A stretch of DNA of 64,000 bases from the NCBI GenBank assembly GCA_902611815.1, contig CACMAZ010000001.1, positions 35,430 to 99,429 of the forward strand, in the 5' to 3' direction. A model generated the notes under the pieces. It was not told the DNA's origin. It saw nothing but the letters and a program-made list of their open reading frames with translations, and did no database searches. The position numbers and the translations under genes are program-made. The DNA is from an uncultured Pelagibacteraceae bacterium. Lineage in GTDB: Bacteria > Pseudomonadota > Alphaproteobacteria > Pelagibacterales > Pelagibacteraceae. Below, piece by piece: positions 1 through 64,000 of this stretch (its first letter is position 1; each line of letters begins with the position of its first letter).

Positions 1-199
1 CAATATAGATTGACATTAGAACAAGGGCAACCATGAACGCACCACCAAATCGTGTCACTAACGTTGCTGTTTTATCTACACCTCTGCCTTTAAGAAATTT
101 CTTTGTGTCAAAGACTAATTGATAAGCATAAGCGCCAACTATTATGAAATGAGCTAAGTAAATTATTAAATAAAAAGCATTTCCAAATTTATCTATCAT
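1..199 (-). CDS. Partial membrane protein, N-terminal part only
   Basis: Not in the ORF track because it runs off the window. Reading the minus strand from the ATG at 199 gives an open frame of about 66 codons with no stop, beginning MIDKFGNAFYLIIYLAHF. A strong ribosome binding site (AAGGAAAATA) sits just upstream of the ATG. The segment has a hydrophobic helix at about residues 9-28, a charged stretch with KKFLKGRGVDK, and a second hydrophobic segment running to the window edge. It is likely a small integral membrane protein. I do not recognise the family. It lies downstream of the SnoaL-like gene on the same strand with an 18-base gap, so it is probably co-transcribed. Confidence 0.6.
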   Translation of the reverse strand, partial: MIDKFGNAFYLIIYLAHFIIVGAYAYQLVFDTKKFLKGRGVDKTATLVTRFGGAFMVALVLMSIYI

Positions 200-217
200 A
201 TATTTTCCTTCATAGAT

Positions 218-601
218 TTATTTTTTCATTGCATTAAACATGCTTAGAGTATCATCAAAAGTCATCATAGTGATCATTTTTCCACTATCACTTACTTCAA
301 AGTAATGACCAAACATAGTTTCCATACCATCGGCAGACCCTTTTACTCTTACAAAAACTTTATTTCCTTCACTTATCATATCTATAGGTTCAACTTTAAA
401 GTTGGACCATTTTTCTGGAATTTTAGAAAATGCACCCATCATTGCTTGAGGACCTTTGTGCACCCCCGACAAAGGATGGACACCTTCTTTTCCCGGGAAA
501 GTCCAAGTGGTATTTTCATCAACTAACTCTTTAAAAAAAGTCTCCATTTCATGTTTATTAAAAAGGTCATAACCTAATTTTACTCTTTCTTTTGCATTCA
601 T
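218..601 (-). CDS. SnoaL/NTF2-like domain protein
   Basis: A 127-residue single-domain protein. The start MNAKERVKLGYDLFNKHEMETFFKEL followed by a TWTFPG segment, a GPQAMMGAFSKIP helix and alternating beta strands matches the SnoaL-like/NTF2-like cone fold (established family pattern). Members are small ligand-binding or isomerase-like proteins, and the reaction cannot be predicted here. No signal peptide is present, so it is cytoplasmic. It is the third of a run of small minus-strand genes (1221 to 218) that may be one transcript. The start is supported by an AAGGGAGAAAC-type Shine-Dalgarno upstream of the ATG at 601. Confidence 0.65.
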   Translation of the reverse strand: MNAKERVKLGYDLFNKHEMETFFKELVDENTTWTFPGKEGVHPLSGVHKGPQAMMGAFSKIPEKWSNFKVEPIDMISEGNKVFVRVKGSADGMETMFGHYFEVSDSGKMITMMTFDDTLSMFNAMKK

Positions 602-636
602 TTGTTTCTCCCTTCAATATTATTTTCCAGGTTTAA

Positions 637-924
637 TTACACTCCTTTAATTATAATTAAATTACCTTCAGAATTTTTTTGGCGAAGTTCTTTGACTGGT
701 TTGTATAAATCTGAGTTATACCACTCCAATGCTTTTTCGTAAGTTGGAAATTCAATAATTACATTCCTAGTATAATCCCATTTACCTTCCATAGATGTAT
801 ATTCACCAGCTCTTACAACATACTTACCACCGAATTGTTTTATAGTTTCAGGAACTTGCTCCGCGTAAACTTTAAAACCTTCTTTATTAGTCATATTAAT
901 TTGAGCGATTACGTAACCAGGCAT
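637..924 (-). CDS. DUF1330 family protein
   Basis: A 95-residue protein with the hallmarks of the DUF1330 ferredoxin-like fold: an N-terminal MPGYVIAQINMTN strand, a Y-A-EQVPETI helix, GGKYVVRAGEY, VIIEFPTYEKALEWY, and a late SDLYKPVKELR helix. It is full length for the family. DUF1330 proteins are small dimeric alpha-beta-barrel proteins of unknown biochemical role. It shares strand and spacing with the flanking small genes and is likely in the same transcript. No export signal is visible. Confidence 0.8.
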   Translation of the reverse strand: MPGYVIAQINMTNKEGFKVYAEQVPETIKQFGGKYVVRAGEYTSMEGKWDYTRNVIIEFPTYEKALEWYNSDLYKPVKELRQKNSEGNLIIIKGV

Positions 925-939
925 CCTAGATATTTAGTA

Positions 940-1221
940 TTAATTTCTAAAATCCATAATGTTACCGCACTCTTCTGGATCAGTTTCAAACATACTGTTC
1001 ATATCACCAAGTTGTTCTATGATTGCTTCTTTGCTTTCTGCTTCCCATCTACAAAATACTTTCATAGAATCTCCTGCTCCGACCATAGTAACTAAGCATC
1101 TTGCTTTTTCACCTGTCACTCCTTTTTTCAAATCTTCGTGTGGAGTTGAAGTAACAAAATCCATGAATTTTTTCTTCATCTCTTCAGATTTAAAAACGTG
1201 CGTTGCTAAATAGTTTTTCAT
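940..1221 (-). CDS. Small alpha/beta protein of unknown function
   Basis: A 93-residue cytoplasmic protein beginning MKNYLATHVFKSEEMKKKF. Visible elements are a strand-helix-strand pattern, a CLVTMVGAGDSMKVFCRWEAES core and a helix EAIIEQLGDM. The size and pattern suggest a dimeric ferredoxin-like fold similar to the DUF1330 gene beside it, but I do not recognise a named family. Three cysteines are present (CLVTM, FCRWE, EECGN) without a clear metal motif. It lies 15 bases upstream of the DUF1330 gene and is probably the first gene of that short operon. AAGGAAAATA lies upstream of the ATG. Confidence 0.55.
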   Translation of the reverse strand: MKNYLATHVFKSEEMKKKFMDFVTSTPHEDLKKGVTGEKARCLVTMVGAGDSMKVFCRWEAESKEAIIEQLGDMNSMFETDPEECGNIMDFRN

Positions 1222-1301
1222 TATTTTCCTTTCGTTAGTTTAATTTTAGTTAAATTAACTCACTAAGGTAAAGGTTTTATTACAAATGAGGAATGCGTTT
1301 T

Positions 1302-2303
1302 TTAGATCCAGCTAGGAATAGGAAGACCTTTTTCCTGTAAAAATTTTTTATTAAACAGCTTAGAGTTGTATTTATCTGATCTATCACAAAGTATTGTTAC
1401 AATTGTTTTTCCTGGTCCTAATTTTTTACCTAATTTAATCGCTCCTGTAACATTTATTGCACAACTAGTTCCCAAACTTAATCCTTCATTTTGAATTAAA
1501 TCATATAGAACTGGTAAAGCTTCTTTGTCAGTTACTTTAAAAGCACCGTCAATTTTAGCTTTTGCAAAATTAGCAGTCACTCTACTTGATCCTATTCCTT
1601 CAGTAATTGAACTTCCTGAAGATTTTAATTCACCATTTTCAATATGATCAAAAAGAGAAGAGCCATCAGGATCAGCTAAAAATATTTTTATATCTTTATT
1701 TTTTTCTTTTAGAAAACTACTTACTCCACCAATAGTTCCTCCAGTTCCAGATGAACAAACAAATCCATCAACTTTTCCATCTGTTTGCATCCAGATCTCT
1801 GGACCAGTTGTTTCATAATGACCTTTTGAATTTGCAGTATTATCAAATTGGTTAGCCCAAACTACCCCATGGTTATTAGAACTCTTTAAGTCATCTGCTA
1901 ATTTAGCAGCTACTTTTACAAAATTACCATCATCTTTGTAAGGTTTAGGTGGTACCAACCTTAAGTCAGCACCCATATTTCTTAGCATATCTTTTTTCTC
2001 TTGAGTTTGATCTTCATTCATAACAATAATTGTTTTATACCCAATAGAATTTCCGATTAAACACAAACCAATTCCTGTATTGCCAGCAGTTCCTTCAACA
2101 ATCGTCCCGCCTTTTGATATTAGTTTTTTTTCCTCAGCATCTTTAATTAAAGCAAGTGCTGCTCTATCTTTAACTGAGCCACCAGGATTTAAGTATTCTG
2201 CTTTGCCATAAATATTACATCCAGTTATCTCAGATGCAGCTCTCAGTTTTACAAGAGGAGTATTTCCAATACCTTCTATAAAATTATTTTGAGGTTTATT
2301 CAT
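1302..2303 (-). CDS. cysK: Cysteine synthase-family PLP enzyme
   Basis: A 333-residue fold-type II PLP enzyme. GNTPLVKL is followed by the Schiff-base lysine in PGGSVKDRAA, the substrate loop EGTAGNTGIGL (usually TSGNTGI in CysK), and the PLP-phosphate loop SSGTGGTIGG. It should convert O-acetylserine plus sulfide to cysteine. It directly abuts cysE, which makes O-acetylserine (stop at 2304, start at 2303). The TAGNTG variant and the C-terminal extension are typical of the CysK-like subgroup in alphaproteobacteria, and cystathionine beta-synthase-like activity is an alternative. The context of cysE and a persulfide dioxygenase-like gene in one operon supports the cysteine/sulfide role. Confidence 0.85.
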   Translation of the reverse strand: MNKPQNNFIEGIGNTPLVKLRAASEITGCNIYGKAEYLNPGGSVKDRAALALIKDAEEKKLISKGGTIVEGTAGNTGIGLCLIGNSIGYKTIIVMNEDQTQEKKDMLRNMGADLRLVPPKPYKDDGNFVKVAAKLADDLKSSNNHGVVWANQFDNTANSKGHYETTGPEIWMQTDGKVDGFVCSSGTGGTIGGVSSFLKEKNKDIKIFLADPDGSSLFDHIENGELKSSGSSITEGIGSSRVTANFAKAKIDGAFKVTDKEALPVLYDLIQNEGLSLGTSCAINVTGAIKLGKKLGPGKTIVTILCDRSDKYNSKLFNKKFLQEKGLPIPSWI

Positions 2304-2885
2304 TTAATTTTTGTCACTATCTTGAGTAATTCCGTATGGTTTAAAGTTTTCATCTTGTGTAGAAACTTCACCAACATTTTTAGCTGGTATACCAACCATT
2401 ACAGAGTTTTCATCAACATCTTTTGTAACAACAGCATTTGCACCAATTTTTGCATTTTTTCCGACTACAACTGGTCCTAATATCTGAGCACCTGATCCTA
2501 CAACTACATTATCCATTAATGTTGGATGTCTTTTTGTATTTCTTTGATCATCTGAATTAATACTTGGAGATATTCCACCAAGGGTGACCATATGATAAAT
2601 AGTTACATTATCACCAATTTCAGAGGTCTCACCTATAACAACTCCCATACCGTGATCTATAAATAAATTTTTTCCGATCTTTGCATTAGGATGAATTTCT
2701 ATTCCTGTTAAAAATCTTGAAAACTGAGAAATTATTCTTGCAATCAAATTAAATTTTGCAATTGCAAAAAAATTTGCAATTCTATGAAAGAAAACAGCTT
2801 TTGCACCAGGATAAGTTAAAATCACACTTAACTTTGATTTAGCAGCTGGATCTCTTTTAATTATAGAATCTAAAAATTCATTCAT
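2304..2885 (-). CDS. cysE: Serine O-acetyltransferase
   Basis: A 193-residue enzyme with an N-terminal helical segment and a C-terminal left-handed beta-helix of hexapeptide repeats ([22 protein letters not shown], then [17 protein letters not shown]). The [12 protein letters not shown] and VTLGG segments are the conserved CysE acetyl-CoA/serine binding region, with the catalytic Asp-His in IDHG. It acetylates L-serine to O-acetylserine, the substrate of the downstream cysK. It is shorter than the 270-residue enterobacterial form and lacks the long N-terminal region, which is common in the short SAT class. It sits in a minus-strand operon with the MBL-fold gene 15 bases upstream. Confidence 0.92.
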
Positions 2886-2900
2886 GTTAATTACAGTTTT

Positions 2901-3599
2901 TTATGCTTTAACTTGATTTAAAGTTAAACCCTTAAGATTAGCTGGAACAGCTACATCCATCATTTTTGGGTTAGCAAGTTTAAGGTTATTCATTATTTCT
3001 ACGTATTGGTCAACAGAATTAACTTGTAATCTTGGATTATTTTTTCTCTCTGATCCAATTGTAGAATGTTTTTTACCATTATAGTCATGTGCAGGATATA
3101 CCATCGTATTTTCCGGTAATTTTAATAATTTGTTAAATATAGAGTCGTACTGTTGTTTAGCATTACCGTTTTGAAAATCAGTTCTTCCAGTTCCATTTAT
3201 TAAAAGTGTGTCACCTGTAAAAACTCTATCGTTCATTAAATAACTGTAAGAACAATCTGTGTGACCAGGTGTGTACATTACTTTTAAATTAATATTATCA
3301 ATTTTTACATTTTCATCTTCCTTCACTCTTAAGTCTACAACTTCAGACTTTGAGTTATCGCCCATAATTTTTGTGCAACTTGTTCTTTTACTTAACTCAT
3401 TTAAACCAGTTATATGATCAGCATGAATGTGTGTATCAATTACTTTTACTAATTTTAATTCTAATTTATTTAAAAGATTTATGTATTGATCTGTGTGTTC
3501 TAAAACTGGATCTATGATTAAAGCTTCTCTACCTTTGCCGCTTGATAATATGTACGTATAGGTTGAAGACTTAGTATCAAATAATTGCTCAAATATCAT
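2901..3599 (-). CDS. MBL-fold persulfide dioxygenase-like hydrolase
   Basis: A metallo-beta-lactamase fold protein with the metal motif THIHADHITG, a downstream TPGHTDCSYSY histidine, FTGDTLLINGTGRTDFQ and the late YPAHDYNGK histidine. This combination, particularly GRTDFQ with PAHDY, matches the ETHE1/Blh persulfide dioxygenase group, which oxidises glutathione persulfide to sulfite. The mononuclear iron in that group is bound by two His and one Asp. The ORF track starts at 3638, but I prefer the ATG at 3599 (MIFEQLFDT, 232 aa) because family members begin there and the extra 13 residues are not conserved-looking. It heads an operon with cysE and cysK, tying it to sulfur balance. A glyoxalase II role is less likely. 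Confidence 0.8.
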   Translation of the reverse strand: MIFEQLFDTKSSTYTYILSSGKGREALIIDPVLEHTDQYINLLNKLELKLVKVIDTHIHADHITGLNELSKRTSCTKIMGDNSKSEVVDLRVKEDENVKIDNINLKVMYTPGHTDCSYSYLMNDRVFTGDTLLINGTGRTDFQNGNAKQQYDSIFNKLLKLPENTMVYPAHDYNGKKHSTIGSERKNNPRLQVNSVDQYVEIMNNLKLANPKMMDVAVPANLKGLTLNQVKA

Positions 3600-3622
3600 A
3601 TTAATGATCACTTTATAAAAAA

Positions 3623-3651
3623 TTGCATAGCAAATCAATCTTGCATATAAT
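3623..3651 (+). promoter_or_regulatory. Sigma70-type promoter of the peroxiredoxin gene
   Basis: TTGCAT (3623-3628) and TATAAT (3646-3651) are separated by exactly 17 bases, a near-consensus housekeeping promoter. Transcription would start near 3658, giving a leader of about 17 bases that contains the AAAAGGAG ribosome binding site before the ATG at 3675. The promoter lies in the 75-base divergent gap with the MBL-fold gene. Confidence 0.7.
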
Positions 3652-3674
3652 TTGTTTATAAAAAGGAGAGTATA

Positions 3675-4337
3675 ATGACTTTAAAAATAAATAGCTTAGC
3701 ACCTGACTTTAAAGCTAAAACAACTATAGGTGATATATCATTTCACGAGTGGTTAGGAGATAGTTGGGGTGTTTTATTTTCGCATCCAAAAGATTTTACT
3801 CCAGTTTGTACAACTGAACTTGGATCTTTAGCTAGAATGAAACCTGAGTTTGATAAAAGAAATGTCAAAGTTATTGGTTTAAGTGTAGACCCAGTTGCAG
3901 ATCACGTTAAATGGCTGGACGACATTAAAGATGTAACAGGAATGAAACCTGATTATCCAATAATTGCGGATGAGGATCTAAAAATTGCAAAACTTTATAA
4001 TATGTTAGAGGGTGATGCAGGAACTACTTCAATGGGTAGAACTGCAGTTGATAACCAAACAGTTAGAACAGTTTTTATTATTAGACCAGATAAAAGAATT
4101 GGTTTGTTCTTAACTTATCCAATGGCAACTGGAAGAAACTTTATGGAATTATTGAGATCAATAGACTCAATGCAGTTAACTGCAAAACATAAAGTTGCAA
4201 CACCAGCAGATTGGAAAAAAGGTGAAGAAGTTATCATTGTTCCAGCGGTCAAAGATGATGAAGCTAAGAAATTGTTTCCAGATGGTTGGAATGCAGTTAA
4301 ACCTTATTTAAGAAAAGTACCAGATCCATCGAAGTAG
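3675..4337 (+). CDS. 1-Cys type peroxiredoxin (Prx6-like)
   Basis: A 220-residue thiol peroxidase. The peroxidatic cysteine is C45 in the signature HPKDFTPVCTTELG, which places it in the AhpC/TSA superfamily. The length, the GRTAVDNQTVRTVFIIRPDKRI region, LFLTYPMATGRNFMELLR and the long C-terminal domain ending KPYLRKVPDPSK indicate the Prx6 (1-Cys) branch, which reduces H2O2 and organic peroxides using an external thiol. A strong SD (AAAAGGAG) precedes the ATG. It is divergent from the persulfide dioxygenase-like operon, and the downstream methyltransferase begins two bases after its stop. Confidence 0.92.
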   Translation: MTLKINSLAPDFKAKTTIGDISFHEWLGDSWGVLFSHPKDFTPVCTTELGSLARMKPEFDKRNVKVIGLSVDPVADHVKWLDDIKDVTGMKPDYPIIADEDLKIAKLYNMLEGDAGTTSMGRTAVDNQTVRTVFIIRPDKRIGLFLTYPMATGRNFMELLRSIDSMQLTAKHKVATPADWKKGEEVIIVPAVKDDEAKKLFPDGWNAVKPYLRKVPDPSK

Positions 4338-4338
4338 G

Positions 4339-4992
4339 TTGGACAATAAGATTTTAATCGAACAATCTCAGCATTGGGAAAAAAGTTTCTCAAGTAAGCC
4401 TGAGATGTTTGGTTCTGAACCAAGTCACTCTGCAAAAATAGCTTTAGAAAATTTTAAGAAAAATAACGTAAAACACATCATTGAACTTGGTGCAGGACTA
4501 GGACGAGATACAATTTTTTTTGCTAAAAATTCTATTAAAGTAACTGCTTTAGATTATAGCCCAACTGCAGTTGAAATAATTAAAAATAAGTCAAACAGCT
4601 TAGGTTTAAATGATTTGATTAACGCTCAAACACATGACTTAAGACAAAAATTAAATTTTGCAGATAATAGTTTTGATGGTTGTTACTCACATATGCTTTA
4701 TTGTATGGCTTTTACATATTCTGAATTAGAAAATTTGAATACCGAGGTCTGTAGAGTTTTAAATAAAGATTCATTAAATATTTATACAGTTAGAAACCAT
4801 TCAGATGCAGATTATAAAAAAGGTACACATCGAGGTGAAGATCTATATGAAATGAATGGATATATTGTTCATTATTTTTCAGATGAAAAAATTAAAAAAT
4901 TAGTAAAAGGATTTAAAAATTTAAGTATTGATCATTTTAATGAAGGAAGTTTTCCTAGAAAATTATCATTAGTCGTTAATCAAAAAATTTAA
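4339..4992 (+). CDS. Class I SAM-dependent methyltransferase
   Basis: A 217-residue protein with the Rossmann methyltransferase core: motif I HIIELGAGLGRDTIFFAK, motif II VTALDYSPTAVEII, and a post-core DNSFDGCYSHMLYC segment. The N-terminal WEKSFSSKPEMFGSEPS resembles TehB/thiopurine-like and other small-molecule methyltransferases, but the substrate cannot be read from sequence. The start is a TTG at 4339 immediately after the peroxiredoxin stop. No ATG lies before the conserved WEKSF region, so TTG is the sensible choice. It is co-transcribed with the peroxiredoxin and followed one base later by the LysE exporter gene. Confidence 0.8.
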   Translation: MDNKILIEQSQHWEKSFSSKPEMFGSEPSHSAKIALENFKKNNVKHIIELGAGLGRDTIFFAKNSIKVTALDYSPTAVEIIKNKSNSLGLNDLINAQTHDLRQKLNFADNSFDGCYSHMLYCMAFTYSELENLNTEVCRVLNKDSLNIYTVRNHSDADYKKGTHRGEDLYEMNGYIVHYFSDEKIKKLVKGFKNLSIDHFNEGSFPRKLSLVVNQKI

Positions 4993-4993
4993 T

Positions 4994-5608
4994 ATGGAAT
5001 ACTTATTAATTGGTTTTTTTACTGGTCTAAGTTTAATTTTAGCACTTGGTGCTCAAAATATATTTGTAATAGAGCAGGGTTTAAAAAGACAATATACTTT
5101 TTTAGTATGCTTAATTTGCTCAATTTCAGATTATCTTTTAATTTTTTTAGGTATTATCTTATTTGAATTCTTTCAAAGTTATTTTAACCAAACAATTGAA
5201 CTCATATTAAATATTCTATTATTATTATTTTTGTTACATTTTATTTATTCTAAAATAAAATTAAGTTTTTCAAATGTTGATTTTTCAACAAACAAAACTG
5301 ATGAAACTTTTAAAAGTATTTTCTTAAAGACCTTAGGCTTTACTTATTTAAATCCGCACGTTTATTCTGATACAGTTTTTTTTCTAGGAAATTTCTCTAA
5401 AAATTTTGCTTTGATTAACAAAATATATTTTGGATTAGGTGCCACGATATCTTCTTTTTTATTTTTTTTTACTATTGGTTATTTAGCAAATTATTTGTCC
5501 AAATATTTAAATAATAAAAGAACTTGGTTTTATATAAATATACTAGTCATTCTTTTTATGACTGTTTTGTCTTTATATGTTTTAAATACTATTCTTAATT
5601 TCTATTGA
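4994..5608 (+). CDS. LysE-family amino-acid exporter
   Basis: A 204-residue polytopic inner-membrane protein with about six hydrophobic helices. The N-terminal GLSLILALGAQNIFVIEQGLKR is the LysE/ArgO signature, and TLGFTYLNPHVYSDT corresponds to the conserved second-half motif (LNPhaylDt). The family exports basic amino acids, and ArgO/LysE-type arginine or lysine export is most likely. It starts one base after the methyltransferase stop. No LysG/ArgP regulator is adjacent. Confidence 0.88.
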   Translation: MEYLLIGFFTGLSLILALGAQNIFVIEQGLKRQYTFLVCLICSISDYLLIFLGIILFEFFQSYFNQTIELILNILLLLFLLHFIYSKIKLSFSNVDFSTNKTDETFKSIFLKTLGFTYLNPHVYSDTVFFLGNFSKNFALINKIYFGLGATISSFLFFFTIGYLANYLSKYLNNKRTWFYINILVILFMTVLSLYVLNTILNFY

Positions 5609-5675
5609 TATAGAACACTTTTAAACGTCAATTTAGACCCATTGGTTTTTAAAAAAAAATAACTAAATAAGAAGT

Positions 5676-6338
5676 ATGAACAATTTAGAAAAACATTATG
5701 AGCCAAATAACTTTAGCGATAAGGTTGCTTTAGGTTTTACAAAGTTTTTAAGATTTCTAGCTGATACTTTTTTTAAGAAAAGATACGGCCATAGAGCTGT
5801 TGTATTAGAAACAGTTGCTGCAGTACCTGGAATGGTAGCTGGAATGCTAATTCACTTAAAATCTCTAAGAAAAATGGAAGATGATAAAGGGTGGATTAAA
5901 ATTCTTTTAGATGAAGCAGAAAATGAAAGAATGCATTTAATGACTTTTATTCATGTTGCAAAGCCAACATGGTTAGAAAGAGTTATTATTTTGATGGCTC
6001 AATTTATTTTTATTGTTACATACGCTATTATTTATTTAGTATCTCAAAGAACTGCTCATAGAATTGTTGGATATTTTGAAGAAGAAGCTGTTAGAAGTTA
6101 CACAGAATATTTACACGAATTAGAGACTGGCAAAATAAAAGATGAGCCAGCTCCAGAAGTTGCAATAAATTATTGGAACTTACCTTTGCACGCTACACTT
6201 AAAGATGTAGTTAGAGTAATTCGTGATGATGAAGCGGGACACCGTGATGTGAACCATAGTTTTGCAAATATCATTAACGAAAAAAAATACCCTAAAAAAG
6301 AAGAAAATATTAGCTCTAAAGATTTAAGTAGAGAATAA
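5676..6338 (+). CDS. aox: Alternative oxidase (AOX), di-iron ubiquinol oxidase
   Basis: A 220-residue membrane-associated di-iron carboxylate protein. All six expected ligands can be placed: E in [12 protein letters not shown] and H in [12 protein letters not shown] in [10 protein letters not shown], and E and H in [11 protein letters not shown]. The [17 protein letters not shown] stretch and ERMHLM are diagnostic of AOX rather than of other ferritin-like proteins. It oxidises ubiquinol and reduces oxygen to water without pumping protons, and is bound to the cytoplasmic face of the membrane through the hydrophobic helix around [17 protein letters not shown]. It lacks the long plant N-terminal region. 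It appears monocistronic, with a 67-base gap upstream. Confidence 0.93.
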
Positions 6339-6380
6339 ATTCTATTTTTATATATTCATTTTTTAAATTTTCAATTTAAG

Positions 6381-8483
6381 ATGAATAAAATAATAAAAAT
6401 ATTTTATCTAATTTTATTATTTCTAAGCACATTTCATTTTAAAGCTATAGCGGAGCCAACCTTTGTCCAAAGCAAATCAATCGACACAGCCACTTATTAT
6501 GGACTTACATTTAATAATGATGGAACAAAAATGTATACTTTAAGAAGTGGAGGAACAACGGATGCAGTTATTGAACATATATTAACTACCGCATATGACA
6601 TTTCAACGGCAACCGTAAATAATACTAAAGTAGTACATGTAAGTGGAGGTAATAACTCTCATGTACCAACACAAGTAGTGTTCAATAACGATGGAACAAA
6701 AATGTTTATTGTTAACCATGCTGGTAGAAAGACAGTAGATTACTGGTCACTAAGTACTGCATTTGATGTTTCAACTGCTACATTTGATGGCGCATATAGT
6801 CTCGTTGGTAAAGAACAAAGAGCTAATTCAATTGCATTTAATAATGATGGTACCAGAATGTTTATTGCTGGTGTAGGAAATGACTCACAAGTACGTATTC
6901 ATGAATTTTCACTAGATACAGCATTTGATCTTAGCTCAGGAGTTACTCAACTTAATACTGAAGACCTAATTTCTTTTCACAATCACATAGATGGAGTTAC
7001 TTTTAATTACGATGGTACTAAAATGTATACCATTAATGGTACAGAAGATTTGATGTCTCAGTTTAAATTAACCACACCTTATGATGTTTCTACTTTATCT
7101 CTTGAAGGCACCTATGATGTAAGTTCTCTTACTAATAATTCAAGAGAAGTTGTGTTTAGTAATGATGGAAGTAAAATGTTTATCCTTGATGATCTCGATA
7201 ATAAAATTCATGAATTCAACCTAAGTTGTAATTGGAGCATAATCGATGGTGCTTGTGATGATCCAATAACTACTTCTGATGAGGGTAAAGATATTTTAAG
7301 TTCAATCGAGTCTCAAACTGCAACTGCTAAACAAATTGCTATTCAAGCAAGTACTCCAGTTCTTAACCGTATGTATTGGTTAAGAAGACATAGAACAAGC
7401 GATCAATTAAGTAATCAAAACATTAAATTTAACTTTCCAAATAAAACAATAGCGTCTTTAGCAAAAGTTATTCCAATATCTGAAAAATCAAATAATACTT
7501 TAAACAAGTTGTCTGACAGCTGGTCATTTTGGAGCGAAGGTAGTGTGAGTTTTGGTAAGACAGGCGATACATCTTCTTCATCATCTAAAAAAATTAATAC
7601 CAAGGGCATTACACTTGGAATGGATAAAAAGATAAGCAAAAATAGATTATATGGTTATGCACTTAGATTTGGTAATGATGATGTTGATGTAGGCACATCT
7701 GGAACTAATTTAGATACAAAGTCTTTTAGTTTATCTGTTTATGGAACTTTTCCTCATGATGATGAAAAATTTACTGAAGGTATTCTTGGAGTAAGCACAT
7801 TGAAGACTGATCATCTTAGAAAAGGCGGAGGAAGCACTAGAACAGGAGAGAGAGATGGTGCACAAATATTTGGCTCACTAAATTACTTATCAACATATAA
7901 AAAAGAAAATTTTAATATTACTCCTAATTTAAGAATTGATTTAAGCTATACAGAGTTGTCCAAATATAGAGAAAAAGGTCCTGCAGCTTTAGTTTACAAA
8001 GCTCAAACAATTGAAACTGGAATGATATCTACTGGTTTTACAATAAGTGATATTTTAGATTTTAATACTTTTACTTTTAAACCAAATGGTGGATTAGAGC
8101 TTGGAGTAGATTTTAGCCCGTCTTCAGACGCTACTTATCGTTATCTATCGGAAACTACAGAATATACAAAATCAATTGATCAAGATTCTAAAAATTTAAT
8201 AGCAAATATTGGATTTGATTTAATTACAGATAATGGTTTTTCTATAATGACTATCTATGAAAGAAATCAAAGTGACAATACCCATAGTGATACTTTGTAC
8301 ATAGGATTTGGTTATATTCCATCAGATAACAATGAATACGCTTTGAGCTTAGATAATGATAAAGCATCTCTAACTTATAACAAAAATTTAAATGGTTTTG
8401 ATATCAGAGTGAATGCAAATTATAATTTGATGAGTTCAATTCCTGATTATGGTGCAACTATTGAGCTTGCTAGTGCTTTTTAA
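6381..8483 (+). CDS. Autotransporter with a beta-propeller passenger
   Basis: A 700-residue exported protein. Residues 1-24 form a Sec signal peptide ending in AIA. Residues about 40-285 contain five repeats of a strand motif like FNNDGTKMY (near residues 44, 101, 153, 208 and 259), each followed by a LSTAFDVSTAT-like turn, which is a beta-propeller pattern. A linker with SIESQTATAKQIAIQAS leads to a C-terminal autotransporter-type beta-barrel at about residues 390-700, with GKTGDTSSSSSKKINTKGITLGMD at its start, regular amphipathic strands, and a terminal phenylalanine (ELASAF) expected for BAM recognition. It probably displays the propeller on the cell surface. The ligand is unknown. Propeller passengers are unusual, since most autotransporters carry beta-helices. 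Confidence 0.8.
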   Translation: MNKIIKIFYLILLFLSTFHFKAIAEPTFVQSKSIDTATYYGLTFNNDGTKMYTLRSGGTTDAVIEHILTTAYDISTATVNNTKVVHVSGGNNSHVPTQVVFNNDGTKMFIVNHAGRKTVDYWSLSTAFDVSTATFDGAYSLVGKEQRANSIAFNNDGTRMFIAGVGNDSQVRIHEFSLDTAFDLSSGVTQLNTEDLISFHNHIDGVTFNYDGTKMYTINGTEDLMSQFKLTTPYDVSTLSLEGTYDVSSLTNNSREVVFSNDGSKMFILDDLDNKIHEFNLSCNWSIIDGACDDPITTSDEGKDILSSIESQTATAKQIAIQASTPVLNRMYWLRRHRTSDQLSNQNIKFNFPNKTIASLAKVIPISEKSNNTLNKLSDSWSFWSEGSVSFGKTGDTSSSSSKKINTKGITLGMDKKISKNRLYGYALRFGNDDVDVGTSGTNLDTKSFSLSVYGTFPHDDEKFTEGILGVSTLKTDHLRKGGGSTRTGERDGAQIFGSLNYLSTYKKENFNITPNLRIDLSYTELSKYREKGPAALVYKAQTIETGMISTGFTISDILDFNTFTFKPNGGLELGVDFSPSSDATYRYLSETTEYTKSIDQDSKNLIANIGFDLITDNGFSIMTIYERNQSDNTHSDTLYIGFGYIPSDNNEYALSLDNDKASLTYNKNLNGFDIRVNANYNLMSSIPDYGATIELASAF
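6501..7226 (+). repeat. Five coding repeats forming propeller blades
   Basis: Five in-frame repeats of 51-57 codons encode FNNDGTKM(Y/F) followed by T(A/P)(Y/F)D(I/V/L)S. The first, second and third copies are closest (FNNDGTK, FNNDGTK, FNNDGTR). The fourth is FNYDGTK and the fifth FSNDGSK. The DNA copies are diverged, so this is an old protein repeat and not a recent tandem duplication. Confidence 0.75.
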
Positions 8484-8548
8484 AAATTATTTCATAATTC
8501 CAGAATAAAAAAACTTGATTAGTATAGTAAATGATTTAATGTAAAATT

Positions 8549-9064
8549 GTGAGAATTATAATTTTTATATCTGCATTACTTTTATTAAACTCATGTGCCA
8601 GCACTATGTCTGGTAATACACAGCCAGTTACAATTTCTACAAATGTTGCAAACGCAAAGTGTACACTAACTAATGAAAAAGGTTCTTGGTTAGCACAAGC
8701 ACCTGGCAGTGCTGTGGTCACAAATTCAAGAGAAAATTTATCTGTTAGATGTGAAAAAGAAGGGTATCAAACAGCAGTTGTTAGTGTGCCATCAAAACAT
8801 AAAGACTCAGCTACATGGGGAAATGTTATATTAGGTGGTGGGATAGGTTATATCTGGGATAGAAATACAGGGGCTGCATTTATATATCCATCAACAATAA
8901 ACTTGACTTTGGTTAAGAATGAAACATCAAACACAAATCAATCAACGGATGTTAAGTTATCAGGAAGCACCGTAGAACAACTGAAACAATTAAACGATTT
9001 ATACAAATCAGGTATATTGACTGAAAAAGAATTTACTAAAGCCAAAAAAAAATTATTAAATTAA
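8549..9064 (+). CDS. Lipoprotein with C-terminal SHOCT domain
   Basis: A 171-residue lipoprotein starting at GTG (8549). The N-terminal signal ends in the lipobox LLNSCAS, so Cys16 should be lipidated. The middle part (PVTISTNVANAKCTLTNEKGSW, GYQTAVVSV) resembles PEGA-like beta-sandwich carbohydrate or surface domains. A GGGIGYIWDRNTGAAFIYP glycine-rich stretch follows, as in small outer-membrane-associated lipoproteins. The last 30 residues (VEQLKQLNDLYKSGILTEKEF) form a SHOCT short helical domain. No good SD precedes the GTG. A CTTGAT/TAATGT pair about 6-35 bases upstream could give a leaderless transcript. Convergent with the hisD-like gene. Confidence 0.7.
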   Translation: MRIIIFISALLLLNSCASTMSGNTQPVTISTNVANAKCTLTNEKGSWLAQAPGSAVVTNSRENLSVRCEKEGYQTAVVSVPSKHKDSATWGNVILGGGIGYIWDRNTGAAFIYPSTINLTLVKNETSNTNQSTDVKLSGSTVEQLKQLNDLYKSGILTEKEFTKAKKKLLN

Positions 9065-9108
9065 ATCTTTAAAACTCAAAACTTAGCTAGTCAGCGCTTT
9101 GTAAAAAA

Positions 9109-10398
9109 TTATTCGTTTGAATATCCGTATTTACGTAATCTTACATCACCAGTTCTTGCATGAGCTTCCATGCCTTCATATCTTGAAATCCTAGCAGCTG
9201 CAGAACCAACTTCTTTTGTAGATTCTTTTGTCATTCTTTGAAAACTTAATGTTTTTATAAATTTACCAACGAACAACCCACCAGTATATTTACCAGCACC
9301 CTTAGTTGGTAATATATGATTGGTGCCAGAACATTTATCACCATAAGCAACAGTTGTTTCTTCCCCAATAAATAACGAACCGTAGTTTTTTAATCTCTCA
9401 TGAAACCATTCAAGATTTTTGGTTTGTATCTCTAAATGTTCAGGTGCATAATCGTCACTCACTTTCACCATTTCTTCATCCGTATCGCATAAAACAACTT
9501 CACCGTAATCTCTCCAAGCAGCCTCTGCACTTAACCTTGGAACTTCTGGAAGTTTCTCTATTAATTCTGGAACTCGTTTCATTACTTCATCTGCAATTTT
9601 TTGGCTTGTTGTGTATAACCAACATGGAGAATTATATCCGTGTTCAGCCTGACCAACTAAATCAACAGCCACAATTTCTGGATCTGCAGTTTCATCTGCA
9701 ATAATTCCAATTTCTGTTGGGCCAGCGAATAAATCAATTCCAACTTTTCCAAATAAAATTCTTTTAGCTTCAGCAACAAATTGATTTCCAGGACCAACTA
9801 AAATATCAGCTGGAGCATTTCCAAACATACCATACGTCATTGCGGCAATAGCTGGAACTCCACCAAGATTTAAAATTACATCAGCGCCACATAAATTTGC
9901 TGTATAAATTATAGAAGGGTGGGCACCAATTCCTTCTTTAGGGGGACAACAGGCAATAATATTTTTAACACCAGCAACTTTTGCAGTTGTAACACTCATT
10001 ACTGCAGATGCTATATGAGCGTATCTACCACCTGGGATATAACAACCCGCAGTATTAACAGGTACTAACTTTTGACCAGCGTATAATCCGTTTGATAATT
10101 CAACTTCAAAATCTTTTCCATAGTTTGCAAGTTGTGCTTCTGCAAATTTACGAACTCTATCATATGAAAATTTAATATCGTCTTTAGTTTTTTGATCTAA
10201 ATTTTTATTTATTTCCTCTATTTTTTCTTTTGAAACAATTATTTCTCCATCATATTTATCAAATTTTTTAGTTAATTCTTTACAGCCTTCTTCTTTTGAT
10301 TTTTCTAATTCTTTTAAAAGATTTTGAACTATATCTTTTGTTTTAGTGTCATCTGTTGATGCAGTTTTAGATGCTTTTTTTAAATATTTAATTGTCAT
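9109..10398 (-). CDS. HisD-family dehydrogenase, probably sulfopropanediol (HpsN-like)
   Basis: A 429-residue zinc/NAD dehydrogenase of the histidinol dehydrogenase family. The Zn ligands are present: Gln and His in VGQAEHGYNSP, Asp in AYGDKCSGTNHILPT, and His in YEGMEAHARTGD. NTAGCYIPGGRYAHIASAVM and GPGNQFVAEAKR match the NAD-binding halves. It is not in a his operon. It is the last gene of a minus-strand operon with phosphotransacetylase-like and malate/lactate-type dehydrogenase genes, close to a taurine-type ABC transporter. This is the context expected of HpsN, a HisD paralog that oxidises 2,3-dihydroxypropane-1-sulfonate to sulfolactate (established family knowledge). The substrate is inferred, and true HisD function is less likely. 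Confidence 0.75.
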   Translation of the reverse strand: MTIKYLKKASKTASTDDTKTKDIVQNLLKELEKSKEEGCKELTKKFDKYDGEIIVSKEKIEEINKNLDQKTKDDIKFSYDRVRKFAEAQLANYGKDFEVELSNGLYAGQKLVPVNTAGCYIPGGRYAHIASAVMSVTTAKVAGVKNIIACCPPKEGIGAHPSIIYTANLCGADVILNLGGVPAIAAMTYGMFGNAPADILVGPGNQFVAEAKRILFGKVGIDLFAGPTEIGIIADETADPEIVAVDLVGQAEHGYNSPCWLYTTSQKIADEVMKRVPELIEKLPEVPRLSAEAAWRDYGEVVLCDTDEEMVKVSDDYAPEHLEIQTKNLEWFHERLKNYGSLFIGEETTVAYGDKCSGTNHILPTKGAGKYTGGLFVGKFIKTLSFQRMTKESTKEVGSAAARISRYEGMEAHARTGDVRLRKYGYSNE

Positions 10399-10422
10399 TT
10401 ATTTTAAATTTATATTGTTTTA

Positions 10423-11334
10423 TTAATCTAATGCAACAACTGCAGCAGCAATAGAAGCTAATCTGGCCGTTGCTTCATCCGATCTACTAGTTATGACCAC
10501 TGGTACTTTTCCTCCAATTACAACACCAGCTGCACAAGCTCCCATAAAATAAATCATCATTTTTACTAAAGCATTTCCACTTTCAACACTAGGTACTAAA
10601 AGAACATCAGCATCTCCTGCAACTACATTTTTAATCCCTTTAATTTCAGCAGATTTTTTTGAAATACAGTTATCAAAAGCCAAAGGACCAAATACATCCG
10701 CATCTAAACCTTCTTTTTTTGAAATTTCAGTAATTTCTTTTGCCTCCATTGAACTTTGAATACTATCTAAAACTTCTTCTGTTGCTGACAATACAGCAAC
10801 CTTTGGTCTGTTATTTCCAATTCTTTTTGAAAAATCTATAACGTTTTTTAATATATGCATTTTTGTTTTTACATTAGGTAAAACGTTTAAGGCACCATCA
10901 GTGATTATTAATGGCTTATCATCTTTTTCTAATGTCATATGCCAAACATGACTTAATCTGGTTTTGCCAAGAAGCTTGTACTCTCTTTTTAAAACTTCTT
11001 TCATCAATATATCAGTATGAATATGACCCTTTACTATAATCTTAACTTTGCCCTGCATTGCAAGTTTAGCAGCTACTGCTGCTGTATTGTTTTCTACAGG
11101 TTCATGAATTACCTCAAATCCTGAAATATCAAATTGAATTTCATTAGCACATTTTTGAATTTGATCTTTATCACCAATAAATATTGGTTTGATTAAATCC
11201 TCTTTAACAGCGTCCATTACAGATTGCATTGGAAGAGGTTTTCCAGCATTAACAATTGCAGCTGTTGCTCCTTTCTTTTTTAAAGACGCATCCAGTAAAT
11301 TGTTTGGACAAATTATTTGTTTATTAGAAAGCAT
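10423..11334 (-). CDS. pta: Phosphate acetyl/butyryltransferase family protein
   Basis: A 303-residue protein of the Pta/Ptb (PTA_PTB) family. Features are IFIGDKDQIQK near the N-terminus, KIIVKGHIHTDILMKEVL, a TRLSHVWHM segment, the LIITDGALNVLPN loop, and the glycine-rich C-terminal MGACAAGVVIGGKVPVVITSRSDE, which binds CoA/phosphate. It would interconvert acetyl phosphate and acetyl-CoA. In sulfonate catabolism this short Pta usually handles the acetyl phosphate released by sulfoacetaldehyde acetyltransferase (Xsc). No xsc is present in this window. It overlaps the upstream dehydrogenase gene by 11 bases, indicating translational coupling. Confidence 0.83.
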   Translation of the reverse strand: MLSNKQIICPNNLLDASLKKKGATAAIVNAGKPLPMQSVMDAVKEDLIKPIFIGDKDQIQKCANEIQFDISGFEVIHEPVENNTAAVAAKLAMQGKVKIIVKGHIHTDILMKEVLKREYKLLGKTRLSHVWHMTLEKDDKPLIITDGALNVLPNVKTKMHILKNVIDFSKRIGNNRPKVAVLSATEEVLDSIQSSMEAKEITEISKKEGLDADVFGPLAFDNCISKKSAEIKGIKNVVAGDADVLLVPSVESGNALVKMMIYFMGACAAGVVIGGKVPVVITSRSDEATARLASIAAAVVALD

Positions 11335-12334
11335 TAAGTTTTCTTAAATCTTCCATAATACTTTTTGGTATTGGAATATTCTTTTTCATATTTTTTTTAT
11401 ATCTTTTTTTTGTACCTTCACCAGGAAAATTTATTTCTTTAACTCCTTTAATTTTTGGTAATTTCTTTATAATTCTTATGTTCTCTTTAATTCTTTTTAT
11501 ATAATTGCTTCCAATAAAAATATTTGGTTTTACCGCCATAAATAAATGTCCAACATTTTGTGGTCCTTTAAAATCATCAAATGGGTCTCTCACTTTACCT
11601 CCATGATTTGCACCTGTCATAACTCCGCTTAATATATCTACCATCCAAGCTAAACCTGAACCTCTAAATCCTGCAATAGGTAGCTGCACACCTTTAAGAG
11701 CTTTGATCGGATCTGTAGTTGGCTTTCCATTTTCATCTAAAGCTACCCCTAAAGGAATTTTGTGACCTAATTTAGCCGCAACTCTTATTTTACCTCTGTT
11801 AATCATTGATACTGATGTGTCTAATATAAATGGAACTTTGCCGCCTGAGGGTGTTCCAAAACAAATTGGATTTGTTCCAAATAAAGCTTTCTTTGCCCCA
11901 TAAGGCGCGATGGCTGCTGGCGCATTAGTAAAACACCACACCATTAAATTTTTTTTAACAGCTTGTTCAACAAAATAACTAGACAAACCATAGTGACCAG
12001 AATTTTTCACACCAACCATTCCAATTCCAGTTTTTTTTGTGTTTTTTATCAGTGTCTTAATAGCAATATCAGCTGCGACAAACCCAATAGAATCATTTGC
12101 ATCTATATGTGAGATAGATTGTGATATTTTTTTGATTTTTATTTTCGGTTTTGGATTAATAACTCTCTTTTTAATTCGATCACAATACATCTTCATTCGA
12201 GATAAACCATGACCATATGCACCAACTAATTCAGCATTAATCAATGCTTTTGAACAAATTTTTGAATGTTGAATGCTCAAACCGTATTTTGTAAATATCT
12301 TTTCTAATAGCTTATTTATTTTATTATAATGCAA
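11324..12334 (-). CDS. Malate/L-lactate-type dehydrogenase, possible sulfolactate dehydrogenase (SlcC/ComC-like)
   Basis: A 336-residue NAD(P)-dependent oxidoreductase of the Ldh_2 family. Conserved elements are AYGHGLSRMKMY near the N-terminus, VKNSGHYGLSSYF with the catalytic histidine, APYGAKKALFGTNPICFGTP, FILDTSVS and a FRGSGLAWMVDILSGVMTGA loop. Members oxidise malate, lactate, ureidoglycolate or (R)-sulfolactate. The operon with HpsN-like and Pta genes near a taurine-type transporter favours sulfolactate (inference). It is the first gene of the operon and starts at ATG 12334, after a 39-base gap from the upstream membrane protein gene. C-terminal residues are unusually Lys-rich. Confidence 0.78.
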   Translation of the reverse strand: MHYNKINKLLEKIFTKYGLSIQHSKICSKALINAELVGAYGHGLSRMKMYCDRIKKRVINPKPKIKIKKISQSISHIDANDSIGFVAADIAIKTLIKNTKKTGIGMVGVKNSGHYGLSSYFVEQAVKKNLMVWCFTNAPAAIAPYGAKKALFGTNPICFGTPSGGKVPFILDTSVSMINRGKIRVAAKLGHKIPLGVALDENGKPTTDPIKALKGVQLPIAGFRGSGLAWMVDILSGVMTGANHGGKVRDPFDDFKGPQNVGHLFMAVKPNIFIGSNYIKRIKENIRIIKKLPKIKGVKEINFPGEGTKKRYKKNMKKNIPIPKSIMEDLRKLNAF

Positions 12335-12373
12335 ATTAACCTTTCAGTATAATTTTGTAATTTAAGATTTTTT

Positions 12374-13603
12374 TCACAATACATTAATTAGTTTTATTTT
12401 TTTATAATATTCCTTAATAATTATAACAATTATTGATGTTATAAATGCAACTACAAGAAAGTCTAATATACCTTTTATTAAACTTACTAATAAGAAGGGA
12501 AATGAATAGAATCTAACATAATTTACATGATAGAAACTATCGGAAATATTAAAATATCCATAAACAAATTGAAAAATAAATTTCACTACGAACAGTAATA
12601 ACAAAATCTTTATATAAGAAATCTTTTTATTAAAAAATAAATCATTTATGAAAGGCAACATAAGTATAAAAAAAGCTTCTCTATATAAATAATTTGAAAA
12701 AAAAATATAACACAAAACGATAGTTAAACCAGAAACAAAAAATAATTTTAGTTTATTTGATTCTAGATCTAAAAATTCTGTAATATTTTCACGATTTAAA
12801 TAAAAAATTATTTTTTTAATTAAAAAGTAAAAGAAACCTAAAATAATAGGTAAGGAAATTATATAATTTATATCTAGAGCATACTTTAAAATTTTTGAAA
12901 AACTTTTAATAGAGAATAAAAAATGCAATCCTGCTTTTCCACCTGTGGAAGTTAATACATAAAAATATTCATCTAAATTTAAAAGAATATATGTCAATGA
13001 TGTAAGTGATATGAATAAAAAAATACAAATTAAATTTTTTTTAGACCTTTTTAAGTTTTCAATAAAAATATTAATTCCAAAAATAAAAGGGTAAATTTTC
13101 GTTAATCCTAAGAAAATAATTGTAATCCAGTTTAAAAGAAAAAATCTATTATAAATAATAAATACTAATAATAAAAATATAAATACATCAAAATTCATTC
13201 TTTCCAGTAATAAAAAAACAGCTGGATTGTAAATAAATATAAAGAGAATAGATGACTGAATTAAATTCTTTGGATTATTAACAAGTATACTTGAAACAAT
13301 AAATATAAGATAAGTAATATAAGGTAAAAATTTAATATAAAAAATCTCTAGCTTTTCATTAAATGGAATTAAGAAAAGAGTTGGGCCATAATTTGTCTTT
13401 ACAAAATTACATGAATTGTCTTCAAAAACTTTAAAACCTTCGTAATTACATTTAAGCCAGAGAATATTTAATTTAAGATCACCAAAAATTGTTTGGGCTT
13501 TAAATATATTCCACATATTCGAATATAAAAAAAAATAATATAATGGAATTAATAATAACGATAAAAAAATACTATACTTAAAATTTTTTAAATATAATTG
13601 CAT
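12374..13603 (-). CDS. Polytopic membrane protein, GT87-like glycosyltransferase candidate
   Basis: A 409-residue inner-membrane protein with roughly ten hydrophobic segments. The first periplasmic loop has acidic residues and NYGPTLFLIPF. The segment LLLERMNFDVFIFLLLVF resembles the E-R-x-N loop seen in GT87-type polyprenol-dependent mannosyltransferases, and GLTKIYPFIFG resembles the K-x-Y/F-P motif of that group. This resemblance is weak and by eye only. It lies directly upstream of the Ldh_2 gene and downstream of a polyprenol-phosphate GT2 gene (12 bases). That pairing is typical of GT2 plus GT-C modules that move sugars across the membrane on undecaprenyl phosphate. Confidence 0.55.
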   Translation of the reverse strand: MQLYLKNFKYSIFLSLLLIPLYYFFLYSNMWNIFKAQTIFGDLKLNILWLKCNYEGFKVFEDNSCNFVKTNYGPTLFLIPFNEKLEIFYIKFLPYITYLIFIVSSILVNNPKNLIQSSILFIFIYNPAVFLLLERMNFDVFIFLLLVFIIYNRFFLLNWITIIFLGLTKIYPFIFGINIFIENLKRSKKNLICIFLFISLTSLTYILLNLDEYFYVLTSTGGKAGLHFLFSIKSFSKILKYALDINYIISLPIILGFFYFLIKKIIFYLNRENITEFLDLESNKLKLFFVSGLTIVLCYIFFSNYLYREAFFILMLPFINDLFFNKKISYIKILLLLFVVKFIFQFVYGYFNISDSFYHVNYVRFYSFPFLLVSLIKGILDFLVVAFITSIIVIIIKEYYKKIKLINVL

Positions 13604-13615
13604 TAATCAAAGTAA

Positions 13616-14542
13616 TTAATCTTCTGTAATTTCTGATATTATTGCGTTAGGTCTTTTTTTAATTTCTAAAAAAATTCTTCCTAAGTATTCACCAAAAATT
13701 GCTAAAATAAAAAATAAGATTGAATTGAAAAATAATATTGTCATTATCAAGCTTGTCCATCCCTGAACTGTTTGACCATCAAAATAACTTTTTAAAGTAT
13801 AAACCACCAATAATAGCAGAATTACTAAAGAAATTATGCAAATGTAATAAGATATTTTAAGAGGAAAATTTGAAAAACTTAACATTCCATCCAAAGTTAA
13901 GTTTAACATTTTTTTTAAATTATAACTTGACTCTCCTCTTCTTCTCTCATCTCTTGCATATTCAATTGGTATTTGTTTAAACCCAGTCCATGGAACAAGA
14001 CCTCTAATAAACGGATCAGCCTCATTTAACCTAAGCAAGTTTTTAACTATTTTTTCATCTATAAGTCTAAAATCTCCAGCATCAAAAGGTATTTTAGTAT
14101 ATGAAAGTTTATTAAAAACCCTATAAAAAATTGATGCAGTTATCTTTTTAAAAAAGGTATCTTTTCTAGAAATTCTTTTTCCATAAACACAATTTGCTTT
14201 TTCATTAATTAATTTGTTCTTCATTTCTTCAAGGAGTTCGGGAGGATCTTGCAAATCAGCATCAATAATCAAAGTTAAATCACTTTTACAATATTTTAAT
14301 CCTGTCATAACAGCATTTTGATGACCAAAATTTCTGGATAGCCTGATCCCTAAAATTTTATTTTTAAATTTTTTGGATAATAAATTAATTTCCTGCCAAC
14401 TATTATCTGTTGATCCATCATCAATAAAAATTATTTTGTATAAATCTATATCAATTTTATCAAATATTTTTAAAAACCTGTTTGAAATTTCCGCTATATT
14501 TTTTTCTTCATTATGACAAGGTATTACTATTGAAATATTCAT
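13616..14542 (-). CDS. GT2 polyprenol-phosphate glycosyltransferase (DPM1/ArnC/GtrB-like)
   Basis: A 308-residue family 2 transferase. The GT-A domain starts ISIVIPCHNEEKNIAEI, has DDGSTDNSW, the nucleotide/metal motif DADLQDPPELL, and a RDERRRGESSYNLKKM stretch. Two C-terminal membrane helices (ISYYICIISLVILLLLVV and SLIMTILFFNSILFFILAIF) and GRIFLEIKKRP are the hallmark of the GtrB/ArnC/DPMS group. It should transfer a sugar from a nucleotide donor to undecaprenyl phosphate on the cytoplasmic face. It is coupled with the downstream polytopic protein, which probably uses the lipid-linked sugar. It is first in its operon, with a 131-base gap upstream in which I see no other gene. Confidence 0.88.
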   Translation of the reverse strand: MNISIVIPCHNEEKNIAEISNRFLKIFDKIDIDLYKIIFIDDGSTDNSWQEINLLSKKFKNKILGIRLSRNFGHQNAVMTGLKYCKSDLTLIIDADLQDPPELLEEMKNKLINEKANCVYGKRISRKDTFFKKITASIFYRVFNKLSYTKIPFDAGDFRLIDEKIVKNLLRLNEADPFIRGLVPWTGFKQIPIEYARDERRRGESSYNLKKMLNLTLDGMLSFSNFPLKISYYICIISLVILLLLVVYTLKSYFDGQTVQGWTSLIMTILFFNSILFFILAIFGEYLGRIFLEIKKRPNAIISEITED

Positions 14543-14673
14543 ATTAACTTTGCTTTAAACATTTTTTAAGTATCTTTTGTTAAGATTGCAATCCTTATAT
14601 ACTCGCTTTCCAATATTTAAGTATTTTTTAGTGGGAAATTTGAATGAAGATTTTTTTTTCATTGAATAAGTCA

Positions 14674-15735
14674 TTACTTTTTTTCCATCAACCATAAACC
14701 TTCATTACTAAGAAAATAAATTTTACCATTTTCAGGATGAAGTTGTATGTCCCTAATTCTTCCGATTTTTCTTTTAAATATGACTTCTTCTTTGACATTA
14801 TCTAAGTTGGAAAAATCAAGTTTTCTTAGCGACATGTCTTTTAGAGAAGTAATTAGAGCATGACCATTCCACTCTTTAAATTCTTCACCTTTATATATTG
14901 TTATTGCACTTGTTGCAATTGAAGGCACCCAGTATTTGATTGCTTTTGTATAGCCAGGTAACCACTTTGGTCCAATCTTAGTTCCACTGTAATTTGTTCC
15001 ACCCCAACCAAGAACTTTCCAACCATAGTTTTCTCCTTTTTTAATTTCACCAAACCAATCACCACCTCTTGCTCCATGGTTACTTGCATAAATTTTTTGA
15101 TCAAAAGGGTTTAATGTTAAACCTTGTGGGTTTCTAACACCTATTTGAAAAATTTCAGGTAGCCAATCTTTTTTATCAATAAATTTTGGATTATCTTTTG
15201 GAATACTTCCATCGGTATTAATTCTAATTATACTTCCAGGATGTTTTGTTGGATCTTGAGCTATCATTCCTTCGCCTCTTTCACCAACCGATGCAAAAAG
15301 ATAATTGTCTTTGATAGCCAATCTTGACCCGAAGTGATATCCAGAATTTATTGGTGGAAATGCAACAAATATATTTTTAAAATCTATTTGATTTTTATTG
15401 AAATTACCCCTTGCAACGGAAGTTGTTGTTTTTGATTTTCCATGATCTTCAGAATAACTTACCCAAACTACTCCATCTTTATATAAGATATCTAGCAAAC
15501 CACCTTGACCATCTTCTAACACTTTTAAGTTATGTTTAACTTCAGTTATAGAACCAGTTTCGATATTAATTAATTTTAAATTACCAGATACTTCAGTTAA
15601 AAGTATTTCATTATTAGATACAAATGTGGATCCCCAAGGACTTCTAAAATCAGCAATCTTTTTAAAATTTAATTCTGCTGCTTCAGATGAAACTGAGAAT
15701 AGAAATATAAAAAATATTATCCTTTTCCACGCCAT
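14674..15735 (-). CDS. PQQ-type aldose sugar dehydrogenase-like protein, exported
   Basis: A 353-residue periplasmic six-bladed propeller protein of the soluble glucose dehydrogenase/YliI (PF07995) family. The N-terminus is a signal peptide (RIIFFIFLFSVSSEA). Motifs include FRSPWGSTFVSNN, GQGGLLDILY, HFGSRLAIKDNYLFASVGERGE, ARGGDWFGEIKKGENYGWKVLG and RNPQGLTLNPF, containing conserved residues that line the PQQ/calcium site. It would oxidise aldoses and pass electrons to the respiratory chain. The start overlaps the end of the upstream permease gene by 19 bases, so it is the last gene of the tauABC-type operon. Whether it really acts with that transporter is unknown. Confidence 0.85.
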   Translation of the reverse strand: MAWKRIIFFIFLFSVSSEAAELNFKKIADFRSPWGSTFVSNNEILLTEVSGNLKLINIETGSITEVKHNLKVLEDGQGGLLDILYKDGVVWVSYSEDHGKSKTTTSVARGNFNKNQIDFKNIFVAFPPINSGYHFGSRLAIKDNYLFASVGERGEGMIAQDPTKHPGSIIRINTDGSIPKDNPKFIDKKDWLPEIFQIGVRNPQGLTLNPFDQKIYASNHGARGGDWFGEIKKGENYGWKVLGWGGTNYSGTKIGPKWLPGYTKAIKYWVPSIATSAITIYKGEEFKEWNGHALITSLKDMSLRKLDFSNLDNVKEEVIFKRKIGRIRDIQLHPENGKIYFLSNEGLWLMEKK

Positions 15736-17642
15736 GGTATTGTTTTATCTATTATTTTTCTCAATGTAACATCGAATAATAGTCCCAGCATACCCATAAT
15801 AAATATGGTTATCCAAATAACTTCATATTGAAAATATTTTTTTGCAACATTTTCTACAAATCCTATACCAGTAGTTCCTGCTAAGAACTCTGCTGCAACC
15901 AATGTTCCCCAACACATTCCAACTGCAACTCTAATTCCTGTTAAAATTTCAGGTAAGGAGTTTGGAAATATTACATACCTCAATATTTGTTTCTTTGATG
16001 CTCCAAGCGAGTGAGCAGCATGAATTTTTGATAATTGAGTTCCAGATGCACCAGCTCTTGCAGAAATAATCATAATAGATAGCGAAACCATAAATAATAA
16101 AAATACTTTTCCAGTATTATCTATTCCAAGAACTGAAATAATAAGTGGAGCCCATGCTAAAGGTGGTACTGGTCTATAAAGCTCAATCAATGGATCAAAG
16201 AAACCTTTTGCAAACCGATTTAATCCCATAAATAAACCTAAAGGAACACCAATTAAAATTCCAAAGACTAAACCTAAAAATACTCTTAAAAAAGAGTCCC
16301 AGATATGTCCATAAGGCACTGGAATTTTGAACAATTTAAAGTCACCTGTAACAACTTTTAAAACTTTCCCTTTAAAGTTTTGTTTAACAACACCATCAGA
16401 TGAATGAACTGGGTATTCTCCTGGCAAAATATCTGCAATCCAGTCAGGTAAAATAAACCCAACTATTTTACTAACATCCATCATATCAATCCAAAGTAAT
16501 GGAATATTTTTGTAACCAACACTTGGTTTTGACATTAAGATAAACTTATTTAACGTATCAGATGGTTTTGGTAACCATCTACCAGATCCTTGCTCAGAAC
16601 AACTTGTTCCGCTTGAAACAATTGTTCCAGCAGGGAATAAAAATATATCAACAAATCTTAAACCACCTTGTTCTGCTTTTTGGAGATTATCAAATTCAAC
16701 AATTGCATTTTGCATTTCATTAAGAGCGCTTGGTGGATAAATACTTGCAAATTCTATTCTTCTTGCAATTTTAACAATATCTTTTGCATAGTTAGATGCT
16801 ATTTCTTCTGCATCACTTAAATCTTTTCTGTACGCTTTTATATCTTCTTTAAGTTGTTTAATTGAATTTTTAAATTGTGGATTATGATTTCTTAATTTAA
16901 AGAATTTATCATTAATAATTGTAAGCTCTTCTGCGGCAGCTTGGAATTTTAAACCTCTATCAGTTGCAGCAATTAAAGGGACTTCAATAGTATTTTCTAT
17001 AGATCCAGTTCCTGCTTGCACCTTTATAATACCCCAATCACCTTGTTCAGAAACTGCAATTTGTCTTGCACTTTTTTCATCAGGAGTTTCAAATGGATAA
17101 TCTTTCTTTTTAAAGTTTGAACTTAAAATCCTTAACTCATCAGTCATTTCTTTAATTTTTATCTTAGTATCCATCTCCATTAAATTTTCATTTGTAAGTA
17201 ATGGAATTAACTGAGATGTTTTATTTACAAATCCAACTAATGTAGTTTTTTGCTGTGAGTTTAATTGTTGTGAACCTTGTATTTCATTACTTATTTTACT
17301 TAAATTTTTATTTTCAATTTTTATAATAGAAGTACTTTTGAATTCTCTTTCCTCAATTGGGAATTGATATTTTAGTCCAAGTAAAGACTCATTAACTTTA
17401 GCAACCTGGCATAATTCATTTGCAGATTTTGGATAAAATCCTTTAGCGATATCCCACGAATAATAAAGCCAAACAAGTAGGATTGCACTACTTCCAACAA
17501 TAATCCAGTGAGTACCACCTTTAGCTCTTTCAGGATTACCAAAAACAGCATCAACTTTTTCTGTTTTAATTAATCTTCTCCCATAAAGAATACATCCAAC
17601 AATGGATACAAGAATTAAGATTGTTATAAATTGAGTAAACAT
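15717..17642 (-). CDS. TauC-type ABC permease with a large N-terminal extension
   Basis: A 641-residue permease. The C-terminal third (about residues 430-641) is a standard binding-protein-dependent permease domain, with VFGILIGVPLGLFMG, PVPPLAWAPLIISVLG and the EAA loop HSLGASKKQILRYVIFPNSLPEI that contacts the ATPase. Before it lie two N-terminal membrane helices (QFITILILVSIVGCI and IIVGSSAILLVWLYY) and about 330 residues of soluble, partly coiled-coil sequence (LKEDIKAYRKDLSDAEEIASNY). Ordinary TauC/SsuC proteins are 250-280 residues, so this is more than double. No internal start separates the parts and the frame is continuous. It abuts the ATPase gene at 17642 (1-base overlap). Confidence 0.88.
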   Translation of the reverse strand: MFTQFITILILVSIVGCILYGRRLIKTEKVDAVFGNPERAKGGTHWIIVGSSAILLVWLYYSWDIAKGFYPKSANELCQVAKVNESLLGLKYQFPIEEREFKSTSIIKIENKNLSKISNEIQGSQQLNSQQKTTLVGFVNKTSQLIPLLTNENLMEMDTKIKIKEMTDELRILSSNFKKKDYPFETPDEKSARQIAVSEQGDWGIIKVQAGTGSIENTIEVPLIAATDRGLKFQAAAEELTIINDKFFKLRNHNPQFKNSIKQLKEDIKAYRKDLSDAEEIASNYAKDIVKIARRIEFASIYPPSALNEMQNAIVEFDNLQKAEQGGLRFVDIFLFPAGTIVSSGTSCSEQGSGRWLPKPSDTLNKFILMSKPSVGYKNIPLLWIDMMDVSKIVGFILPDWIADILPGEYPVHSSDGVVKQNFKGKVLKVVTGDFKLFKIPVPYGHIWDSFLRVFLGLVFGILIGVPLGLFMGLNRFAKGFFDPLIELYRPVPPLAWAPLIISVLGIDNTGKVFLLFMVSLSIMIISARAGASGTQLSKIHAAHSLGASKKQILRYVIFPNSLPEILTGIRVAVGMCWGTLVAAEFLAGTTGIGFVENVAKKYFQYEVIWITIFIMGMLGLLFDVTLRKIIDKTIPWRGKG

Positions 17643-18439
17643 TAATTATCTTTCCCCATTATTTCTTCTTCCATATTCCAAATCATAGATAGAATTTCTT
17701 CTCTTTTAGACGAAAACTCTTTATTTTTTTTAATTTCTCTTAAATCATCTTTTAATCCCATTTCTGCAAATGGAAGTTTATACTCTTTGTGTATTCGACC
17801 TGGTCTTGGTGCCATGACATATAATCTTTCTCCAAGCAACAAAGCTTCTTCAACTGAGTGAGTAATTAGTATTATTGTCTTACCTGTTTCTTTCCAAATT
17901 TTTAAAACTAATGACTGCATTTTTTCTCTTGTTAATGCATCTAATGCACCTAGAGGTTCATCCATTAAAATTAAATCTGGATCATTAATTAAACATCTTG
18001 CAAGGGCAACCCTTTGCTGCATACCACCAGATAATTGATAAGTAGGTGTGTTGCCAAATCCTTTAAGACCAACTATTTCTAACCACTCATCAACTTTTTT
18101 TTGAGTTTCTTCTGGATCTTTCTTTTTCATTCTAAGACCAAAGTTTACATTTTCAGAAACTGTTAACCATTCAAACAAAGCACCTTGTTGGAAAACCATT
18201 CCTCTATCAACTCCAGGTCCATTAATTTCATTATTACCCAATGTAATTGTTCCAGAAGTTGGTCTAATAAAACCAGCTGCAATATTTAGTAATGTTGTTT
18301 TTCCACAACCTGATGGACCTAATACAGTTAAAAGCTCACCTTTTTTAATTGTAAAATTTAAATCTTTTAAAGCATGAACGGTCTCTCCCTTAGGAGATTT
18401 AAAAATCATGTTTAAATTTTGTGAAACTAAATCACTCAT
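17642..18439 (-). CDS. tauB: TauB/SsuB-type ABC transporter ATP-binding protein
   Basis: A 265-residue ATPase. Walker A is GPSGCGKTT, the Q-loop is in VFQQGALFEWLTV, the signature is LSGGMQQRVALAR, Walker B is LILMDEPLGALD, and the switch histidine is in ILITHSVEEALLLG. The subtype (nitrate/sulfonate/bicarbonate NitT/TauT) is shown by MAPRPGRIHKEYKLPF. It energises uptake through the fused permease downstream. No Shine-Dalgarno is apparent before its ATG, which lies 28 bases from a strong hairpin that separates it from the binding-protein gene. Confidence 0.95.
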   Translation of the reverse strand: MSDLVSQNLNMIFKSPKGETVHALKDLNFTIKKGELLTVLGPSGCGKTTLLNIAAGFIRPTSGTITLGNNEINGPGVDRGMVFQQGALFEWLTVSENVNFGLRMKKKDPEETQKKVDEWLEIVGLKGFGNTPTYQLSGGMQQRVALARCLINDPDLILMDEPLGALDALTREKMQSLVLKIWKETGKTIILITHSVEEALLLGERLYVMAPRPGRIHKEYKLPFAEMGLKDDLREIKKNKEFSSKREEILSMIWNMEEEIMGKDN

Positions 18440-18466
18440 AAGATGACTTTATATTAAAATTCTCAT

Positions 18467-18505
18467 AAAAAAAATAGGCACCAATTAGAAAATTGGCGCC
18501 TATTT
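18467..18505 (-). terminator. Stem-loop with U-tract between binding-protein and ATPase genes
   Basis: On the minus-strand RNA a 15-base arm AAATAGGCGCCAATT pairs completely (one G-U) with AATTGGTGCCTATTT across a TTCT loop. It is followed by a run of U (eight consecutive A on the plus strand, three of them inside the stem). This has the form of an intrinsic terminator placed 20 bases after the tauA-like stop. Because the operon continues, it is best read as an attenuator or 3-prime stabiliser giving excess binding protein over the membrane complex. Confidence 0.8.
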
Positions 18506-18525
18506 AATTTTAATAAACCTTTAGA

Positions 18526-19467
18526 TTATAAAGGTAAGAAACTAGTGTCTACGTTTCCTCTTGGTGTTCCCATTCCTTTTAAGAATGCATCAAGATTTCC
18601 TTTAGTCATAGACTGTTTAGTCTCTTCAGGTGTTAAAAATTTGAAACCACTTAAAGTTTCTTTCATATCAGCAACTTTCATTTCTGAAGCTTTTGACATA
18701 GCGTTCATATCGCTTTTGCCGTTTCTGTATCTTTCGTTTGCTTCGTGAGTTACTTCAATAAAAGTTCTTAGCATACCTGGGTTTTCCTTCATAAACTTCG
18801 TAGTTACTGAAGTAATATCTATTCCAAGAATACCAGCATCTCTTGCTTCTTGAACTGTAAGTAATCTAGTACCAACTGCAGTTGCAGCTTTGATTGAATT
18901 ACCACCAAATAAACATGCCATTACAACATCACCGCTTACTAATGCAGCAGCTCCTTCCTCAGGGTCCATTTGAATGATATCCATTTTTTTTCTGTCAGCT
19001 CCAACAACTTTCATACTTTCATCAAAAACGTATTCAGCCATTGTTCCTAGTGGTACAGCAACTTTTTTACCCTCAAGTTCTGTAGCATTAGCTTTTGTAA
19101 TACCAGATGCATTTGAAGTTACGCAAGTTGTTCCACCCATTCCATATTCCATAGCAATATCAACAAGCTTAATTGGCGCTTTTGATTTAACTGCGTTAAT
19201 GAAAGGTACTAAACCTTGTGAATAAGAAATATCAATATCTCCAGCTAACATTGCATCAGTCATCGCTCCACCGTTCGTGAAGTTTGTCCACTTAACTGGT
19301 ACACCTAATGCTTTTGCAAAGTTTTTTTTCATCATGTCCTCTAAATTCGGACTTGGCCATTCTAAGAAGTAAGCAACTCTAACTTCTTTTGCAGCTGAAT
19401 TAGCAACTGAAATAGTAAGGTTAAGAGCTAAAATAGTTCCAAGAATAAAACTTAGTATTTTTTTCAT
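18526..19467 (-). CDS. tauA: Taurine-type ABC transporter substrate-binding protein
   Basis: A 313-residue periplasmic protein. Residues 1-24 are a signal peptide (SFILGTILALNLTISVANSAA). The mature part begins KEVRVAYFLEWPSPN and contains WTNFTNGGAMTDAMLAGDIDISYSQGLVPF, which is the NitT/TauT binding-protein pattern, then GKKVAVPLGTMAEYVF and the conserved second lobe. It captures the substrate for the TauB/TauC-type complex. Taurine is the favoured ligand because of the aminotransferase and alanine dehydrogenase genes divergently upstream, but alkylsulfonates remain possible. A strong SD (AAGGAGAGGAA) precedes the ATG, consistent with high expression. Confidence 0.85.
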   Translation of the reverse strand: MKKILSFILGTILALNLTISVANSAAKEVRVAYFLEWPSPNLEDMMKKNFAKALGVPVKWTNFTNGGAMTDAMLAGDIDISYSQGLVPFINAVKSKAPIKLVDIAMEYGMGGTTCVTSNASGITKANATELEGKKVAVPLGTMAEYVFDESMKVVGADRKKMDIIQMDPEEGAAALVSGDVVMACLFGGNSIKAATAVGTRLLTVQEARDAGILGIDITSVTTKFMKENPGMLRTFIEVTHEANERYRNGKSDMNAMSKASEMKVADMKETLSGFKFLTPEETKQSMTKGNLDAFLKGMGTPRGNVDTSFLPL

Positions 19468-19648
19468 TTATTCCTCTCCTTATTTAAATTTATAAAGAGT
19501 ATTAAAGTTGAAAAAGAGACCAAAGTAAACGATCTTATTGTATGGTTTGGGGCGACACAATTATCTATTCAATTTTAAGTTGTATCAAACTATTATAATT
19601 TTATAGTTAAATTAAATGATTTAGTCTAAAGATTAAGAATATAAAAAA
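19468..19648 (+). promoter_or_regulatory. Divergent control region between tauA-like and aminotransferase genes
   Basis: A 181-base gene-free region, the longest in the window, carrying both divergent promoters. I see TATAAT near 19591-19600 on the plus strand and TACAAT on the minus strand (in CCATACAATAAG), neither with a convincing -35. TTGTAT occurs at 19538-19543 and again at 19580-19585, exactly 42 bases apart (four helical turns). That spacing would suit a regulator binding direct repeats, but two six-base copies are weak evidence. No riboswitch-like helix set was recognised. Confidence 0.45.
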
Positions 19649-20989
19649 ATGAGTCAAAAACCATCAATACCAAATTCTCTAAATGAACATTGGATGCCAT
19701 TTACATCCAATAAAGATTTTAAAGAAAGACCAAGATTAATTACGGAAGCAAAAGGTGTTTATTTAAAAAATCACGAGGGTAATACGCAAATTGATGCAAG
19801 CTCTGGTCTTTTTTGTAATCCATTGGGTCATGGTAGAATGGAAATTATTGATGCAATTACAAAACAATTAAAAACTTTAGATTATGCTCAACCGTTCCAA
19901 CAAGGTTTTGGTGGATCATTTGAGTTAGCAACTAGAATTTCAAAACACACACCTGGAAATTTAAACAGAATTTTTTACACAATTTGTGGATCAACTGCTG
20001 TTGAAACAGCAATTAAAATTAGTATCGCTTATCACAAAGCAAGAGGAGAAGGACAAAGATTTAGATTTGTTGGAAGAGAAAGAGCTTACCATGGCATGAA
20101 CATTGGTGCAACTTCAGTAGGTGGAATGATTAATAACGTTAAAGCATATGCAAGTGTTTTAATGCCAGGAGTCGTTCACATGAGACATACACATTTAGAC
20201 GAACATAAGTTTATATCTGGTCAACCAGAAACAGGCGCAGAAATTGCAAATGATCTTGAGAGAATTTGTACAAACTTTGGTGCAGAAAATATTGCAGCTT
20301 GTATAGTTGAACCAATTGCAGGATCTACTGGAACATTAGTTCCGCCAGTTGGATATTTACAAAGACTTAGAGAACTTTGTGACAAACATAATATTCTTTT
20401 AATTTTTGACGAAGTAATAACAGGATGGGGTAGAACAGGATCAACTTTTGGTGCTCAAGAGTTCGGTGTTACTCCAGATATAATGACAATGGCAAAAGCT
20501 ACAACTAATGGAATTGTTCCATTTGGTGTAGTTGCGTGTAAAGAAGAAATTTATGATGCGGTAATGGATAATTCTCCTAAAGGAGTAATAGAACTTTTCC
20601 ACGGTTACACTTATTCTGGTATTCCAATATCTGTTGCAGCGGCTTTAGCAGTTCAAGATATATTTGAAAAAGAAGATATTTTTAACAGAGCAAAAGAACT
20701 AGCACCATATTTCCAAGAAGGTTTATTCTCATTAAAAGATATTGATGTTGTTGAAAACATTAGAGGATATGGAATGATGGGTGGTATTGATATTAAGATG
20801 GATACAAAACCAGGAAGAGCAGGACTTGCAACATTTAAACATTGTTATGATGCAGGAGTAAATTTTAAAGCTACTGGAGATTGTTTAATTATTGCACCAA
20901 TGTTTATTTGTGAAAAAAAACATATTGATGAAATAATCGATAAGTTAAGAACAGGAATTACGAACTATAGTAAAAGTAAGAAGAATTAA
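19649..20989 (+). CDS. Class III omega-amino acid:pyruvate aminotransferase, candidate taurine aminotransferase
   Basis: A 446-residue class III PLP aminotransferase. The N-terminal EHWMPFTSNKDFKERPRL is characteristic of the beta-alanine/omega-amino acid:pyruvate group. GSTAVETAIKI and AYHGMNIGATSVGG bind PLP phosphate, LIFDEVITGWGRTG holds the PLP aspartate, and the Schiff-base lysine is in MTMAKATTNGIVP. It should move an omega-amino group to pyruvate, giving alanine. Alanine dehydrogenase eight bases downstream regenerates pyruvate, and the divergent taurine-type transporter supplies substrate. Together this suggests taurine:pyruvate aminotransferase (Tpa) forming sulfoacetaldehyde (inference). 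Beta-alanine is the main alternative. Confidence 0.82.
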   Translation: MSQKPSIPNSLNEHWMPFTSNKDFKERPRLITEAKGVYLKNHEGNTQIDASSGLFCNPLGHGRMEIIDAITKQLKTLDYAQPFQQGFGGSFELATRISKHTPGNLNRIFYTICGSTAVETAIKISIAYHKARGEGQRFRFVGRERAYHGMNIGATSVGGMINNVKAYASVLMPGVVHMRHTHLDEHKFISGQPETGAEIANDLERICTNFGAENIAACIVEPIAGSTGTLVPPVGYLQRLRELCDKHNILLIFDEVITGWGRTGSTFGAQEFGVTPDIMTMAKATTNGIVPFGVVACKEEIYDAVMDNSPKGVIELFHGYTYSGIPISVAAALAVQDIFEKEDIFNRAKELAPYFQEGLFSLKDIDVVENIRGYGMMGGIDIKMDTKPGRAGLATFKHCYDAGVNFKATGDCLIIAPMFICEKKHIDEIIDKLRTGITNYSKSKKN

Positions 20990-20997
20990 TTTTCTTT

Positions 20998-22116
20998 ATG
21001 AAAATTGGCGTTCCAAAAGAGATAAAGCCTCAAGAAAATAGAATAGGATTAACCCCCGAAAGTGTAAAAACTTTAGTTGGCGAAGGCCATGAAATATTGG
21101 TCGAAAACAATGGTGGATTTGAAGCTGGTTTTGATAATGATCAGTATACAAAAGCAGGTGCAAAAATTGTAAAAACAGCTGGTGATATTTTTAATGATGC
21201 AGACATAATAGTTAAAGTAAAAGAGCCTCAAAAAGTTGAGGTGGATATGTTAAGAGAAAATCAAATACTTTATACTTATCTTCATTTAGCTGCTGCAAAA
21301 GAACTTACAGAAGGATTAATCAAATCTAAAAGTGTAAATATTGCATACGAAACTGTTACAGATGATAATGGTAGACTTCCATTACTTGCACCTATGAGTG
21401 CAGTTGCCGGCCGTATGTCAGTCCAAGCTGGAGCACATTGTTTAGAAAAAAACCAAAAGGGTAGAGGTATTTTATTAGGTGGAGCACCTGGCGGTGAACC
21501 AGCAAATGTATTAATTCTTGGTGGTGGAGTTGTGGGAGAGAATGCTGCAATTATTGCAACAGGCATGAGAGCTAAAGTTCACATAGTTGATAAATCAGAA
21601 GAAAGATTAAAACAATTAGTTAAAATGTTTGGTGATAAAATAATTCCAGAGCAAAGTGATAAAGTTGATTTAGATAAGTTAGTTTCAGAGGCTGATTTAT
21701 TAGTAGGTGGAGTTTTAATTCCAGGCGCAGAGGCTCCAAAATTAGTTACGAAAGATATGTTGAAATTGATGAAGAGAGGTTCTGTAATAGTCGATGTTGC
21801 AATTGATCAAGGAGGGTGCGTTGAAACAAGTAAACCAACCACTCATGGAGATCCAACTTATATAGTTAATGATGTTGTTCACTATTGCGTTGCTAATATG
21901 CCAGGTGGAGTACCAAGAACCTCAACATTTGCATTAAATAAAGCTACACTTCCTTATTTAGTAAAATTAGCAAACAAAGGTTACCAAAAAGCTTTAGGTG
22001 AAGATAAAAATTTCTTAGCAGGATTAAATGTTCATAAAGGACATGTTACTTATAAGGCTGTTGCGGATGTATTTGGGCATGAATATGTTAGTGCAGGAGA
22101 AGCAATCAAAAGTTAA
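20998..22116 (+). CDS. ald: Alanine dehydrogenase
   Basis: A 372-residue NAD-dependent alanine dehydrogenase, full length. The N-terminus MKIGVPKEIKPQENRIGLTPESV is diagnostic of AlaDH/PNT. The pyruvate-binding lysine and catalytic histidine region is in YTYLHLAAAKELT, the NAD fold is in VLILGGGVVGENAAIIATGM, and DVAIDQGGCVETSKPTTH is the conserved C-terminal catalytic block. It oxidises alanine to pyruvate and ammonium. Tight linkage with the aminotransferase suggests an amino-group disposal cycle: amine to alanine to ammonium, with pyruvate recycled. Confidence 0.96.
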   Translation: MKIGVPKEIKPQENRIGLTPESVKTLVGEGHEILVENNGGFEAGFDNDQYTKAGAKIVKTAGDIFNDADIIVKVKEPQKVEVDMLRENQILYTYLHLAAAKELTEGLIKSKSVNIAYETVTDDNGRLPLLAPMSAVAGRMSVQAGAHCLEKNQKGRGILLGGAPGGEPANVLILGGGVVGENAAIIATGMRAKVHIVDKSEERLKQLVKMFGDKIIPEQSDKVDLDKLVSEADLLVGGVLIPGAEAPKLVTKDMLKLMKRGSVIVDVAIDQGGCVETSKPTTHGDPTYIVNDVVHYCVANMPGGVPRTSTFALNKATLPYLVKLANKGYQKALGEDKNFLAGLNVHKGHVTYKAVADVFGHEYVSAGEAIKS

Positions 22117-22117
22117 T

Positions 22118-22762
22118 ATGAAATTGATAAAATTCATAATTTGTTTTGTTTTAATTTTAAGCCTAAATAATAATGCCAAAGCTTTATCAGGAGTAGGTCC
22201 TTTAAGTTTTTCAGAGGGAACTTTTGAATGGTTTTTAGCCTACTTAAGAGGAGATGGGCAAACCACAGGAGAAGTCGGTTTTAGACAAGGTTATCCTGGT
22301 GGTTTTGCAGTTAATCCAGAAGGAACTTATGGTTATTATTCCTATTGTCCTTTAAAATATGGTTCAGGGGGATGCAGAGTTGATTTTGGTAGAACTGTGC
22401 AAGCTTGTTCTAAAGGAAGCAAAGCAAGAGGTGGAAGCAAATGCAAACTGTTTGCAAGAGGTTATAAAGTTGTTTGGGGCGGAGCAAATATAAAATTTTC
22501 AAGAAAATTTGATGAGCAAGTTGTACGTACGATTTTTAAAGAAAACGGATGGTATGAGGAATTTTCTAATAGACCACCACCTTCTGGTTCAAGTGAAAAT
22601 AAATATATCCAAAAGAAAAAAGATAAAAAAAATTCAAATATAGTCAAAAAATCAAATAATGCAGATATTATCAAAGAAATAAAAGAACTAAAAAAACTAC
22701 TTGATGAAGGAATTTTGACAGAGGATGAATTTAAAAATGCAAAAAAAAAATTGCTTGAGTAA
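22118..22762 (+). CDS. Secreted protein with C-terminal SHOCT domain
   Basis: The ORF track starts at 22028 inside ald, but the real start is the ATG at 22118, one base after the ald stop. This yields a 214-residue protein with a clean signal peptide (MKLIKFIICFVLILSLNNNAKA). The mature domain (GPLSFSEGTFEWFLAYLRG, PLKYGSGGCRVDFG, CKLFARGYKVVWGG) is small, aromatic- and cysteine-containing, and unknown to me. A Lys-rich linker leads to a C-terminal SHOCT helix pair (IKELKKLLDEGILTEDEF). The protein is likely periplasmic. It may be co-transcribed with ald, but a functional link is not evident. Confidence 0.65.
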   Translation: MKLIKFIICFVLILSLNNNAKALSGVGPLSFSEGTFEWFLAYLRGDGQTTGEVGFRQGYPGGFAVNPEGTYGYYSYCPLKYGSGGCRVDFGRTVQACSKGSKARGGSKCKLFARGYKVVWGGANIKFSRKFDEQVVRTIFKENGWYEEFSNRPPPSGSSENKYIQKKKDKKNSNIVKKSNNADIIKEIKELKKLLDEGILTEDEFKNAKKKLLE

Positions 22763-22768
22763 ATATAT

Positions 22769-23335
22769 ATGAGATTAATTTTTAAAATTTTAATTATTCT
22801 ACTTATCAATTTAAATGTTTTTGCTGATATAAAACAATATGAAATTAATGGAATGTCGATAGGAGACAGTGCTTTAAACTTTTACTCAGAAAATGAAATA
22901 CTGAAAAAACAAGAAAATTATTTTCGTCAAAAATCTGTTAAGGCATCTGAATTTGAAAGTAAAGGGCTGTATGATTACATTCAATTAATGTACAAATCAA
23001 AAGATAAAACATATTCAATTGTAGGAATTTCAGCACTCATTAAGATGGATGTAAACAAATGCGAAGGTATTTTAGAAGAGGAAGCTGTAAAAATTTCATC
23101 ATCTTTTGGCTCTGATTTAAAAAAAGATTATGGAAAAAGAAAAATTAAACATAGTTATGATAAATCTGGAAAAAGTTTTGTTACTCAAAAAAAGTATAAA
23201 TTCAGCAACAATGATGAATTAATCATAGCATGTTATTATTGGTCAGATAAAATTAAAAATAAAGATGGATATAACGATAATTTTAGAGTTAGTTTGAGAT
23301 CAAAGTACTACTCAAATTTTCTCAATAGAGAATAA
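22769..23335 (+). CDS. Secreted paralog 1 of an unknown family
   Basis: A 188-residue protein with a signal peptide (MRLIFKILIILLINLNVFA). The mature start DIKQYEINGMSIGDSALNFYSENEI aligns with the next gene (DTKDFQIGGISLNDSLLNTFSEKEI), so these are tandem paralogs. Shared elements are the GxSxxDSxLNxxSExEI segment, a KDKxYxI(V/I)xS core and a cysteine pair (KCEGI and ACYYW). The function is unknown, and it is probably periplasmic. The start six bases after the preceding gene suggests one transcript. Confidence 0.65.
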   Translation: MRLIFKILIILLINLNVFADIKQYEINGMSIGDSALNFYSENEILKKQENYFRQKSVKASEFESKGLYDYIQLMYKSKDKTYSIVGISALIKMDVNKCEGILEEEAVKISSSFGSDLKKDYGKRKIKHSYDKSGKSFVTQKKYKFSNNDELIIACYYWSDKIKNKDGYNDNFRVSLRSKYYSNFLNRE

Positions 23336-23344
23336 TATAAAGAT

Positions 23345-23926
23345 ATGAAAAAAATCTTATTATTATTATTTTTAAGTTTCTTTATTAATTTACATGTTCA
23401 AGCAGATGATACTAAAGATTTTCAAATTGGTGGAATAAGTCTTAATGATAGTCTTTTGAATACATTTAGTGAAAAAGAGATAAAAAAAGCTAAAAGAAAG
23501 ACCAGTTTCAAAAGCAAAAAATATTCGATGTATGCATTTTTTGGAGATTACAATCCATACGACCACTTAGTAATTTATACTGAGAGAAAAGACAAATCCT
23601 ACATAATAAAATCTGTGGCAGGATTTATGAAATTTGAAAAAAATTGGGAAGGTTGTTTGAAAGAGCAAGATAGCATCTCAGACGAAGTACAAAATTTATT
23701 TTCTAATGCGAAAAAAACTGTGAAAGAGTTTGCCCAGCCTTTTGACAAAACTGGAAATAGTATTGAAAGAGATGTCATATTTGCATTAGAATACGGTGAA
23801 GAAATAGGATCAGCTTGTCAAAAATGGGGAAAAAAATATAAAGCTCAGAGAAAAAAAAAAGATACAATACAAGTTTTTATGGACACTAAAGAATATGCAG
23901 CCTGGTTAAGATCCCAAGGGCATTAA
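23345..23926 (+). CDS. Secreted paralog 2 of an unknown family
   Basis: A 193-residue exported protein (signal peptide MKKILLLLFLSFFINLHVQA). It shares the DFQIGGISLNDSLLNTFSEKEI region, KDKSYIIKSVAGFMKFE and the paired cysteines (GCLKE, ACQKW) with the upstream neighbour. They look like the product of an old duplication, with perhaps 25-30 percent identity by eye. No catalytic motif is apparent. A disulfide between the two cysteines is plausible in the periplasm. Confidence 0.65.
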   Translation: MKKILLLLFLSFFINLHVQADDTKDFQIGGISLNDSLLNTFSEKEIKKAKRKTSFKSKKYSMYAFFGDYNPYDHLVIYTERKDKSYIIKSVAGFMKFEKNWEGCLKEQDSISDEVQNLFSNAKKTVKEFAQPFDKTGNSIERDVIFALEYGEEIGSACQKWGKKYKAQRKKKDTIQVFMDTKEYAAWLRSQGH

Positions 23927-23940
23927 AATTAATTAAAGAT

Positions 23941-26382
23941 ATGAAAAAAATACCAAGCTCAACTAAAGTAGTAGTTATTGGAGGTGGAGTTGTTGGATGC
24001 TCTTGTGCTTATCATTTAGCAAAATTTGGTTGGAAAGATGTTATTCTTTTAGAAAGAGATAAATTAACATCTGGTACTACTTGGCATGCAGCAGGATTAG
24101 TAAGTCAATTAGGCCCATCTGCAACAATTACTAAAATAAGAAAATATTCTTTAGACCTTTATAAAGAGCTTGAAAAAAAAGTAGATCATTCAGCTGGACT
24201 TCGTTTAAATGGTGCAATGTCAATTGCTCAAGAAGAGGGGAGATGGCAGGAATTAAAAAGGCAAGCAACTACCGCTCAACTTTATGATGTTAATGTTCAA
24301 ATTTTAAATAAAGATGAAATCAAAGATAAAATTCCTTTAATTAAAAATGATGATTTATTAGGCGGCATTCTTATGCCAGGTGATGGTGCAGGAGATCCAT
24401 CTGGGATCACTCAATTACTTGCAAAAGCTGCAAGAGCAGAAGGTGCTAAAATTTTTGAAGATTCTCCTGTCGAAGATATTCTTGTTAAAAATAAAAGAAT
24501 AGAAGGTGTTGTTGTTAATGGTCAAAAAATAGAATGTGAATATATTGTTTTAGCAACTGGGATGTGGTCAAGACAAATTGGTGAAAAATTAGGTGTAAGT
24601 ATCCCATTATATCCTGCGGAACATTTTTATGTAATCACAGAACCAATAAAAGAAGTACCAAAAGATTTACCGGTAATAAGAGATTTTGATAGCAGAACTT
24701 ATATAAAAGAAGACGCTGGCAAATTATTGTTAGGAATATTTGAAGGAAAATCTATTCCTGCATTTGATAAAACTAACAAAGTTCCAGAAGATTTTTCTTT
24801 TGGAGAATTTCCAGAAAATTTTGAACATTTTGAGCCTTATTTAACTGCGTGCATGAAAAGATTTCCAATATTAGAGAAGGTTGGGATAAGAAAATTTTTT
24901 GCAGGTCCAGAGTCTTTTACACCTGACACTAATACATTACTTGGCGAAGTTCCTGAAGTTAAAAACTTTTTTGTTTGTTGCGGATTAAATAGTATTGGAA
25001 TAGCAAGTGCTGGTGGAGTTGGTAAAGTCACAGCTGAATGGTTAATGAATGGCCATATCAATGAAGATATATTCAGTTATGACATTAAAAGATTTCAAAA
25101 ATTTCATTCAGAAATAAATTTTATCAAAGAAAGAGTTACAGAAACACTCGGAGATCTATATGGAATGCATTGGCCATATAAACAACACAAAACTTCAAGG
25201 AATGTTATAACACTTCCTTATCATGATGAATTAAAAAAGCATGGCGCATGTTTTGGAGTGTCAGGTGGATATGAAAGACCAATGTGGTTTTCAAAAGATG
25301 AAAAAAATAAAGATTATAAATATAGTTACAATTATCAAAATTGGTATCCAAGTGCAGAATTTGAAACAAAAAATACAAGAACTAATGTTGGATTATTTGA
25401 ACTCTCACCTTTTTCAAAATTTGATCTAAAAGGAGAAAAAGTTCACCAAGAATTACAAATGCTATGTACAGCAAATATAAAAGATATCCCAGGTTCTATT
25501 AAATACACTCAAATGCTTAATAAAGATGGAGGAATTGAAGCTGACTTAACTATTATTTGTCTTGATAAAAATTATTTTAGAGTAGTAAGCTCTGCAGCTA
25601 ATCGTGAAAGAGATAAGTTTCATATTTTAAAACATATTTCAAATGAAATAGATTTTAAGGATGTAACAGAAGATTATTGTTGTTTAGGTTTATTTGGGCC
25701 CAAAAGTAGAGAAATGATATCTTCATTTAGTAATAGTGATTTTTCAAAAGAAAACTTTAAATTTGCAACTGCAAAAGAAGTAGAAATATCAAACGTAAAA
25801 GTATGGGCTCAAAGAATATCTTATGTTGGAGAATTAGGTTATGAATTATATGTCAAAAAAGAAAATGCAAAAAAACTCTTTGAGATTTTAGTAACTGAGG
25901 GAAAAAATTTTAATTTGTCTTTATGTGGTATGCACGCAATGGATATTATGAGAATGGAATCTGGCTATGTGCATTGGGGTCATGATATTTCACCTGAGGA
26001 AAATCAATTTGAGGCTGGACTTAATTTTGCAATTAGCTTTAAAAAAAATACTAATTTTATAGGAAGAGAGGTTTTAGAGAAAATCAAAGATAAAAATACT
26101 GATAAAAAACTTAAAATGATCATTTTAGAAAATTCTAAACCTGGAGAACCTCTTCTGCTTCATGATGAGCCTATATTTTTTAAAAATAAGATTGTTGGAA
26201 AAACCACATCAGGAAATTTTTCTTTTAATTTTAATAAAAACCTTGCTTTTGGCTATATTAACTCCGGGATGAGCCATCAGGAGATTGAAAATTCAGAGTT
26301 CGAGATAGAAGTTGAGAAGAAAAAATTTAAGGCTTCAATTTTAAAACAACCTTTAAACTCTAAAAAACTTTCTGAGCTTTAG
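23941..26382 (+). CDS. Dimethylglycine/sarcosine dehydrogenase-like FAD and folate enzyme
   Basis: An 813-residue two-module enzyme. Residues about 8-390 are a DAO-type FAD oxidoreductase with the dinucleotide motif VIGGGVVGCSCAYHLAKFG and TSGTTWHAAGLVSQ, whose histidine corresponds to the covalent flavin site of dimethylglycine and sarcosine dehydrogenases. Residues about 395-450 form the FAO_M bridging domain. Residues about 460-800 are a GcvT-like folate-binding aminomethyltransferase domain ending in the GcvT C-terminal barrel (NFSFNFNKNLAFGYI). It oxidatively demethylates a methylated glycine and passes one carbon to tetrahydrofolate. The exact N-methyl substrate cannot be told from sequence. 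Confidence 0.88.
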   Translation: MKKIPSSTKVVVIGGGVVGCSCAYHLAKFGWKDVILLERDKLTSGTTWHAAGLVSQLGPSATITKIRKYSLDLYKELEKKVDHSAGLRLNGAMSIAQEEGRWQELKRQATTAQLYDVNVQILNKDEIKDKIPLIKNDDLLGGILMPGDGAGDPSGITQLLAKAARAEGAKIFEDSPVEDILVKNKRIEGVVVNGQKIECEYIVLATGMWSRQIGEKLGVSIPLYPAEHFYVITEPIKEVPKDLPVIRDFDSRTYIKEDAGKLLLGIFEGKSIPAFDKTNKVPEDFSFGEFPENFEHFEPYLTACMKRFPILEKVGIRKFFAGPESFTPDTNTLLGEVPEVKNFFVCCGLNSIGIASAGGVGKVTAEWLMNGHINEDIFSYDIKRFQKFHSEINFIKERVTETLGDLYGMHWPYKQHKTSRNVITLPYHDELKKHGACFGVSGGYERPMWFSKDEKNKDYKYSYNYQNWYPSAEFETKNTRTNVGLFELSPFSKFDLKGEKVHQELQMLCTANIKDIPGSIKYTQMLNKDGGIEADLTIICLDKNYFRVVSSAANRERDKFHILKHISNEIDFKDVTEDYCCLGLFGPKSREMISSFSNSDFSKENFKFATAKEVEISNVKVWAQRISYVGELGYELYVKKENAKKLFEILVTEGKNFNLSLCGMHAMDIMRMESGYVHWGHDISPEENQFEAGLNFAISFKKNTNFIGREVLEKIKDKNTDKKLKMIILENSKPGEPLLLHDEPIFFKNKIVGKTTSGNFSFNFNKNLAFGYINSGMSHQEIENSEFEIEVEKKKFKASILKQPLNSKKLSEL

Positions 26383-26467
26383 GACATTTTGACTCTAAAT
26401 ACTGCTTCAACCCATTTTGAACTTAAAATAAATTGATAATATTTATTACATAGTGTTTAATATAGTT

Positions 26468-26659
26468 ATGAGTACTGAAGTAAATAGCCTAGAAAACCAA
26501 ACTGAACCTAGTAAAGTTAATCATCAACAAAAAGTAGACATAAATATTCTTTTAAACAGAGTAAGACACGAAAAAAAAAGAGAGAGAAAAGAAAATCTTT
26601 TATTTTTAGGTCTTATTGGCTCAGTGATAGTAGTAACTGGAATTATAGCTTCCTTATAA
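26468..26659 (+). CDS. Small single-pass membrane protein
   Basis: I start this at the ATG 26468 (MSTEVNSLENQT) and not at the upstream GTG of the ORF track, giving 63 residues. A polar, Lys/Arg-rich N-terminal part (NRVRHEKKRERKENLL) is followed by one membrane helix (LFLGLIGSVIVVTGIIASL) at the extreme C-terminus, a tail-anchored layout with the N-terminus in the cytoplasm. The function is unknown. Its stop TAA interlocks with the stop of the opposing regulator gene in TTATAA, a 6-base convergent overlap. Confidence 0.6.
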   Translation: MSTEVNSLENQTEPSKVNHQQKVDINILLNRVRHEKKRERKENLLFLGLIGSVIVVTGIIASL

Positions 26660-27661
26660 AACTATAATATTCAATATTTTTGTTATTAATTCTGCAAACT
26701 CTTTACCATTTATTTTTCTAACTTCATCAACATCATTCATTACTTTTAAATAATCTTTCGAATAGTTTGAAGTTCCTGGTCCACCAAAAATTAAATAATG
26801 GTTATTTTTATCTTTAGTTAATAATTTTTTTTTAAGTAAATTTTTTAATTTTCTTAATACAGTTGGCCTTGGAATACTCGTTAACTCTGAGATTGTCATT
26901 GCATTGAGTCCTTGATTACCGTGATCATTAAGTCTTTTAATAAAAGCATCATTGTTTCTTAAAAGGTTCTGATTTTCTTTAAGATTTTTTGACATAACTA
27001 AATTTTGGTTATAGACACAATTTCCCCATATAGTCCAAGTTTCTACATCTCCAAAAATTACTTTCCATCTGGTAATTAATGGAATTTGATAATCAAAAAA
27101 ATATTGCCAACATCTAGTAAAGTTTTTTTTTATTTTTTCTTCAATTTCATTTTTAGCTATTTTACTTTTAAGCACATTTTCTCTTGTTAAATAATCAGTA
27201 AAATGAGATATCACTCTTGATAAATTTCGAATCGAGTCAGTAGGTTTTTGTATTTCTTGACCTCTTCTTTCTAGCATTACTTTTTTTTTATTTTTTTTAA
27301 TTGCACCCTCTTTTTCTAATTCCATCATTTTTCTTCTTGTGGTTTCTTTAGAAATATTAAGCTCTCTAGATAAATCAATTATATTAATTTTTGGAATTTC
27401 AAATTTATCTTTTGAGTAAAATTCATCAAACGAATTAACAACAAAATGGTCGTTATAACCTTTAAAAGCTTTATTAATTAAATATATTAAAATTATATAT
27501 TTATCGAAATCTTTAAATCTTCTAAATGCTGCTGTGAGCCACTGCTGTTGAAAATAAAAAATTTCAGTGATCAAGAGATCGTGATATTTCTTAAAAACAT
27601 TAAAACTATCATCTGTTTGTATCTTTGATGAAAATTTTATTTCTTTATTTACAACCGTCAT
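26654..27661 (-). CDS. Transcriptional regulator with two winged-helix motifs
   Basis: A protein of 335 residues from the ATG at 27661. The ORF track's 27712 start is a TTG with no SD. An N-proximal helix-turn-helix reads IIDLSRELNISKETTRRKMMELEKEGAI, and a second near the C-terminus reads MTISELTSIPRPTVLRKLKNLLKKKLL. Between them is an aromatic-rich region (RCWQYFFDYQIPLITRWKVIFGDVETW). A duplicated HTH in one chain suggests a dimer-like binding mode within a monomer or a long operator. I do not recognise the family name. It is divergent from the BASS transporter gene, a possible target. Confidence 0.65.
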   Translation of the reverse strand: MTVVNKEIKFSSKIQTDDSFNVFKKYHDLLITEIFYFQQQWLTAAFRRFKDFDKYIILIYLINKAFKGYNDHFVVNSFDEFYSKDKFEIPKINIIDLSRELNISKETTRRKMMELEKEGAIKKNKKKVMLERRGQEIQKPTDSIRNLSRVISHFTDYLTRENVLKSKIAKNEIEEKIKKNFTRCWQYFFDYQIPLITRWKVIFGDVETWTIWGNCVYNQNLVMSKNLKENQNLLRNNDAFIKRLNDHGNQGLNAMTISELTSIPRPTVLRKLKNLLKKKLLTKDKNNHYLIFGGPGTSNYSKDYLKVMNDVDEVRKINGKEFAELITKILNIIVL

Positions 27662-27762
27662 TGGTTGTAAATAATATGAAAAAAAGTGATAATTCAAGAA
27701 TAAATCAATCAAATATTTGTTGAAATTTATTTTAATTACTTCATAAACCTCTTGAGGGAATA

Positions 27763-28617
27763 GTGGAATTTGTAAAAAACGTTGGACCCATTGGCATGAT
27801 ATTCATCATGTTCTCACTTGGTTTAAATTTAACTGCTAAAGATTTTTTAGAAGTTGTTAAAAAACCTAGAAACCTAATAATTGCTCTAATTTGTCAAATG
27901 ATAATTCTTCCAGTTATTGGAATTATTATCATTTCCTTTTTCCCTATGCAGGCTGAGTTTCAATTAGGTGTATTTTTATTATTAATATTGCCTTCTGCTG
28001 TAATGTCCAACTATGCAACAAAATTAGTTAAAGGCAATGTCGCCTTATCTATAACAATAACTTCCTTCTGTGCTCTGGTATCTTTTATATCTATTCCAAT
28101 ATTTTTAAAAATTTATTCATCATTTTTTAAAGATGTTGAATTTGATTTAAATCTATTAAAATTTTCAGTTAGAATGTTTTTGTTTATAGCCTTACCTACA
28201 TTTGTAGGAATTTTGGTAAGAGGAAATTTTAAAAAATTTTCAGAGCAGAATAACTTAAGATTTGACAGGGCTGCTTTTTTCTTGTTTATTTTGATAGTTA
28301 TTATTGCAATTTTCACTGAAAGAAATAATCTTGGAGGATACTTCGCAGATGTTGGTGCAATATCTTTTGTTGTAATTGTATCAATCTTAACATCTGTTTA
28401 TTTAGTCACAAGATTTACAGTTAAAGAGGTGAGAATCCAAAGAACAATTATGATCGAAGCTATGCTTCAAAATGGTGCTATGGGGTTAATCGTTGGAGCT
28501 CAGTTATTTCATGAACTTGAATACATGACACCAATTGCTGTTTATGCTTTAATTCAATATGTGGCATTGATGTTTTACATAGGTAATATAAACATAAATA
28601 GGTTATCTAAAGCTTAG
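27763..28617 (+). CDS. BASS-family (bile acid:Na+ symporter-like) transporter
   Basis: A 284-residue membrane protein with about nine or ten helices. The N-terminus GPIGMIFIMFSLGLNLTAKDFLEVVKKPR is the classical SBF/BASS opening, followed by LPSAVMSNYATKLVKGNVALSI, the crossover region binding sodium and substrate, and the second repeat IMIEAMLQNGAMGLIVG. Family members import organic anions such as pyruvate, pantoate or bile acids with sodium. The start is a GTG preceded by GAGGGA. The 28617 gene overlaps by one base. Substrate unknown. Confidence 0.85.
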   Translation: MEFVKNVGPIGMIFIMFSLGLNLTAKDFLEVVKKPRNLIIALICQMIILPVIGIIIISFFPMQAEFQLGVFLLLILPSAVMSNYATKLVKGNVALSITITSFCALVSFISIPIFLKIYSSFFKDVEFDLNLLKFSVRMFLFIALPTFVGILVRGNFKKFSEQNNLRFDRAAFFLFILIVIIAIFTERNNLGGYFADVGAISFVVIVSILTSVYLVTRFTVKEVRIQRTIMIEAMLQNGAMGLIVGAQLFHELEYMTPIAVYALIQYVALMFYIGNININRLSKA

Positions 28618-28937
28618 TGAAAAAATTATTATTTATTTTGTTATTTTTCTTAACAACAAATAATATTGTCTATGCTGATTTAAAAAATTTGAAATGTGAA
28701 AATATTTTAACAAAAAATAAAGCTAACATTATTTATGGAAAAAACTTTGCGAAAGAGGAAATGTCACCTAATATTTGGTTATTTTTTCAAAAAATAACGT
28801 TAGATAAAAATACTTTGAACATAATTAGTATAGATGATGAAAAAAAAATAAGAGAATGGAATATAAACTTAATTTCGGGGGAAGCTACATTAATTCCAAT
28901 GTTCGATCCTAAATCAAAATGGTTATGCAAAATCTAA
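28617..28937 (+). CDS. Small exported protein, unknown function
   Basis: A 106-residue protein with a signal peptide (MKKLLFILLFFLTTNNIVYA). It starts at GTG sharing one base with the preceding TAG (TAGTG). The mature 86 residues (LKNLKCENILTKNK, ISIDDEKKIREWNINLISGEATLIP, KWLCKI) contain two cysteines and look like a small beta-rich domain. The last codons overlap the start of the next gene by 19 bases, so translation of the three genes is likely coupled. The family was not recognised. Confidence 0.55.
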   Translation: MKKLLFILLFFLTTNNIVYADLKNLKCENILTKNKANIIYGKNFAKEEMSPNIWLFFQKITLDKNTLNIISIDDEKKIREWNINLISGEATLIPMFDPKSKWLCKI

Positions 28938-29863
28938 CAAAATTTATTAAATTATTTTTTATTATTAATATTTTTATCTACACAACAGTAAATGCAAAAA
29001 TTTATAAAGTTGGTGAACAAATCACAAACAACCAACTAGAAATGAATAAAAATTTTATTATTGATTTATCCGAAGGTATTTGGACGGTTATAAATCGTGA
29101 AGAGTACAAATGGGGTTATTTTGATTTTACAATTTGGGGTGTAGCAAAAATTGAGAATAAAGAAATAGTAGAATTCTACGAAGTCATTTGGGGAGATATG
29201 GGCTCCAGATTACAAAGTCAAATTGATCCTTTAATTTATTCTGCACAGTTTAAAGACCCATATGATGGTTGTTATGAACGTCCTGAATACTATTTAGTAA
29301 AAGTTTTTCAAATGGGCAGGTCTCATAACTGCATGATTGTAAGACATTGGGATGTAGTAAAACAGATTCACAGTCCTGATGATCCACAATCAAAACATAC
29401 TACAGTTCAATATAGAAAGTTTATAAGAGAGACTGGTATTAATTTCCCAAAAATGGCACTTGGATCTTATCATTCGTATTTTTCAAGACACAATAGGAAT
29501 AATTGGTATCAAGTTGCTTATGTAATTCATCCTAAACTAGTCGATGGACCTAAAAATAAATTTTTTACTGAAGATACTTCTGAATATCACAAATACAACA
29601 TAGAGAAACATCCTAACCATAAAAAAACAATGAAAAAATTCATTTCCATAGCATCCAATTTTCATAAAAAGTTCGAATTAATGCAAAAAGCTCAGAAACA
29701 CCACTTATTAGATTTAAGTAAATATTTAACTGAAGATGTTAAGATTAAATCAATGAATAAAGATATAGTGAAACAATTAAAAGAATTGAACGATTTATAT
29801 AAAAGCGGGGCTTTAAGTGGATATGAATTTGAAAAAGCTAAAAAAAAATTGTTAAACAATTAA
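28919..29863 (+). CDS. Secreted protein with C-terminal SHOCT domain
   Basis: A 314-residue protein. An ATG at 28919 and another at 28925 both precede the signal peptide (LTKFIKLFFIINIFIYTTVNA). The central domain has many aromatic residues (GIWTVINREEYKWGYFDFTIWG, EFYEVIWGDMG, GSYHSYFSRHNRNNWYQVAYV) and is not a family I know. A helical linker rich in His/Lys (MQKAQKHHLLDLSKYL) leads to a terminal SHOCT domain (VKQLKELNDLYKSGALSGYEF), nearly identical in pattern to that of the 8549 lipoprotein. Likely periplasmic or envelope-associated. Confidence 0.65.
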   Translation: MVMQNLTKFIKLFFIINIFIYTTVNAKIYKVGEQITNNQLEMNKNFIIDLSEGIWTVINREEYKWGYFDFTIWGVAKIENKEIVEFYEVIWGDMGSRLQSQIDPLIYSAQFKDPYDGCYERPEYYLVKVFQMGRSHNCMIVRHWDVVKQIHSPDDPQSKHTTVQYRKFIRETGINFPKMALGSYHSYFSRHNRNNWYQVAYVIHPKLVDGPKNKFFTEDTSEYHKYNIEKHPNHKKTMKKFISIASNFHKKFELMQKAQKHHLLDLSKYLTEDVKIKSMNKDIVKQLKELNDLYKSGALSGYEFEKAKKKLLNN

Positions 29864-29897
29864 TTGTTTATCTAAAGAACTAATCTTAAAATTATCT

Positions 29898-30884
29898 ATG
29901 AAAATCTTACTTATACGTTCAGAGGGCAATCAAACTCACATAAATGATTTTATGAGCGATCTTTTACTGCATGGTTTAAGACAACTTTATGGATCTGAAG
30001 TAATAGATTATCCAGGTTGTTGGTACATGTACTCTGATGAAATTACGAATAGAAAATACGATATAAATAAAATCTGGGGTAAAGGCTTTACAATCAATAG
30101 TACATTAAAAGGTTATAATTCAATAGATAGAACCGATATACAAAAAAAAATACAAGAAAAATATTTTGATCTTATAATATACGGTTCTATAAGAAGATCA
30201 GATCAGTTTGTTGATGAGGTTATCAAATATAATAACAAAGTAATTTTTATAGATGGAGAAGATGATAATATTATTGATGAAAGATATACTAAATCAGGTT
30301 TGTATTTTAAGAGAGAGTTATTAGATGATAGGAATAATCTAATACCTATAAGTTTTGCAATACCAAAAGAGAAAATATTAAAAAAAATTAATCAAAAACC
30401 AACTAATTTACTAGCACCACTAGTTCCTGGTAGACTTAGTACATACATTTATGATGATGAAAAAACATATTATGACATGTACTCAAATAGTATTTTTGCA
30501 ATTACAAATAAAAAATTAGGCTGGGATTGTCTGAGACATTACGAAATTTTGATGAATGGCTGTATTCCTTTATTTTTTAATATAGAAGATTGCCCAAAAT
30601 TGATACTTAAAACATTACCCAAAGGAAGACTATCAGAAATATATTCCAATTTTCATAATGTTTTGTCACTTTATTTTCCCTTTAAAATATATAAGAAAAA
30701 ATTTTTATCTATTAAAAAGATATTCTCCTATATTCCAAATATATTTAAAAATAATAGCGCGTCTGCATTTTTAAGAGAAAACTCTAATGTATTAGAAATT
30801 AAAAATGAATTACTAAATTACACTCAAGAAAATCTCACAACTGAAATTCTAGCAAAATATGTGCTTAGTAAACAAAAATTGTAA
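29898..30884 (+). CDS. Probable glycosyltransferase-like protein
   Basis: A 328-residue cytoplasmic protein. The N-terminal Rossmann-like part starts MKILLIRSEGNQTHINDF and has FDLIIYGSIRRSDQF and KVIFIDGEDDN. The C-terminal part has KKLGWDCLRHYEILMNGCIPLFFNIEDCP, which resembles the nucleotide-sugar loop of exostosin/CgeB-like GT-B enzymes (R-x-x-E-x-x-x-x-G-x-I-P). The assignment rests on this one motif and is tentative. It is followed by the tRNA-Met gene and lies in a region otherwise encoding envelope proteins. Confidence 0.5.
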   Translation: MKILLIRSEGNQTHINDFMSDLLLHGLRQLYGSEVIDYPGCWYMYSDEITNRKYDINKIWGKGFTINSTLKGYNSIDRTDIQKKIQEKYFDLIIYGSIRRSDQFVDEVIKYNNKVIFIDGEDDNIIDERYTKSGLYFKRELLDDRNNLIPISFAIPKEKILKKINQKPTNLLAPLVPGRLSTYIYDDEKTYYDMYSNSIFAITNKKLGWDCLRHYEILMNGCIPLFFNIEDCPKLILKTLPKGRLSEIYSNFHNVLSLYFPFKIYKKKFLSIKKIFSYIPNIFKNNSASAFLRENSNVLEIKNELLNYTQENLTTEILAKYVLSKQKL

Positions 30885-30892
30885 TTTCTTAT

Positions 30893-30920
30893 TTGAAACA
30901 AAAAATAAAAGTAGTATAAA
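30893..30920 (+). promoter_or_regulatory. Promoter of tRNA-Met
   Basis: TTGAAA (30893-30898) and TATAAA (30915-30920) are separated by 16 bases. Transcription would begin near 30927, about ten bases before the mature tRNA 5-prime end, a short leader typical of single tRNA genes. Confidence 0.55.
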
Positions 30921-30936
30921 TCAGTGTAAATTAAAT

Positions 30937-31013
30937 GGCGGGGTAGCTCAGTTGGTTAGAGCGCGGGACTCATAAGCCCGAGGTCAGTGGTTCGATCCCA
31001 CTTCCCGCTACCA
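30937..31013 (+). tRNA. tRNA-Met (anticodon CAT)
   Basis: A 77-base cloverleaf with encoded CCA. The acceptor stem GGCGGGG pairs with TCCCGCT (G-U at both ends), the D stem GCTC/GAGC encloses AGTTGGTTA, the anticodon loop is CTCATAA (CAT at 30971-30973), the variable loop is AGGTC, and the T arm is GTGG TTCGATC CCAC. The D-loop and acceptor do not carry the C1-A72 mismatch of initiators, so elongator Met is most likely. tRNA-Ile2 (CAT, lysidine-modified) is an alternative. The last anticodon-stem pair is A31-G39, a mismatch. The gene ends two bases from the convergent DUF4396 gene. Confidence 0.92.
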
Positions 31014-31015
31014 AA

Positions 31016-31462
31016 TCAGTGACAGGCAATATTATATTTTTTTAATCTCCAATAATTGTATGGCCAAGGTGTTAGAAAACCCACTGTTAACATTATTGGT
31101 ATTACCCACCAGGTTAGTATTGCTCCACCAGTAAGTAAATAATCAGTTAAATTCATTGCAACTTCCATACTAATCATAGAAATAAAGCTCATCCCCAATG
31201 CTGTTTTTAAAGCATTGGAAAATTTAAAATTTTGTCTTAATAAAATTATAGTCTCTAAAATAATACTTGTTATCAAACCATTAATGATTGCAAGTGTCAT
31301 AATACTCAGGACAGGAAATGGTATTTTTGTAATTTGAAAAAATAATATTGTTCCAAAGTCACCAATTGCACATCCAAGCAAACACCATGCAGTATTTTTT
31401 GCACTTCTATTCCAAGTGTGTTTGCATGCCCAATGGAAACTCGATACTGATGATTTTTGCAT
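31016..31462 (-). CDS. DUF4396 membrane protein
   Basis: A 148-residue protein with four hydrophobic segments. The N-terminal SFHWACKHTWNRSAKNTAWCLLGCAIGDFGTI, with its Cys/His cluster, and MEVAMNLTDYLLTGG match the DUF4396 pattern. The family often neighbours cupredoxins and copper or heavy-metal genes, as here: the cupredoxin gene is three bases upstream. A role in metal handling is inferred from this neighbourhood and from the Cys/His/Met residues (ACKH, the C-terminal ACH, MSFISMISMEVAM). The stop lies two bases from the tRNA 3-prime end. Confidence 0.72.
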   Translation of the reverse strand: MQKSSVSSFHWACKHTWNRSAKNTAWCLLGCAIGDFGTILFFQITKIPFPVLSIMTLAIINGLITSIILETIILLRQNFKFSNALKTALGMSFISMISMEVAMNLTDYLLTGGAILTWWVIPIMLTVGFLTPWPYNYWRLKKYNIACH

Positions 31463-31465
31463 TAA

Positions 31466-31969
31466 TTATTTTATATCAACTTTAGCAATCATGCCAATTT
31501 GATAATGACCTGGAACATTACATGCAATTTCAATGTTCATTGCATTTTCAAACTTCCAAACAATGTCACCTTTTTCATTCGGCTCAAGTAACACACTATT
31601 ACTATGTGAATGACCCATTGACTTGTCCATTTTTGCCATTTTTTTCATTTTTTCTTTGTCAATTGAATCAGCTAGTAAAATTTCGTTTTCAACCATTTTT
31701 TCCATTTCCGGCTGATGTTTTTTATGCATCATTGCATTAGCTATGTTAAATTCATGAACTAATTCTCCAGCATTAACGACTTCAAATTTAATCGTTTCAC
31801 CAGATTTTATGTTAAATTTACTTGGCTCATAATAATTATCATACATTATAACTTTAATTGTACGGTTAACTTCTTCAGACTTACCTAAGGAACCAATCAT
31901 CATATTTTTATCAGCATATGAATTATATGAAATTAATGTGAATACAATTGTTAAAAATAATCTCAACAT
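31466..31969 (-). CDS. Exported cupredoxin
   Basis: A 167-residue periplasmic blue-copper-type protein. A signal peptide (MLRLFLTIVFTLISYNSYA) precedes a cupredoxin fold. The type-1 copper ligands are His in ELVHEFN and Cys, His and Met in ACNVPGHYQIGM. Between them is a Met/His-rich insertion (MMHKKHQPEMEKM through KKMAKMDKSMGHSHSN) seen in the copper-resistance cupredoxin family, which could hold extra copper. It may buffer or carry copper in the periplasm, and is paired with DUF4396 downstream. Confidence 0.88.
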   Translation of the reverse strand: MLRLFLTIVFTLISYNSYADKNMMIGSLGKSEEVNRTIKVIMYDNYYEPSKFNIKSGETIKFEVVNAGELVHEFNIANAMMHKKHQPEMEKMVENEILLADSIDKEKMKKMAKMDKSMGHSHSNSVLLEPNEKGDIVWKFENAMNIEIACNVPGHYQIGMIAKVDIK

Positions 31970-32053
31970 ATCCTTAATTTAACGAAATAATGACTGTTTA
32001 AAAGGAGTTTTTTTGACACATTGCAATTTCTCGAAATTTAAAGATTTTAAAGA

Positions 32054-32452
32054 ATGTTTAAAAAATTCATATTATTATTTATTATTCATCTTTTTATTGT
32101 AAATCCTTCAATCTCAATGGAGAAAGAAACTACTTTTAACAAAAAATTGTTTGATAAAGCTCAAGCAGAAGGAAAAGTTGTAATAGTAAGTTCTTGGATA
32201 AAATATTGCTCTTCATGCGCTAGCCAGATGAAAGTTTTAAATAAAGCCAAAAATGACGGAAAACTAGTTGATATTAAATTTGATAATATTGAATATTTTT
32301 CATTTGATGTGACTAACAAAGAAATTGCAAACTTATTTGATGTCAAATTTCAAACGACACTATTAATTTTTAAAGATAATAAAGAGATTTATAGAAGTCT
32401 AGGTGAAACGACTGAAAATTTAATTTATGAAGCCTTGAAAAAAGTAATTTAA
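32054..32452 (+). CDS. Exported thioredoxin-fold protein
   Basis: A 132-residue protein with an N-terminal signal or anchor (KKFILLFIIHLFIVNPSISM) and a thioredoxin domain. The redox motif is CSSC in SWIKYCSSCASQMKVL, followed by IEYFSFDVTNKEIANLFDVKFQTTLLIFKDNKEIYRSLG, with the cis-Pro position occupied by Thr in FQTTLL. It would act as a periplasmic thiol oxidoreductase. Its position next to the divergent cupredoxin/DUF4396 pair, 84 bases away, hints at a role in metalloprotein thiol maintenance. Confidence 0.75.
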   Translation: MFKKFILLFIIHLFIVNPSISMEKETTFNKKLFDKAQAEGKVVIVSSWIKYCSSCASQMKVLNKAKNDGKLVDIKFDNIEYFSFDVTNKEIANLFDVKFQTTLLIFKDNKEIYRSLGETTENLIYEALKKVI

Positions 32453-32453
32453 A

Positions 32454-32978
32454 TTATATTAATTTTTTAAAGTCTTTAAAATTTAAATTATTTTTGTCTT
32501 TTTTTGAAATAATCAATTTTTTGATTGGCCATTTTATCTTAAGATCTTTATCATTCCATATTATTCCAATTTCGGATTTTGCATGCCTATATTTTGAACA
32601 CTTGTAGTGCAGAATAGTATTATCTGTTAAAGTGTAAAAACCATGAGCAAAACCAGCTGGTATTAACAATGATTTGTTTTCTTTTTCAGATAAAACGATT
32701 GAAAAATATTTACCAAAAGTTTTAGAATTTTTTCTACAATCAACACACACATCAAACACTTTTCCACATAGAACAGTAATTAATTTTGCCTGAGGATTTG
32801 ATTGTTGCAGATGAAGTCCCCTTAAGACATTTTTTTTAGAATAAGACATAACATCAAAAGGAAATGTCATCTTGAAATGTTTTTGAATATAGAGTTCTCT
32901 AAAGTAACCTCTATTATCTTTAAAAGATTTTTTATCATAAATTAAAAGCCCTTTAAAATTAGTTTTTATTATTCTCAT
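32454..32978 (-). CDS. rfbC: dTDP-4-dehydrorhamnose 3,5-epimerase family protein
   Basis: A 174-residue cupin. Conserved parts are FKDNRGYFRELY, VLRGLHLQQSNPQAKLITVLCGKVFDVCVDCRKNS, with the catalytic His in RGLH, and IPAGFAHGFYTLTDNTILHYKCSKYR, with the catalytic Tyr region. It epimerises a dTDP-4-keto-6-deoxyhexose at C3 and/or C5. It overlaps the upstream dehydratase gene by four bases (ATGA) and is last in the nucleotide-sugar operon. Because the gene before it is a sugar 3-dehydratase-like protein, it may act as a single-site epimerase on a deoxy intermediate and not on the rhamnose route (inference). Confidence 0.88.
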   Translation of the reverse strand: MRIIKTNFKGLLIYDKKSFKDNRGYFRELYIQKHFKMTFPFDVMSYSKKNVLRGLHLQQSNPQAKLITVLCGKVFDVCVDCRKNSKTFGKYFSIVLSEKENKSLLIPAGFAHGFYTLTDNTILHYKCSKYRHAKSEIGIIWNDKDLKIKWPIKKLIISKKDKNNLNFKDFKKLI

Positions 32979-34171
32979 TTTTTTATAAATCTCTTAAATG
33001 TTGCACAAATATAATCTAAATCTTTTTTGTTCATACCTTGGTGACATCCCAATAAAATTCCATTTTTCATAACATCGTTAGCTACTTCATCACATTTAGG
33101 ATGCTTTTTATAAAATCTTTTATACATAACAGGTTGTCTTAAAATGTTACCTGTAAATATTGTTCTAGTTTGAATATTATTTTTTTCAAAAAAGATCTGC
33201 ATTTTTTTTCTATTAAATTTTTTATTTTTTTTTATTACTAAAGGAAAAGCTAACCAAGGTGTCTTTACTCCGGGGTTTTGTTCTGGCAATTTAAAGTAGT
33301 TTATATAATTTTTAAAAAATTTTTTTAAATAGTCAAAATTTTTATTTCTGGTCAAAATATTTTTTTTTAACTTTTTAATTTGCTCTAAAGCAAAAGCAGC
33401 TGAAATTTCTGAAGGTAAAAAATTATAACCTAGATCAGAAAAAATATACTTAGCGTCATAATCAATTCCAGAAACTTTTACGTTAAATCTTTTAGTTGCA
33501 TTTTCTGACTCATTAAAAACAGCAGATGATCTTCCCCAACCCCTAAGAAGTTTTGCTCTTTCGTATAATCTATAGTCATTAAAACAAACTATTCCACCCG
33601 TTCCAGCACCATTGATAATATGTGACGCATAAAAACTATTTGTGGTAATATCTGAATAACGACCTAAATTTTTTTTGTTTACGGTGTAACCAATTGTATC
33701 TGCAGAATCTTCGATGATTTTAAGATTATATTTTTTTGCAATTTTATGAATTTTTTTCCAGTCTGCTATGTTTCCTAATAAATTAGGTATCATCAAAGCA
33801 ACTGTTTTTTTATTTATACATTTTTCAATTTGATTAGTGTTTGTTAAAAATTTATTTTCCTCTGCACCAACAAAATGAGGGACTAGTCCTAATTGATATA
33901 TAGGGGCGACAGTCGTTGAAAATGTTAAATTTGGTGTAATTATTTCAGAACCTTTTTTAAACTTAAATGATGAAAGAGCTAATAAATTTGCAGACGATCC
34001 TGAATTAACCATTAATCCATATTTTTTTCCAAAAATTTGAGATATTTTTTTTTCTAAAGTTTTTACTTTTTTTCCATCAATAAGTGATAAACTGTCATTT
34101 TTTAATACATTAAGGACTGCGTTTATCTCTTTTTTATCATATACGGCTCGTCCATAATAAATTTTTTTCAT
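32975..34171 (-). CDS. DegT-fold sugar 3-dehydratase-like protein with Lys to His change (ColD/E1-like)
   Basis: A 398-residue member of the DegT/DnrJ/EryC1/StrS fold. The usual PLP-lysine motif is SFHxTKxLxxGEGG. Here the site reads SFYASHIINGAGTGG, so the lysine is replaced by His184. PLP is held by IIEDSADTIG (Asp155). This replacement defines the 3-dehydratases E1/DdhC and ColD, which remove the 3-hydroxyl of 4-keto-6-deoxy sugars. The Cys-rich Fe-S segment of E1 after WGR is absent (RGWGRSSAVFNESENATKRF), so ColD-like, cluster-free chemistry is more likely. In an operon with RmlA/RmlB/RmlC this points to a dTDP-linked 3,6-dideoxy sugar. It starts at ATG 34171. Confidence 0.78.
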   Translation of the reverse strand: MKKIYYGRAVYDKKEINAVLNVLKNDSLSLIDGKKVKTLEKKISQIFGKKYGLMVNSGSSANLLALSSFKFKKGSEIITPNLTFSTTVAPIYQLGLVPHFVGAEENKFLTNTNQIEKCINKKTVALMIPNLLGNIADWKKIHKIAKKYNLKIIEDSADTIGYTVNKKNLGRYSDITTNSFYASHIINGAGTGGIVCFNDYRLYERAKLLRGWGRSSAVFNESENATKRFNVKVSGIDYDAKYIFSDLGYNFLPSEISAAFALEQIKKLKKNILTRNKNFDYLKKFFKNYINYFKLPEQNPGVKTPWLAFPLVIKKNKKFNRKKMQIFFEKNNIQTRTIFTGNILRQPVMYKRFYKKHPKCDEVANDVMKNGILLGCHQGMNKKDLDYICATFKRFIKK

Positions 34172-34210
34172 TATTTGTATTTAACTTTTATTAAAAAAAA
34201 CACAATAAGT

Positions 34211-35062
34211 TTATTCACTTATTATTCTGATTATATCTTTGATATTGCTGTTCTTAGGTTTCCAACCTTTAAGAGTTTTAAATTTATAAATCTTTTCTTT
34301 AATTATTTTATTTGATAACCATTTTACTTTTATTTTTTTCTTAGAATATTTTTCTATTTTTTTAATAATGTCATAAATTCTAAAATTATTTTTATTTTTT
34401 AATATGTAAGTATCTGATTTATAATTTTTTTTTAATATTAATTTTATAGCGTTAATAATATCTTTTACATTGAGTAAATTTATATACAAATTTTTCGATA
34501 TAACTTTTGTAACAAGATTTCTTTTATAATTTGTTTTTAACAGATTTACTAATTTTTTTCTTTTATCTCTTAATCCAAAAGTGTCAGAAATAACTAAATT
34601 TAAAAATTTAATGTTTTTATTTTCTTTTTTATAAAAACTGATTATTTTCCCAAAGCTAGCTTTGTAAGCTGAATATAAGTTATAATAATTATCCTTTTTT
34701 CCATCATAATTTTCCCAAACTGTTGAGAAATTGATAAATTTTTTTACTCTCATTATCTTTAAATTTTCAAGAATAATGTTACCAAATAAGATATTTGACT
34801 TAGATAGTTTTTCTATATCTTCAAAATTATGATTTTTAACGTAGTGCGTAGCACAGTGGATGACTGTATCAATTTTTAGTTTTTTAAATTTATGACTTAA
34901 ATTTTTATAACTGTTGAAATGAATTTTAATAATATTTTTGTTGTTTGAATTTATCTTATATTTTTTCCTTACAGTTATATAGACTTTATTATAAATAGAT
35001 AAATTTTTAAGAAGCTCAGAACCAATAAAACCAGTAGATCCAGTTAAAAGTATATTTTTCAC
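34211..35062 (-). CDS. NAD(P)-dependent sugar epimerase/reductase
   Basis: A 283-residue extended short-chain dehydrogenase. The NAD(P) motif is LLTGSTGFIGSELL and the catalytic Tyr-Lys pair is in YNLYSAYKASFG. It has the slot of RmlD or ColC in the operon, that is, the final reduction of the 4-keto group, but its sequence is strongly Lys/Asn/Ile-rich and I cannot fix the product stereochemistry. It overlaps rmlA by four bases (35059-35062). A 39-base gap separates it from the dehydratase gene downstream. Confidence 0.78.
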   Translation of the reverse strand: MKNILLTGSTGFIGSELLKNLSIYNKVYITVRKKYKINSNNKNIIKIHFNSYKNLSHKFKKLKIDTVIHCATHYVKNHNFEDIEKLSKSNILFGNIILENLKIMRVKKFINFSTVWENYDGKKDNYYNLYSAYKASFGKIISFYKKENKNIKFLNLVISDTFGLRDKRKKLVNLLKTNYKRNLVTKVISKNLYINLLNVKDIINAIKLILKKNYKSDTYILKNKNNFRIYDIIKKIEKYSKKKIKVKWLSNKIIKEKIYKFKTLKGWKPKNSNIKDIIRIISE

Positions 35063-35937
35063 TTTTTAGTTATAATTAAATTTTTTAAATACTCAGAGTA
35101 TTCACATTTACCGTAAAATTTTATCTGATTATTTAATTCTCTTACATTAATCCAGCCATTGGAAAGAGCTATTTCCTCAATACATGCAACCTTTAAACCT
35201 TGTCTTTTTTCAATCGCAGAGACAAAAGCACTTGTTTTGTAAAAATCATCTATTGAACCCGTGTCCAACCAAGCACCCCCTCTACCTAGCAAACTTGCTT
35301 TCAAATTACCTTTTTTTTTATATTTGTTTATTAAATCAACTATTTCCAATTCTCCTCTTTTTGAAGGTTTTAATAACTTTGAGTACTTGCAAACTAAATT
35401 ATCAAAAAAATATAGCCCAGTAATTGCTAAATCTGAAATAAATTTTTTTGGCTTCTCTTTAATATAAGTAACTTTATATTTATTATTTATTTTTGCTACA
35501 CCGTATTGGTCTGGTTTTTTTACTTTATGCAATATAATTTTTGCACCTTTCTTTAATTTTTTATAATTTAACAATTGTTTTGTTAAATTTTGTCCATAAA
35601 AAAAATTGTCTCCAAGTATCAATGCAACATTGTCAGATCCGATAAATTTTTCTCCTATTATGAACGCATCAGGTAAACCCCTAGGTTCACTTTGCTCAGC
35701 ATATGTAATTTTGATACCAAGATTTTTCCCATTAGGTATAATCTTTTTATATTGAGAAAGTTCTCCTTTATTTACAATTATCAAAATATCTTTTATTTTT
35801 GATAACATTAAAATTGAAAGAGGATAAAAAATTAAAGGCTTATCGAATATTGGCAATAGCTGTTTATTAATTGCCTTTGTTAAAGGACTCATTCTCGTCC
35901 CTTTACCTCCAGCTAAAATAATTCCTTTTTTAATCAA
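35059..35937 (-). CDS. rfbA: Glucose-1-phosphate thymidylyltransferase
   Basis: A 292-residue nucleotidyltransferase, the usual RmlA length. The activating loop is LAGGKGTRMSPLTKAINKQLLPIFDKPLIFYP, the metal/sugar region is ALILGDNFFYGQ, and the KPDQYGVAKI, EKPKKFISDLAITGLYFFD and GRGGAWLDTGSIDDF blocks are all RmlA signatures. It makes dTDP-glucose from dTTP and glucose-1-phosphate. The phosphohexomutase gene at 60.9 kb could supply the hexose-1-phosphate. It directly abuts rmlB (35937/35938). Confidence 0.95.
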   Translation of the reverse strand: MIKKGIILAGGKGTRMSPLTKAINKQLLPIFDKPLIFYPLSILMLSKIKDILIIVNKGELSQYKKIIPNGKNLGIKITYAEQSEPRGLPDAFIIGEKFIGSDNVALILGDNFFYGQNLTKQLLNYKKLKKGAKIILHKVKKPDQYGVAKINNKYKVTYIKEKPKKFISDLAITGLYFFDNLVCKYSKLLKPSKRGELEIVDLINKYKKKGNLKASLLGRGGAWLDTGSIDDFYKTSAFVSAIEKRQGLKVACIEEIALSNGWINVRELNNQIKFYGKCEYSEYLKNLIITKK

Positions 35938-36951
35938 TTATGATCCTAATCTTTTTGTAATATCTTTTTTTTTAAAGTTTTTAAAATATTTTTGATTGTT
36001 ATAATACCATAAAAAGGTTTTATTTAGTCCATCAAAGATCTTTGTATTAGGGTTCCATTTAAGTTTTGATTTTATTTTATTACTGTTTAATGCATACCTT
36101 AGATCATGGCCAGGTCTATCTTTTACAAATCTTATTTTTACTTTTTTGCCTATTACAATATGTTTTTTTGCGATATCTAATAAATATTTTGTTATTTGAA
36201 GATTGTTTAAATTTTTATTTGAACCGATATTATAAAACTCTCCTATTTTTCCTCTTAAAAAAACTTTTAAAAGTCCCTCACAATGGTCCATGACATATAT
36301 CCACTCTCTTGAATTTTTTCCGTTACCATAAATAGGCAATTCTCGATTGTTAATGATGTTATATATTATTTTAGGAATTAATTTTTCAGGATGTTGGCAT
36401 GGTCCATAATTATTAGAGCAGTTAGTAATAATTGCTGGAATTCTAAATGTTCTAACATAAGCAGACACAAGATGATCTGACGAGGCTTTACTTGCTGCAT
36501 AGGGAGAGCTAGGTTTATACTTAAAGTTTTCATTAGATCTACCAATTAAAACATCCCCGAAAACCTCATCAGTTGAAATGTGAATTAACTTTGTATTTGA
36601 ATAAGATTTATAAAATCTTCTAAAAGACTCTAATAAGTTAAATGTTCCTACTATGTTACTTTTGATAAAATTTGCTGGATTATCTATAGACCTATCTACA
36701 TGCGTTTCTGCTGCTAAATTAAATACACCAATTGGCTTATATCTTTTTAAAATTTTTGTTAGTTTTTTATTGTTGATATCTAACCTTATAAATTTATAGT
36801 TTTTATTATTATCGTATTCTTTTACGTTATACTTATTTGATGAATATGAAACTTTATCTACATTGACCACATAATAATTTTTTTTCAGTAATAATTTAAT
36901 TAAGTTACTTCCTATAAATCCTAAGCCACCAGTTACTATTACTTTTTTCAT
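35938..36951 (-). CDS. rfbB: dTDP-glucose 4,6-dehydratase
   Basis: A 337-residue SDR enzyme. The NAD motif is VTGGLGFIGSNLIKLL, then NLAAETHVDRSIDNP, the catalytic triad segment HISTDEVFGDV and YAASKASSDHLVSAY, and GPCQHPEKLIP. These are RmlB hallmarks. It converts dTDP-glucose to dTDP-4-keto-6-deoxyglucose, the substrate for the dehydratase-like and epimerase genes downstream. It is the first gene of the five-gene minus-strand operon, divergent from the GT2 pair across 68 bases. Confidence 0.95.
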   Translation of the reverse strand: MKKVIVTGGLGFIGSNLIKLLLKKNYYVVNVDKVSYSSNKYNVKEYDNNKNYKFIRLDINNKKLTKILKRYKPIGVFNLAAETHVDRSIDNPANFIKSNIVGTFNLLESFRRFYKSYSNTKLIHISTDEVFGDVLIGRSNENFKYKPSSPYAASKASSDHLVSAYVRTFRIPAIITNCSNNYGPCQHPEKLIPKIIYNIINNRELPIYGNGKNSREWIYVMDHCEGLLKVFLRGKIGEFYNIGSNKNLNNLQITKYLLDIAKKHIVIGKKVKIRFVKDRPGHDLRYALNSNKIKSKLKWNPNTKIFDGLNKTFLWYYNNQKYFKNFKKKDITKRLGS

Positions 36952-37019
36952 AATTTTGTTTTTTACATTAGATGAAACTGTTAGTATACCTTTTATAATA
37001 TCTTATTAATCAATTATGT

Positions 37020-37898
37020 ATGTCAATATCTAGGCAGAATTTAACAGTAGTTATCGTCACTCTTAAAAGTCAACATATAATAGATCAATGTATACAGTCT
37101 ATCGACAGTGATATTTCTATATTAATTGTCGAAAATTCAAACAACGAGGATTTTAAATCTTATGTAGAAAATAAATACAAAAATGTTTCATGTATATTGT
37201 CTAAAGATAATATTGGTATGGGAGCAGGAAATAATTTAGGAATAAATAATGCTAAGTCTGATTTTGTTCTGATTTTGAATCCAGACGTGATATTATCCAA
37301 AGACGCTATTGAAAAATTAATTAATGCAAGTAATGGCCTATCTAACTTTGCAATAATGTCGCCAATTTCTCAAGATATTGATTATCCAAACTACTTTATT
37401 AATAATAAAAAAAATTTAGATAACAAAAATATTTTTGAGGTTGAAAGTTTAGACGGTTATTGCATGTTAATTAACAAAAAAAGAATAAATTCAATTTTTA
37501 AAGACGAAAAAATTTTTGATGAAAATTTTTTTATGTATTTGGAAAATAACGATTTATGCAAAAGAATGAAAGATTACAATGAAAAAATTTTTGTTTTACC
37601 AACTTGTACTATAAAACACTTTGGCGCTAAGGCTGTATCAGAAAATTTTGTAAAAGAGGTTGAATTATCAAGAAATTGGCATTGGACATGGTCAAAATTT
37701 TACTTTTCGAAAAAACATAAAGGTTATTTTTATGCACTTTTAGAGGGTTTGCCTAAATTTGCTACATCAATGGCAAAGTGTTTATTTTATTACTTTATCT
37801 TTAAAAAATATAAATCAAAAATTTATTATAATAGAGCCCATGGTTTTTTTAATGCTATGCTTGGAAAATCTTCATGGTATAGACCAAAATTAGATTGA
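37020..37898 (+). CDS. GT2 glycosyltransferase (rhamnosyltransferase-like)
   Basis: A 292-residue family 2 enzyme. Visible motifs are LTVVIVTLKSQHIIDQCIQSI, ILIVENSN, the KDNIGMGAGNNLGINNAKSDFVLILNPDVIL block (NPDV is the metal/nucleotide motif of the WbbL-like group) and DENFFMYLENNDLCKRM. A C-terminal region rich in aromatic and basic residues (NWHWTWSKFYFSKKHKGYFYALLEG) is shared with the next gene. It likely adds the deoxy sugar made by the divergent rml-type operon to a surface glycan. Confidence 0.88.
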   Translation: MSISRQNLTVVIVTLKSQHIIDQCIQSIDSDISILIVENSNNEDFKSYVENKYKNVSCILSKDNIGMGAGNNLGINNAKSDFVLILNPDVILSKDAIEKLINASNGLSNFAIMSPISQDIDYPNYFINNKKNLDNKNIFEVESLDGYCMLINKKRINSIFKDEKIFDENFFMYLENNDLCKRMKDYNEKIFVLPTCTIKHFGAKAVSENFVKEVELSRNWHWTWSKFYFSKKHKGYFYALLEGLPKFATSMAKCLFYYFIFKKYKSKIYYNRAHGFFNAMLGKSSWYRPKLD

Positions 37899-37906
37899 AA
37901 CTTCTG

Positions 37907-38809
37907 ATGAATACTAACTTTCTAGATGAATTAACTGTAGTTATTTTAACCTATAAAACTAACGAGGAAATATTGAATAATTGTCTAAACTCTATAGATA
38001 AAAGAATTAAAATAAAAATAATAGAAAATTCAAAAAAATTTGAAAATGAAGAAAAGTTTTTAAAAAAATTCTCTAATCTTTCAATTGATTGTACAGGTAA
38101 AAATTTAGGATTTGGCAAGGGTAACAATTTTGGATTTAGACAAATAAATACAAAATATGCACTTGCATTAAGCCCAGATACAATTTTAGATAAAGATTTT
38201 TTCGAAAATATTAGAATCTATCTTAATGAAAAATTTGAATTTTCAATTTTAGGTGTCAATTTCTACGATGAAGATGTCAAAAAAAATGGTCATAGATCTT
38301 ATGGATACTTTTCGAAAAATAATTTAACAAAAGAATATAATGAAACTTTAATAGAGGCTGATTGGATAATTGGTTGTGCTATCATTATCGATTTAGATAA
38401 ATTTGTTGATAAAATTGTATTTGATGAAAATATATTCATATATTTTGAGGATTTTGATCTTTGTAAAACTATAACTAAAAAGGGAAAAAAAGTGTTTGCT
38501 AGCAAAATTCTTTTTATAAAACATATTGGAAACAGCAGTTCAATTGCGATTATACCAGAGCTCAAAAGTGCATCAAATAGGTTCCGCAGCTGGCACTGGA
38601 GATGGTCTGAATTTTACTTTTATAAAAAAAATTATAATTATTTTTATGCTCTCAGAAAATGTTTTTTGAAAATATTTAAATTTATAATTTTAATGATTTA
38701 TTTTAAGATCAGATTTAATAAGGAGGAATTTGATAAAAATAAGTATAGTTTTTTGGGTTTATATAATTCAATTATTGGAAGAAAATCCTTCTATAGAATT
38801 GAAAATTAG
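37907..38809 (+). CDS. GT2 glycosyltransferase, paralog of the preceding gene
   Basis: A GT2 enzyme of 300 residues from ATG 37907. The ORF track's start at 37895 is a TTG overlapping the previous stop. Both are possible, but ATG leaves nine residues before LTVVILTY, as in the paralog. Motifs are GKNLGFGKGNNFGFRQINTKYALALSPDTIL (SPDT in place of NPDV), DENIFIYFEDFDLCKTI and the shared C-terminal FRSWHWRWSEFYFYKKNYNYFYALRK. It is a tandem duplicate of the upstream transferase and ends 4 bases inside the convergent apt gene. Confidence 0.87.
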   Translation: MNTNFLDELTVVILTYKTNEEILNNCLNSIDKRIKIKIIENSKKFENEEKFLKKFSNLSIDCTGKNLGFGKGNNFGFRQINTKYALALSPDTILDKDFFENIRIYLNEKFEFSILGVNFYDEDVKKNGHRSYGYFSKNNLTKEYNETLIEADWIIGCAIIIDLDKFVDKIVFDENIFIYFEDFDLCKTITKKGKKVFASKILFIKHIGNSSSIAIIPELKSASNRFRSWHWRWSEFYFYKKNYNYFYALRKCFLKIFKFIILMIYFKIRFNKEEFDKNKYSFLGLYNSIIGRKSFYRIEN

Positions 38810-39333
38810 TGGCCAGGAAAATTAATTAAATTTTCGACCTCGTAACCAAGTTTTATTAGTTTGTCACATCCTTTTAAATCAAATAGATTTATTACAAAAA
38901 TAAAACCCGCAACTGATCCATTAGATAAATTTATTAATTTAGCAGCTGCCTCAGCTGTACCGCCAGTTGCAATCAAATCATCAATAATTAGTACTTTTTC
39001 ACCTTGATTAATAGAATCTTTGTGTACTTCTATAGTAGCCTTGCCGTATTCTAATTCAAAGTCAACAGAATAAGTATCTGCAGGTAATTTATTTTTTTTT
39101 CTTAACATAATAAAAGGTTTTTTAAGAGCAAAAGACACAGCTGAAGCAAATACAAAACCTCTAGATTCAATCGCTGCAATTTTATTAAAATTAAATTTTT
39201 TTGATTTTTCAATTATTTGATTAATTGTCTCTTCAAATGCTTTTTCATCTTTAATTAAAGTTGTAATGTCTCTGAATAAAATACCTTTTTTTGGATAGTC
39301 AGGTATAGATCTTATAAACTTTTTTAAATCCAT
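38806..39333 (-). CDS. apt: Adenine phosphoribosyltransferase
   Basis: A 175-residue type I phosphoribosyltransferase. The N-terminal IPDYPKKGILFRDITTL is APT-specific, KIAAIESRGFVFASAVSFALKKPFIMLRKKNKLP follows, and the PRPP-binding motif is VLIIDDLIATGGTAEAA. It makes AMP from adenine and PRPP. It is divergent from mtnP (41 bases), whose reaction releases adenine, so the pairing closes purine salvage from methylthioadenosine. Confidence 0.96.
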   Translation of the reverse strand: MDLKKFIRSIPDYPKKGILFRDITTLIKDEKAFEETINQIIEKSKKFNFNKIAAIESRGFVFASAVSFALKKPFIMLRKKNKLPADTYSVDFELEYGKATIEVHKDSINQGEKVLIIDDLIATGGTAEAAAKLINLSNGSVAGFIFVINLFDLKGCDKLIKLGYEVENLINFPGH

Positions 39334-39374
39334 TTAAATTTGCGTTATATTATTAAATAAACTATCTTTTAAAT

Positions 39375-40247
39375 ATGGCAAACAATAAATTGGCAATTAT
39401 CGGTGGCAGTGGGTTGTATGATGTTGAAGAATTTAAAGATAGAGAGTTATTAGACTTAAGAACACCCTGGGGAATTCCCTCAGACCAAATTTTAAAAACT
39501 CATTTTAAAGGAAAAGAGGTTTATTTCTTACCAAGACATGGTAGAGGGCATTTCATAAATCCATCTAAAATTAATTTTAGAGCAAACATAGATGCCTTGA
39601 AACAATTAGGTGTTACGGATATAATTTCTGTATCAGCAGTTGGATCATTAAAAGAAGAACTACCACCAGGTAAATTTGTAATTGTCGACCAATTTATTGA
39701 TCGAACTTTTGCAAGAAATAAAACATTTTTTGACGATGAAATAGTAGCACACGTATCGATGGCTCATCCAACCTCGAATGGATTAATGAATGCATGTGAA
39801 GAAGCCATTAAAAAAGAAAAAATTGAATATCAAAGAGGTGGAACATACGTGGTTATGGAAGGACCTCAATTTTCAACATTAGCTGAGTCTAATTTATACA
39901 GGTCTTGGAAAGCAGATGTTATTGGAATGACCAATATGCCAGAAGCTAAATTAGCTAGAGAAGCTGAAATAAGATACGCATCAGTTTCAATGGTAACTGA
40001 CTATGATTGTTGGCACCCTGATCATGAAAATGTTGATGTTCAGCAAGTAATAAAAGTTCTTTTAGGTAATGCTGCTAAAGCAAAAAATATGATAAAGAAT
40101 ATCATCGATATTTTTGAAAGTCATATTGACCCTAAAGATCCTACAAATAATTGCTTAGATGTAGCAATAATTACTGCACCTGAAAAAAGAACGCAAAAAA
40201 CGAAAGATAAATTAAAAACCGTTGCAGGTAGAGTTTTAAATAAATGA
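39375..40247 (+). CDS. mtnP: S-methyl-5'-thioadenosine phosphorylase
   Basis: A 290-residue PNP/MTAP family 2 enzyme. The phosphate loop is IIGGSGLYDVEEF, then PRHGRGHFINPSKINFRANIDAL, VMEGPQFSTLAESNLYRSWKADVIGMTNMPEAKLAREAEI, in which the MTNMPEA region is typical of MTAP, and VTDYDCWHPDHENV. It cleaves MTA to adenine and 5-methylthioribose-1-phosphate. Its stop overlaps the mtnA start by four bases, starting a compact operon mtnP-mtnA-aldolase-speDE. Confidence 0.95.
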   Translation: MANNKLAIIGGSGLYDVEEFKDRELLDLRTPWGIPSDQILKTHFKGKEVYFLPRHGRGHFINPSKINFRANIDALKQLGVTDIISVSAVGSLKEELPPGKFVIVDQFIDRTFARNKTFFDDEIVAHVSMAHPTSNGLMNACEEAIKKEKIEYQRGGTYVVMEGPQFSTLAESNLYRSWKADVIGMTNMPEAKLAREAEIRYASVSMVTDYDCWHPDHENVDVQQVIKVLLGNAAKAKNMIKNIIDIFESHIDPKDPTNNCLDVAIITAPEKRTQKTKDKLKTVAGRVLNK

Positions 40248-41314
40248 AAATAGATGGAAAAGAATATCGTACTATTTGGTTTGAAAATAATATTGTTAAA
40301 ATAATTGATCAAACAAAACTTCCACATCAATTTATTATTAAAGATTTAAAAACAGTTAAAGATACAATTAATGCAATAAAAACAATGGAAGTAAGAGGTG
40401 CACCTTTAATAGGAGCTACCGCAGCATATGGATTAGTTTTAGCTATTTTAGAAAATGATGATCAATCTTTTTTAAAAAAATCAGCTAGCGAATTAATTAA
40501 ATCTAGACCAACTGCTATTAATTTAAAATGGGCAGTAGATAGAATGATGAGAAAATTATCAGGTGTTAATAGTGATAAAATTTTAGAGATAGCTACCAAT
40601 CAAGCAAAAGAAATTTGTGAAGAGGATATTAAGTTTTGTGAGAATATAGGTTTAAATGGTCTTAAAATAATCGAGGATATTTATAACAAAAAAAAAGATA
40701 CGGTGAATATTTTAACTCATTGCAATGCAGGATGGCTTGCAACTATTAATTGGGGAACCGCAACTTCTCCAATATATCATGCACATAAAAAAGGTATACC
40801 AGTTCATGTTTGGGCAGATGAAACTAGACCAAGAAATCAAGGCGCAAATCTCACTTCTTACGAATTAAACGAGGAAGGAATTAATAATACAATCATTGCA
40901 GACAATACTGGTGGTATTTTAATGCAAAGAGGGGAAGTTGACATGTGTATTGTTGGGACTGATAGAACTCTAGCAAATGGCGACGTTTGTAATAAAGTTG
41001 GCACCTATCTTAAAGCACTCGCCGCCCATGATAATAAAGTTCCTTTTTACGTAGCTCTTCCAAGTTCGACAATTGATTGGAATATAAAAGATCACAAAGA
41101 AATACCTATTGAGGAGAGAAATTCTGATGAACTATCTCACATAGAAGGTTTTGACAGTGAGGGAAATTTAAAAAAAATACAAATTTATCCAAAGAAAAGT
41201 AAAGTAATGAATTTAGCATTTGATGTTACACCTGCAAAATATGTGACTGGTTTAATTACTGAAGAAGGTATTTGTGAAGCATCCACAGAGGGATTAAAAA
41301 AATTATTTAAATGA
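40244..41314 (+). CDS. mtnA: Methylthioribose-1-phosphate isomerase
   Basis: A 356-residue enzyme of the eIF2B-like fold. Substrate-binding RGAPLIGATAAYG, the catalytic cysteine in LTHCNAGWLATINWGTATSP, ADNTGGILM, and the catalytic aspartate in VGTDRTLANGDVCNKVGTY are all present, with FDVTPAKYVTGLITEEG at the end. It converts methylthioribose-1-phosphate to methylthioribulose-1-phosphate. It overlaps both neighbours by four bases (ATGA), indicating coupled translation. Confidence 0.96.
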   Translation: MKIDGKEYRTIWFENNIVKIIDQTKLPHQFIIKDLKTVKDTINAIKTMEVRGAPLIGATAAYGLVLAILENDDQSFLKKSASELIKSRPTAINLKWAVDRMMRKLSGVNSDKILEIATNQAKEICEEDIKFCENIGLNGLKIIEDIYNKKKDTVNILTHCNAGWLATINWGTATSPIYHAHKKGIPVHVWADETRPRNQGANLTSYELNEEGINNTIIADNTGGILMQRGEVDMCIVGTDRTLANGDVCNKVGTYLKALAAHDNKVPFYVALPSSTIDWNIKDHKEIPIEERNSDELSHIEGFDSEGNLKKIQIYPKKSKVMNLAFDVTPAKYVTGLITEEGICEASTEGLKKLFK

Positions 41315-41958
41315 AAAATTTAGAAAAAAGAAAAGAAGTAATTAAATATTCAATTAAACTTAATACCACAAACTTATCTCCTTTAAGATCTGGAAATATC
41401 TCAGTTAGAAGTTTTGAAAATAGTGTTGAGGGTTTTCTAATAACTCCTTCAGGAAAAAAATACGATACACTCAAAGAGGAGGATATAGTTTTTGTATCCA
41501 GTGATGGAAATCACGATATAAACTTAAAACCATCATCTGAATGGAGATTTCATAAAGATATTTATTTGAAAAAAACAGATGCAAAAGCGATAGTTCATGC
41601 TCATTCTCCACACGCAACGGCTGTATCAGCCCATGGTAAAGATATCCCAGCTTTTCATTATATGATAGCTTTAGCAGGCGGCGACAGTATCAAATGTGCC
41701 AAGTACGCAACTTTTGGTACACAAGAACTGTCTGATAATATTATTGATGCATTAGAAAATAGAAAAGCTTGTTTAATGTCAAATCATGGACAAGTTGCAT
41801 TTGGAGAAAATTTAGAAAGTGCATTTGAATTAGCCGAGGAACTAGAAAATATTTGTCATCAATACATAAATACAATAAAGTTAGGAGATCCTAAGATTCT
41901 TTCATCAAGTGAGATGGATGTAATATTAGAAAAAGTAAAAAATTATAAAAAAGGATAA
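41311..41958 (+). CDS. Class II aldolase/adducin family enzyme (methylthioribulose-phosphate aldolase candidate)
   Basis: A 215-residue zinc enzyme of the FucA/AraD fold. Zn ligands are two His in VHAHSPHATAVSAHG and one in MSNHGQVAFG. The catalytic acid is Glu in PSSEWRFHKDIY. The same fold includes MtnB dehydratase and the aldolase of the DHAP shunt that splits methylthioribulose-1-phosphate into DHAP and methylthioacetaldehyde. No mtnC, mtnD or mtnK-type gene is nearby, so aldolase action is favoured (inference). MtnB remains possible. Confidence 0.85.
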   Translation: MKNLEKRKEVIKYSIKLNTTNLSPLRSGNISVRSFENSVEGFLITPSGKKYDTLKEEDIVFVSSDGNHDINLKPSSEWRFHKDIYLKKTDAKAIVHAHSPHATAVSAHGKDIPAFHYMIALAGGDSIKCAKYATFGTQELSDNIIDALENRKACLMSNHGQVAFGENLESAFELAEELENICHQYINTIKLGDPKILSSSEMDVILEKVKNYKKG

Positions 41959-41963
41959 TTTTT

Positions 41964-43004
41964 ATGACGAAAGTAGGGGAACACGTCACTTTTGATATTA
42001 TTGGAACTCAAAAAGAGTATGATCCAAAATTTTACGAAAAATTAGTTTATAAAATTGCTAAAAAAGCAAAAGTCGTAGTCCTAGAAATTTCAAAATATAA
42101 ATTTGAACCTCAAGGTTTTACTTTAGTAGCATTATTAGCAGAATCTCATATTAGTTTTCATACATTTCCTGAAAAAGGGATTATAAGTTTTGATTTTTTT
42201 ACTTGTGGCAAGGTATCCCCATCTGTTGCTTTAGAGGTGTTAAAGAAAGAGATTAAACATATAAGGATAGTAAAGAAAGAGTTTAATAGAGATACAGTAG
42301 ATTATTATGATGATATTTATAGTTCACAAGGCCTTAAAAAATATTATATGGTTAAAAATATTCTTGAGGACTTCACATCAAAAGTAGGACAACACATTCA
42401 AATTTTAGATCTAGAGCAATTTGGCAAAGCTTTGTTTATAGATAATGAATTACAAGTAGCAGAGAAAGATGAACACCTTTATAGCTCTACTTTTGTAAAT
42501 TCTGGATTAAAACTAAATTCAGAAAAAAATAATTCAGCTATAATTGGAGGTGGAGATGGAGGAGTAGCACGAGAATGTATTAATCAAGGTTTCAATTATA
42601 TAGATTGGTTTGAGCTTGATCCCCAGGTAGTCGATGTATGTGAAAAACATCTTAGTAAGGTTGGACAAAAAGCGACAAAAAAGAACTCTGTTAAGTGTGT
42701 ATGGGGAGATGCTTTTGAAAGTATAAAAAAAGTTGAGGACAACAAATATGATAAAATTTTTGTGGACTTAAACGATGATCAATATTGTATCGACCTTGCT
42801 GCAAAAAATATTAAGTCTTTAAAAAGAATTTTAAAACCTAATGGCACTATCACTGCTCAAGTTGGCAGCCAGGACAAAAAACCAAAACAAGTTGAAAAAT
42901 GGCTAAATTTATTTAGAAAAAGTTTTGGTAATTCTTCTCTAGATAGAATTTATATACCAAGTTTCGATTGTTCTTGGAATTTTGCATCATCATTAAATAA
43001 ATAA
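41964..43004 (+). CDS. Fused S-adenosylmethionine decarboxylase-spermidine synthase
   Basis: A 346-residue fusion. Residues 1-110 are a class 1b AdoMet decarboxylase (SpeD). The self-cleavage site is Glu60-Ser61 in LLAESHISFHTFPEKG, with His66 and Cys81 (DFFTCG) as the processing and catalytic residues. Residues about 112-346 are an aminopropyltransferase (SpeE) with AIIGGGDGGVARE and DWFELDPQVVDVCEKHL. The catalytic loop FVDLNDDQ is less standard than the usual D-[ST]-x-D-P. It would make decarboxylated AdoMet and transfer its aminopropyl group to a diamine, releasing MTA. The MTA salvage genes lie directly upstream, starting with a five-base gap. Confidence 0.88.
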   Translation: MTKVGEHVTFDIIGTQKEYDPKFYEKLVYKIAKKAKVVVLEISKYKFEPQGFTLVALLAESHISFHTFPEKGIISFDFFTCGKVSPSVALEVLKKEIKHIRIVKKEFNRDTVDYYDDIYSSQGLKKYYMVKNILEDFTSKVGQHIQILDLEQFGKALFIDNELQVAEKDEHLYSSTFVNSGLKLNSEKNNSAIIGGGDGGVARECINQGFNYIDWFELDPQVVDVCEKHLSKVGQKATKKNSVKCVWGDAFESIKKVEDNKYDKIFVDLNDDQYCIDLAAKNIKSLKRILKPNGTITAQVGSQDKKPKQVEKWLNLFRKSFGNSSLDRIYIPSFDCSWNFASSLNK

Positions 43005-43060
43005 TCTCTTTTTTAATCAAAAAATTTGTGAAATAATTGATTTTTATATTTGGAGGAAAT

Positions 43061-43888
43061 ATGAATGTGATCAAGAAATTCAGTTTAGGATTATTGATAA
43101 CTTTATTTTTATCATTATCCGCTAATGCTGATAAAATAAGAATTGGTACTGAGGGTGCTTATCCACCATGGAATTCAAAAGATGCTTCAGGTAAATTAAT
43201 TGGATTTGAAGTTGAGTTAGCGTGGACACTTTGTAGATACATTGGACAACAGTGTGAAATTGTTGAGCAAGATTGGGACGGCATGATACCTGCATTAATA
43301 ATGAGAAAATTTGATGCAATAATGGCTGGAATGTCAATTACCGATGAAAGAAAAAAAGCTATTAACTTTTCACAGGGTTACGCAGACGAAGTAGCTTCAT
43401 TAGCAGTAATGAAAGGTTCAAATCTAGAGGGCATGCAAACTTCTGAAGGAATTAATCTTACTAAAAAGTCTGGTGCTGTAAAAAAAGATTTAAAAACTAT
43501 AACCCAAGCTTTAGCTGGTAAAACCGTATGTGTACAAACAGCTACTATTCACCAAAACTTTTTAGAGTCTGGTGATGTGGGTAAAGTAAATGTCAGAACT
43601 TATAAGACACAAGATGAAGTTAATTTAGATTTAGCATCTGGAAGATGTGATGTAGCTCTTGCTGCTGCTGTAGCTTTTACTGATTATGCAGAGAAATCTA
43701 AAAAACCAGTCGTGCTTGTTGGGCCTACATTTTCAGGAGGTGCTTTTGGAAATGGTGTAGGTGTTGGTATAAGAAAAGACGACGCTGAACTATTAAAAGC
43801 TTTTAACAGCGCAATTAATAAAGCTAGAAAGAACGGAGACATTAGCCGAATTGCAACTAAATGGTTTGGCTTCGACGCTTCAATGTAA
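43061..43888 (+). CDS. Polar amino-acid ABC transporter substrate-binding protein
   Basis: 275 residues from ATG 43061, chosen over the track start (43037, TTG) because GGAGG lies five bases upstream and MNVIKKFSLGLLITLFLSLSANA is a proper signal peptide. The mature start DKIRIGTEGAYPPWNSKDASGKLIGFEVELAWTLC is the family 3 (HisJ/ArgT/ArtJ) signature, with EQDWDGMIPALIMRKFDAIMAGMSIT and the second-lobe FGNGVGVGIRKDD. Basic amino acids or opine-like ligands are likely. An inserted segment (GSNLEGMQTSEGINLTKKSG) lies between the lobes. It is followed by a hairpin and two permease genes. Confidence 0.92.
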   Translation: MNVIKKFSLGLLITLFLSLSANADKIRIGTEGAYPPWNSKDASGKLIGFEVELAWTLCRYIGQQCEIVEQDWDGMIPALIMRKFDAIMAGMSITDERKKAINFSQGYADEVASLAVMKGSNLEGMQTSEGINLTKKSGAVKKDLKTITQALAGKTVCVQTATIHQNFLESGDVGKVNVRTYKTQDEVNLDLASGRCDVALAAAVAFTDYAEKSKKPVVLVGPTFSGGAFGNGVGVGIRKDDAELLKAFNSAINKARKNGDISRIATKWFGFDASM

Positions 43889-43901
43889 ATATTTAATGAT
43901 T

Positions 43902-43927
43902 GGCGACTATATATTATAGTCGCCTTT
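43902..43927 (+). terminator. Perfect 10-bp stem-loop after the amino-acid binding-protein gene
   Basis: GGCGACTATA, loop TAT, TATAGTCGCC (43902-43924), then TTT. The stem is perfectly paired, begins 13 bases after the binding-protein stop and ends seven bases before the permease ATG. The T-tract is short, so it may act mainly as an RNA 3-prime stabiliser or partial attenuator, and it occupies the place of the ribosome binding site of the next gene. Confidence 0.75.
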
Positions 43928-43931
43928 CAAT

Positions 43932-44624
43932 ATGGATCTTTTAGCATTCGGAAATACAGGTTGGGGAGATGAACTATTCTTCGCAACACTAATGACAGTC
44001 GCTGTTTCAATATCAGCCATGGTCATAGGATTTTGTTTTGCTTTAATTTTTACTCCACTCAAACTATCCAAAAATAAATTTTTAAATTTTATTGGAAATT
44101 CTTACACAACAATAATTAGAGGTGTACCAGAATTATTAGTTATCTATTTATTATTCTTTGGTGGTAGTGGCGCAGTTATGTATGTTGCATCAATTTTTGG
44201 ATATAACAAATATATTGAAATAAATGCATTTATAACAGGTTCATTTGCAATTGGAATTATTTCAGGCGCATATTCAACAGAGGTTTTTAGAGGTGCCATA
44301 CTATCAATTGACAAAGGTCAATTTGAAGCTTCTAAAGTTTTAGGTTTAAAAAAACATGTTCACTTTTTTAAAGTGATAATGCCCCAAATGTTAAGACTTG
44401 CAATTCCCAATTTAAGCAATGTTTGGCAAATTACATTAAAAGATACTTCATTAATATCGGTAACTGGTTTGGTTGAAATAATGAGGCAATCTTATATTGC
44501 AGCTGGATCCACAAGAGACCCGCTATTCTTTTACTCCTTTGCAGCAGTTTTATATTTACTACTAACTTTTCTAAGTATGAAATTAATAAATAAATTAGAA
44601 ACAAAATATAGGAGAGGCTATTAA
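43932..44624 (+). CDS. Amino-acid ABC transporter permease (HisQ/OccQ-type)
   Basis: A 230-residue inner-membrane protein with about five helices. TIIRGVPELLVIYLLFFGG is the HisMQ family motif and the EAA loop is in FEASKVLGLKKHVHFFKVIMPQMLRLAIPNLSNVW, which docks the ATPase. With the next gene it forms the heteromeric channel for the upstream binding protein. No Shine-Dalgarno is seen before its ATG. Its stop overlaps the next start by one base (TAATG). Confidence 0.9.
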   Translation: MDLLAFGNTGWGDELFFATLMTVAVSISAMVIGFCFALIFTPLKLSKNKFLNFIGNSYTTIIRGVPELLVIYLLFFGGSGAVMYVASIFGYNKYIEINAFITGSFAIGIISGAYSTEVFRGAILSIDKGQFEASKVLGLKKHVHFFKVIMPQMLRLAIPNLSNVWQITLKDTSLISVTGLVEIMRQSYIAAGSTRDPLFFYSFAAVLYLLLTFLSMKLINKLETKYRRGY

Positions 44625-45298
44625 TGGATTTGGATTTGATGATAAGTAGTTTTCCAAAGCTTTTAAATGCAACTTTAGTAACTTTAAAATTGTTATCTTT
44701 ATCACTTATATTTGGACTTATACTTGGACTTTTTTTTGCAATCCTAAGATTAAATAAAAACATATTTTTAAATAAATTTTCTTACTTTTATTCATATGTA
44801 TTTAGAGGCACCCCTCTATTAGTTCAAATATTTATTATATACTTTGGATTAGGACAGATAGAATTTTTGAGATCTTCTTTTTTATGGATTATTTTAAAAG
44901 AACCTTATTGGTGTGCAATAATTGCTTTTTCTCTTAATACAGGCGCTTATACTTCCGAAATTTTAAGGTCAGCATTTGAAACTATAGATAAAGGTTTCCT
45001 AGAAGCCGGTGATAGTCTTGGTGTTTCTAAAAAAATTATATTTTATAAAATTCAAATACCTATTGCCATAAGACAATCATTACCTGCTTATGGGAATGAG
45101 ATTATATTAATGCTTAAAGGCACCTCACTAGCAAGCACCGTCACTTTGATGGACCTTACTGGAGTTGCAAAATACATAATATCAACAACCTTTAAACCTA
45201 TTGAAGTTTTTATTGTTGCTGGTGGAATATATTTATTTATGACTTTTATTATTCATAACGTTATTAAATTTCTTGAGAAAAAATATAGTTATAAGTGA
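44624..45298 (+). CDS. Amino-acid ABC transporter permease (HisM/OccM-type)
   Basis: A 224-residue partner permease with FRGTPLLVQIFIIYFGLGQ, NTGAYTSEILRSAFETIDKGFLEAGDSLGVSKKIIFYKIQIPIAIRQSLPAYGNE (EAA loop) and LKGTSLASTVTLMDLTG, all typical of HisM/OccM. No ATP-binding gene follows: the next gene is on the opposite strand. The transporter must use an ATPase encoded elsewhere, perhaps one shared with another amino-acid system. Confidence 0.9.
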   Translation: MDLDLMISSFPKLLNATLVTLKLLSLSLIFGLILGLFFAILRLNKNIFLNKFSYFYSYVFRGTPLLVQIFIIYFGLGQIEFLRSSFLWIILKEPYWCAIIAFSLNTGAYTSEILRSAFETIDKGFLEAGDSLGVSKKIIFYKIQIPIAIRQSLPAYGNEIILMLKGTSLASTVTLMDLTGVAKYIISTTFKPIEVFIVAGGIYLFMTFIIHNVIKFLEKKYSYK

Positions 45299-45302
45299 TT
45301 AA

Positions 45303-46127
45303 TTAACTTCTTTTAATATATCTGAAGATATACTTGTAAATAAACTTTAATAATATTGGTGGCATCAAAGCTTCAAAAAAATTTTTAAAAACAACAACTA
45401 AATCACCAAAATTCGATGATCTTTTTTTAAAATAAGTTCCTTTTCCAAAATCTGTTTTTACATCAGATCTGCCATGGCTATAATAATATAAAGCTAGTGA
45501 TTGTCTTACGATATTTTCAGGGCAATTTAGAGGATCTGGATGTCCATGATAAGAGGTATCATCAGTAGAAAATATTACAGCACGATTAAAAAGTGGGGCA
45601 ATTTTTTTTACACATTTTTTCATTTGTTTATCCCATAGTTCTAATTCACCACCGTATTCGTTACTCCAATTTTTGTTTAAATATAAAAGTAAATTTAATC
45701 TTCTGTCTAAATTAAAGTCTGGATGAAAATTTGTATCAGAGTGAATTTTTAGAAATCCACCTCTCTTAATTCTATGTATACCGCCACCCCATAAATAGGG
45801 ATCAGATAAAAGTTTTTCTTTAATCCCAGTTAATGATTGCAAACTACTTAAAAATGTCTGAGAATTGAAATACCTAATTATGTCAATCACTTCATCTGGC
45901 ATTTCTAATTCATTATCTGATTTTAATTTCCTTTTTTGATTTGGATCAAAACGTTTATTATTTTCAAATATTTCAATTTGGTCTATTTTCTTGATTACAC
46001 TATCTAATTTTGTTTCATCTAGAAAATTATCGATAACAATATGTGGGTATGGTTCATTAGATCTATATACTTTTGATAGATTGAGGAATTCATCATTTGA
46101 AAATTTTTTATTTAGATATTGATTCAT
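45303..46127 (-). CDS. 2-oxoglutarate/Fe(II) dioxygenase superfamily protein
   Basis: A 274-residue protein with a prolyl-4-hydroxylase-like jelly-roll. The metal facial triad is His and Asp in FLKIHSDTNFHPDFN and a distal His in TSYHGHPDPL, and the 2-oxoglutarate Arg is probably in NIVRQSLALYYY. GGELELWDK and AVIFSTDD are the strands around the site. The C-terminal LVVVFKNFFEALMPPILLKFIYKYIFRYI may be membrane-associating. It might hydroxylate an envelope glycan or protein, because glycosyltransferase genes surround it. The substrate is unknown. Confidence 0.82.
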   Translation of the reverse strand: MNQYLNKKFSNDEFLNLSKVYRSNEPYPHIVIDNFLDETKLDSVIKKIDQIEIFENNKRFDPNQKRKLKSDNELEMPDEVIDIIRYFNSQTFLSSLQSLTGIKEKLLSDPYLWGGGIHRIKRGGFLKIHSDTNFHPDFNLDRRLNLLLYLNKNWSNEYGGELELWDKQMKKCVKKIAPLFNRAVIFSTDDTSYHGHPDPLNCPENIVRQSLALYYYSHGRSDVKTDFGKGTYFKKRSSNFGDLVVVFKNFFEALMPPILLKFIYKYIFRYIKRS

Positions 46128-46189
46128 AATAGCAATTATTAGTTATACTACTTAAATAATTGTTAATTGTCATTAATTTCAAAATTAAA

Positions 46190-46579
46190 CTAATAGTTAG
46201 TATATTCTTTAATCTCCTTTATTTTAGAACCAGTTTGATTGTTTATTTCAAGTTTTATTGAAGCTCTTTTGTCGTTTAAAAAATGAATATCCCTAGACAA
46301 TTTTATAAATTTTTCACCAAAATCAGAATTCTTTTCACATAATCTCTTATCATCTTCAATTACCCATAGTTTAGAATTTATATCTTTCAAAGCGTTAAAC
46401 AAACTACTCAACTTTTCATTGAGTTTTACTTTATTTACCATTTGTTCTTTTAATAAATTATACTCATCTATTATATATTTGAGTTTTTCCTTATCTTTAA
46501 TTTTATCTTTTTTTATTTCTAAAATAGAAATTTTATCGAAAAGTTCACCAACAGATACTTCAACTAGAATTTTATTCAT
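46190..46579 (-). CDS. DUF6165-like small protein
   Basis: A 129-residue cytoplasmic helical protein beginning MNKILVEVSVGELFDKISILEIKKDKI. The VSVGELxDKxxILEIK opening and the KLWxIEDDKR segment fit what I know of DUF6165, which is frequently beside heptosyltransferase-type genes, as here (GT9 divergent, 32 bases away). Most of the chain is predicted helical with coiled-coil-like heptads (KLKYIIDEYNLLKEQMVNKVKLNEKL). The role is unknown, possibly an accessory in LPS or glycan synthesis. Confidence 0.6.
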   Translation of the reverse strand: MNKILVEVSVGELFDKISILEIKKDKIKDKEKLKYIIDEYNLLKEQMVNKVKLNEKLSSLFNALKDINSKLWVIEDDKRLCEKNSDFGEKFIKLSRDIHFLNDKRASIKLEINNQTGSKIKEIKEYTNY

Positions 46580-46611
46580 AAAATTTTTTAATATGATAAA
46601 TTGTTGAAAAT

Positions 46612-47544
46612 ATGTCTAATATATTAATCATAAAACATGGATCTTTAGGAGATATAGCCCAAGCGAGTGGTGCAATTCAAGATATTTGTGATCACCATTC
46701 AACTGATGATATTTTTCTTTTAACCACCAATCCCTACATAAATCTATTTAGAAAAAACACTACTTTAAAAGATATTATTTTAGATAAAAGACATTCAAGA
46801 TTTAATTTGGTTTATCTTTATAGTTTAATGAAGAAAATAAAGAAAAATAAATTTACTAAAGTTTATGACTTACAAAACTCGTCCAGAACCTCTTTTTATA
46901 AAAAAATTTTATTTCCTAATGCAAATTTAAATATTTGGTGTTCCTCAGAGACAACTTTACCAAATGACAAAACCAAGGAAGAATTTGACAAAACCCCTGT
47001 TCTTGAAAGGTTTAATCATCAGCTAAAATTTTCAGGTATAGAAACAAAACATACCATGCGTCCTGATTTCTCATGGAGTTGTGTAGATATTGAGAAAATT
47101 ATGACTGAATATAAATTGTCCAATTATATATTATTATTTCCATTTTGTTCACCTCATCTAACATTAAAGAAGTGGCCGTACTTTAATGATTTAATAAATT
47201 TAATTAAAGCAAAATATAAGGATCAATTTAAAATTATTACTGCCCCTGGCCCTAAAGAAATTAATGAAGCAGATCAATACGATGCAATTAAAATTTTAGA
47301 TAACGGTAAAGCTGTTAGTATTTCTCAATTATCTTCATTAATAAAAAAAAGTAGTTTTGTGATTGCGAATGATACTGGCCCAGCTCATATGGCAGCCCAT
47401 CTTGACACAAAAGGGCTAACATTATTTGGATCACATACAACTGCAAAAAAAGTAAGTATAGAAAGAGATAATTTTAAAGCAATTCAGGTAAGTGACTTAA
47501 ATAAATTAAGTGCTGAAAAAGTTTTTGAAAAAATAATTTTATAA
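46612..47544 (+). CDS. GT9 (heptosyltransferase-family) glycosyltransferase
   Basis: A 310-residue GT-B enzyme. The N-terminus SNILIIKHGSLGDIAQASGAI corresponds to the ADP-heptose:LPS transferase motif (RxGalGDvl), with IVxLL positions in DIFLLTTNPYI. The donor motif is FVIANDTGPAHMAAHLDTKGLTLFGSH, diagnostic for GT9. It probably extends the LPS core from the cytoplasmic face. It starts 32 bases from the divergent DUF6165 gene. Its 3-prime end overlaps the convergent GT4 gene by six bases. Confidence 0.9.
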   Translation: MSNILIIKHGSLGDIAQASGAIQDICDHHSTDDIFLLTTNPYINLFRKNTTLKDIILDKRHSRFNLVYLYSLMKKIKKNKFTKVYDLQNSSRTSFYKKILFPNANLNIWCSSETTLPNDKTKEEFDKTPVLERFNHQLKFSGIETKHTMRPDFSWSCVDIEKIMTEYKLSNYILLFPFCSPHLTLKKWPYFNDLINLIKAKYKDQFKIITAPGPKEINEADQYDAIKILDNGKAVSISQLSSLIKKSSFVIANDTGPAHMAAHLDTKGLTLFGSHTTAKKVSIERDNFKAIQVSDLNKLSAEKVFEKIIL

Positions 47545-48624
47545 TATTTCTAAATATTTTTTTATAATTTCAGACCAGTAAAATTTTTTTGATACTTCTT
47601 CTGCTTTTCTCCCAAAAACTTTATATTTATTGTTTTCTAAAATATTAGAAATTGATTGATAAATGTCGTCTAAACTATTGCCATCACAAATAAATCCTGT
47701 CTGTTCGTGAACAATTGCATCTGAAGCACCGCCATCTTTCCCACCTATTGATGGAACCCCAAATTGTGCCGCCTCTATATAAACTATTCCAAACCCTTCA
47801 ACAGATTTTTTATAAGTTATAGAAGGCATAACAAATAAATCAGAGCATTTAAGATAAGAATTTTTTTCATCTTTAGTTAAATTTTTAGGAAATATAACAT
47901 GATTTTGTAATCTAAGTTCTGTGATCAATTTTTTTAGATTTTCAATATTTTCTCCCTGTCCAATACAAACATAAATAATGTTTGGATAAATTTCTTTTAA
48001 ATTTCTTAGAGCCATAATAATTTTTTCATGGTTTTTTCTTTTATCAAACCTAGCAATTGTAATTAATTTTGGAGTTCTACCTTCTAATTTCTTTTTTATA
48101 TTTTTATAAATTTTTTCATCTATTTTATCTGCTGGAAAAACCCCTGGGTTGATTACTTTAATCTTATTTTCATTTACTCCAACACTTATTGCTAGATTTT
48201 TAGTAAAATTAGAATTTGCAACAACTGTATGGCAATTATTTAAAATTTTAACTAGTCTTTTATTAATAAAAGAACCTTTTTTATGATTAATTTCTTTAGA
48301 GTGGATTAAGCATATTTTTTTAAGTTCAGTATTTATATTTTCAAGGCTTTTCCAATGATCTGAAATTATGGCTTTAACTTTTTTATTATTTTCTAAATAT
48401 GTATTTACTAAATTAGCTTTTCTGTATTTCTTGAATATTTTTGGTCCACTTACTCTTTCAATTGAAAAAGATAATTCCTTATCAAAATTATCTTGATTTG
48501 GATATTGATCAGCAAAAACTTTAATCATCACATTTTCAGATAATGATTTGGCTAAACCATACATTAAATTTTGCATACCACCTACTTCTGGAGGAAAAGT
48601 TCTAGTAACAATTAAATGCATCAT
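47539..48624 (-). CDS. GT4 glycosyltransferase
   Basis: About 361 residues from ATG 48624, chosen because it forms an ATGA overlap with the upstream stop. The track start is 48636. GT-B fold: MHLIVTRTFPPEVGGMQNLMYGLAKSL at the N-terminus, KLITIARFDKRKNHEKIIMAL at the linker, and the donor-binding EGFGIVYIEAAQFGVPSIGGKDGGASDAI, where E-x7-E is the GT4 signature. It transfers a sugar from a nucleotide donor to a glycan acceptor. The neighbouring GT9 suggests LPS or capsule. Confidence 0.88.
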   Translation of the reverse strand: MMHLIVTRTFPPEVGGMQNLMYGLAKSLSENVMIKVFADQYPNQDNFDKELSFSIERVSGPKIFKKYRKANLVNTYLENNKKVKAIISDHWKSLENINTELKKICLIHSKEINHKKGSFINKRLVKILNNCHTVVANSNFTKNLAISVGVNENKIKVINPGVFPADKIDEKIYKNIKKKLEGRTPKLITIARFDKRKNHEKIIMALRNLKEIYPNIIYVCIGQGENIENLKKLITELRLQNHVIFPKNLTKDEKNSYLKCSDLFVMPSITYKKSVEGFGIVYIEAAQFGVPSIGGKDGGASDAIVHEQTGFICDGNSLDDIYQSISNILENNKYKVFGRKAEEVSKKFYWSEIIKKYLEIL

Positions 48625-49178
48625 GCTTTCAACCATTTTATACTACAGCCAAAGCTTGGCATTTGTATATCAGGCCCTTTTTGTGTTTTAGATATAAGCT
48701 TCATAGCGTCGAATAATTCACTTGGTCCATTTCTGACAGGTTTTAAATCTCTAAGTTCTCTAATTCTACCTCGATAATTAAGTTTAAGATCTTTATTGTA
48801 TCCAAAAAAATCTGGAGTACATACTGCATCGTATTTTTTTGCAATTTCTTGAGTTTCATCAATTAAATAAGGGAAACAAAATTTATATTTTGCAGAAAAT
48901 TTAATCATGTTTTCATAGGAGTCATCTGGATAATTGATTGTGTCATTTGGCATGATCGCTACTGAATTTATTCCAAATTCTTTAAGATTTTCACAATCTT
49001 CAACCAAGTCTCTTATGATCGCTTTTACATATGGACAGTGATTGCAAATGAACATTATTAATGTACCGTTTTCACCCTTAATATCACTAAGCGATAAAAC
49101 AGTATTTTCAACAGATTTTAATTTAAAATCAATTGCACTAAGATTAAAATCACATATTGGAGTTTTTATTAATGCCAT
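48621..49178 (-). CDS. Thioredoxin-like/AhpC-TSA family protein
   Basis: A 185-residue cytoplasmic thioredoxin-fold protein. The redox site is CNHC in LIMFICNHCPYVKAIIRDL, followed by INSVAIMPNDTINYPDDSYENMIKF and the cis-Pro loop VCTPDFFGYNKDLKLNYRGRI. This CNHCPY subgroup is a common bacterial family annotated as thioredoxin family protein. The peroxidase or reductase role is not proven. It is first in the minus-strand pair with the GT4 gene and divergent from the gamma-carbonic anhydrase gene across only 20 bases. Confidence 0.85.
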   Translation of the reverse strand: MALIKTPICDFNLSAIDFKLKSVENTVLSLSDIKGENGTLIMFICNHCPYVKAIIRDLVEDCENLKEFGINSVAIMPNDTINYPDDSYENMIKFSAKYKFCFPYLIDETQEIAKKYDAVCTPDFFGYNKDLKLNYRGRIRELRDLKPVRNGPSELFDAMKLISKTQKGPDIQMPSFGCSIKWLKA

Positions 49179-49198
49179 GTTAAAATAATTTATAAATT

Positions 49199-49711
49199 AT
49201 GTTTTACGATTTAAAAGATAAAAAACCAAAAAACTCTGGCGAAAATTGGGTAGCACCTAACGCAGTGATCATTGGTGATGTAACTTTAGAAAAAAATTCT
49301 AGTATTTGGTTTAATGCTACTTTAAGGGGAGACATAGAAAATATTTATATTGGTGAAGGCTCCAATGTCCAGGATGGTTGTGTACTACATACAGATCCCG
49401 GTTGTCCTTTGAAAGTTGGAAAAAATGTAACTATTGGACATTTGGTGATGCTTCATGGATGCACAATAGGGGACAATAGTTTAATTGGAATTGGTGCAGT
49501 GATCCTCAACAAAGCAAAGATAGGAAAAAATTGTATTATTGGCGCAAAAGCTCTAATAACAGAAAACAAAGTAATACCAGATAATTCACTAGTAATAGGA
49601 TCGCCAGGAAAAGTAATCAGAGAAGTTACAGATGAAGAAAAAAAGGCTGTTGATGAAAATACTAAACACTATCAAGATAACTGGAAGAGATATTCTCAAT
49701 CTATATTTTAA
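49199..49711 (+). CDS. Gamma-carbonic anhydrase family hexapeptide protein
   Basis: A 170-residue left-handed beta-helix protein. The zinc histidines are in QDGCVLHTDPG and IGHLVMLHGCTIGDN, as in gamma-carbonic anhydrases/PaaY/CaiE. IWFNATLRGDIENIYIGEGSNVQ holds the conserved Arg and Asp. It could hydrate carbon dioxide, or have an acyl-CoA thioesterase-like role as known for PaaY. It is followed three bases later by a tautomerase-like gene. Confidence 0.9.
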   Translation: MFYDLKDKKPKNSGENWVAPNAVIIGDVTLEKNSSIWFNATLRGDIENIYIGEGSNVQDGCVLHTDPGCPLKVGKNVTIGHLVMLHGCTIGDNSLIGIGAVILNKAKIGKNCIIGAKALITENKVIPDNSLVIGSPGKVIREVTDEEKKAVDENTKHYQDNWKRYSQSIF

Positions 49712-49714
49712 ATA

Positions 49715-50155
49715 ATGCCAACTTACACAGTAACAACATCAAATGTTAATCTAAACTCTAAAAAACAAAAAGAATTAGCTCAAGGAATTACAAAAATTCA
49801 TAATGTGGTAACTGGCGCAAATACTTATTTTGCTCAAGTTATATTTAATAACACAAAGAAAAAAAATCATTTTATGGGAGGTAAAATAGTAAAAGAACCT
49901 TCTATTTTTTTACTTGGTCAAATCAGAGCAGGACGCCCAAAGAAAACAAAAGATAAATTAATTTCTGATTTAAAAAATATCATAGTTAAAAAATCAAAAT
50001 TAGATGAAACACAGGTATGGGTTTATATAATAGACTTACCACCTTCACAAATGATTGAATATGGAGCTGTATTGCCAGAATCTGGAAAAGAAAAACAGTG
50101 GTTTATGGGCTTATCTAATAAACTTAAAAAAAAATTGTCTGCTTTAGAAAAATAA
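49715..50155 (+). CDS. Tautomerase superfamily protein (cis-CaaD-like)
   Basis: A 146-residue protein whose Met is expected to be removed to expose Pro1 (MPTYTVTTSN), the catalytic base of the superfamily. HNVVTGANTYFAQVIFN and the arginines in LGQIRAGRPKKTKDKL correspond to active-site residues of the cis-3-chloroacrylic acid dehalogenase-like (Tautomerase_3) group, and SQMIEYGAVLPESGKE carries the late Tyr/Glu region. The natural substrate is unknown, and dehalogenation should not be assumed. It starts three bases after the carbonic anhydrase-like gene. Confidence 0.8.
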   Translation: MPTYTVTTSNVNLNSKKQKELAQGITKIHNVVTGANTYFAQVIFNNTKKKNHFMGGKIVKEPSIFLLGQIRAGRPKKTKDKLISDLKNIIVKKSKLDETQVWVYIIDLPPSQMIEYGAVLPESGKEKQWFMGLSNKLKKKLSALEK

Positions 50156-50157
50156 TA

Positions 50158-50757
50158 TTAGGGAACAAGCCAACTATCTTTACTACTCTCTAAATCAAAT
50201 CTAGCTCTTCTATGACCTTTGGCTGCTAAATAGAGCCACTCAATAGACTTTATCTTGCACTGAATAACAGTAAAGTTTTTATAACCTGCCTCGCTTTGTT
50301 CTTTTGTATAATCAAAATTATCTAATTCTGGTTTTAATCCTGATGTTGGAACATCAGACTCAGTTCCTGGACCTTTGTCTACTAAATAACATTTTCTACT
50401 TATATGTTGAGTTTTATCCCATGAAGTTTTAGTAATTTCATTTTTATGATTTATTACACAATTCACTTTTAACCTTACTTGGATTTTTTCATCTTTATCG
50501 TAAAATAACATCGAAGCATTTGGGTTTTTTTTTAGAATTCCTATTTTATCTGATCTAATATCGCTATGGAATTGAACTAAATTATTTGATTGATCTGATT
50601 TTCTTAAAACCACAATTCTTCCATCGATATTATTATCATTACCACAAATAAAAGTCGGAATTCTAAATTGAGAAGCTCTATTTTTTACAGCATCATCAAG
50701 CATGAGCCAAATTTTCTTTTTAATTTCACTAAAATCTTCATAGTATGCTGGTTGCAT
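50158..50757 (-). CDS. Pyridoxamine 5'-phosphate oxidase family flavoprotein
   Basis: A 199-residue split-barrel FMN protein. RASQFRIPTFIC, DGRIVVLRKSDQSNNLVQFHSDIRSDKI and NASMLFYDKDEKIQVRLKVN line the flavin site, and TKTSWDKTQHISRKCYL and WLYLAAKGHRRARFDL are the conserved distal blocks. The arrangement is that of the PdxH-related PNPOx_like group and not of canonical PdxH, so pyridoxal phosphate synthesis is possible but not assured. It lies six bases downstream of the hydroxyacid dehydrogenase gene in the same orientation. Confidence 0.82.
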   Translation of the reverse strand: MQPAYYEDFSEIKKKIWLMLDDAVKNRASQFRIPTFICGNDNNIDGRIVVLRKSDQSNNLVQFHSDIRSDKIGILKKNPNASMLFYDKDEKIQVRLKVNCVINHKNEITKTSWDKTQHISRKCYLVDKGPGTESDVPTSGLKPELDNFDYTKEQSEAGYKNFTVIQCKIKSIEWLYLAAKGHRRARFDLESSKDSWLVP

Positions 50758-50763
50758 ATACTA

Positions 50764-51633
50764 TTACTTTCTAAATCTTTTGATTAAACTTGATGTATCC
50801 CAACGATTTCCTCCCATACCTTGGACTTCACCATAAAATTTATCAACTAATTCAGTTACAGGTAATAAGGATCCATTATTTTTTGCTTCATCCATTGCGA
50901 TTTTTAAGTCTTTTCTCATCCAATCAACAGCAAAACCAAAGTCAAATTTATCATCTATCATTGTTTTGTATCTATTTTCCATTTGCCAAGATTGAGCAGC
51001 CCCTTTTGAAATAACTTCAATTACGTCCTCCATTTTCAATCCTGCTTTAATCCCAAAATTAATTCCCTCTGACAAACCTTGAACTAAACCTGCTATACAA
51101 ATTTGATTAACCATTTTAGCTAATTGACCACATCCTGCTTTACCAAGTAATTTCATTTTTTTGCTATAACAATCTATTTTATCTTTAGCTTTATCAAAGT
51201 CAGCTTGATCACCACCGATCATAACAGTTAGCGCTCCATTTTCTGCTCCTGCTTGACCACCAGATACTGGAGCATCTAAAGATCCAAATCCATTTGTTTT
51301 TGCATAATCATAGATTTCTCGAGCAATTGTTGCCGACGCTGTAGTGTTATCAATATAAACTGCGCCTTTTTTAATTGTTTTAAAAATTCCTTTTTCACCA
51401 AATGTAACTTCTCTTAAATCATTGTCGTTTCCAACACATGTAAAAACATAATCAGCGTCCTTTGCTGCCTCTGCAGGCGTTTCTGCCATTTTTCCTTTAT
51501 GTTCACCAATCCATTTCTCTGCTTTAATTTTTGTTCGATTAAAAACAGTTACATTATGACCACCTTTTGATATATATCCTGCCATTGGATATCCCATGAC
51601 ACCAAGACCTATAAAAGCTACATTACAACTCAT
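50764..51633 (-). CDS. Beta-hydroxyacid dehydrogenase (3-hydroxyisobutyrate dehydrogenase family)
   Basis: A 289-residue NAD(P) oxidoreductase. The Rossmann motif is AFIGLGVMGYPMAGYISKGG, the substrate loop is GSLDAPVSGGQAGAENGALTVMIGG, and the catalytic lysine is in AGCGQLAKMVNQICIAG. These place it in the HIBADH/tartronate semialdehyde reductase/GLYR family. The substrate is undetermined. It is divergent from the MFS transporter with only eight bases between start codons. Confidence 0.92.
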   Translation of the reverse strand: MSCNVAFIGLGVMGYPMAGYISKGGHNVTVFNRTKIKAEKWIGEHKGKMAETPAEAAKDADYVFTCVGNDNDLREVTFGEKGIFKTIKKGAVYIDNTTASATIAREIYDYAKTNGFGSLDAPVSGGQAGAENGALTVMIGGDQADFDKAKDKIDCYSKKMKLLGKAGCGQLAKMVNQICIAGLVQGLSEGINFGIKAGLKMEDVIEVISKGAAQSWQMENRYKTMIDDKFDFGFAVDWMRKDLKIAMDEAKNNGSLLPVTELVDKFYGEVQGMGGNRWDTSSLIKRFRK

Positions 51634-51641
51634 AATTTTTT

Positions 51642-52847
51642 ATGTTTAATAGTTTAAATTTAAAAGTAATTTTATTTGGGTTCATATTTACATTTTTTTC
51701 TAGCTTTGGACAGAGTTTTTTTTTAGGTCTTTTTAATTCTAGCATTCGAGATGCATTATCAATTACTCACGGACAATTTGGCACAATCTATGCATCAGCA
51801 ACATTACTAAGTAGTCTAGTTATTATTTGGGTAGGAAAAAAAATTGATGATATTGATGTCTTTAAATTTGGAACATTTGTAACTTTGCTTTTATCTTTTT
51901 CATGTTATTTTTTTTCTAAAGTCTCATCGATAACCTTTTTATTTATCGCTATTTTTTTAATGAGATTTTCAGGTCAAGGATTAATGTCTCACACTGCTAC
52001 TACAACAATTTCAAGATACTTTACAAAATCAAGAGGAAAAGCTTTAAGCACGGGATGGTTTGGATTATCTGCGGCTGAATTTATATTACCTGTATTTATC
52101 ATCTATCTATTAACTTTTATGGAATGGAGAAGTATATGGATTAATATTTCTTTTATAATTTTATTTTTGCCAATAATTTCATATTTGCTTATTAAAAAGA
52201 TCAAACTAGACTCAAGAGAAATTGACAACAACAAAGATAAAAAAAATATAAATATCAAAAATTGGAAAAGAATTGAAGTTATAAAAGATTATAGATTTTA
52301 TATAGTTTGTGCAAATATGCTTGCAATGCCATGGATCGCAACTGGAATATTTGTCTATCAGTCATTTATCCTTTCCTCAAAAAATTGGGGTCCTTATGTT
52401 ATTGCACAATCCTTTATGGCTTACTCTATATTATCAGTAGTTACATTATTTATTGCAGGATTTTTAATTGATAAGTTTTCGAGCAGAAAACTTTTAATTT
52501 ATATGAATTTACCTTTTTTACTCTCTCTATTTTTAATTATTGTTTTTGATAAACCCATGGTTTCTTTCTTATTTCTAGGATTAATAGGAATTTCAAATGG
52601 TTTAGCAAACGTGCTTGGTTCTTCAACTTGGGCGGAAATTTATGGAGTAAAACATATTGGTTCAATTAAAGCTTTAACAACAGCACTTATGGTTTTCTCA
52701 ACTGCCTTTGGAACAGCGGTGTTTGGTTTATTAATAGATAAAGAATTTTCAATAGAGCAGATTTCTATGATTTCAGGAACCTATATTTTTCTAGCTTTAA
52801 TCGCTCTATTTTTTGTTAGAAATAAACTTAATCCGATTAAAATTTAA
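51642..52847 (+). CDS. MFS transporter
   Basis: A 401-residue integral membrane protein with twelve hydrophobic segments. SSFGQSFFLGLFNSSIRDALSITHGQFGTIYASATLLSSLVIIWVGKKIDDI includes the MFS motif A region. RFSGQGLMSHTATTTISRYFTKSRGKALSTGWFG resembles monocarboxylate/oxalate-formate-type MFS proteins. The ligand is unknown. The gap to the divergent dehydrogenase is only eight bases, so its promoter must lie inside that gene, and no SD is visible before the ATG. Confidence 0.87.
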   Translation: MFNSLNLKVILFGFIFTFFSSFGQSFFLGLFNSSIRDALSITHGQFGTIYASATLLSSLVIIWVGKKIDDIDVFKFGTFVTLLLSFSCYFFSKVSSITFLFIAIFLMRFSGQGLMSHTATTTISRYFTKSRGKALSTGWFGLSAAEFILPVFIIYLLTFMEWRSIWINISFIILFLPIISYLLIKKIKLDSREIDNNKDKKNINIKNWKRIEVIKDYRFYIVCANMLAMPWIATGIFVYQSFILSSKNWGPYVIAQSFMAYSILSVVTLFIAGFLIDKFSSRKLLIYMNLPFLLSLFLIIVFDKPMVSFLFLGLIGISNGLANVLGSSTWAEIYGVKHIGSIKALTTALMVFSTAFGTAVFGLLIDKEFSIEQISMISGTYIFLALIALFFVRNKLNPIKI

Positions 52848-52853
52848 AAAAAA

Positions 52854-52881
52854 CTTGATTTTTTAAAGTTGCATGTATAAA
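52854..52881 (+). promoter_or_regulatory. Candidate promoter of rpoZ, close to the start codon
   Basis: CTTGAT (52854-52859) and TATAAA (52876-52881) are 16 bases apart. Only eight bases separate the -10 from the ATG at 52890, and there is no Shine-Dalgarno, so the mRNA would be leaderless or almost so. Confidence 0.5.
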
Positions 52882-52889
52882 CAATCCGC

Positions 52890-53417
52890 ATGGCAAGAGT
52901 AACCGTAGAAGATTGTATAGATAAAGTAGACAGCCCTTATGAACTTGTTTTAGTTGCAAAAGAGAGGGCTACCCAACTTAATTCAGGTATAGAGCCATCA
53001 GTTGATAGAGACAACGATAAAAACACTGTAGTTGCTTTAAGGGAAATTGCTATTGAAAATGTTAAAGTAAATGAGCTTACTGATAGCGCTGTATACAAAT
53101 TAAGAAAACATATAGAGCAGGTTGACGATTTAAATGAAGACGATGAGGATATTGGAGATGACTTTGATAGCTTATATAAAGGTGAAATTTCCAAAAGTGG
53201 AGCACCAATTTTACCATCAAAAAGAGCAAGAAAAGTTCCAGAAAAAATTCAGGTTTCAAAAGAAGATTTAGCAGAATTACAAAATTCGGATGCACCTACA
53301 CAACCTGATAATGCTTCATCAGAGCCTCAAGAAAATGAGACCGGTGAAGTATCATTAGATGAAATTGCTGAAAATGATAGCCAGACAGAAGAAAATTCTG
53401 AGACCTCGGAACAATAA
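52890..53417 (+). CDS. rpoZ: RNA polymerase omega subunit with a long acidic tail
   Basis: A 175-residue protein. Residues 1-75 are the omega core: [30 protein letters not shown] with the conserved N-terminal fold, then [15 protein letters not shown]. The rest (about residues 85-175) is a low-complexity, strongly acidic tail ([40 protein letters not shown]) with a central basic patch ([14 protein letters not shown]). The E. coli protein is 91 residues and most alphaproteobacterial ones about 110-130. The core should bind the beta-prime subunit, and the tail is likely disordered. It is followed by the cmk-like gene after 39 bases. Confidence 0.9.
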
Positions 53418-53456
53418 TATTTAATTAATATTTAAAATAAGATATCCATTAACTTA

Positions 53457-54086
53457 ATGAGCAAATCTCTTATAGTTGCATGCGATGGAGAAGCTGCTAG
53501 TGGAAAAAGCACAGGCGCAAAATTATTATCAAAAAAGTATAATCTATTGTTATTAAACTCAGGTCTTTTATACCGGTATGCAAGCAAGTTGTTAATAACA
53601 AAAAAACCAAAAAAACCAATTCCGTATCTAAGAAAAATATTTAAAAGAGTTTCTTACAATTTAATAAAAAAACAATCGCTTCATTCACAAGAAATAAGTA
53701 ATCACGTTGGTTATTTGGCTAAAAATAAAGCTATTCGAGAAATAATGAGAATTTATCAAAAAAAAATAATTAAAAAAAATAAACGAATTTGTGTTGAGGG
53801 AAGAGATATTGCCACAAAAATTTTAAATAAAAACCCGAGATATGACTTAGCATTTTATTTTACTTGTAAAATTAATATTGCAGCTAAAAGAAGATGGAAA
53901 GAATTAAAAAAGAAAGCTCCTCTAAAAGAAATTCAAAAAAGTTTAGCAAAAAGAACGAAGATGGATAAAAACAGAAAATATTCACCACTTAAAAAAGTAA
54001 AAGACGCTATTCTTATACGCACAGATAGATTAAGTAAAAAAGAAGTTTTAAGAAGAATGTCAAATGAGGTTAATAAAATTATTTAA
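53457..54086 (+). CDS. cmk: Cytidylate kinase-like protein
   Basis: A 209-residue P-loop kinase. VACDGEAASGKSTGAKLLSKKYN is the P-loop, with LLNSGLLYRYASKLL matching the CMK NMP-binding segment (lDTGamYRa) and ICVEGRDIATKILNK matching the GRDIGT motif. DLAFYFTCKINIAAKRRWKEL is the lid region. It would phosphorylate CMP/dCMP. It is diverged and very Lys-rich, and slightly short for Cmk (about 220), so another nucleoside-monophosphate specificity cannot be excluded. Ends with a 4-base overlap with the convergent CoA transferase. Confidence 0.8.
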   Translation: MSKSLIVACDGEAASGKSTGAKLLSKKYNLLLLNSGLLYRYASKLLITKKPKKPIPYLRKIFKRVSYNLIKKQSLHSQEISNHVGYLAKNKAIREIMRIYQKKIIKKNKRICVEGRDIATKILNKNPRYDLAFYFTCKINIAAKRRWKELKKKAPLKEIQKSLAKRTKMDKNRKYSPLKKVKDAILIRTDRLSKKEVLRRMSNEVNKII

Positions 54087-55228
54087 TTACAAAATTCTTC
54101 AATAATTTTTTTTCTATGTTCGTCTAAATCAGGTATATCACCTCTAGTTTTACTATCCTTATAGTTTGACATTTTAATAGGGTTACCTGCTGTTTTGAAT
54201 TCACCTATCTTTTTGTGAAAAGAATTAACAATCATATTTCTAGATTCTATTTGTGGATTTTCTACTGCTTGTTTTATATTAAATATTGGTCCGCAAGGTA
54301 TCTTTTCTTTTTCCATATGACTTATCCATTCTGAGGTTGACTTTGATAAAAGTTTTTTCTCAATAATAACTTTTAGCTCATCCATATTCTTACTTCTTAC
54401 AGAATTTGTTTTAAATTTTTCATTTTTTGAAATTTCAGAAATGTTAAGTAATGTACAAAGTTTTTCGAAAAGTTTGTCGTTTCCTGCAGCAATAATAATA
54501 TAACTATCCTTAGTTTTAAATGCCTCGAATGGTGCAATTGATGGATGTCTTGACCCCATTGGTTTTGGTATTTCCCTTTTCGAAAGATATCTTGCAATTG
54601 CGTTTTCTAAAATTGCTATTTGGCAATCGAGCATAGAAACATCAATATAAGTTCCCTTTCCTGTTTTCTGTCTGTCATATAAGGCTGCATTAACTCCTAT
54701 AGCTGTAAATAAACCTGCCGTTATATCACCAATAGATGTACCAACTCTTGTTGGTTCTGAATTTGGTTGACCTGTTACACTCATTAATCCTCCCATCCCT
54801 TGTACAACCATATCGTAAGCTGGCAATTCTCTTAGTGGACCTGTTTGCCCAAAACCAGATGCAGATGCATATATTAGTTTTGGAAATTTTTTACAAACAT
54901 CTTTCCAACCGTAACCCCATTTTTCTAAAGTCCCTGGTTTAAAATTTTCAACTAGCACATCTGCTTTTTCTAAAATTTTATCAAAGATTTTTTTATCCTC
55001 TTCATTTTTTAAATTTAAAGCAATGCTTTCTTTACCTCTATTTAAAGACATAAAGTATGCAGAGTAATCCTCTATAAAAGGACCAAACTTTCTAGAGTCA
55101 TCTCCAGAACCAGGTGCCTCAACTTTGATAACTCTTGCTCCTAGATCTGATAAAACCATTGTACAATACGGTCCGACAAGAACTCTCGTTAAATCAAGAA
55201 CTAGTAAGTTTTTTAAAGGTCCATCCAT
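54083..55228 (-). CDS. Family III CoA transferase (CaiB/BaiF)
   Basis: A 381-residue enzyme. LLVLDLTRVLVGPYCTMVLSDLGARVIKVEAPGSGDDSR is the family's N-terminal signature, and the predicted catalytic aspartate is in RVGTSIGDITAGLFTAIG. GKGTYIDVSMLDCQIA and FEAFKTKDSYIIIAAGNDKLFEKLC follow. It moves CoA from a donor thioester such as succinyl-CoA to an organic acid. It is divergent from the TRAP transporter operon across 92 bases, so it may activate the acid that the transporter brings in (inference). Confidence 0.92.
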   Translation of the reverse strand: MDGPLKNLLVLDLTRVLVGPYCTMVLSDLGARVIKVEAPGSGDDSRKFGPFIEDYSAYFMSLNRGKESIALNLKNEEDKKIFDKILEKADVLVENFKPGTLEKWGYGWKDVCKKFPKLIYASASGFGQTGPLRELPAYDMVVQGMGGLMSVTGQPNSEPTRVGTSIGDITAGLFTAIGVNAALYDRQKTGKGTYIDVSMLDCQIAILENAIARYLSKREIPKPMGSRHPSIAPFEAFKTKDSYIIIAAGNDKLFEKLCTLLNISEISKNEKFKTNSVRSKNMDELKVIIEKKLLSKSTSEWISHMEKEKIPCGPIFNIKQAVENPQIESRNMIVNSFHKKIGEFKTAGNPIKMSNYKDSKTRGDIPDLDEHRKKIIEEFCN

Positions 55229-55259
55229 AAAATAATCTTATTCAGTACTTTAATACATA

Positions 55260-55288
55260 TTGACTCTTATTAATAAGTTACATTTAAT
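55260..55288 (+). promoter_or_regulatory. Promoter with embedded palindrome upstream of dctP
   Basis: TTGACT (55260-55265), 17 bases, then TTTAAT (55283-55288). The spacer begins with CTTATTAATAAG (55266-55277), a perfect 12-base palindrome placed between the -35 and -10, an ideal operator position. Such palindromes occur by chance in AT-rich DNA, so the operator reading is tentative. GAGAGGG forms the ribosome binding site before the ATG at 55321. Confidence 0.5.
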
Positions 55289-55320
55289 ATATCATTAAAT
55301 AATTAAAGAGAGGGATAAAT

Positions 55321-56331
55321 ATGTTTAAAAAAATATCTTTATATTTTATTTCATTAATCTTTGTGTCAACAACTATTGGGTCAGCTTTTGCAGTAACTTT
55401 AAAAGCTAGTCATCAGTGGCCTGGCACACCAAGAGCTGATGGATCATTCGACGTTAGACACGAAATGGTTCAAATTATTGCTGATGAAATGAAAAAAGCA
55501 AATGTAGGAGTTGATATCAGAATCTATCCTGCAAAATCATTATACAAACCAAAAGAACAATGGAAGCCAATGACTACAGGTCAATTGGATATTTCAGCAT
55601 TTCCTTTAGCTTATGCTGCTAAGTTCCATCCTGAGTTCGATATTACATTAATGCCTGGCATGGTTAAAAATCATAAACATGCATTAAGAGTTAATGCTTC
55701 TCCAATGATGACAGAAATCAAAAAAATCATTAACGATGCAGGTGTTGTAGTATTGTCTGACGCTTGGTTAGCTGGTGGATTTGTTTCAAAGAAAAATTGT
55801 ATTTCAAATCCAGCTTCTGTAAAAGGTCAAACTTTTAGAGCGGCAGGTAAAGCTTTTAACCAAATGTTGGAGGCGGCAGGAGCAGGTATTCAATCTATGC
55901 CATCTTCTGAAATCTACAATGGTTTACAGACTGGAGTTCTTGATGGAGCAAACACAAGTTCAGGAAGTTTTGTATCATACAGAATTTATGAACAAGTTAA
56001 GTGTGCTACACCCCCAGGAGACTACGGTCTATGGTTCATGTATGAACCAATATTAATGTCAAAAAAATCATTTGATGCATTAAGTGGCAAACAACAAAAA
56101 GCATTAATGAAAGCTGGTAAGGTCGCAGAAAAATATATGACTAAAGAGGCTGCTGGTTTGGATACGACAATGGAAAAAGCTTACAAAGAAGCTGGTGTGA
56201 AATTGTCTTATATGAAAAAATCAGATTTTGATGCTTGGTTAGCGATTGCTAAGAAGTCTTCATACAAAAACTTTGCAGAAAAAGTGCCAAACGGTCAAAA
56301 ATTGATCGATATGGCTTTAGCTGTAAAATAA
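55321..56331 (+). CDS. TRAP transporter substrate-binding protein (DctP family)
   Basis: A 336-residue periplasmic protein. The signal peptide is KKISLYFISLIFVSTTIGSAFA. The mature domain has LKASHQWPGTP, VDIRIYPAKSLYKPKEQWKPMTTGQLDISAFPLAY, GQTFRAAGKAFNQMLEAAGAGIQSMPSSEIYNGLQTGVLDGANTSSGSF, with the ligand-carboxylate arginine in FRAAG. This is the DctP fold. It delivers an organic acid to the DctQM pair. The ligand is unknown. The gene is followed 14 bases after its stop by a strong hairpin. Confidence 0.92.
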   Translation: MFKKISLYFISLIFVSTTIGSAFAVTLKASHQWPGTPRADGSFDVRHEMVQIIADEMKKANVGVDIRIYPAKSLYKPKEQWKPMTTGQLDISAFPLAYAAKFHPEFDITLMPGMVKNHKHALRVNASPMMTEIKKIINDAGVVVLSDAWLAGGFVSKKNCISNPASVKGQTFRAAGKAFNQMLEAAGAGIQSMPSSEIYNGLQTGVLDGANTSSGSFVSYRIYEQVKCATPPGDYGLWFMYEPILMSKKSFDALSGKQQKALMKAGKVAEKYMTKEAAGLDTTMEKAYKEAGVKLSYMKKSDFDAWLAIAKKSSYKNFAEKVPNGQKLIDMALAVK

Positions 56332-56344
56332 TTTAAATAAAAAT

Positions 56345-56376
56345 ATACCCCTGCTAATATAAGCGGGGGTATTTTT
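56345..56376 (+). terminator. Stem-loop with T-tract between dctP and dctQ
   Basis: ATACCCCTGCT (56345-56355) pairs fully (one U-G) with AGCGGGGGTAT (56362-56372) across AATATA, followed by TTTTT ending at 56376. It has the shape of a canonical intrinsic terminator, the most GC-rich element nearby. The DctQ ATG is at 56378, one base after the T-tract, so the terminator occupies the whole ribosome binding region of the next gene. Confidence 0.85.
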
Positions 56377-56377
56377 C

Positions 56378-56875
56378 ATGACCGATAAATTTATTAAATT
56401 AACCAATTGGTTAGCAAAAGCTTGCGGTATATTCGCTGCGGGTTGTCTTTTTCTATCTATTGTTATTATTACCGAATTAGTATTTGAAAGATATTTATTT
56501 AAAAATGCTATTACATGGCAGACAGAGCTAGTTACAATGTTATTAGTTGCATCAACATTTATTGGAAGTGCTTATGTTCTAAGTGAAAAAGGTCATGTAA
56601 ATATGGAGTATCTTTATACATTTTTAAGCGAAAAAAATGTTACAAAATTAAAAATTTTAACTGACAGTCTTTGCTTAATTTTCTTCCTAATTCTTTTTTA
56701 CGTAAGTTATGAAATAACTTACGAAGCTTTTATAAAAAATTATAATACAGGCACAGTTTGGGGTCCCCCATTGTGGATACCTTATTCATCCATGCTTATT
56801 GGAGCTATCCTAATGACCATGTCTTATATTTCTGAATTAATTTTACATGTAAGAAAACTTAAGGAGTTTGAATAG
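56378..56875 (+). CDS. TRAP transporter small permease (DctQ family)
   Basis: A 165-residue protein with four membrane helices. LVFERYLFKNAITWQTELVTMLLVASTFIGSAYVLSEKGHVNMEYLY is the DctQ signature (W-x-x-E and G-A/S-x-x-x-l-x-x-x-g-H-v). Its ATG follows a terminator-like T-tract with one intervening base, so there is no Shine-Dalgarno. Its stop overlaps the GTG start of the large permease (TAGTG). Confidence 0.92.
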   Translation: MTDKFIKLTNWLAKACGIFAAGCLFLSIVIITELVFERYLFKNAITWQTELVTMLLVASTFIGSAYVLSEKGHVNMEYLYTFLSEKNVTKLKILTDSLCLIFFLILFYVSYEITYEAFIKNYNTGTVWGPPLWIPYSSMLIGAILMTMSYISELILHVRKLKEFE

Positions 56876-58206
56876 TGGATCCATTATTATTAGGACTTGT
56901 TGTTGGTGTTTCAACAGTTGTAATGCTATTCTCAGGTATACCGATTGCTTTTGGATTATGTTTCATCTCAGTCGTGTTTTTAGTGATTGCAGAAGGCTTT
57001 TCAATTTTAAATGTTTTTGCAGAAACATTTTATGCAGGTTTAAATTCATTTGTTTTACTATCAATTCCAATGTTTATTTTAATGGGAATGGCAGTTGCAA
57101 ATTCTCCAGCTGGTAAGGATTTATATACAGGTTTAGATAGGTGGCTTTGGAGATTGCCTGGTGGACTTGTTGTATCTAACATTGGAGCTTGTTCAATATT
57201 TGCAGCTTTAAGTGGATCAAGCCCCGCAACTTGTGCCGCTATTGGCACAATGGGAATTCCTGAAATGAGAAAAAGAGGTTATTCTGCAAGATTAGCAACA
57301 GGATGTATTGCTGCGGGTGGAACCCTTGGGGTATTAATTCCTCCAAGCATAGTACTTATAGTTTATGGGTTAGCCACAGGAACTTCGATTGGTAGATTGT
57401 TTTTATGTGGTGTTATACCTGGATTACTTCTTGCAGGCCTATTTATGTTATGGGCTTATATATACTCATATTTTATCGATAAAAAGTCTGCAGAAATTCT
57501 AAGAAATAGAAAACCTCCAACCTTAAGAGAAAAATTAGAGGTCATTCCTAGAGTGCTTCCTTTCTTGTTAATTGTAGTAGGAGTTTTATATGTTTTATAC
57601 GGCGGCGTTGCTACACCATCTGAAGCATCAGGAGTAGGTGCGTTTTTAGTATTCGTTATGATCGCTGTTGTTTATAAAATTTATCAACCAAAAAAAATAT
57701 GGGATATTGTTAAAGTTTCGATGAAAGAGAGCGTAATGATAATGTTTATTATTGCGGGCTCATATATATTTGCTTTTAGTCTATCTACTCTCTATGTAAC
57801 CCAGTCAATCGCCCAAACTATAGTAGAGATGGGTTTAAATAAGTGGGTTTTATTTTTTTATATTAATATTTTTCTTTTAATAGCTGGTTTCTTTTTACCG
57901 CCAGTAGCAGTAATTGTTATGACTTCGGCAATTCTTCTTCCAATAATTACTCAATTTGGTTTTGATCCTTATTGGTTTGCAATTGTCTTTACAATAAATA
58001 TGGAGATAGGTTTAATTACTCCACCTGTTGGTTTAAATTTATATATTATAAAAGGGATTACTCCTGATGTTAGCCTTTCTGAAATATTAAAAGGCTCAAT
58101 TCCTTTTATGATAATGATGGTTATCTGTATAATAATATTGTGTATTTTCCCAGAAATAGTAACTTGGTTACCTGACAAATTAATGGGGAAAGCACTTGCA
58201 TACTAA
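56875..58206 (+). CDS. TRAP transporter large permease (DctM family)
   Basis: A 443-residue integral membrane protein, twelve or more helices, starting at GTG. FSGIPIAFGLCFISVVFLVIAEG, LLSIPMFILMGMAVANSPAGKDLY, GCIAAGGTLGVLIPPSIVLIVYGLATGTSIGRLFLCGVIPG and EIGLITPPVGLNLYIIKGI are DctM landmarks (sodium and substrate region). It forms the sodium-driven channel with DctQ. Its 3-prime end overlaps dusA by 11 bases. Confidence 0.95.
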   Translation: MDPLLLGLVVGVSTVVMLFSGIPIAFGLCFISVVFLVIAEGFSILNVFAETFYAGLNSFVLLSIPMFILMGMAVANSPAGKDLYTGLDRWLWRLPGGLVVSNIGACSIFAALSGSSPATCAAIGTMGIPEMRKRGYSARLATGCIAAGGTLGVLIPPSIVLIVYGLATGTSIGRLFLCGVIPGLLLAGLFMLWAYIYSYFIDKKSAEILRNRKPPTLREKLEVIPRVLPFLLIVVGVLYVLYGGVATPSEASGVGAFLVFVMIAVVYKIYQPKKIWDIVKVSMKESVMIMFIIAGSYIFAFSLSTLYVTQSIAQTIVEMGLNKWVLFFYINIFLLIAGFFLPPVAVIVMTSAILLPIITQFGFDPYWFAIVFTINMEIGLITPPVGLNLYIIKGITPDVSLSEILKGSIPFMIMMVICIIILCIFPEIVTWLPDKLMGKALAY

Positions 58207-59200
58207 AAATAATATTAATCGCAAAATATCAGTAGCACCTATGATGGATTGCACAGATCGTCATGACAGGTTTTTTTTAAGGTTGATCAGCAAAAATGTA
58301 ATGCTTTATTCAGAAATGGTTGCAACAAAATCAGCTATTCATGGTGATCGAGATAAGATTTTAGGATTTAGAAATGAAGAACAACCTGTTGCGCTTCAAG
58401 TAGGTGGTTCTGATAAAAAAGAACTTGGTCAAGTTGCTAAATTAGCAGAAGAATATAATTATAAAGAGATAAACTTAAATCTTGGATGCCCGAGTAAAAA
58501 AGTTCAAAAAAATTCTTTTGGTGCCTGTTTAATGAAAGAGCCTAACCTTGTTGCAGAATGTTTAAATGAAATGGTGAATGCTTGTGATATTCCTGTAACA
58601 GCCAAAACTAGAATTGGTGTTGATGATATTGAAGATTTTGATTATCTAAATAAATTTGTAAACAAAATTAAAGAAGCAGGCTGCAAAACAATTATATTAC
58701 ATGCAAGAAAAGCAATCTTAAAAGGTCTTACACCAAAGCAAAACCTTTCAATACCAAAATTAAATTATGAGAGAGTATATGAGATTAAAAAAGAAAACCC
58801 TGATTTAGAGGTCATCATTAACGGCGGGATTACAAATATTGAAGATATAAAAAAACATTTAGAAATATGTGATGGCGTTATGATAGGTAGAGCAATTTAT
58901 CAAAATCCGTACTTTTTATCAGAAATAGAAAAAGAAATATTTAATACTAATAATATACCTTCAAGAGAAGACGTGGCTAAGGAAATTTTAAAATATTTAG
59001 AGGAGGAAGTGAAAGCAGGAACAAAAGTAAACCATATTATGAGACATACAGTTGGATTATACCATGGGCAACCAGGTTCTAAAGATTGGAAAAGATATTT
59101 AAGCGATAATATGATGGCAAGAGATTCTGACTTTCAAAAAGCTAAACATATTATGACTATTGTTCAGAATAATGAAAAGGCAAATCAAATTAACACTTAA
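58196..59200 (+). CDS. dusA: tRNA-dihydrouridine(20/20a) synthase DusA
   Basis: A 334-residue flavoenzyme. ISVAPMMDCTDRHDRFFLRLI, LYSEMVATKSAIHGDRDKIL and NLNLGCPSKKVQKNSFGACLMKEP, with the catalytic cysteine in FGACLM, are DusA-specific. FMN contacts are in ILHARKAILKGLTPKQNLSIPKLNYERVY and VIINGGITNIEDI. It reduces uridine 20 in the tRNA D-loop. The start is a TTG (58196) preceded by GGGGAAAG. No other start precedes the conserved SVAPM block, so it overlaps dctM. Confidence 0.93.
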   Translation: MHTKNNINRKISVAPMMDCTDRHDRFFLRLISKNVMLYSEMVATKSAIHGDRDKILGFRNEEQPVALQVGGSDKKELGQVAKLAEEYNYKEINLNLGCPSKKVQKNSFGACLMKEPNLVAECLNEMVNACDIPVTAKTRIGVDDIEDFDYLNKFVNKIKEAGCKTIILHARKAILKGLTPKQNLSIPKLNYERVYEIKKENPDLEVIINGGITNIEDIKKHLEICDGVMIGRAIYQNPYFLSEIEKEIFNTNNIPSREDVAKEILKYLEEEVKAGTKVNHIMRHTVGLYHGQPGSKDWKRYLSDNMMARDSDFQKAKHIMTIVQNNEKANQINT

Positions 59201-60036
59201 TGGAGAATTTAAATTTAAGTGAAATAATAAATTTATTGACCGTTCTTGGTATTGCAGCAGCTGTAGCTGGTTTTATGGCTGGTTTATTAGGAGTAGGAGG
59301 TGGTATTATAATGGTACCAGCTTTATACTATGCTTTTACTGTTTTAGATTTTGATTTAGTGACAAGAATGCATTTATCAGTTGGTACTTCTCTTGCAATA
59401 ATTATACCTACTTCAATTATTTCTACAAAAACACATATGGAGCACGATGCGGTTGATTTTAATATGGTAAAATCTTTTGGAATTTTTATAGTTTTAGGTG
59501 TTCTTTGTGGAACTTTCTTGGCAGTAAGTTTAAAAACACCAGCATTAGTTTTATTTTTTGCGATATTTTCATTTTGTGTAGGTCTATTTTTTATTTTTTT
59601 AAGGGAACAATTGATGGATAAACCAAAAAAAATCTCAGAATTAATAAAAAAAATTTCAGGGATGTTGATAGGATTTATTTCAGTCCCCCTAGGTATTGGT
59701 GGAGGCTCTTTAATGGTACCATTTATGCGAACCTTTGGATATGACATTAGAAAATCTATTGGTACAGCTGCAGCAGTCGGTTTTTTAATAGCTTTGACTG
59801 GTTCGATCACAATGATAACAAGTGGAGAAATAATTGATAATGTAAAATCACCATTCAGTTTTGGTTACATTAATTTATTAGGTTTTCTTGTATTTGTACC
59901 TGTAACAATGGTAATGGCCCGAATTGGAGCCAAAGTTGTTTACAAAATTGATAAAAAGTTATTAAGCAAAATATTTGGCTGTTTTTTGTTGTTAGTTTCT
60001 GTTAGGTCCTTCGTTGAATATTTTAATATAAATTAA
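59200..60036 (+). CDS. TauE/SafE (TSUP) family permease, first copy
   Basis: A 278-residue membrane protein with about eight helices. AAAVAGFMAGLLGVGGGIIMVPALY and the second-half repeat GMLIGFISVPLGIGGGSLMVPFM are the duplicated TSUP glycine-rich motifs. The family moves sulfite, sulfoacetate or other sulfur anions. ATG overlaps the dusA stop by one base (TAATGG). A second TSUP gene follows directly. A role in exporting sulfite from sulfonate or taurine breakdown is plausible but unproven. Confidence 0.9.
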   Translation: MENLNLSEIINLLTVLGIAAAVAGFMAGLLGVGGGIIMVPALYYAFTVLDFDLVTRMHLSVGTSLAIIIPTSIISTKTHMEHDAVDFNMVKSFGIFIVLGVLCGTFLAVSLKTPALVLFFAIFSFCVGLFFIFLREQLMDKPKKISELIKKISGMLIGFISVPLGIGGGSLMVPFMRTFGYDIRKSIGTAAAVGFLIALTGSITMITSGEIIDNVKSPFSFGYINLLGFLVFVPVTMVMARIGAKVVYKIDKKLLSKIFGCFLLLVSVRSFVEYFNIN

Positions 60037-60050
60037 CTAACAAGGTTTAA

Positions 60051-60884
60051 TTGTCCTTATCAATTTTAATAAACGAATACTGGTATTTTATTTTACTTAT
60101 AGTTTTTGCCGCAACCGCTGTTGGTTTCTTTGCTGGATTATTTGGAATAGGTGGTGGATTGATTTCTGTTCCATGTCTTTTTTTTATATTTGAAACATTA
60201 AATATTGAAAAAGATTTTTTAATGCATTTAACAGTTGGTACAGCATTTACGATAACAATATTCACATCTTCAGCTTCTGTTTTTACCCATTATAAAAATA
60301 AATTGGTTGATATAAATGTGGTGAAAACCTTTGGGTTGTTTGTTGTTTTAGGTGTTTTAATGGGAACAGTTTTTGCCGCATATATGAGCACAAAAAGTCT
60401 TGTTCTTTTTTTTTCAGTGGTTGTTTATGTTTTTGGAGCATACTTAATGCTTGCGCACGAACAAGTTAAGAGAGTTAATGTAAATAGAGCATTTTATCCC
60501 AAGGCTATCTTTGGTTTAATGTCAGGATTTATATCTGCACCCATGGGTATTACAGGCGCTATGATGAATGTTCCTTTACTTCGATACTTAGGTTATCCGA
60601 TAAGTAAATGCATTGGGAGTGCAGCAACTATAGGATTATTTATCTCTATAACTGGTTCAGTTGGTTTTTTAATTTCAGGTTTTTACTTTGATGCAAATCT
60701 ACCTTTTAGTATTGGATTTGTTAATATCCCAGCTTTTTTATTATTTGTTCCAATTACAACTTTTATGGCAAGATTTGGCGCAAACACAGTTTATAAAATG
60801 AACAAAATTAAAGCTCAAAGACTTTTTGGAGTTTTTCTTTATGCTGTAGGAACAATTTTTATATACAGGTATTTTAATATCTAA
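60051..60884 (+). CDS. TauE/SafE (TSUP) family permease, second copy
   Basis: A 277-residue paralog of the preceding gene. FAATAVGFFAGLFGIGGGLISVPCLFF and FGLMSGFISAPMGITGAMMNVPLLRYLGYPISKCIGSAATIG match the same two halves, but the second glycine motif is altered (GITGAMM in place of GIGGGSL). The start is TTG at 60051, with AAGG at 60042-60045 supporting it. Tandem, same strand, 14 bases apart: the two could be a heteromeric pair or have different substrates. Confidence 0.9.
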   Translation: MSLSILINEYWYFILLIVFAATAVGFFAGLFGIGGGLISVPCLFFIFETLNIEKDFLMHLTVGTAFTITIFTSSASVFTHYKNKLVDINVVKTFGLFVVLGVLMGTVFAAYMSTKSLVLFFSVVVYVFGAYLMLAHEQVKRVNVNRAFYPKAIFGLMSGFISAPMGITGAMMNVPLLRYLGYPISKCIGSAATIGLFISITGSVGFLISGFYFDANLPFSIGFVNIPAFLLFVPITTFMARFGANTVYKMNKIKAQRLFGVFLYAVGTIFIYRYFNI

Positions 60885-62329
60885 TTAATTTTTTGATCGT
60901 ATTCACCAATTTTTCCTGTCTCTTGCAATAACTCATCAATAAAATAAAAGATCTCTTTTTTTAATTCATCAGATGTTGGGCTTTCAGTAACCACAACTAA
61001 AGAGGGCTTGTTTGAAGAAGCTCTAATCAATCCCCAAGATCCATCTTCTAATGAGAATCTAATTCCATTGACTGTAAGTATATCATTAATTTTTAGTCCT
61101 TTAATTTTAAATTCATTGTTTTTTAGTTCATTAATTTTATCAATCATCTCGTCAATGACTCCATATTTTTCCTCATCTTTACAAAAAGGACCCATCGTCG
61201 GACTTTGAAAGGTTTTAGGTAAACTTTTTATTAAAACATCTAAGTTTTTATTTTGATTATCCAAAAGGTTACAAACTTGAATTGCTGAATTGATTCCATC
61301 ATCAAAACCATAACCAAGTGGTTGATTAAAAAAGAAATGCCCACTCTTTTCAAAACCAGCAATCGCTTTATCTTTATTTACTTTTCTCTTTATGTATGAA
61401 TGACCAGTTTTCCAATATATTGTCTTACAATTATTTTTATTAAGAATCTCATCATTCATAAATAAACCAGTTGATTTTACATCAACTACAAATTTAGAGT
61501 TTTTATATTGATTTGAAATATTTCTTGCAATTAATAATCCAATTTTATCAGCGAAAATTTCATTACCGTTATTATCTATAACACCAACTCTGTCTCCATC
61601 ACCATCAAAACCAAAACCCACATCTGCATTATTTTGTTTTACACATTTTGCAATTTCATGAAGCATTTCCATATCTTCTGGATTTGGGTTGTATCTAGGA
61701 AATGTGTAATCTAAATTGCAATCTAGTTCTATTACCTCACACCCAATACGTCTTAAAATTTCAGGTGCAAATATACCAGCTGTTCCATTACCGCAAGCAG
61801 CAACAACTTTTAATTTTTTTTTTAATTTTGTTTTAGCAAGTTCTTTAATATATACTTTATTAAATTCCTTAACTTCCTCAAACTTTCCTTCTCCTTTTGT
61901 AAATTTCTGATTTAATACAATATTTTTAAGTTCTGACATTTCATCTTTACAGTGTGTAAGACCTTTTTCAATTCCCATTTTGATACCTGTCCAGCCATTT
62001 TCATTATGGCTAGCAGTTATCATAGCAACTGCATCAGAATTTAGCTTGAACTGTGATAAATAAACTGTAGGCGATAAACATAGTCCAATATCTTTGACGT
62101 TGCACCCAGTAGATAATAAACCTTTCACAAAGTTTTTTTTAACATTTTCACTATATGATCTGTAATCATGTCCAACTATTACAGTTGGATTTTTCACTTT
62201 GTTAATTACTTGAGTACCAAACCCTTTGCCAACAGACTCAATTCCAAGCTCATTTATACTATCCGGGAACAACCATCTTGCATCGTATTCACGAAAGCCG
62301 AATTCATCTATTAGGATATTGTCAGACAT
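60881..62329 (-). CDS. Phosphomannomutase/phosphoglucomutase
   Basis: A 482-residue alpha-D-phosphohexomutase. The phosphoserine loop is AMITASHNENGWTGIKMG, the Mg loop is GFGFDGDGDRVGVIDNNG, the sugar loop GFEKSGHFFFNQ contains the E-x-SGH motif, and the C-terminal phosphate-binding loop is GLIRASSNKPSLVV. It interconverts hexose-6- and hexose-1-phosphates, feeding GDP-mannose or dTDP/UDP-glucose synthesis, including the RmlA reaction in the 35 kb operon. It converges with the second TSUP gene (4-base overlap). Confidence 0.94.
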   Translation of the reverse strand: MSDNILIDEFGFREYDARWLFPDSINELGIESVGKGFGTQVINKVKNPTVIVGHDYRSYSENVKKNFVKGLLSTGCNVKDIGLCLSPTVYLSQFKLNSDAVAMITASHNENGWTGIKMGIEKGLTHCKDEMSELKNIVLNQKFTKGEGKFEEVKEFNKVYIKELAKTKLKKKLKVVAACGNGTAGIFAPEILRRIGCEVIELDCNLDYTFPRYNPNPEDMEMLHEIAKCVKQNNADVGFGFDGDGDRVGVIDNNGNEIFADKIGLLIARNISNQYKNSKFVVDVKSTGLFMNDEILNKNNCKTIYWKTGHSYIKRKVNKDKAIAGFEKSGHFFFNQPLGYGFDDGINSAIQVCNLLDNQNKNLDVLIKSLPKTFQSPTMGPFCKDEEKYGVIDEMIDKINELKNNEFKIKGLKINDILTVNGIRFSLEDGSWGLIRASSNKPSLVVVTESPTSDELKKEIFYFIDELLQETGKIGEYDQKIN

Positions 62330-62332
62330 AAT

Positions 62333-63316
62333 TTATTTTTTTATTAATTTTGACCAAATTGACATGTTTTTCATTATAGCTAAAGAATTCTGGATATTTA
62401 CTAAAAATTTATCATCTTTTATGTTTTTTTCAAAATTATCAGAAACCTTTTCTATCTGATTTGCGTACAATGATAGATCAGATTTTACTATTTTTTTATA
62501 GTAAGAGCTTCCCTGTGAAATTTCTAAGGTAGTTTGTTTTTCAGGCATCCATGGACTGTTGATAATTAGTTTACCTTTTTGTCCCTCTATTATTGTCTTA
62601 TTTTGATAATTTTCTTTAAAACTTATTTTAATTTGGCAATTAATTTTTTTATTAATTACAATCTCTGCTTCTGCGAAGTCATCAACATTGGTATGTGTAA
62701 AGTTTCCTTTGGTATTTAAAAATTTATAACTATTTTCATCTTTATAAAATAAATTTAAAATACTTAAGGGATAACAACCTATATCTAATATTGCACCTCC
62801 CCCTAAATTTTTATTGAAAAGCCTAGAATCTGGTTTTATTTTATTTACTTTAAAACCAAAACTTGATTGAAAATTTGTTATTTCCCCTAATTCATTATTC
62901 TTAACAATTTCTTTAACTATTTTAGTTTGTGGGTGAGCTCTGTATGCAAAGCCTTCATAAAAAATTACATTATTCTTTAATACATAATCATAAACTTCTC
63001 TTCCTTCATCATAATTTAATGTGAATGGTTTTTCACATAAAACATTTTTTTTATATTGTGTACATTTTTTAATTAAATGGAAATGTGTATTGTTAAGGGT
63101 TGCTATATATATAGCGTTTATATTTTTATCTTTAATAATTTCATCATAATTATTATAAACTGATACTTCATTTAAATTGTAATTATCTTTAAAATTTTTG
63201 ATTTTATTTTTATCAAGGCTTGCTACACTAATTATTTTTGAGTTACTAGTTTCCTTGATTGCATTAGTAAATTTCTGACCCATATTTCCAAGACCAATTA
63301 TTCCCCACTTAATCAT
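62333..63316 (-). CDS. Gfo/Idh/MocA-family oxidoreductase
   Basis: A 327-residue NAD(P)-dependent dehydrogenase. The Rossmann motif is GIIGLGNMGQKFTNAI, the conserved catalytic lysine is in NVLCEKPFTLN, and the second domain carries GGGAILDIGCYPLSIL. These are standard Gfo/Idh/MocA elements acting on sugars or inositols. It lies three bases upstream of the phosphohexomutase gene and four bases downstream of the GT17 gene on the same strand, so a glycan-sugar role is likely. Confidence 0.88.
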   Translation of the reverse strand: MIKWGIIGLGNMGQKFTNAIKETSNSKIISVASLDKNKIKNFKDNYNLNEVSVYNNYDEIIKDKNINAIYIATLNNTHFHLIKKCTQYKKNVLCEKPFTLNYDEGREVYDYVLKNNVIFYEGFAYRAHPQTKIVKEIVKNNELGEITNFQSSFGFKVNKIKPDSRLFNKNLGGGAILDIGCYPLSILNLFYKDENSYKFLNTKGNFTHTNVDDFAEAEIVINKKINCQIKISFKENYQNKTIIEGQKGKLIINSPWMPEKQTTLEISQGSSYYKKIVKSDLSLYANQIEKVSDNFEKNIKDDKFLVNIQNSLAIMKNMSIWSKLIKK

Positions 63317-63320
63317 TTAA

Positions 63321-64000
63321 TTAATCAAACCATTGTTTAAGTTTTGAACGAATTTCACTAGATTGTAAATATTCAGGTAGTTTATCATCGCTTATTTTTT
63401 TTAATTTATAATCAAAATTCCACCTTTCTTTATATTTTTCTTTATCGACGAAGTGATTAAAAAACATTTCCTTATTATCAATTTTTTTTTGCAAGTCCTC
63501 TACAGTCAGGCCACTCAATTGAAATTCATCGTGGTGACCAAAATTTGTATACTTTTCAAACATTTTTTCAGCTGTCATTAAATTTGTAAAATGCCATCCT
63601 CCATCATTTATAATTTCTATATTTATATATCTGTTTTTAGAAAATAATGTGTCTAATCTCCAAAAAGGATATTTTTTATTTTTTAAGTTTCTTAGCCAGG
63701 ACATTGAAACCAGTTTTTTTTTCTTAGCTGCTTTTGATCCAAACCAAGGAATTAAGTCGTATTGAAGATTAAATTTATAATAAAAAAATAATTGTTTAAA
63801 AATTAGTATATCCTTTTTGGTATTTTTAAATTGTTTTGAATTTAAATTAGGTATTTCATCATTGTCACTTAATATAACTAGATCATTTTCATTAACATCA
63901 CATAAAGCTTTAATCATATAATCATAAGACAGCTCAATCCTTTTTAAGCTATCACTTCTTTTCTCAAATGGTTCTGCTAAACCATTTTTTTCGCCAATAA
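63321..64000 (-). CDS. GT17-family glycosyltransferase, 5-prime truncated by the window
   Basis: The ORF track begins at 63917, but the same frame stays open to base 64000 (reading LAEPFEKRSDSLKRIELSYDY before MIKALCDV), so the true start is outside the window. The visible 226 residues show DLVILSDNDEIPNL (metal/nucleotide DxDE), LVSMSWLRNLKN, INDGGWHFTNLMTAEKMFEKYTNFGHHDEF and a late FNHFVDKEKYKERW. DxDEIP with GGWHF and a following FxHxE block is the GT17 (N-acetylglucosaminyltransferase III-like) pattern. It probably acts on a surface glycan, and is the first visible gene of the operon with the Gfo/Idh and mutase genes. Confidence 0.8.
   Translation of the reverse strand, partial: IGEKNGLAEPFEKRSDSLKRIELSYDYMIKALCDVNENDLVILSDNDEIPNLNSKQFKNTKKDILIFKQLFFYYKFNLQYDLIPWFGSKAAKKKKLVSMSWLRNLKNKKYPFWRLDTLFSKNRYINIEIINDGGWHFTNLMTAEKMFEKYTNFGHHDEFQLSGLTVEDLQKKIDNKEMFFNHFVDKEKYKERWNFDYKLKKISDDKLPEYLQSSEIRSKLKQWFD

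Follow-up and report, generated by a model that had tools for sequence, protein, structure and literature searches.

The fusion of SpeD and SpeE is already a known enzyme of SAR11 bacteria. Expression of the fusions from two Ca. Pelagibacter strains, HTCC1062 and HTCC7211, restored spermidine in a speD deletion strain (PMC11107197). These proteins carry both domains in one chain and act as a functional decarboxylase and as a spermidine, spermine and thermospermine synthase; spermidine is formed before spermine and thermospermine, and diaminopropane is converted to norspermidine (PMC11107197). Characterization of the fusion, with its broad range of substrates, is credited to Green et al. 2011, as cited in PMC8437039, in which reverse running of the fusion enzyme is also proposed. 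In the accessible literature on the HTCC1062 and HTCC7211 enzymes, we found no discussion of the MTA-handling neighbours of their genes.

The DHAP shunt, which disposes of 5'-methylthioadenosine (MTA), is also known. In R. rubrum, R. palustris and E. coli ATCC 25922, it consists of mtnP or mtnK together with mtnA and ald2, and it converts MTA through methylthioribose-1-phosphate and methylthioribulose-1-phosphate to DHAP and 2-methylthioacetaldehyde (PMC10986504, PMC5893883). Substrates derived from MTA and from 5'-deoxyadenosine are both accepted (PMC10986504). Methylthioethanol is metabolized further to methanethiol and methionine in R. palustris and accumulates in E. coli ATCC 25922 (PMC10986504, PMC5893883, PMC12632272). 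The 5-deoxyribose salvage cluster drdK/drdI/drdA has a homologous isomerase and class II aldolase and likewise yields DHAP and an aldehyde, but it begins at 5-deoxyribose with a kinase, whereas the locus described here links a phosphorylase and a polyamine enzyme (PMC6079011). One paper's scheme for Prochlorococcus names MTAP, apt and SpeE. No link of SAR11 to the DHAP shunt or to methylthioethanol was found in the largely open-access literature searched; within that same scope, the occurrence of the fusion and the DHAP shunt in one operon, and the three-way slot described below, appear to be undescribed. With the fusion and the shunt each known, the new element is the comparative finding of a slot for three modules.

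The window, that is, the whole stretch of DNA analysed, comprises 64,000 nucleotides from an uncultured Pelagibacteraceae bacterium. It comes from a SAR11 species other than those of the expressed fusions. The locus encodes an MTA phosphorylase (MtnP), the isomerase MtnA and, in linkage with their genes, a class II aldolase (Table 1), the same enzyme set, in the same order of chemistry, as the DHAP shunt of R. rubrum, R. palustris and E. coli. SAR11 also resembles E. coli in lacking a complete pathway of classical salvage. In contrast to those organisms, SAR11 keeps the set and the MTA-producing enzyme in a single operon, and some SAR11 genomes have a replacement for the aldolase or for the entire set. 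We consider it probable (roughly 0.8) that the operon couples MTA production by the fusion to a DHAP shunt, and that other SAR11 genomes carry an alternative in the same slot. The first-pass annotation had placed mtnP three genes upstream of the fusion in a tight operon and had pointed to MTA as the link between them. The gene coordinates agreed with this: mtnP and mtnA, and mtnA and the aldolase gene, overlap by 4 bp each, a gap of 5 bp precedes the fusion, and the predicted substrate of MtnP is the by-product of the fusion. That annotation had omitted the aldolase gene between mtnA and the fusion and the divergent apt. Divergent promoters probably sit in the gap between apt and mtnP. A search of the window for RNA regulators returned only a tRNA.

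Table 1. Features of the polyamine and MTA locus, with positions in the window
Feature	Position	Strand	Evidence
apt, adenine phosphoribosyltransferase	38806..39333	-	TIGR01090, 200.6 bits (cut-off 185.85); divergent from mtnP
Intergenic gap, 41 bp, between divergent apt and mtnP	39334..39374	.	ORF coordinates
mtnP, 5'-methylthioadenosine phosphorylase	39375..40247	+	NF006492, 445 bits (cut-off 437); TIGR01694, 315 (275)
mtnA, methylthioribose-1-phosphate isomerase	40244..41314	+	TIGR00512, 425 bits (cut-off 279)
Class II aldolase, putative Ald2 (DHAP shunt)	41311..41958	+	PF00596, E 1e-51; FucA-type PDB matches
speD-speE fusion (class 1b AdoMet decarboxylase and aminopropyltransferase)	41964..43004	+	346 aa
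AdoMet decarboxylase domain, residues 7-109, including H66 and C81	41982..42290	+	PF02675, TIGR03330
Predicted self-cleavage site E60-S61	42141..42146	+	Sequence; invariant in 33 fusions
Aminopropyltransferase portion (residues 120-341), containing GGGDGG and D268-x-x-D271	42321..42986	+	Pfam, alignment
Amino-acid ABC transporter	43061..45298	+	Family 3 binding protein 43061-43888; permeases 43932-44624 and 44624-45298

Both domains of the fusion lie in one uninterrupted reading frame, in the window as in 140 loci. Pfam matched AdoMet_dc (E 6.7e-26), Spermine_synt_N at residues 120-167 and Spermine_synth (PF01564) at residues 170-338 (E 2e-21), and the NCBIfam model of class 1b AdoMet decarboxylases, TIGR03330, gave 93.9 bits against a cut-off of 75.65. 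In an alignment of 33 SAR11 fusions with 62-98% identity, E60, S61, H66 and C81 were all invariant, as were the GGGDGG motif, D268, D271 and the loop DLNDD. These results bore out the two-domain reading of the chain that had been proposed from the sequence, a class 1b decarboxylase with its processing residues followed by an aminopropyltransferase. The catalytic loop had been singled out as a departure from D-[ST]-x-D-P, and it indeed reads F-V-D268-L-N-D271-D-Q; D268 and D271 nonetheless align with the D-x-x-D aspartates of solved spermidine synthases. The possibility that this loop marks a loss of catalysis was rejected, because the whole clade has the loop and neither aspartate is lost. The suggestion of a possible acceptor or product other than spermidine held in part: the orthologues do make spermine, thermospermine and norspermidine, but they make spermidine as well, as already published (PMC11107197). 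The fusion as such could not be upheld as a novelty, having been characterized in 2024 and, as cited in PMC8437039, by Green et al. 2011.

An AlphaFold2 model of the fusion, built from the 33-sequence alignment, had a mean pLDDT of 84.6. Its top whole-chain matches in the PDB were human spermine synthase structures (3c6k and 3c6m; TM 0.55-0.60), with a high rmsd, which indicated that the domain orientation in the fusion is different or uncertain; the aminopropyltransferase part alone fitted many spermidine synthases at 2-3 Å. Human spermine synthase (3c6k) shares the domain plan of the fusion at about 20% identity, but its N-terminal domain has lost decarboxylase activity. This best whole-chain match agrees with the published proposal that the ancestor of the animal enzyme was a bacterial AdoMetDC-SpmSyn fusion (PMC12803844). 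At a threshold of E 1e-30, none of 348 other Pseudomonadota genomes matched the fusion, in what was a sparse sample searched with a strict threshold. Fusions of these two enzymes have also been published outside SAR11.

The neighbourhood of the fusion and mtnP-mtnA, which the first-pass annotation had proposed to compare across SAR11, proved to be conserved but not uniform, in that the MTA module between apt and the fusion is swapped among three forms. Among the first 80 named SAR11 loci, mtnP-mtnA-ald2 mostly preceded the fusion, and six had another gene directly upstream, which encodes the aldolase/dehydrogenase protein described below. The three-module hypothesis arose from a few of the loci, and whole-genome searches of 148 Pelagibacterales were therefore the fairer test. 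Within the window's family, the fusion was found in 116 of 130 genomes; in the other Pelagibacterales family, it was found in none of 18. The module mtnP-mtnA-ald2 occurred in 89 genomes; a second, in which mtnP-mtnA is accompanied by a divergent fusion of an aldolase and a short-chain dehydrogenase (SDR), in 16 genomes of the window's family; and a third, consisting of a single MTA-nucleosidase-like gene with neither mtnP nor mtnA, in 11 genomes (10 beside the fusion and one without a fusion). Genome searches for mtnA and mtnP matched neither in the nucleosidase genomes. One module was present in 115 of the 116 fusion-bearing genomes and two modules in none; in the sole exception (G074), the fusion lies 143 bases from the contig start and the locus is broken there. 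All 140 loci with a full-length fusion had exactly one module directly upstream (111 ald2, 19 aldolase/SDR and 10 nucleosidase), and apt lies beside each of the three kinds of module in related loci. Fisher's test of ald2 versus the other two modules gave 4.8e-25, with kinship left uncorrected. The 148-genome and 140-locus samples share members and contain many near-copies, and these counts are therefore not independent.

The alternative aldolase/SDR protein is 677 residues long and combines a class II aldolase domain with a short-chain dehydrogenase domain; no fewer than 19 of 20 copies conserve the aldolase Glu/His, the glycine-rich SDR and the YxxxK patterns. It scored 897 bits with NF006192, the bifunctional aldolase/short-chain dehydrogenase model (cut-off 639), and fell below the cut-off of the related RhaD-ADH model TIGR02632 (430.9 against 567.75). 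Because of this shortfall and its linkage to mtnP-mtnA, it is probably not a rhamnose enzyme. In one locus of the other family (L158), without a match to the fusion, apt, mtnP, mtnA and the aldolase/SDR gene all lie on one strand, which tied the aldolase/SDR protein to the MTA route independently of the fusion. The gene of the third module encodes about 175 residues of the phosphorylase/nucleosidase superfamily (PF01048, above cut-off). It was nearest to MTA/SAH nucleosidases but under the curated cut-offs (TIGR01704, at most 57.8 against 73.8; PRK05634, at most 95.8 against 129), and its product is here named nucleosidase-like only.

The module labels were mapped onto a phylogeny built from 117 distinct fusion proteins; it traces the proteins, not the species, and many of its inner branches are weak. 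At least 17 changes of module were needed, where the possible minimum is 2. Strongly supported branches alone forced 8 changes for ald2, 6 for aldolase/SDR and 3 for nucleosidase, and very close fusions were found with different modules (L162 and L118; L096 and L163). Different genes swapped at one place, and never occurring together, are expected if all of them serve the same step.

The assignment of the window aldolase bears on what this step is. The class II aldolase Glu/His positions were conserved in an alignment to FucA. Its closest solved relatives were E. coli FucA structures (E 2e-54), as would suit a fuculose-1-phosphate aldolase of sugar catabolism with no role in MTA metabolism. 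We find that role scarcely credible, given that the protein remained below the FucA cut-offs (TIGR01086, 190.8 against 400.25; another FucA-type model, 210.8 against 264), that its gene adjoins mtnA in SAR11, and that, for its nearest non-SAR11 relatives, which belong to other alphaproteobacteria, the gene is next to mtnA or mtnP at 23 of 26 loci. The same superfamily includes the dehydratase MtnB, and the MtnB model TIGR03328 gave the window protein 69.5 bits; if the protein were MtnB, the sulfur would return to methionine by classical salvage through MtnB, an enolase/phosphatase and MtnD. This score, however, is far under the cut-off of 137.05 and also under the 190-211 bits that the protein scored with FucA-type models. 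Above the family cut-offs, neither MtnB nor the acireductone dioxygenase MtnD was found in any of the 148 Pelagibacterales genomes, with one weak sub-threshold match for MtnD, whereas positive-control genomes matched for both. The missing MtnD largely refutes classical salvage, which we judge very unlikely. Among the matches listed, the window aldolase was under every NCBIfam equivalog cut-off, and there was no Ald2 model. By family and linkage, it is likely the Ald2 of a DHAP shunt. Since the product of the third gene is an aldolase and there is no acireductone dioxygenase, the MTA route is most likely a DHAP shunt and not the classical return to methionine, and MTA would most likely be converted to adenine, DHAP and methylthioacetaldehyde. 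The term "salvage operon" used at first is incomplete in this respect, as it suggests that methionine is regained.

A shunt of this kind might instead chiefly dispose of 5'-deoxyadenosine from radical SAM enzymes, yielding DHAP and acetaldehyde, with its adjacency to the fusion being secondary. Related three-gene clusters act on 5-deoxyribose (PMC6079011), and the described DHAP shunt handles both substrates (PMC10986504). On the other hand, a module was present in 115 of 116 fusion-bearing genomes but in only 1 of the 14 family genomes without the fusion, which indicated that the modules track the MTA-producing enzyme. We therefore hold a predominant use for 5'-deoxyadenosine to be unlikely; it is possible that the same enzymes serve 5'-deoxyadenosine as well as MTA.

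In the preferred reading, the coupling of the fusion to a DHAP shunt, the fusion would undergo pyruvoyl self-processing and decarboxylate AdoMet, and would then move the aminopropyl group to diamines and triamines to give spermidine, spermine and thermospermine, with one MTA per transfer. MtnP would cleave MTA by phosphorolysis to adenine and methylthioribose-1-phosphate, MtnA would isomerize the latter, and Ald2 would split the resulting sugar phosphate into 2-methylthioacetaldehyde and DHAP, which would enter central metabolism; Apt would convert adenine to AMP. No dedicated reductase gene for 2-methylthioethanol was found in the operon. The aldolase/SDR protein would take the place of Ald2 and could reduce or oxidize the aldehyde with its own dehydrogenase domain, and in the nucleosidase module adenine would be freed for Apt and the route would end at methylthioribose. 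Protein families and gene context are the basis on which we predict what the SAR11 MtnP, MtnA, aldolases and nucleosidase act on and where the sulfur goes. A fuller version, to which we give slightly better than even odds, is a fixed SAR11 locus, next to the gene of the polyamine enzyme, at which three cassettes for MTA disposal replace one another, where one aldolase/dehydrogenase both cleaves methylthioribulose-1-phosphate and converts the aldehyde itself, and where close strains release either a methylthio-C2 compound or methylthioribose.

SAR11 bacteria rank among the most numerous cells of the ocean and are reportedly dependent on external reduced sulfur. Each transfer in spermidine synthesis costs one AdoMet-derived methylthio group, and the gene content argues against classical recycling of that sulfur. 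Related ocean bacteria probably deal differently with the same sulfur waste, the toxic by-product MTA. If the modules work as predicted, strains would differ in whether DHAP carbon is regained and a methylthio-C2 compound released, or methylthioribose is discarded; if so, dissolved organosulfur, and possibly methanethiol, would have a source that has gone unrecognised.

Several other genes were observed around these loci. The transporter downstream of the fusion in the window is of the lysine/arginine/ornithine type, with a binding protein and two permeases and no adjoining ATPase gene. It was rejected as a member of the module, as the examined loci of genera g2, g4 and g5 have the fusion without it; as a same-strand neighbour in only part of SAR11, it probably lies outside the module. 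In genus g4 (L103:6406-7206 and L105:6336-7136), it is replaced right after the fusion by a gene resembling nitrilase-family amidohydrolases on sequence reading, and a link of this gene to agmatine or carbamoylputrescine is possible. In a genome of another genus (L157, G009; 6533-7615), there is no fusion, yet apt adjoins a nucleosidase-like gene. A 92% complete genome (L159, G109; 4320-9202) has apt-mtnP-mtnA with no fusion or aldolase detected and a sulfatase-like gene directly after mtnA. A gene that reads as phytanoyl-CoA-dioxygenase-type-like lies directly upstream of mtnA in some SAR11 loci (L058:1804-2604 and L159:5754-6545), in L159 between mtnP and mtnA.
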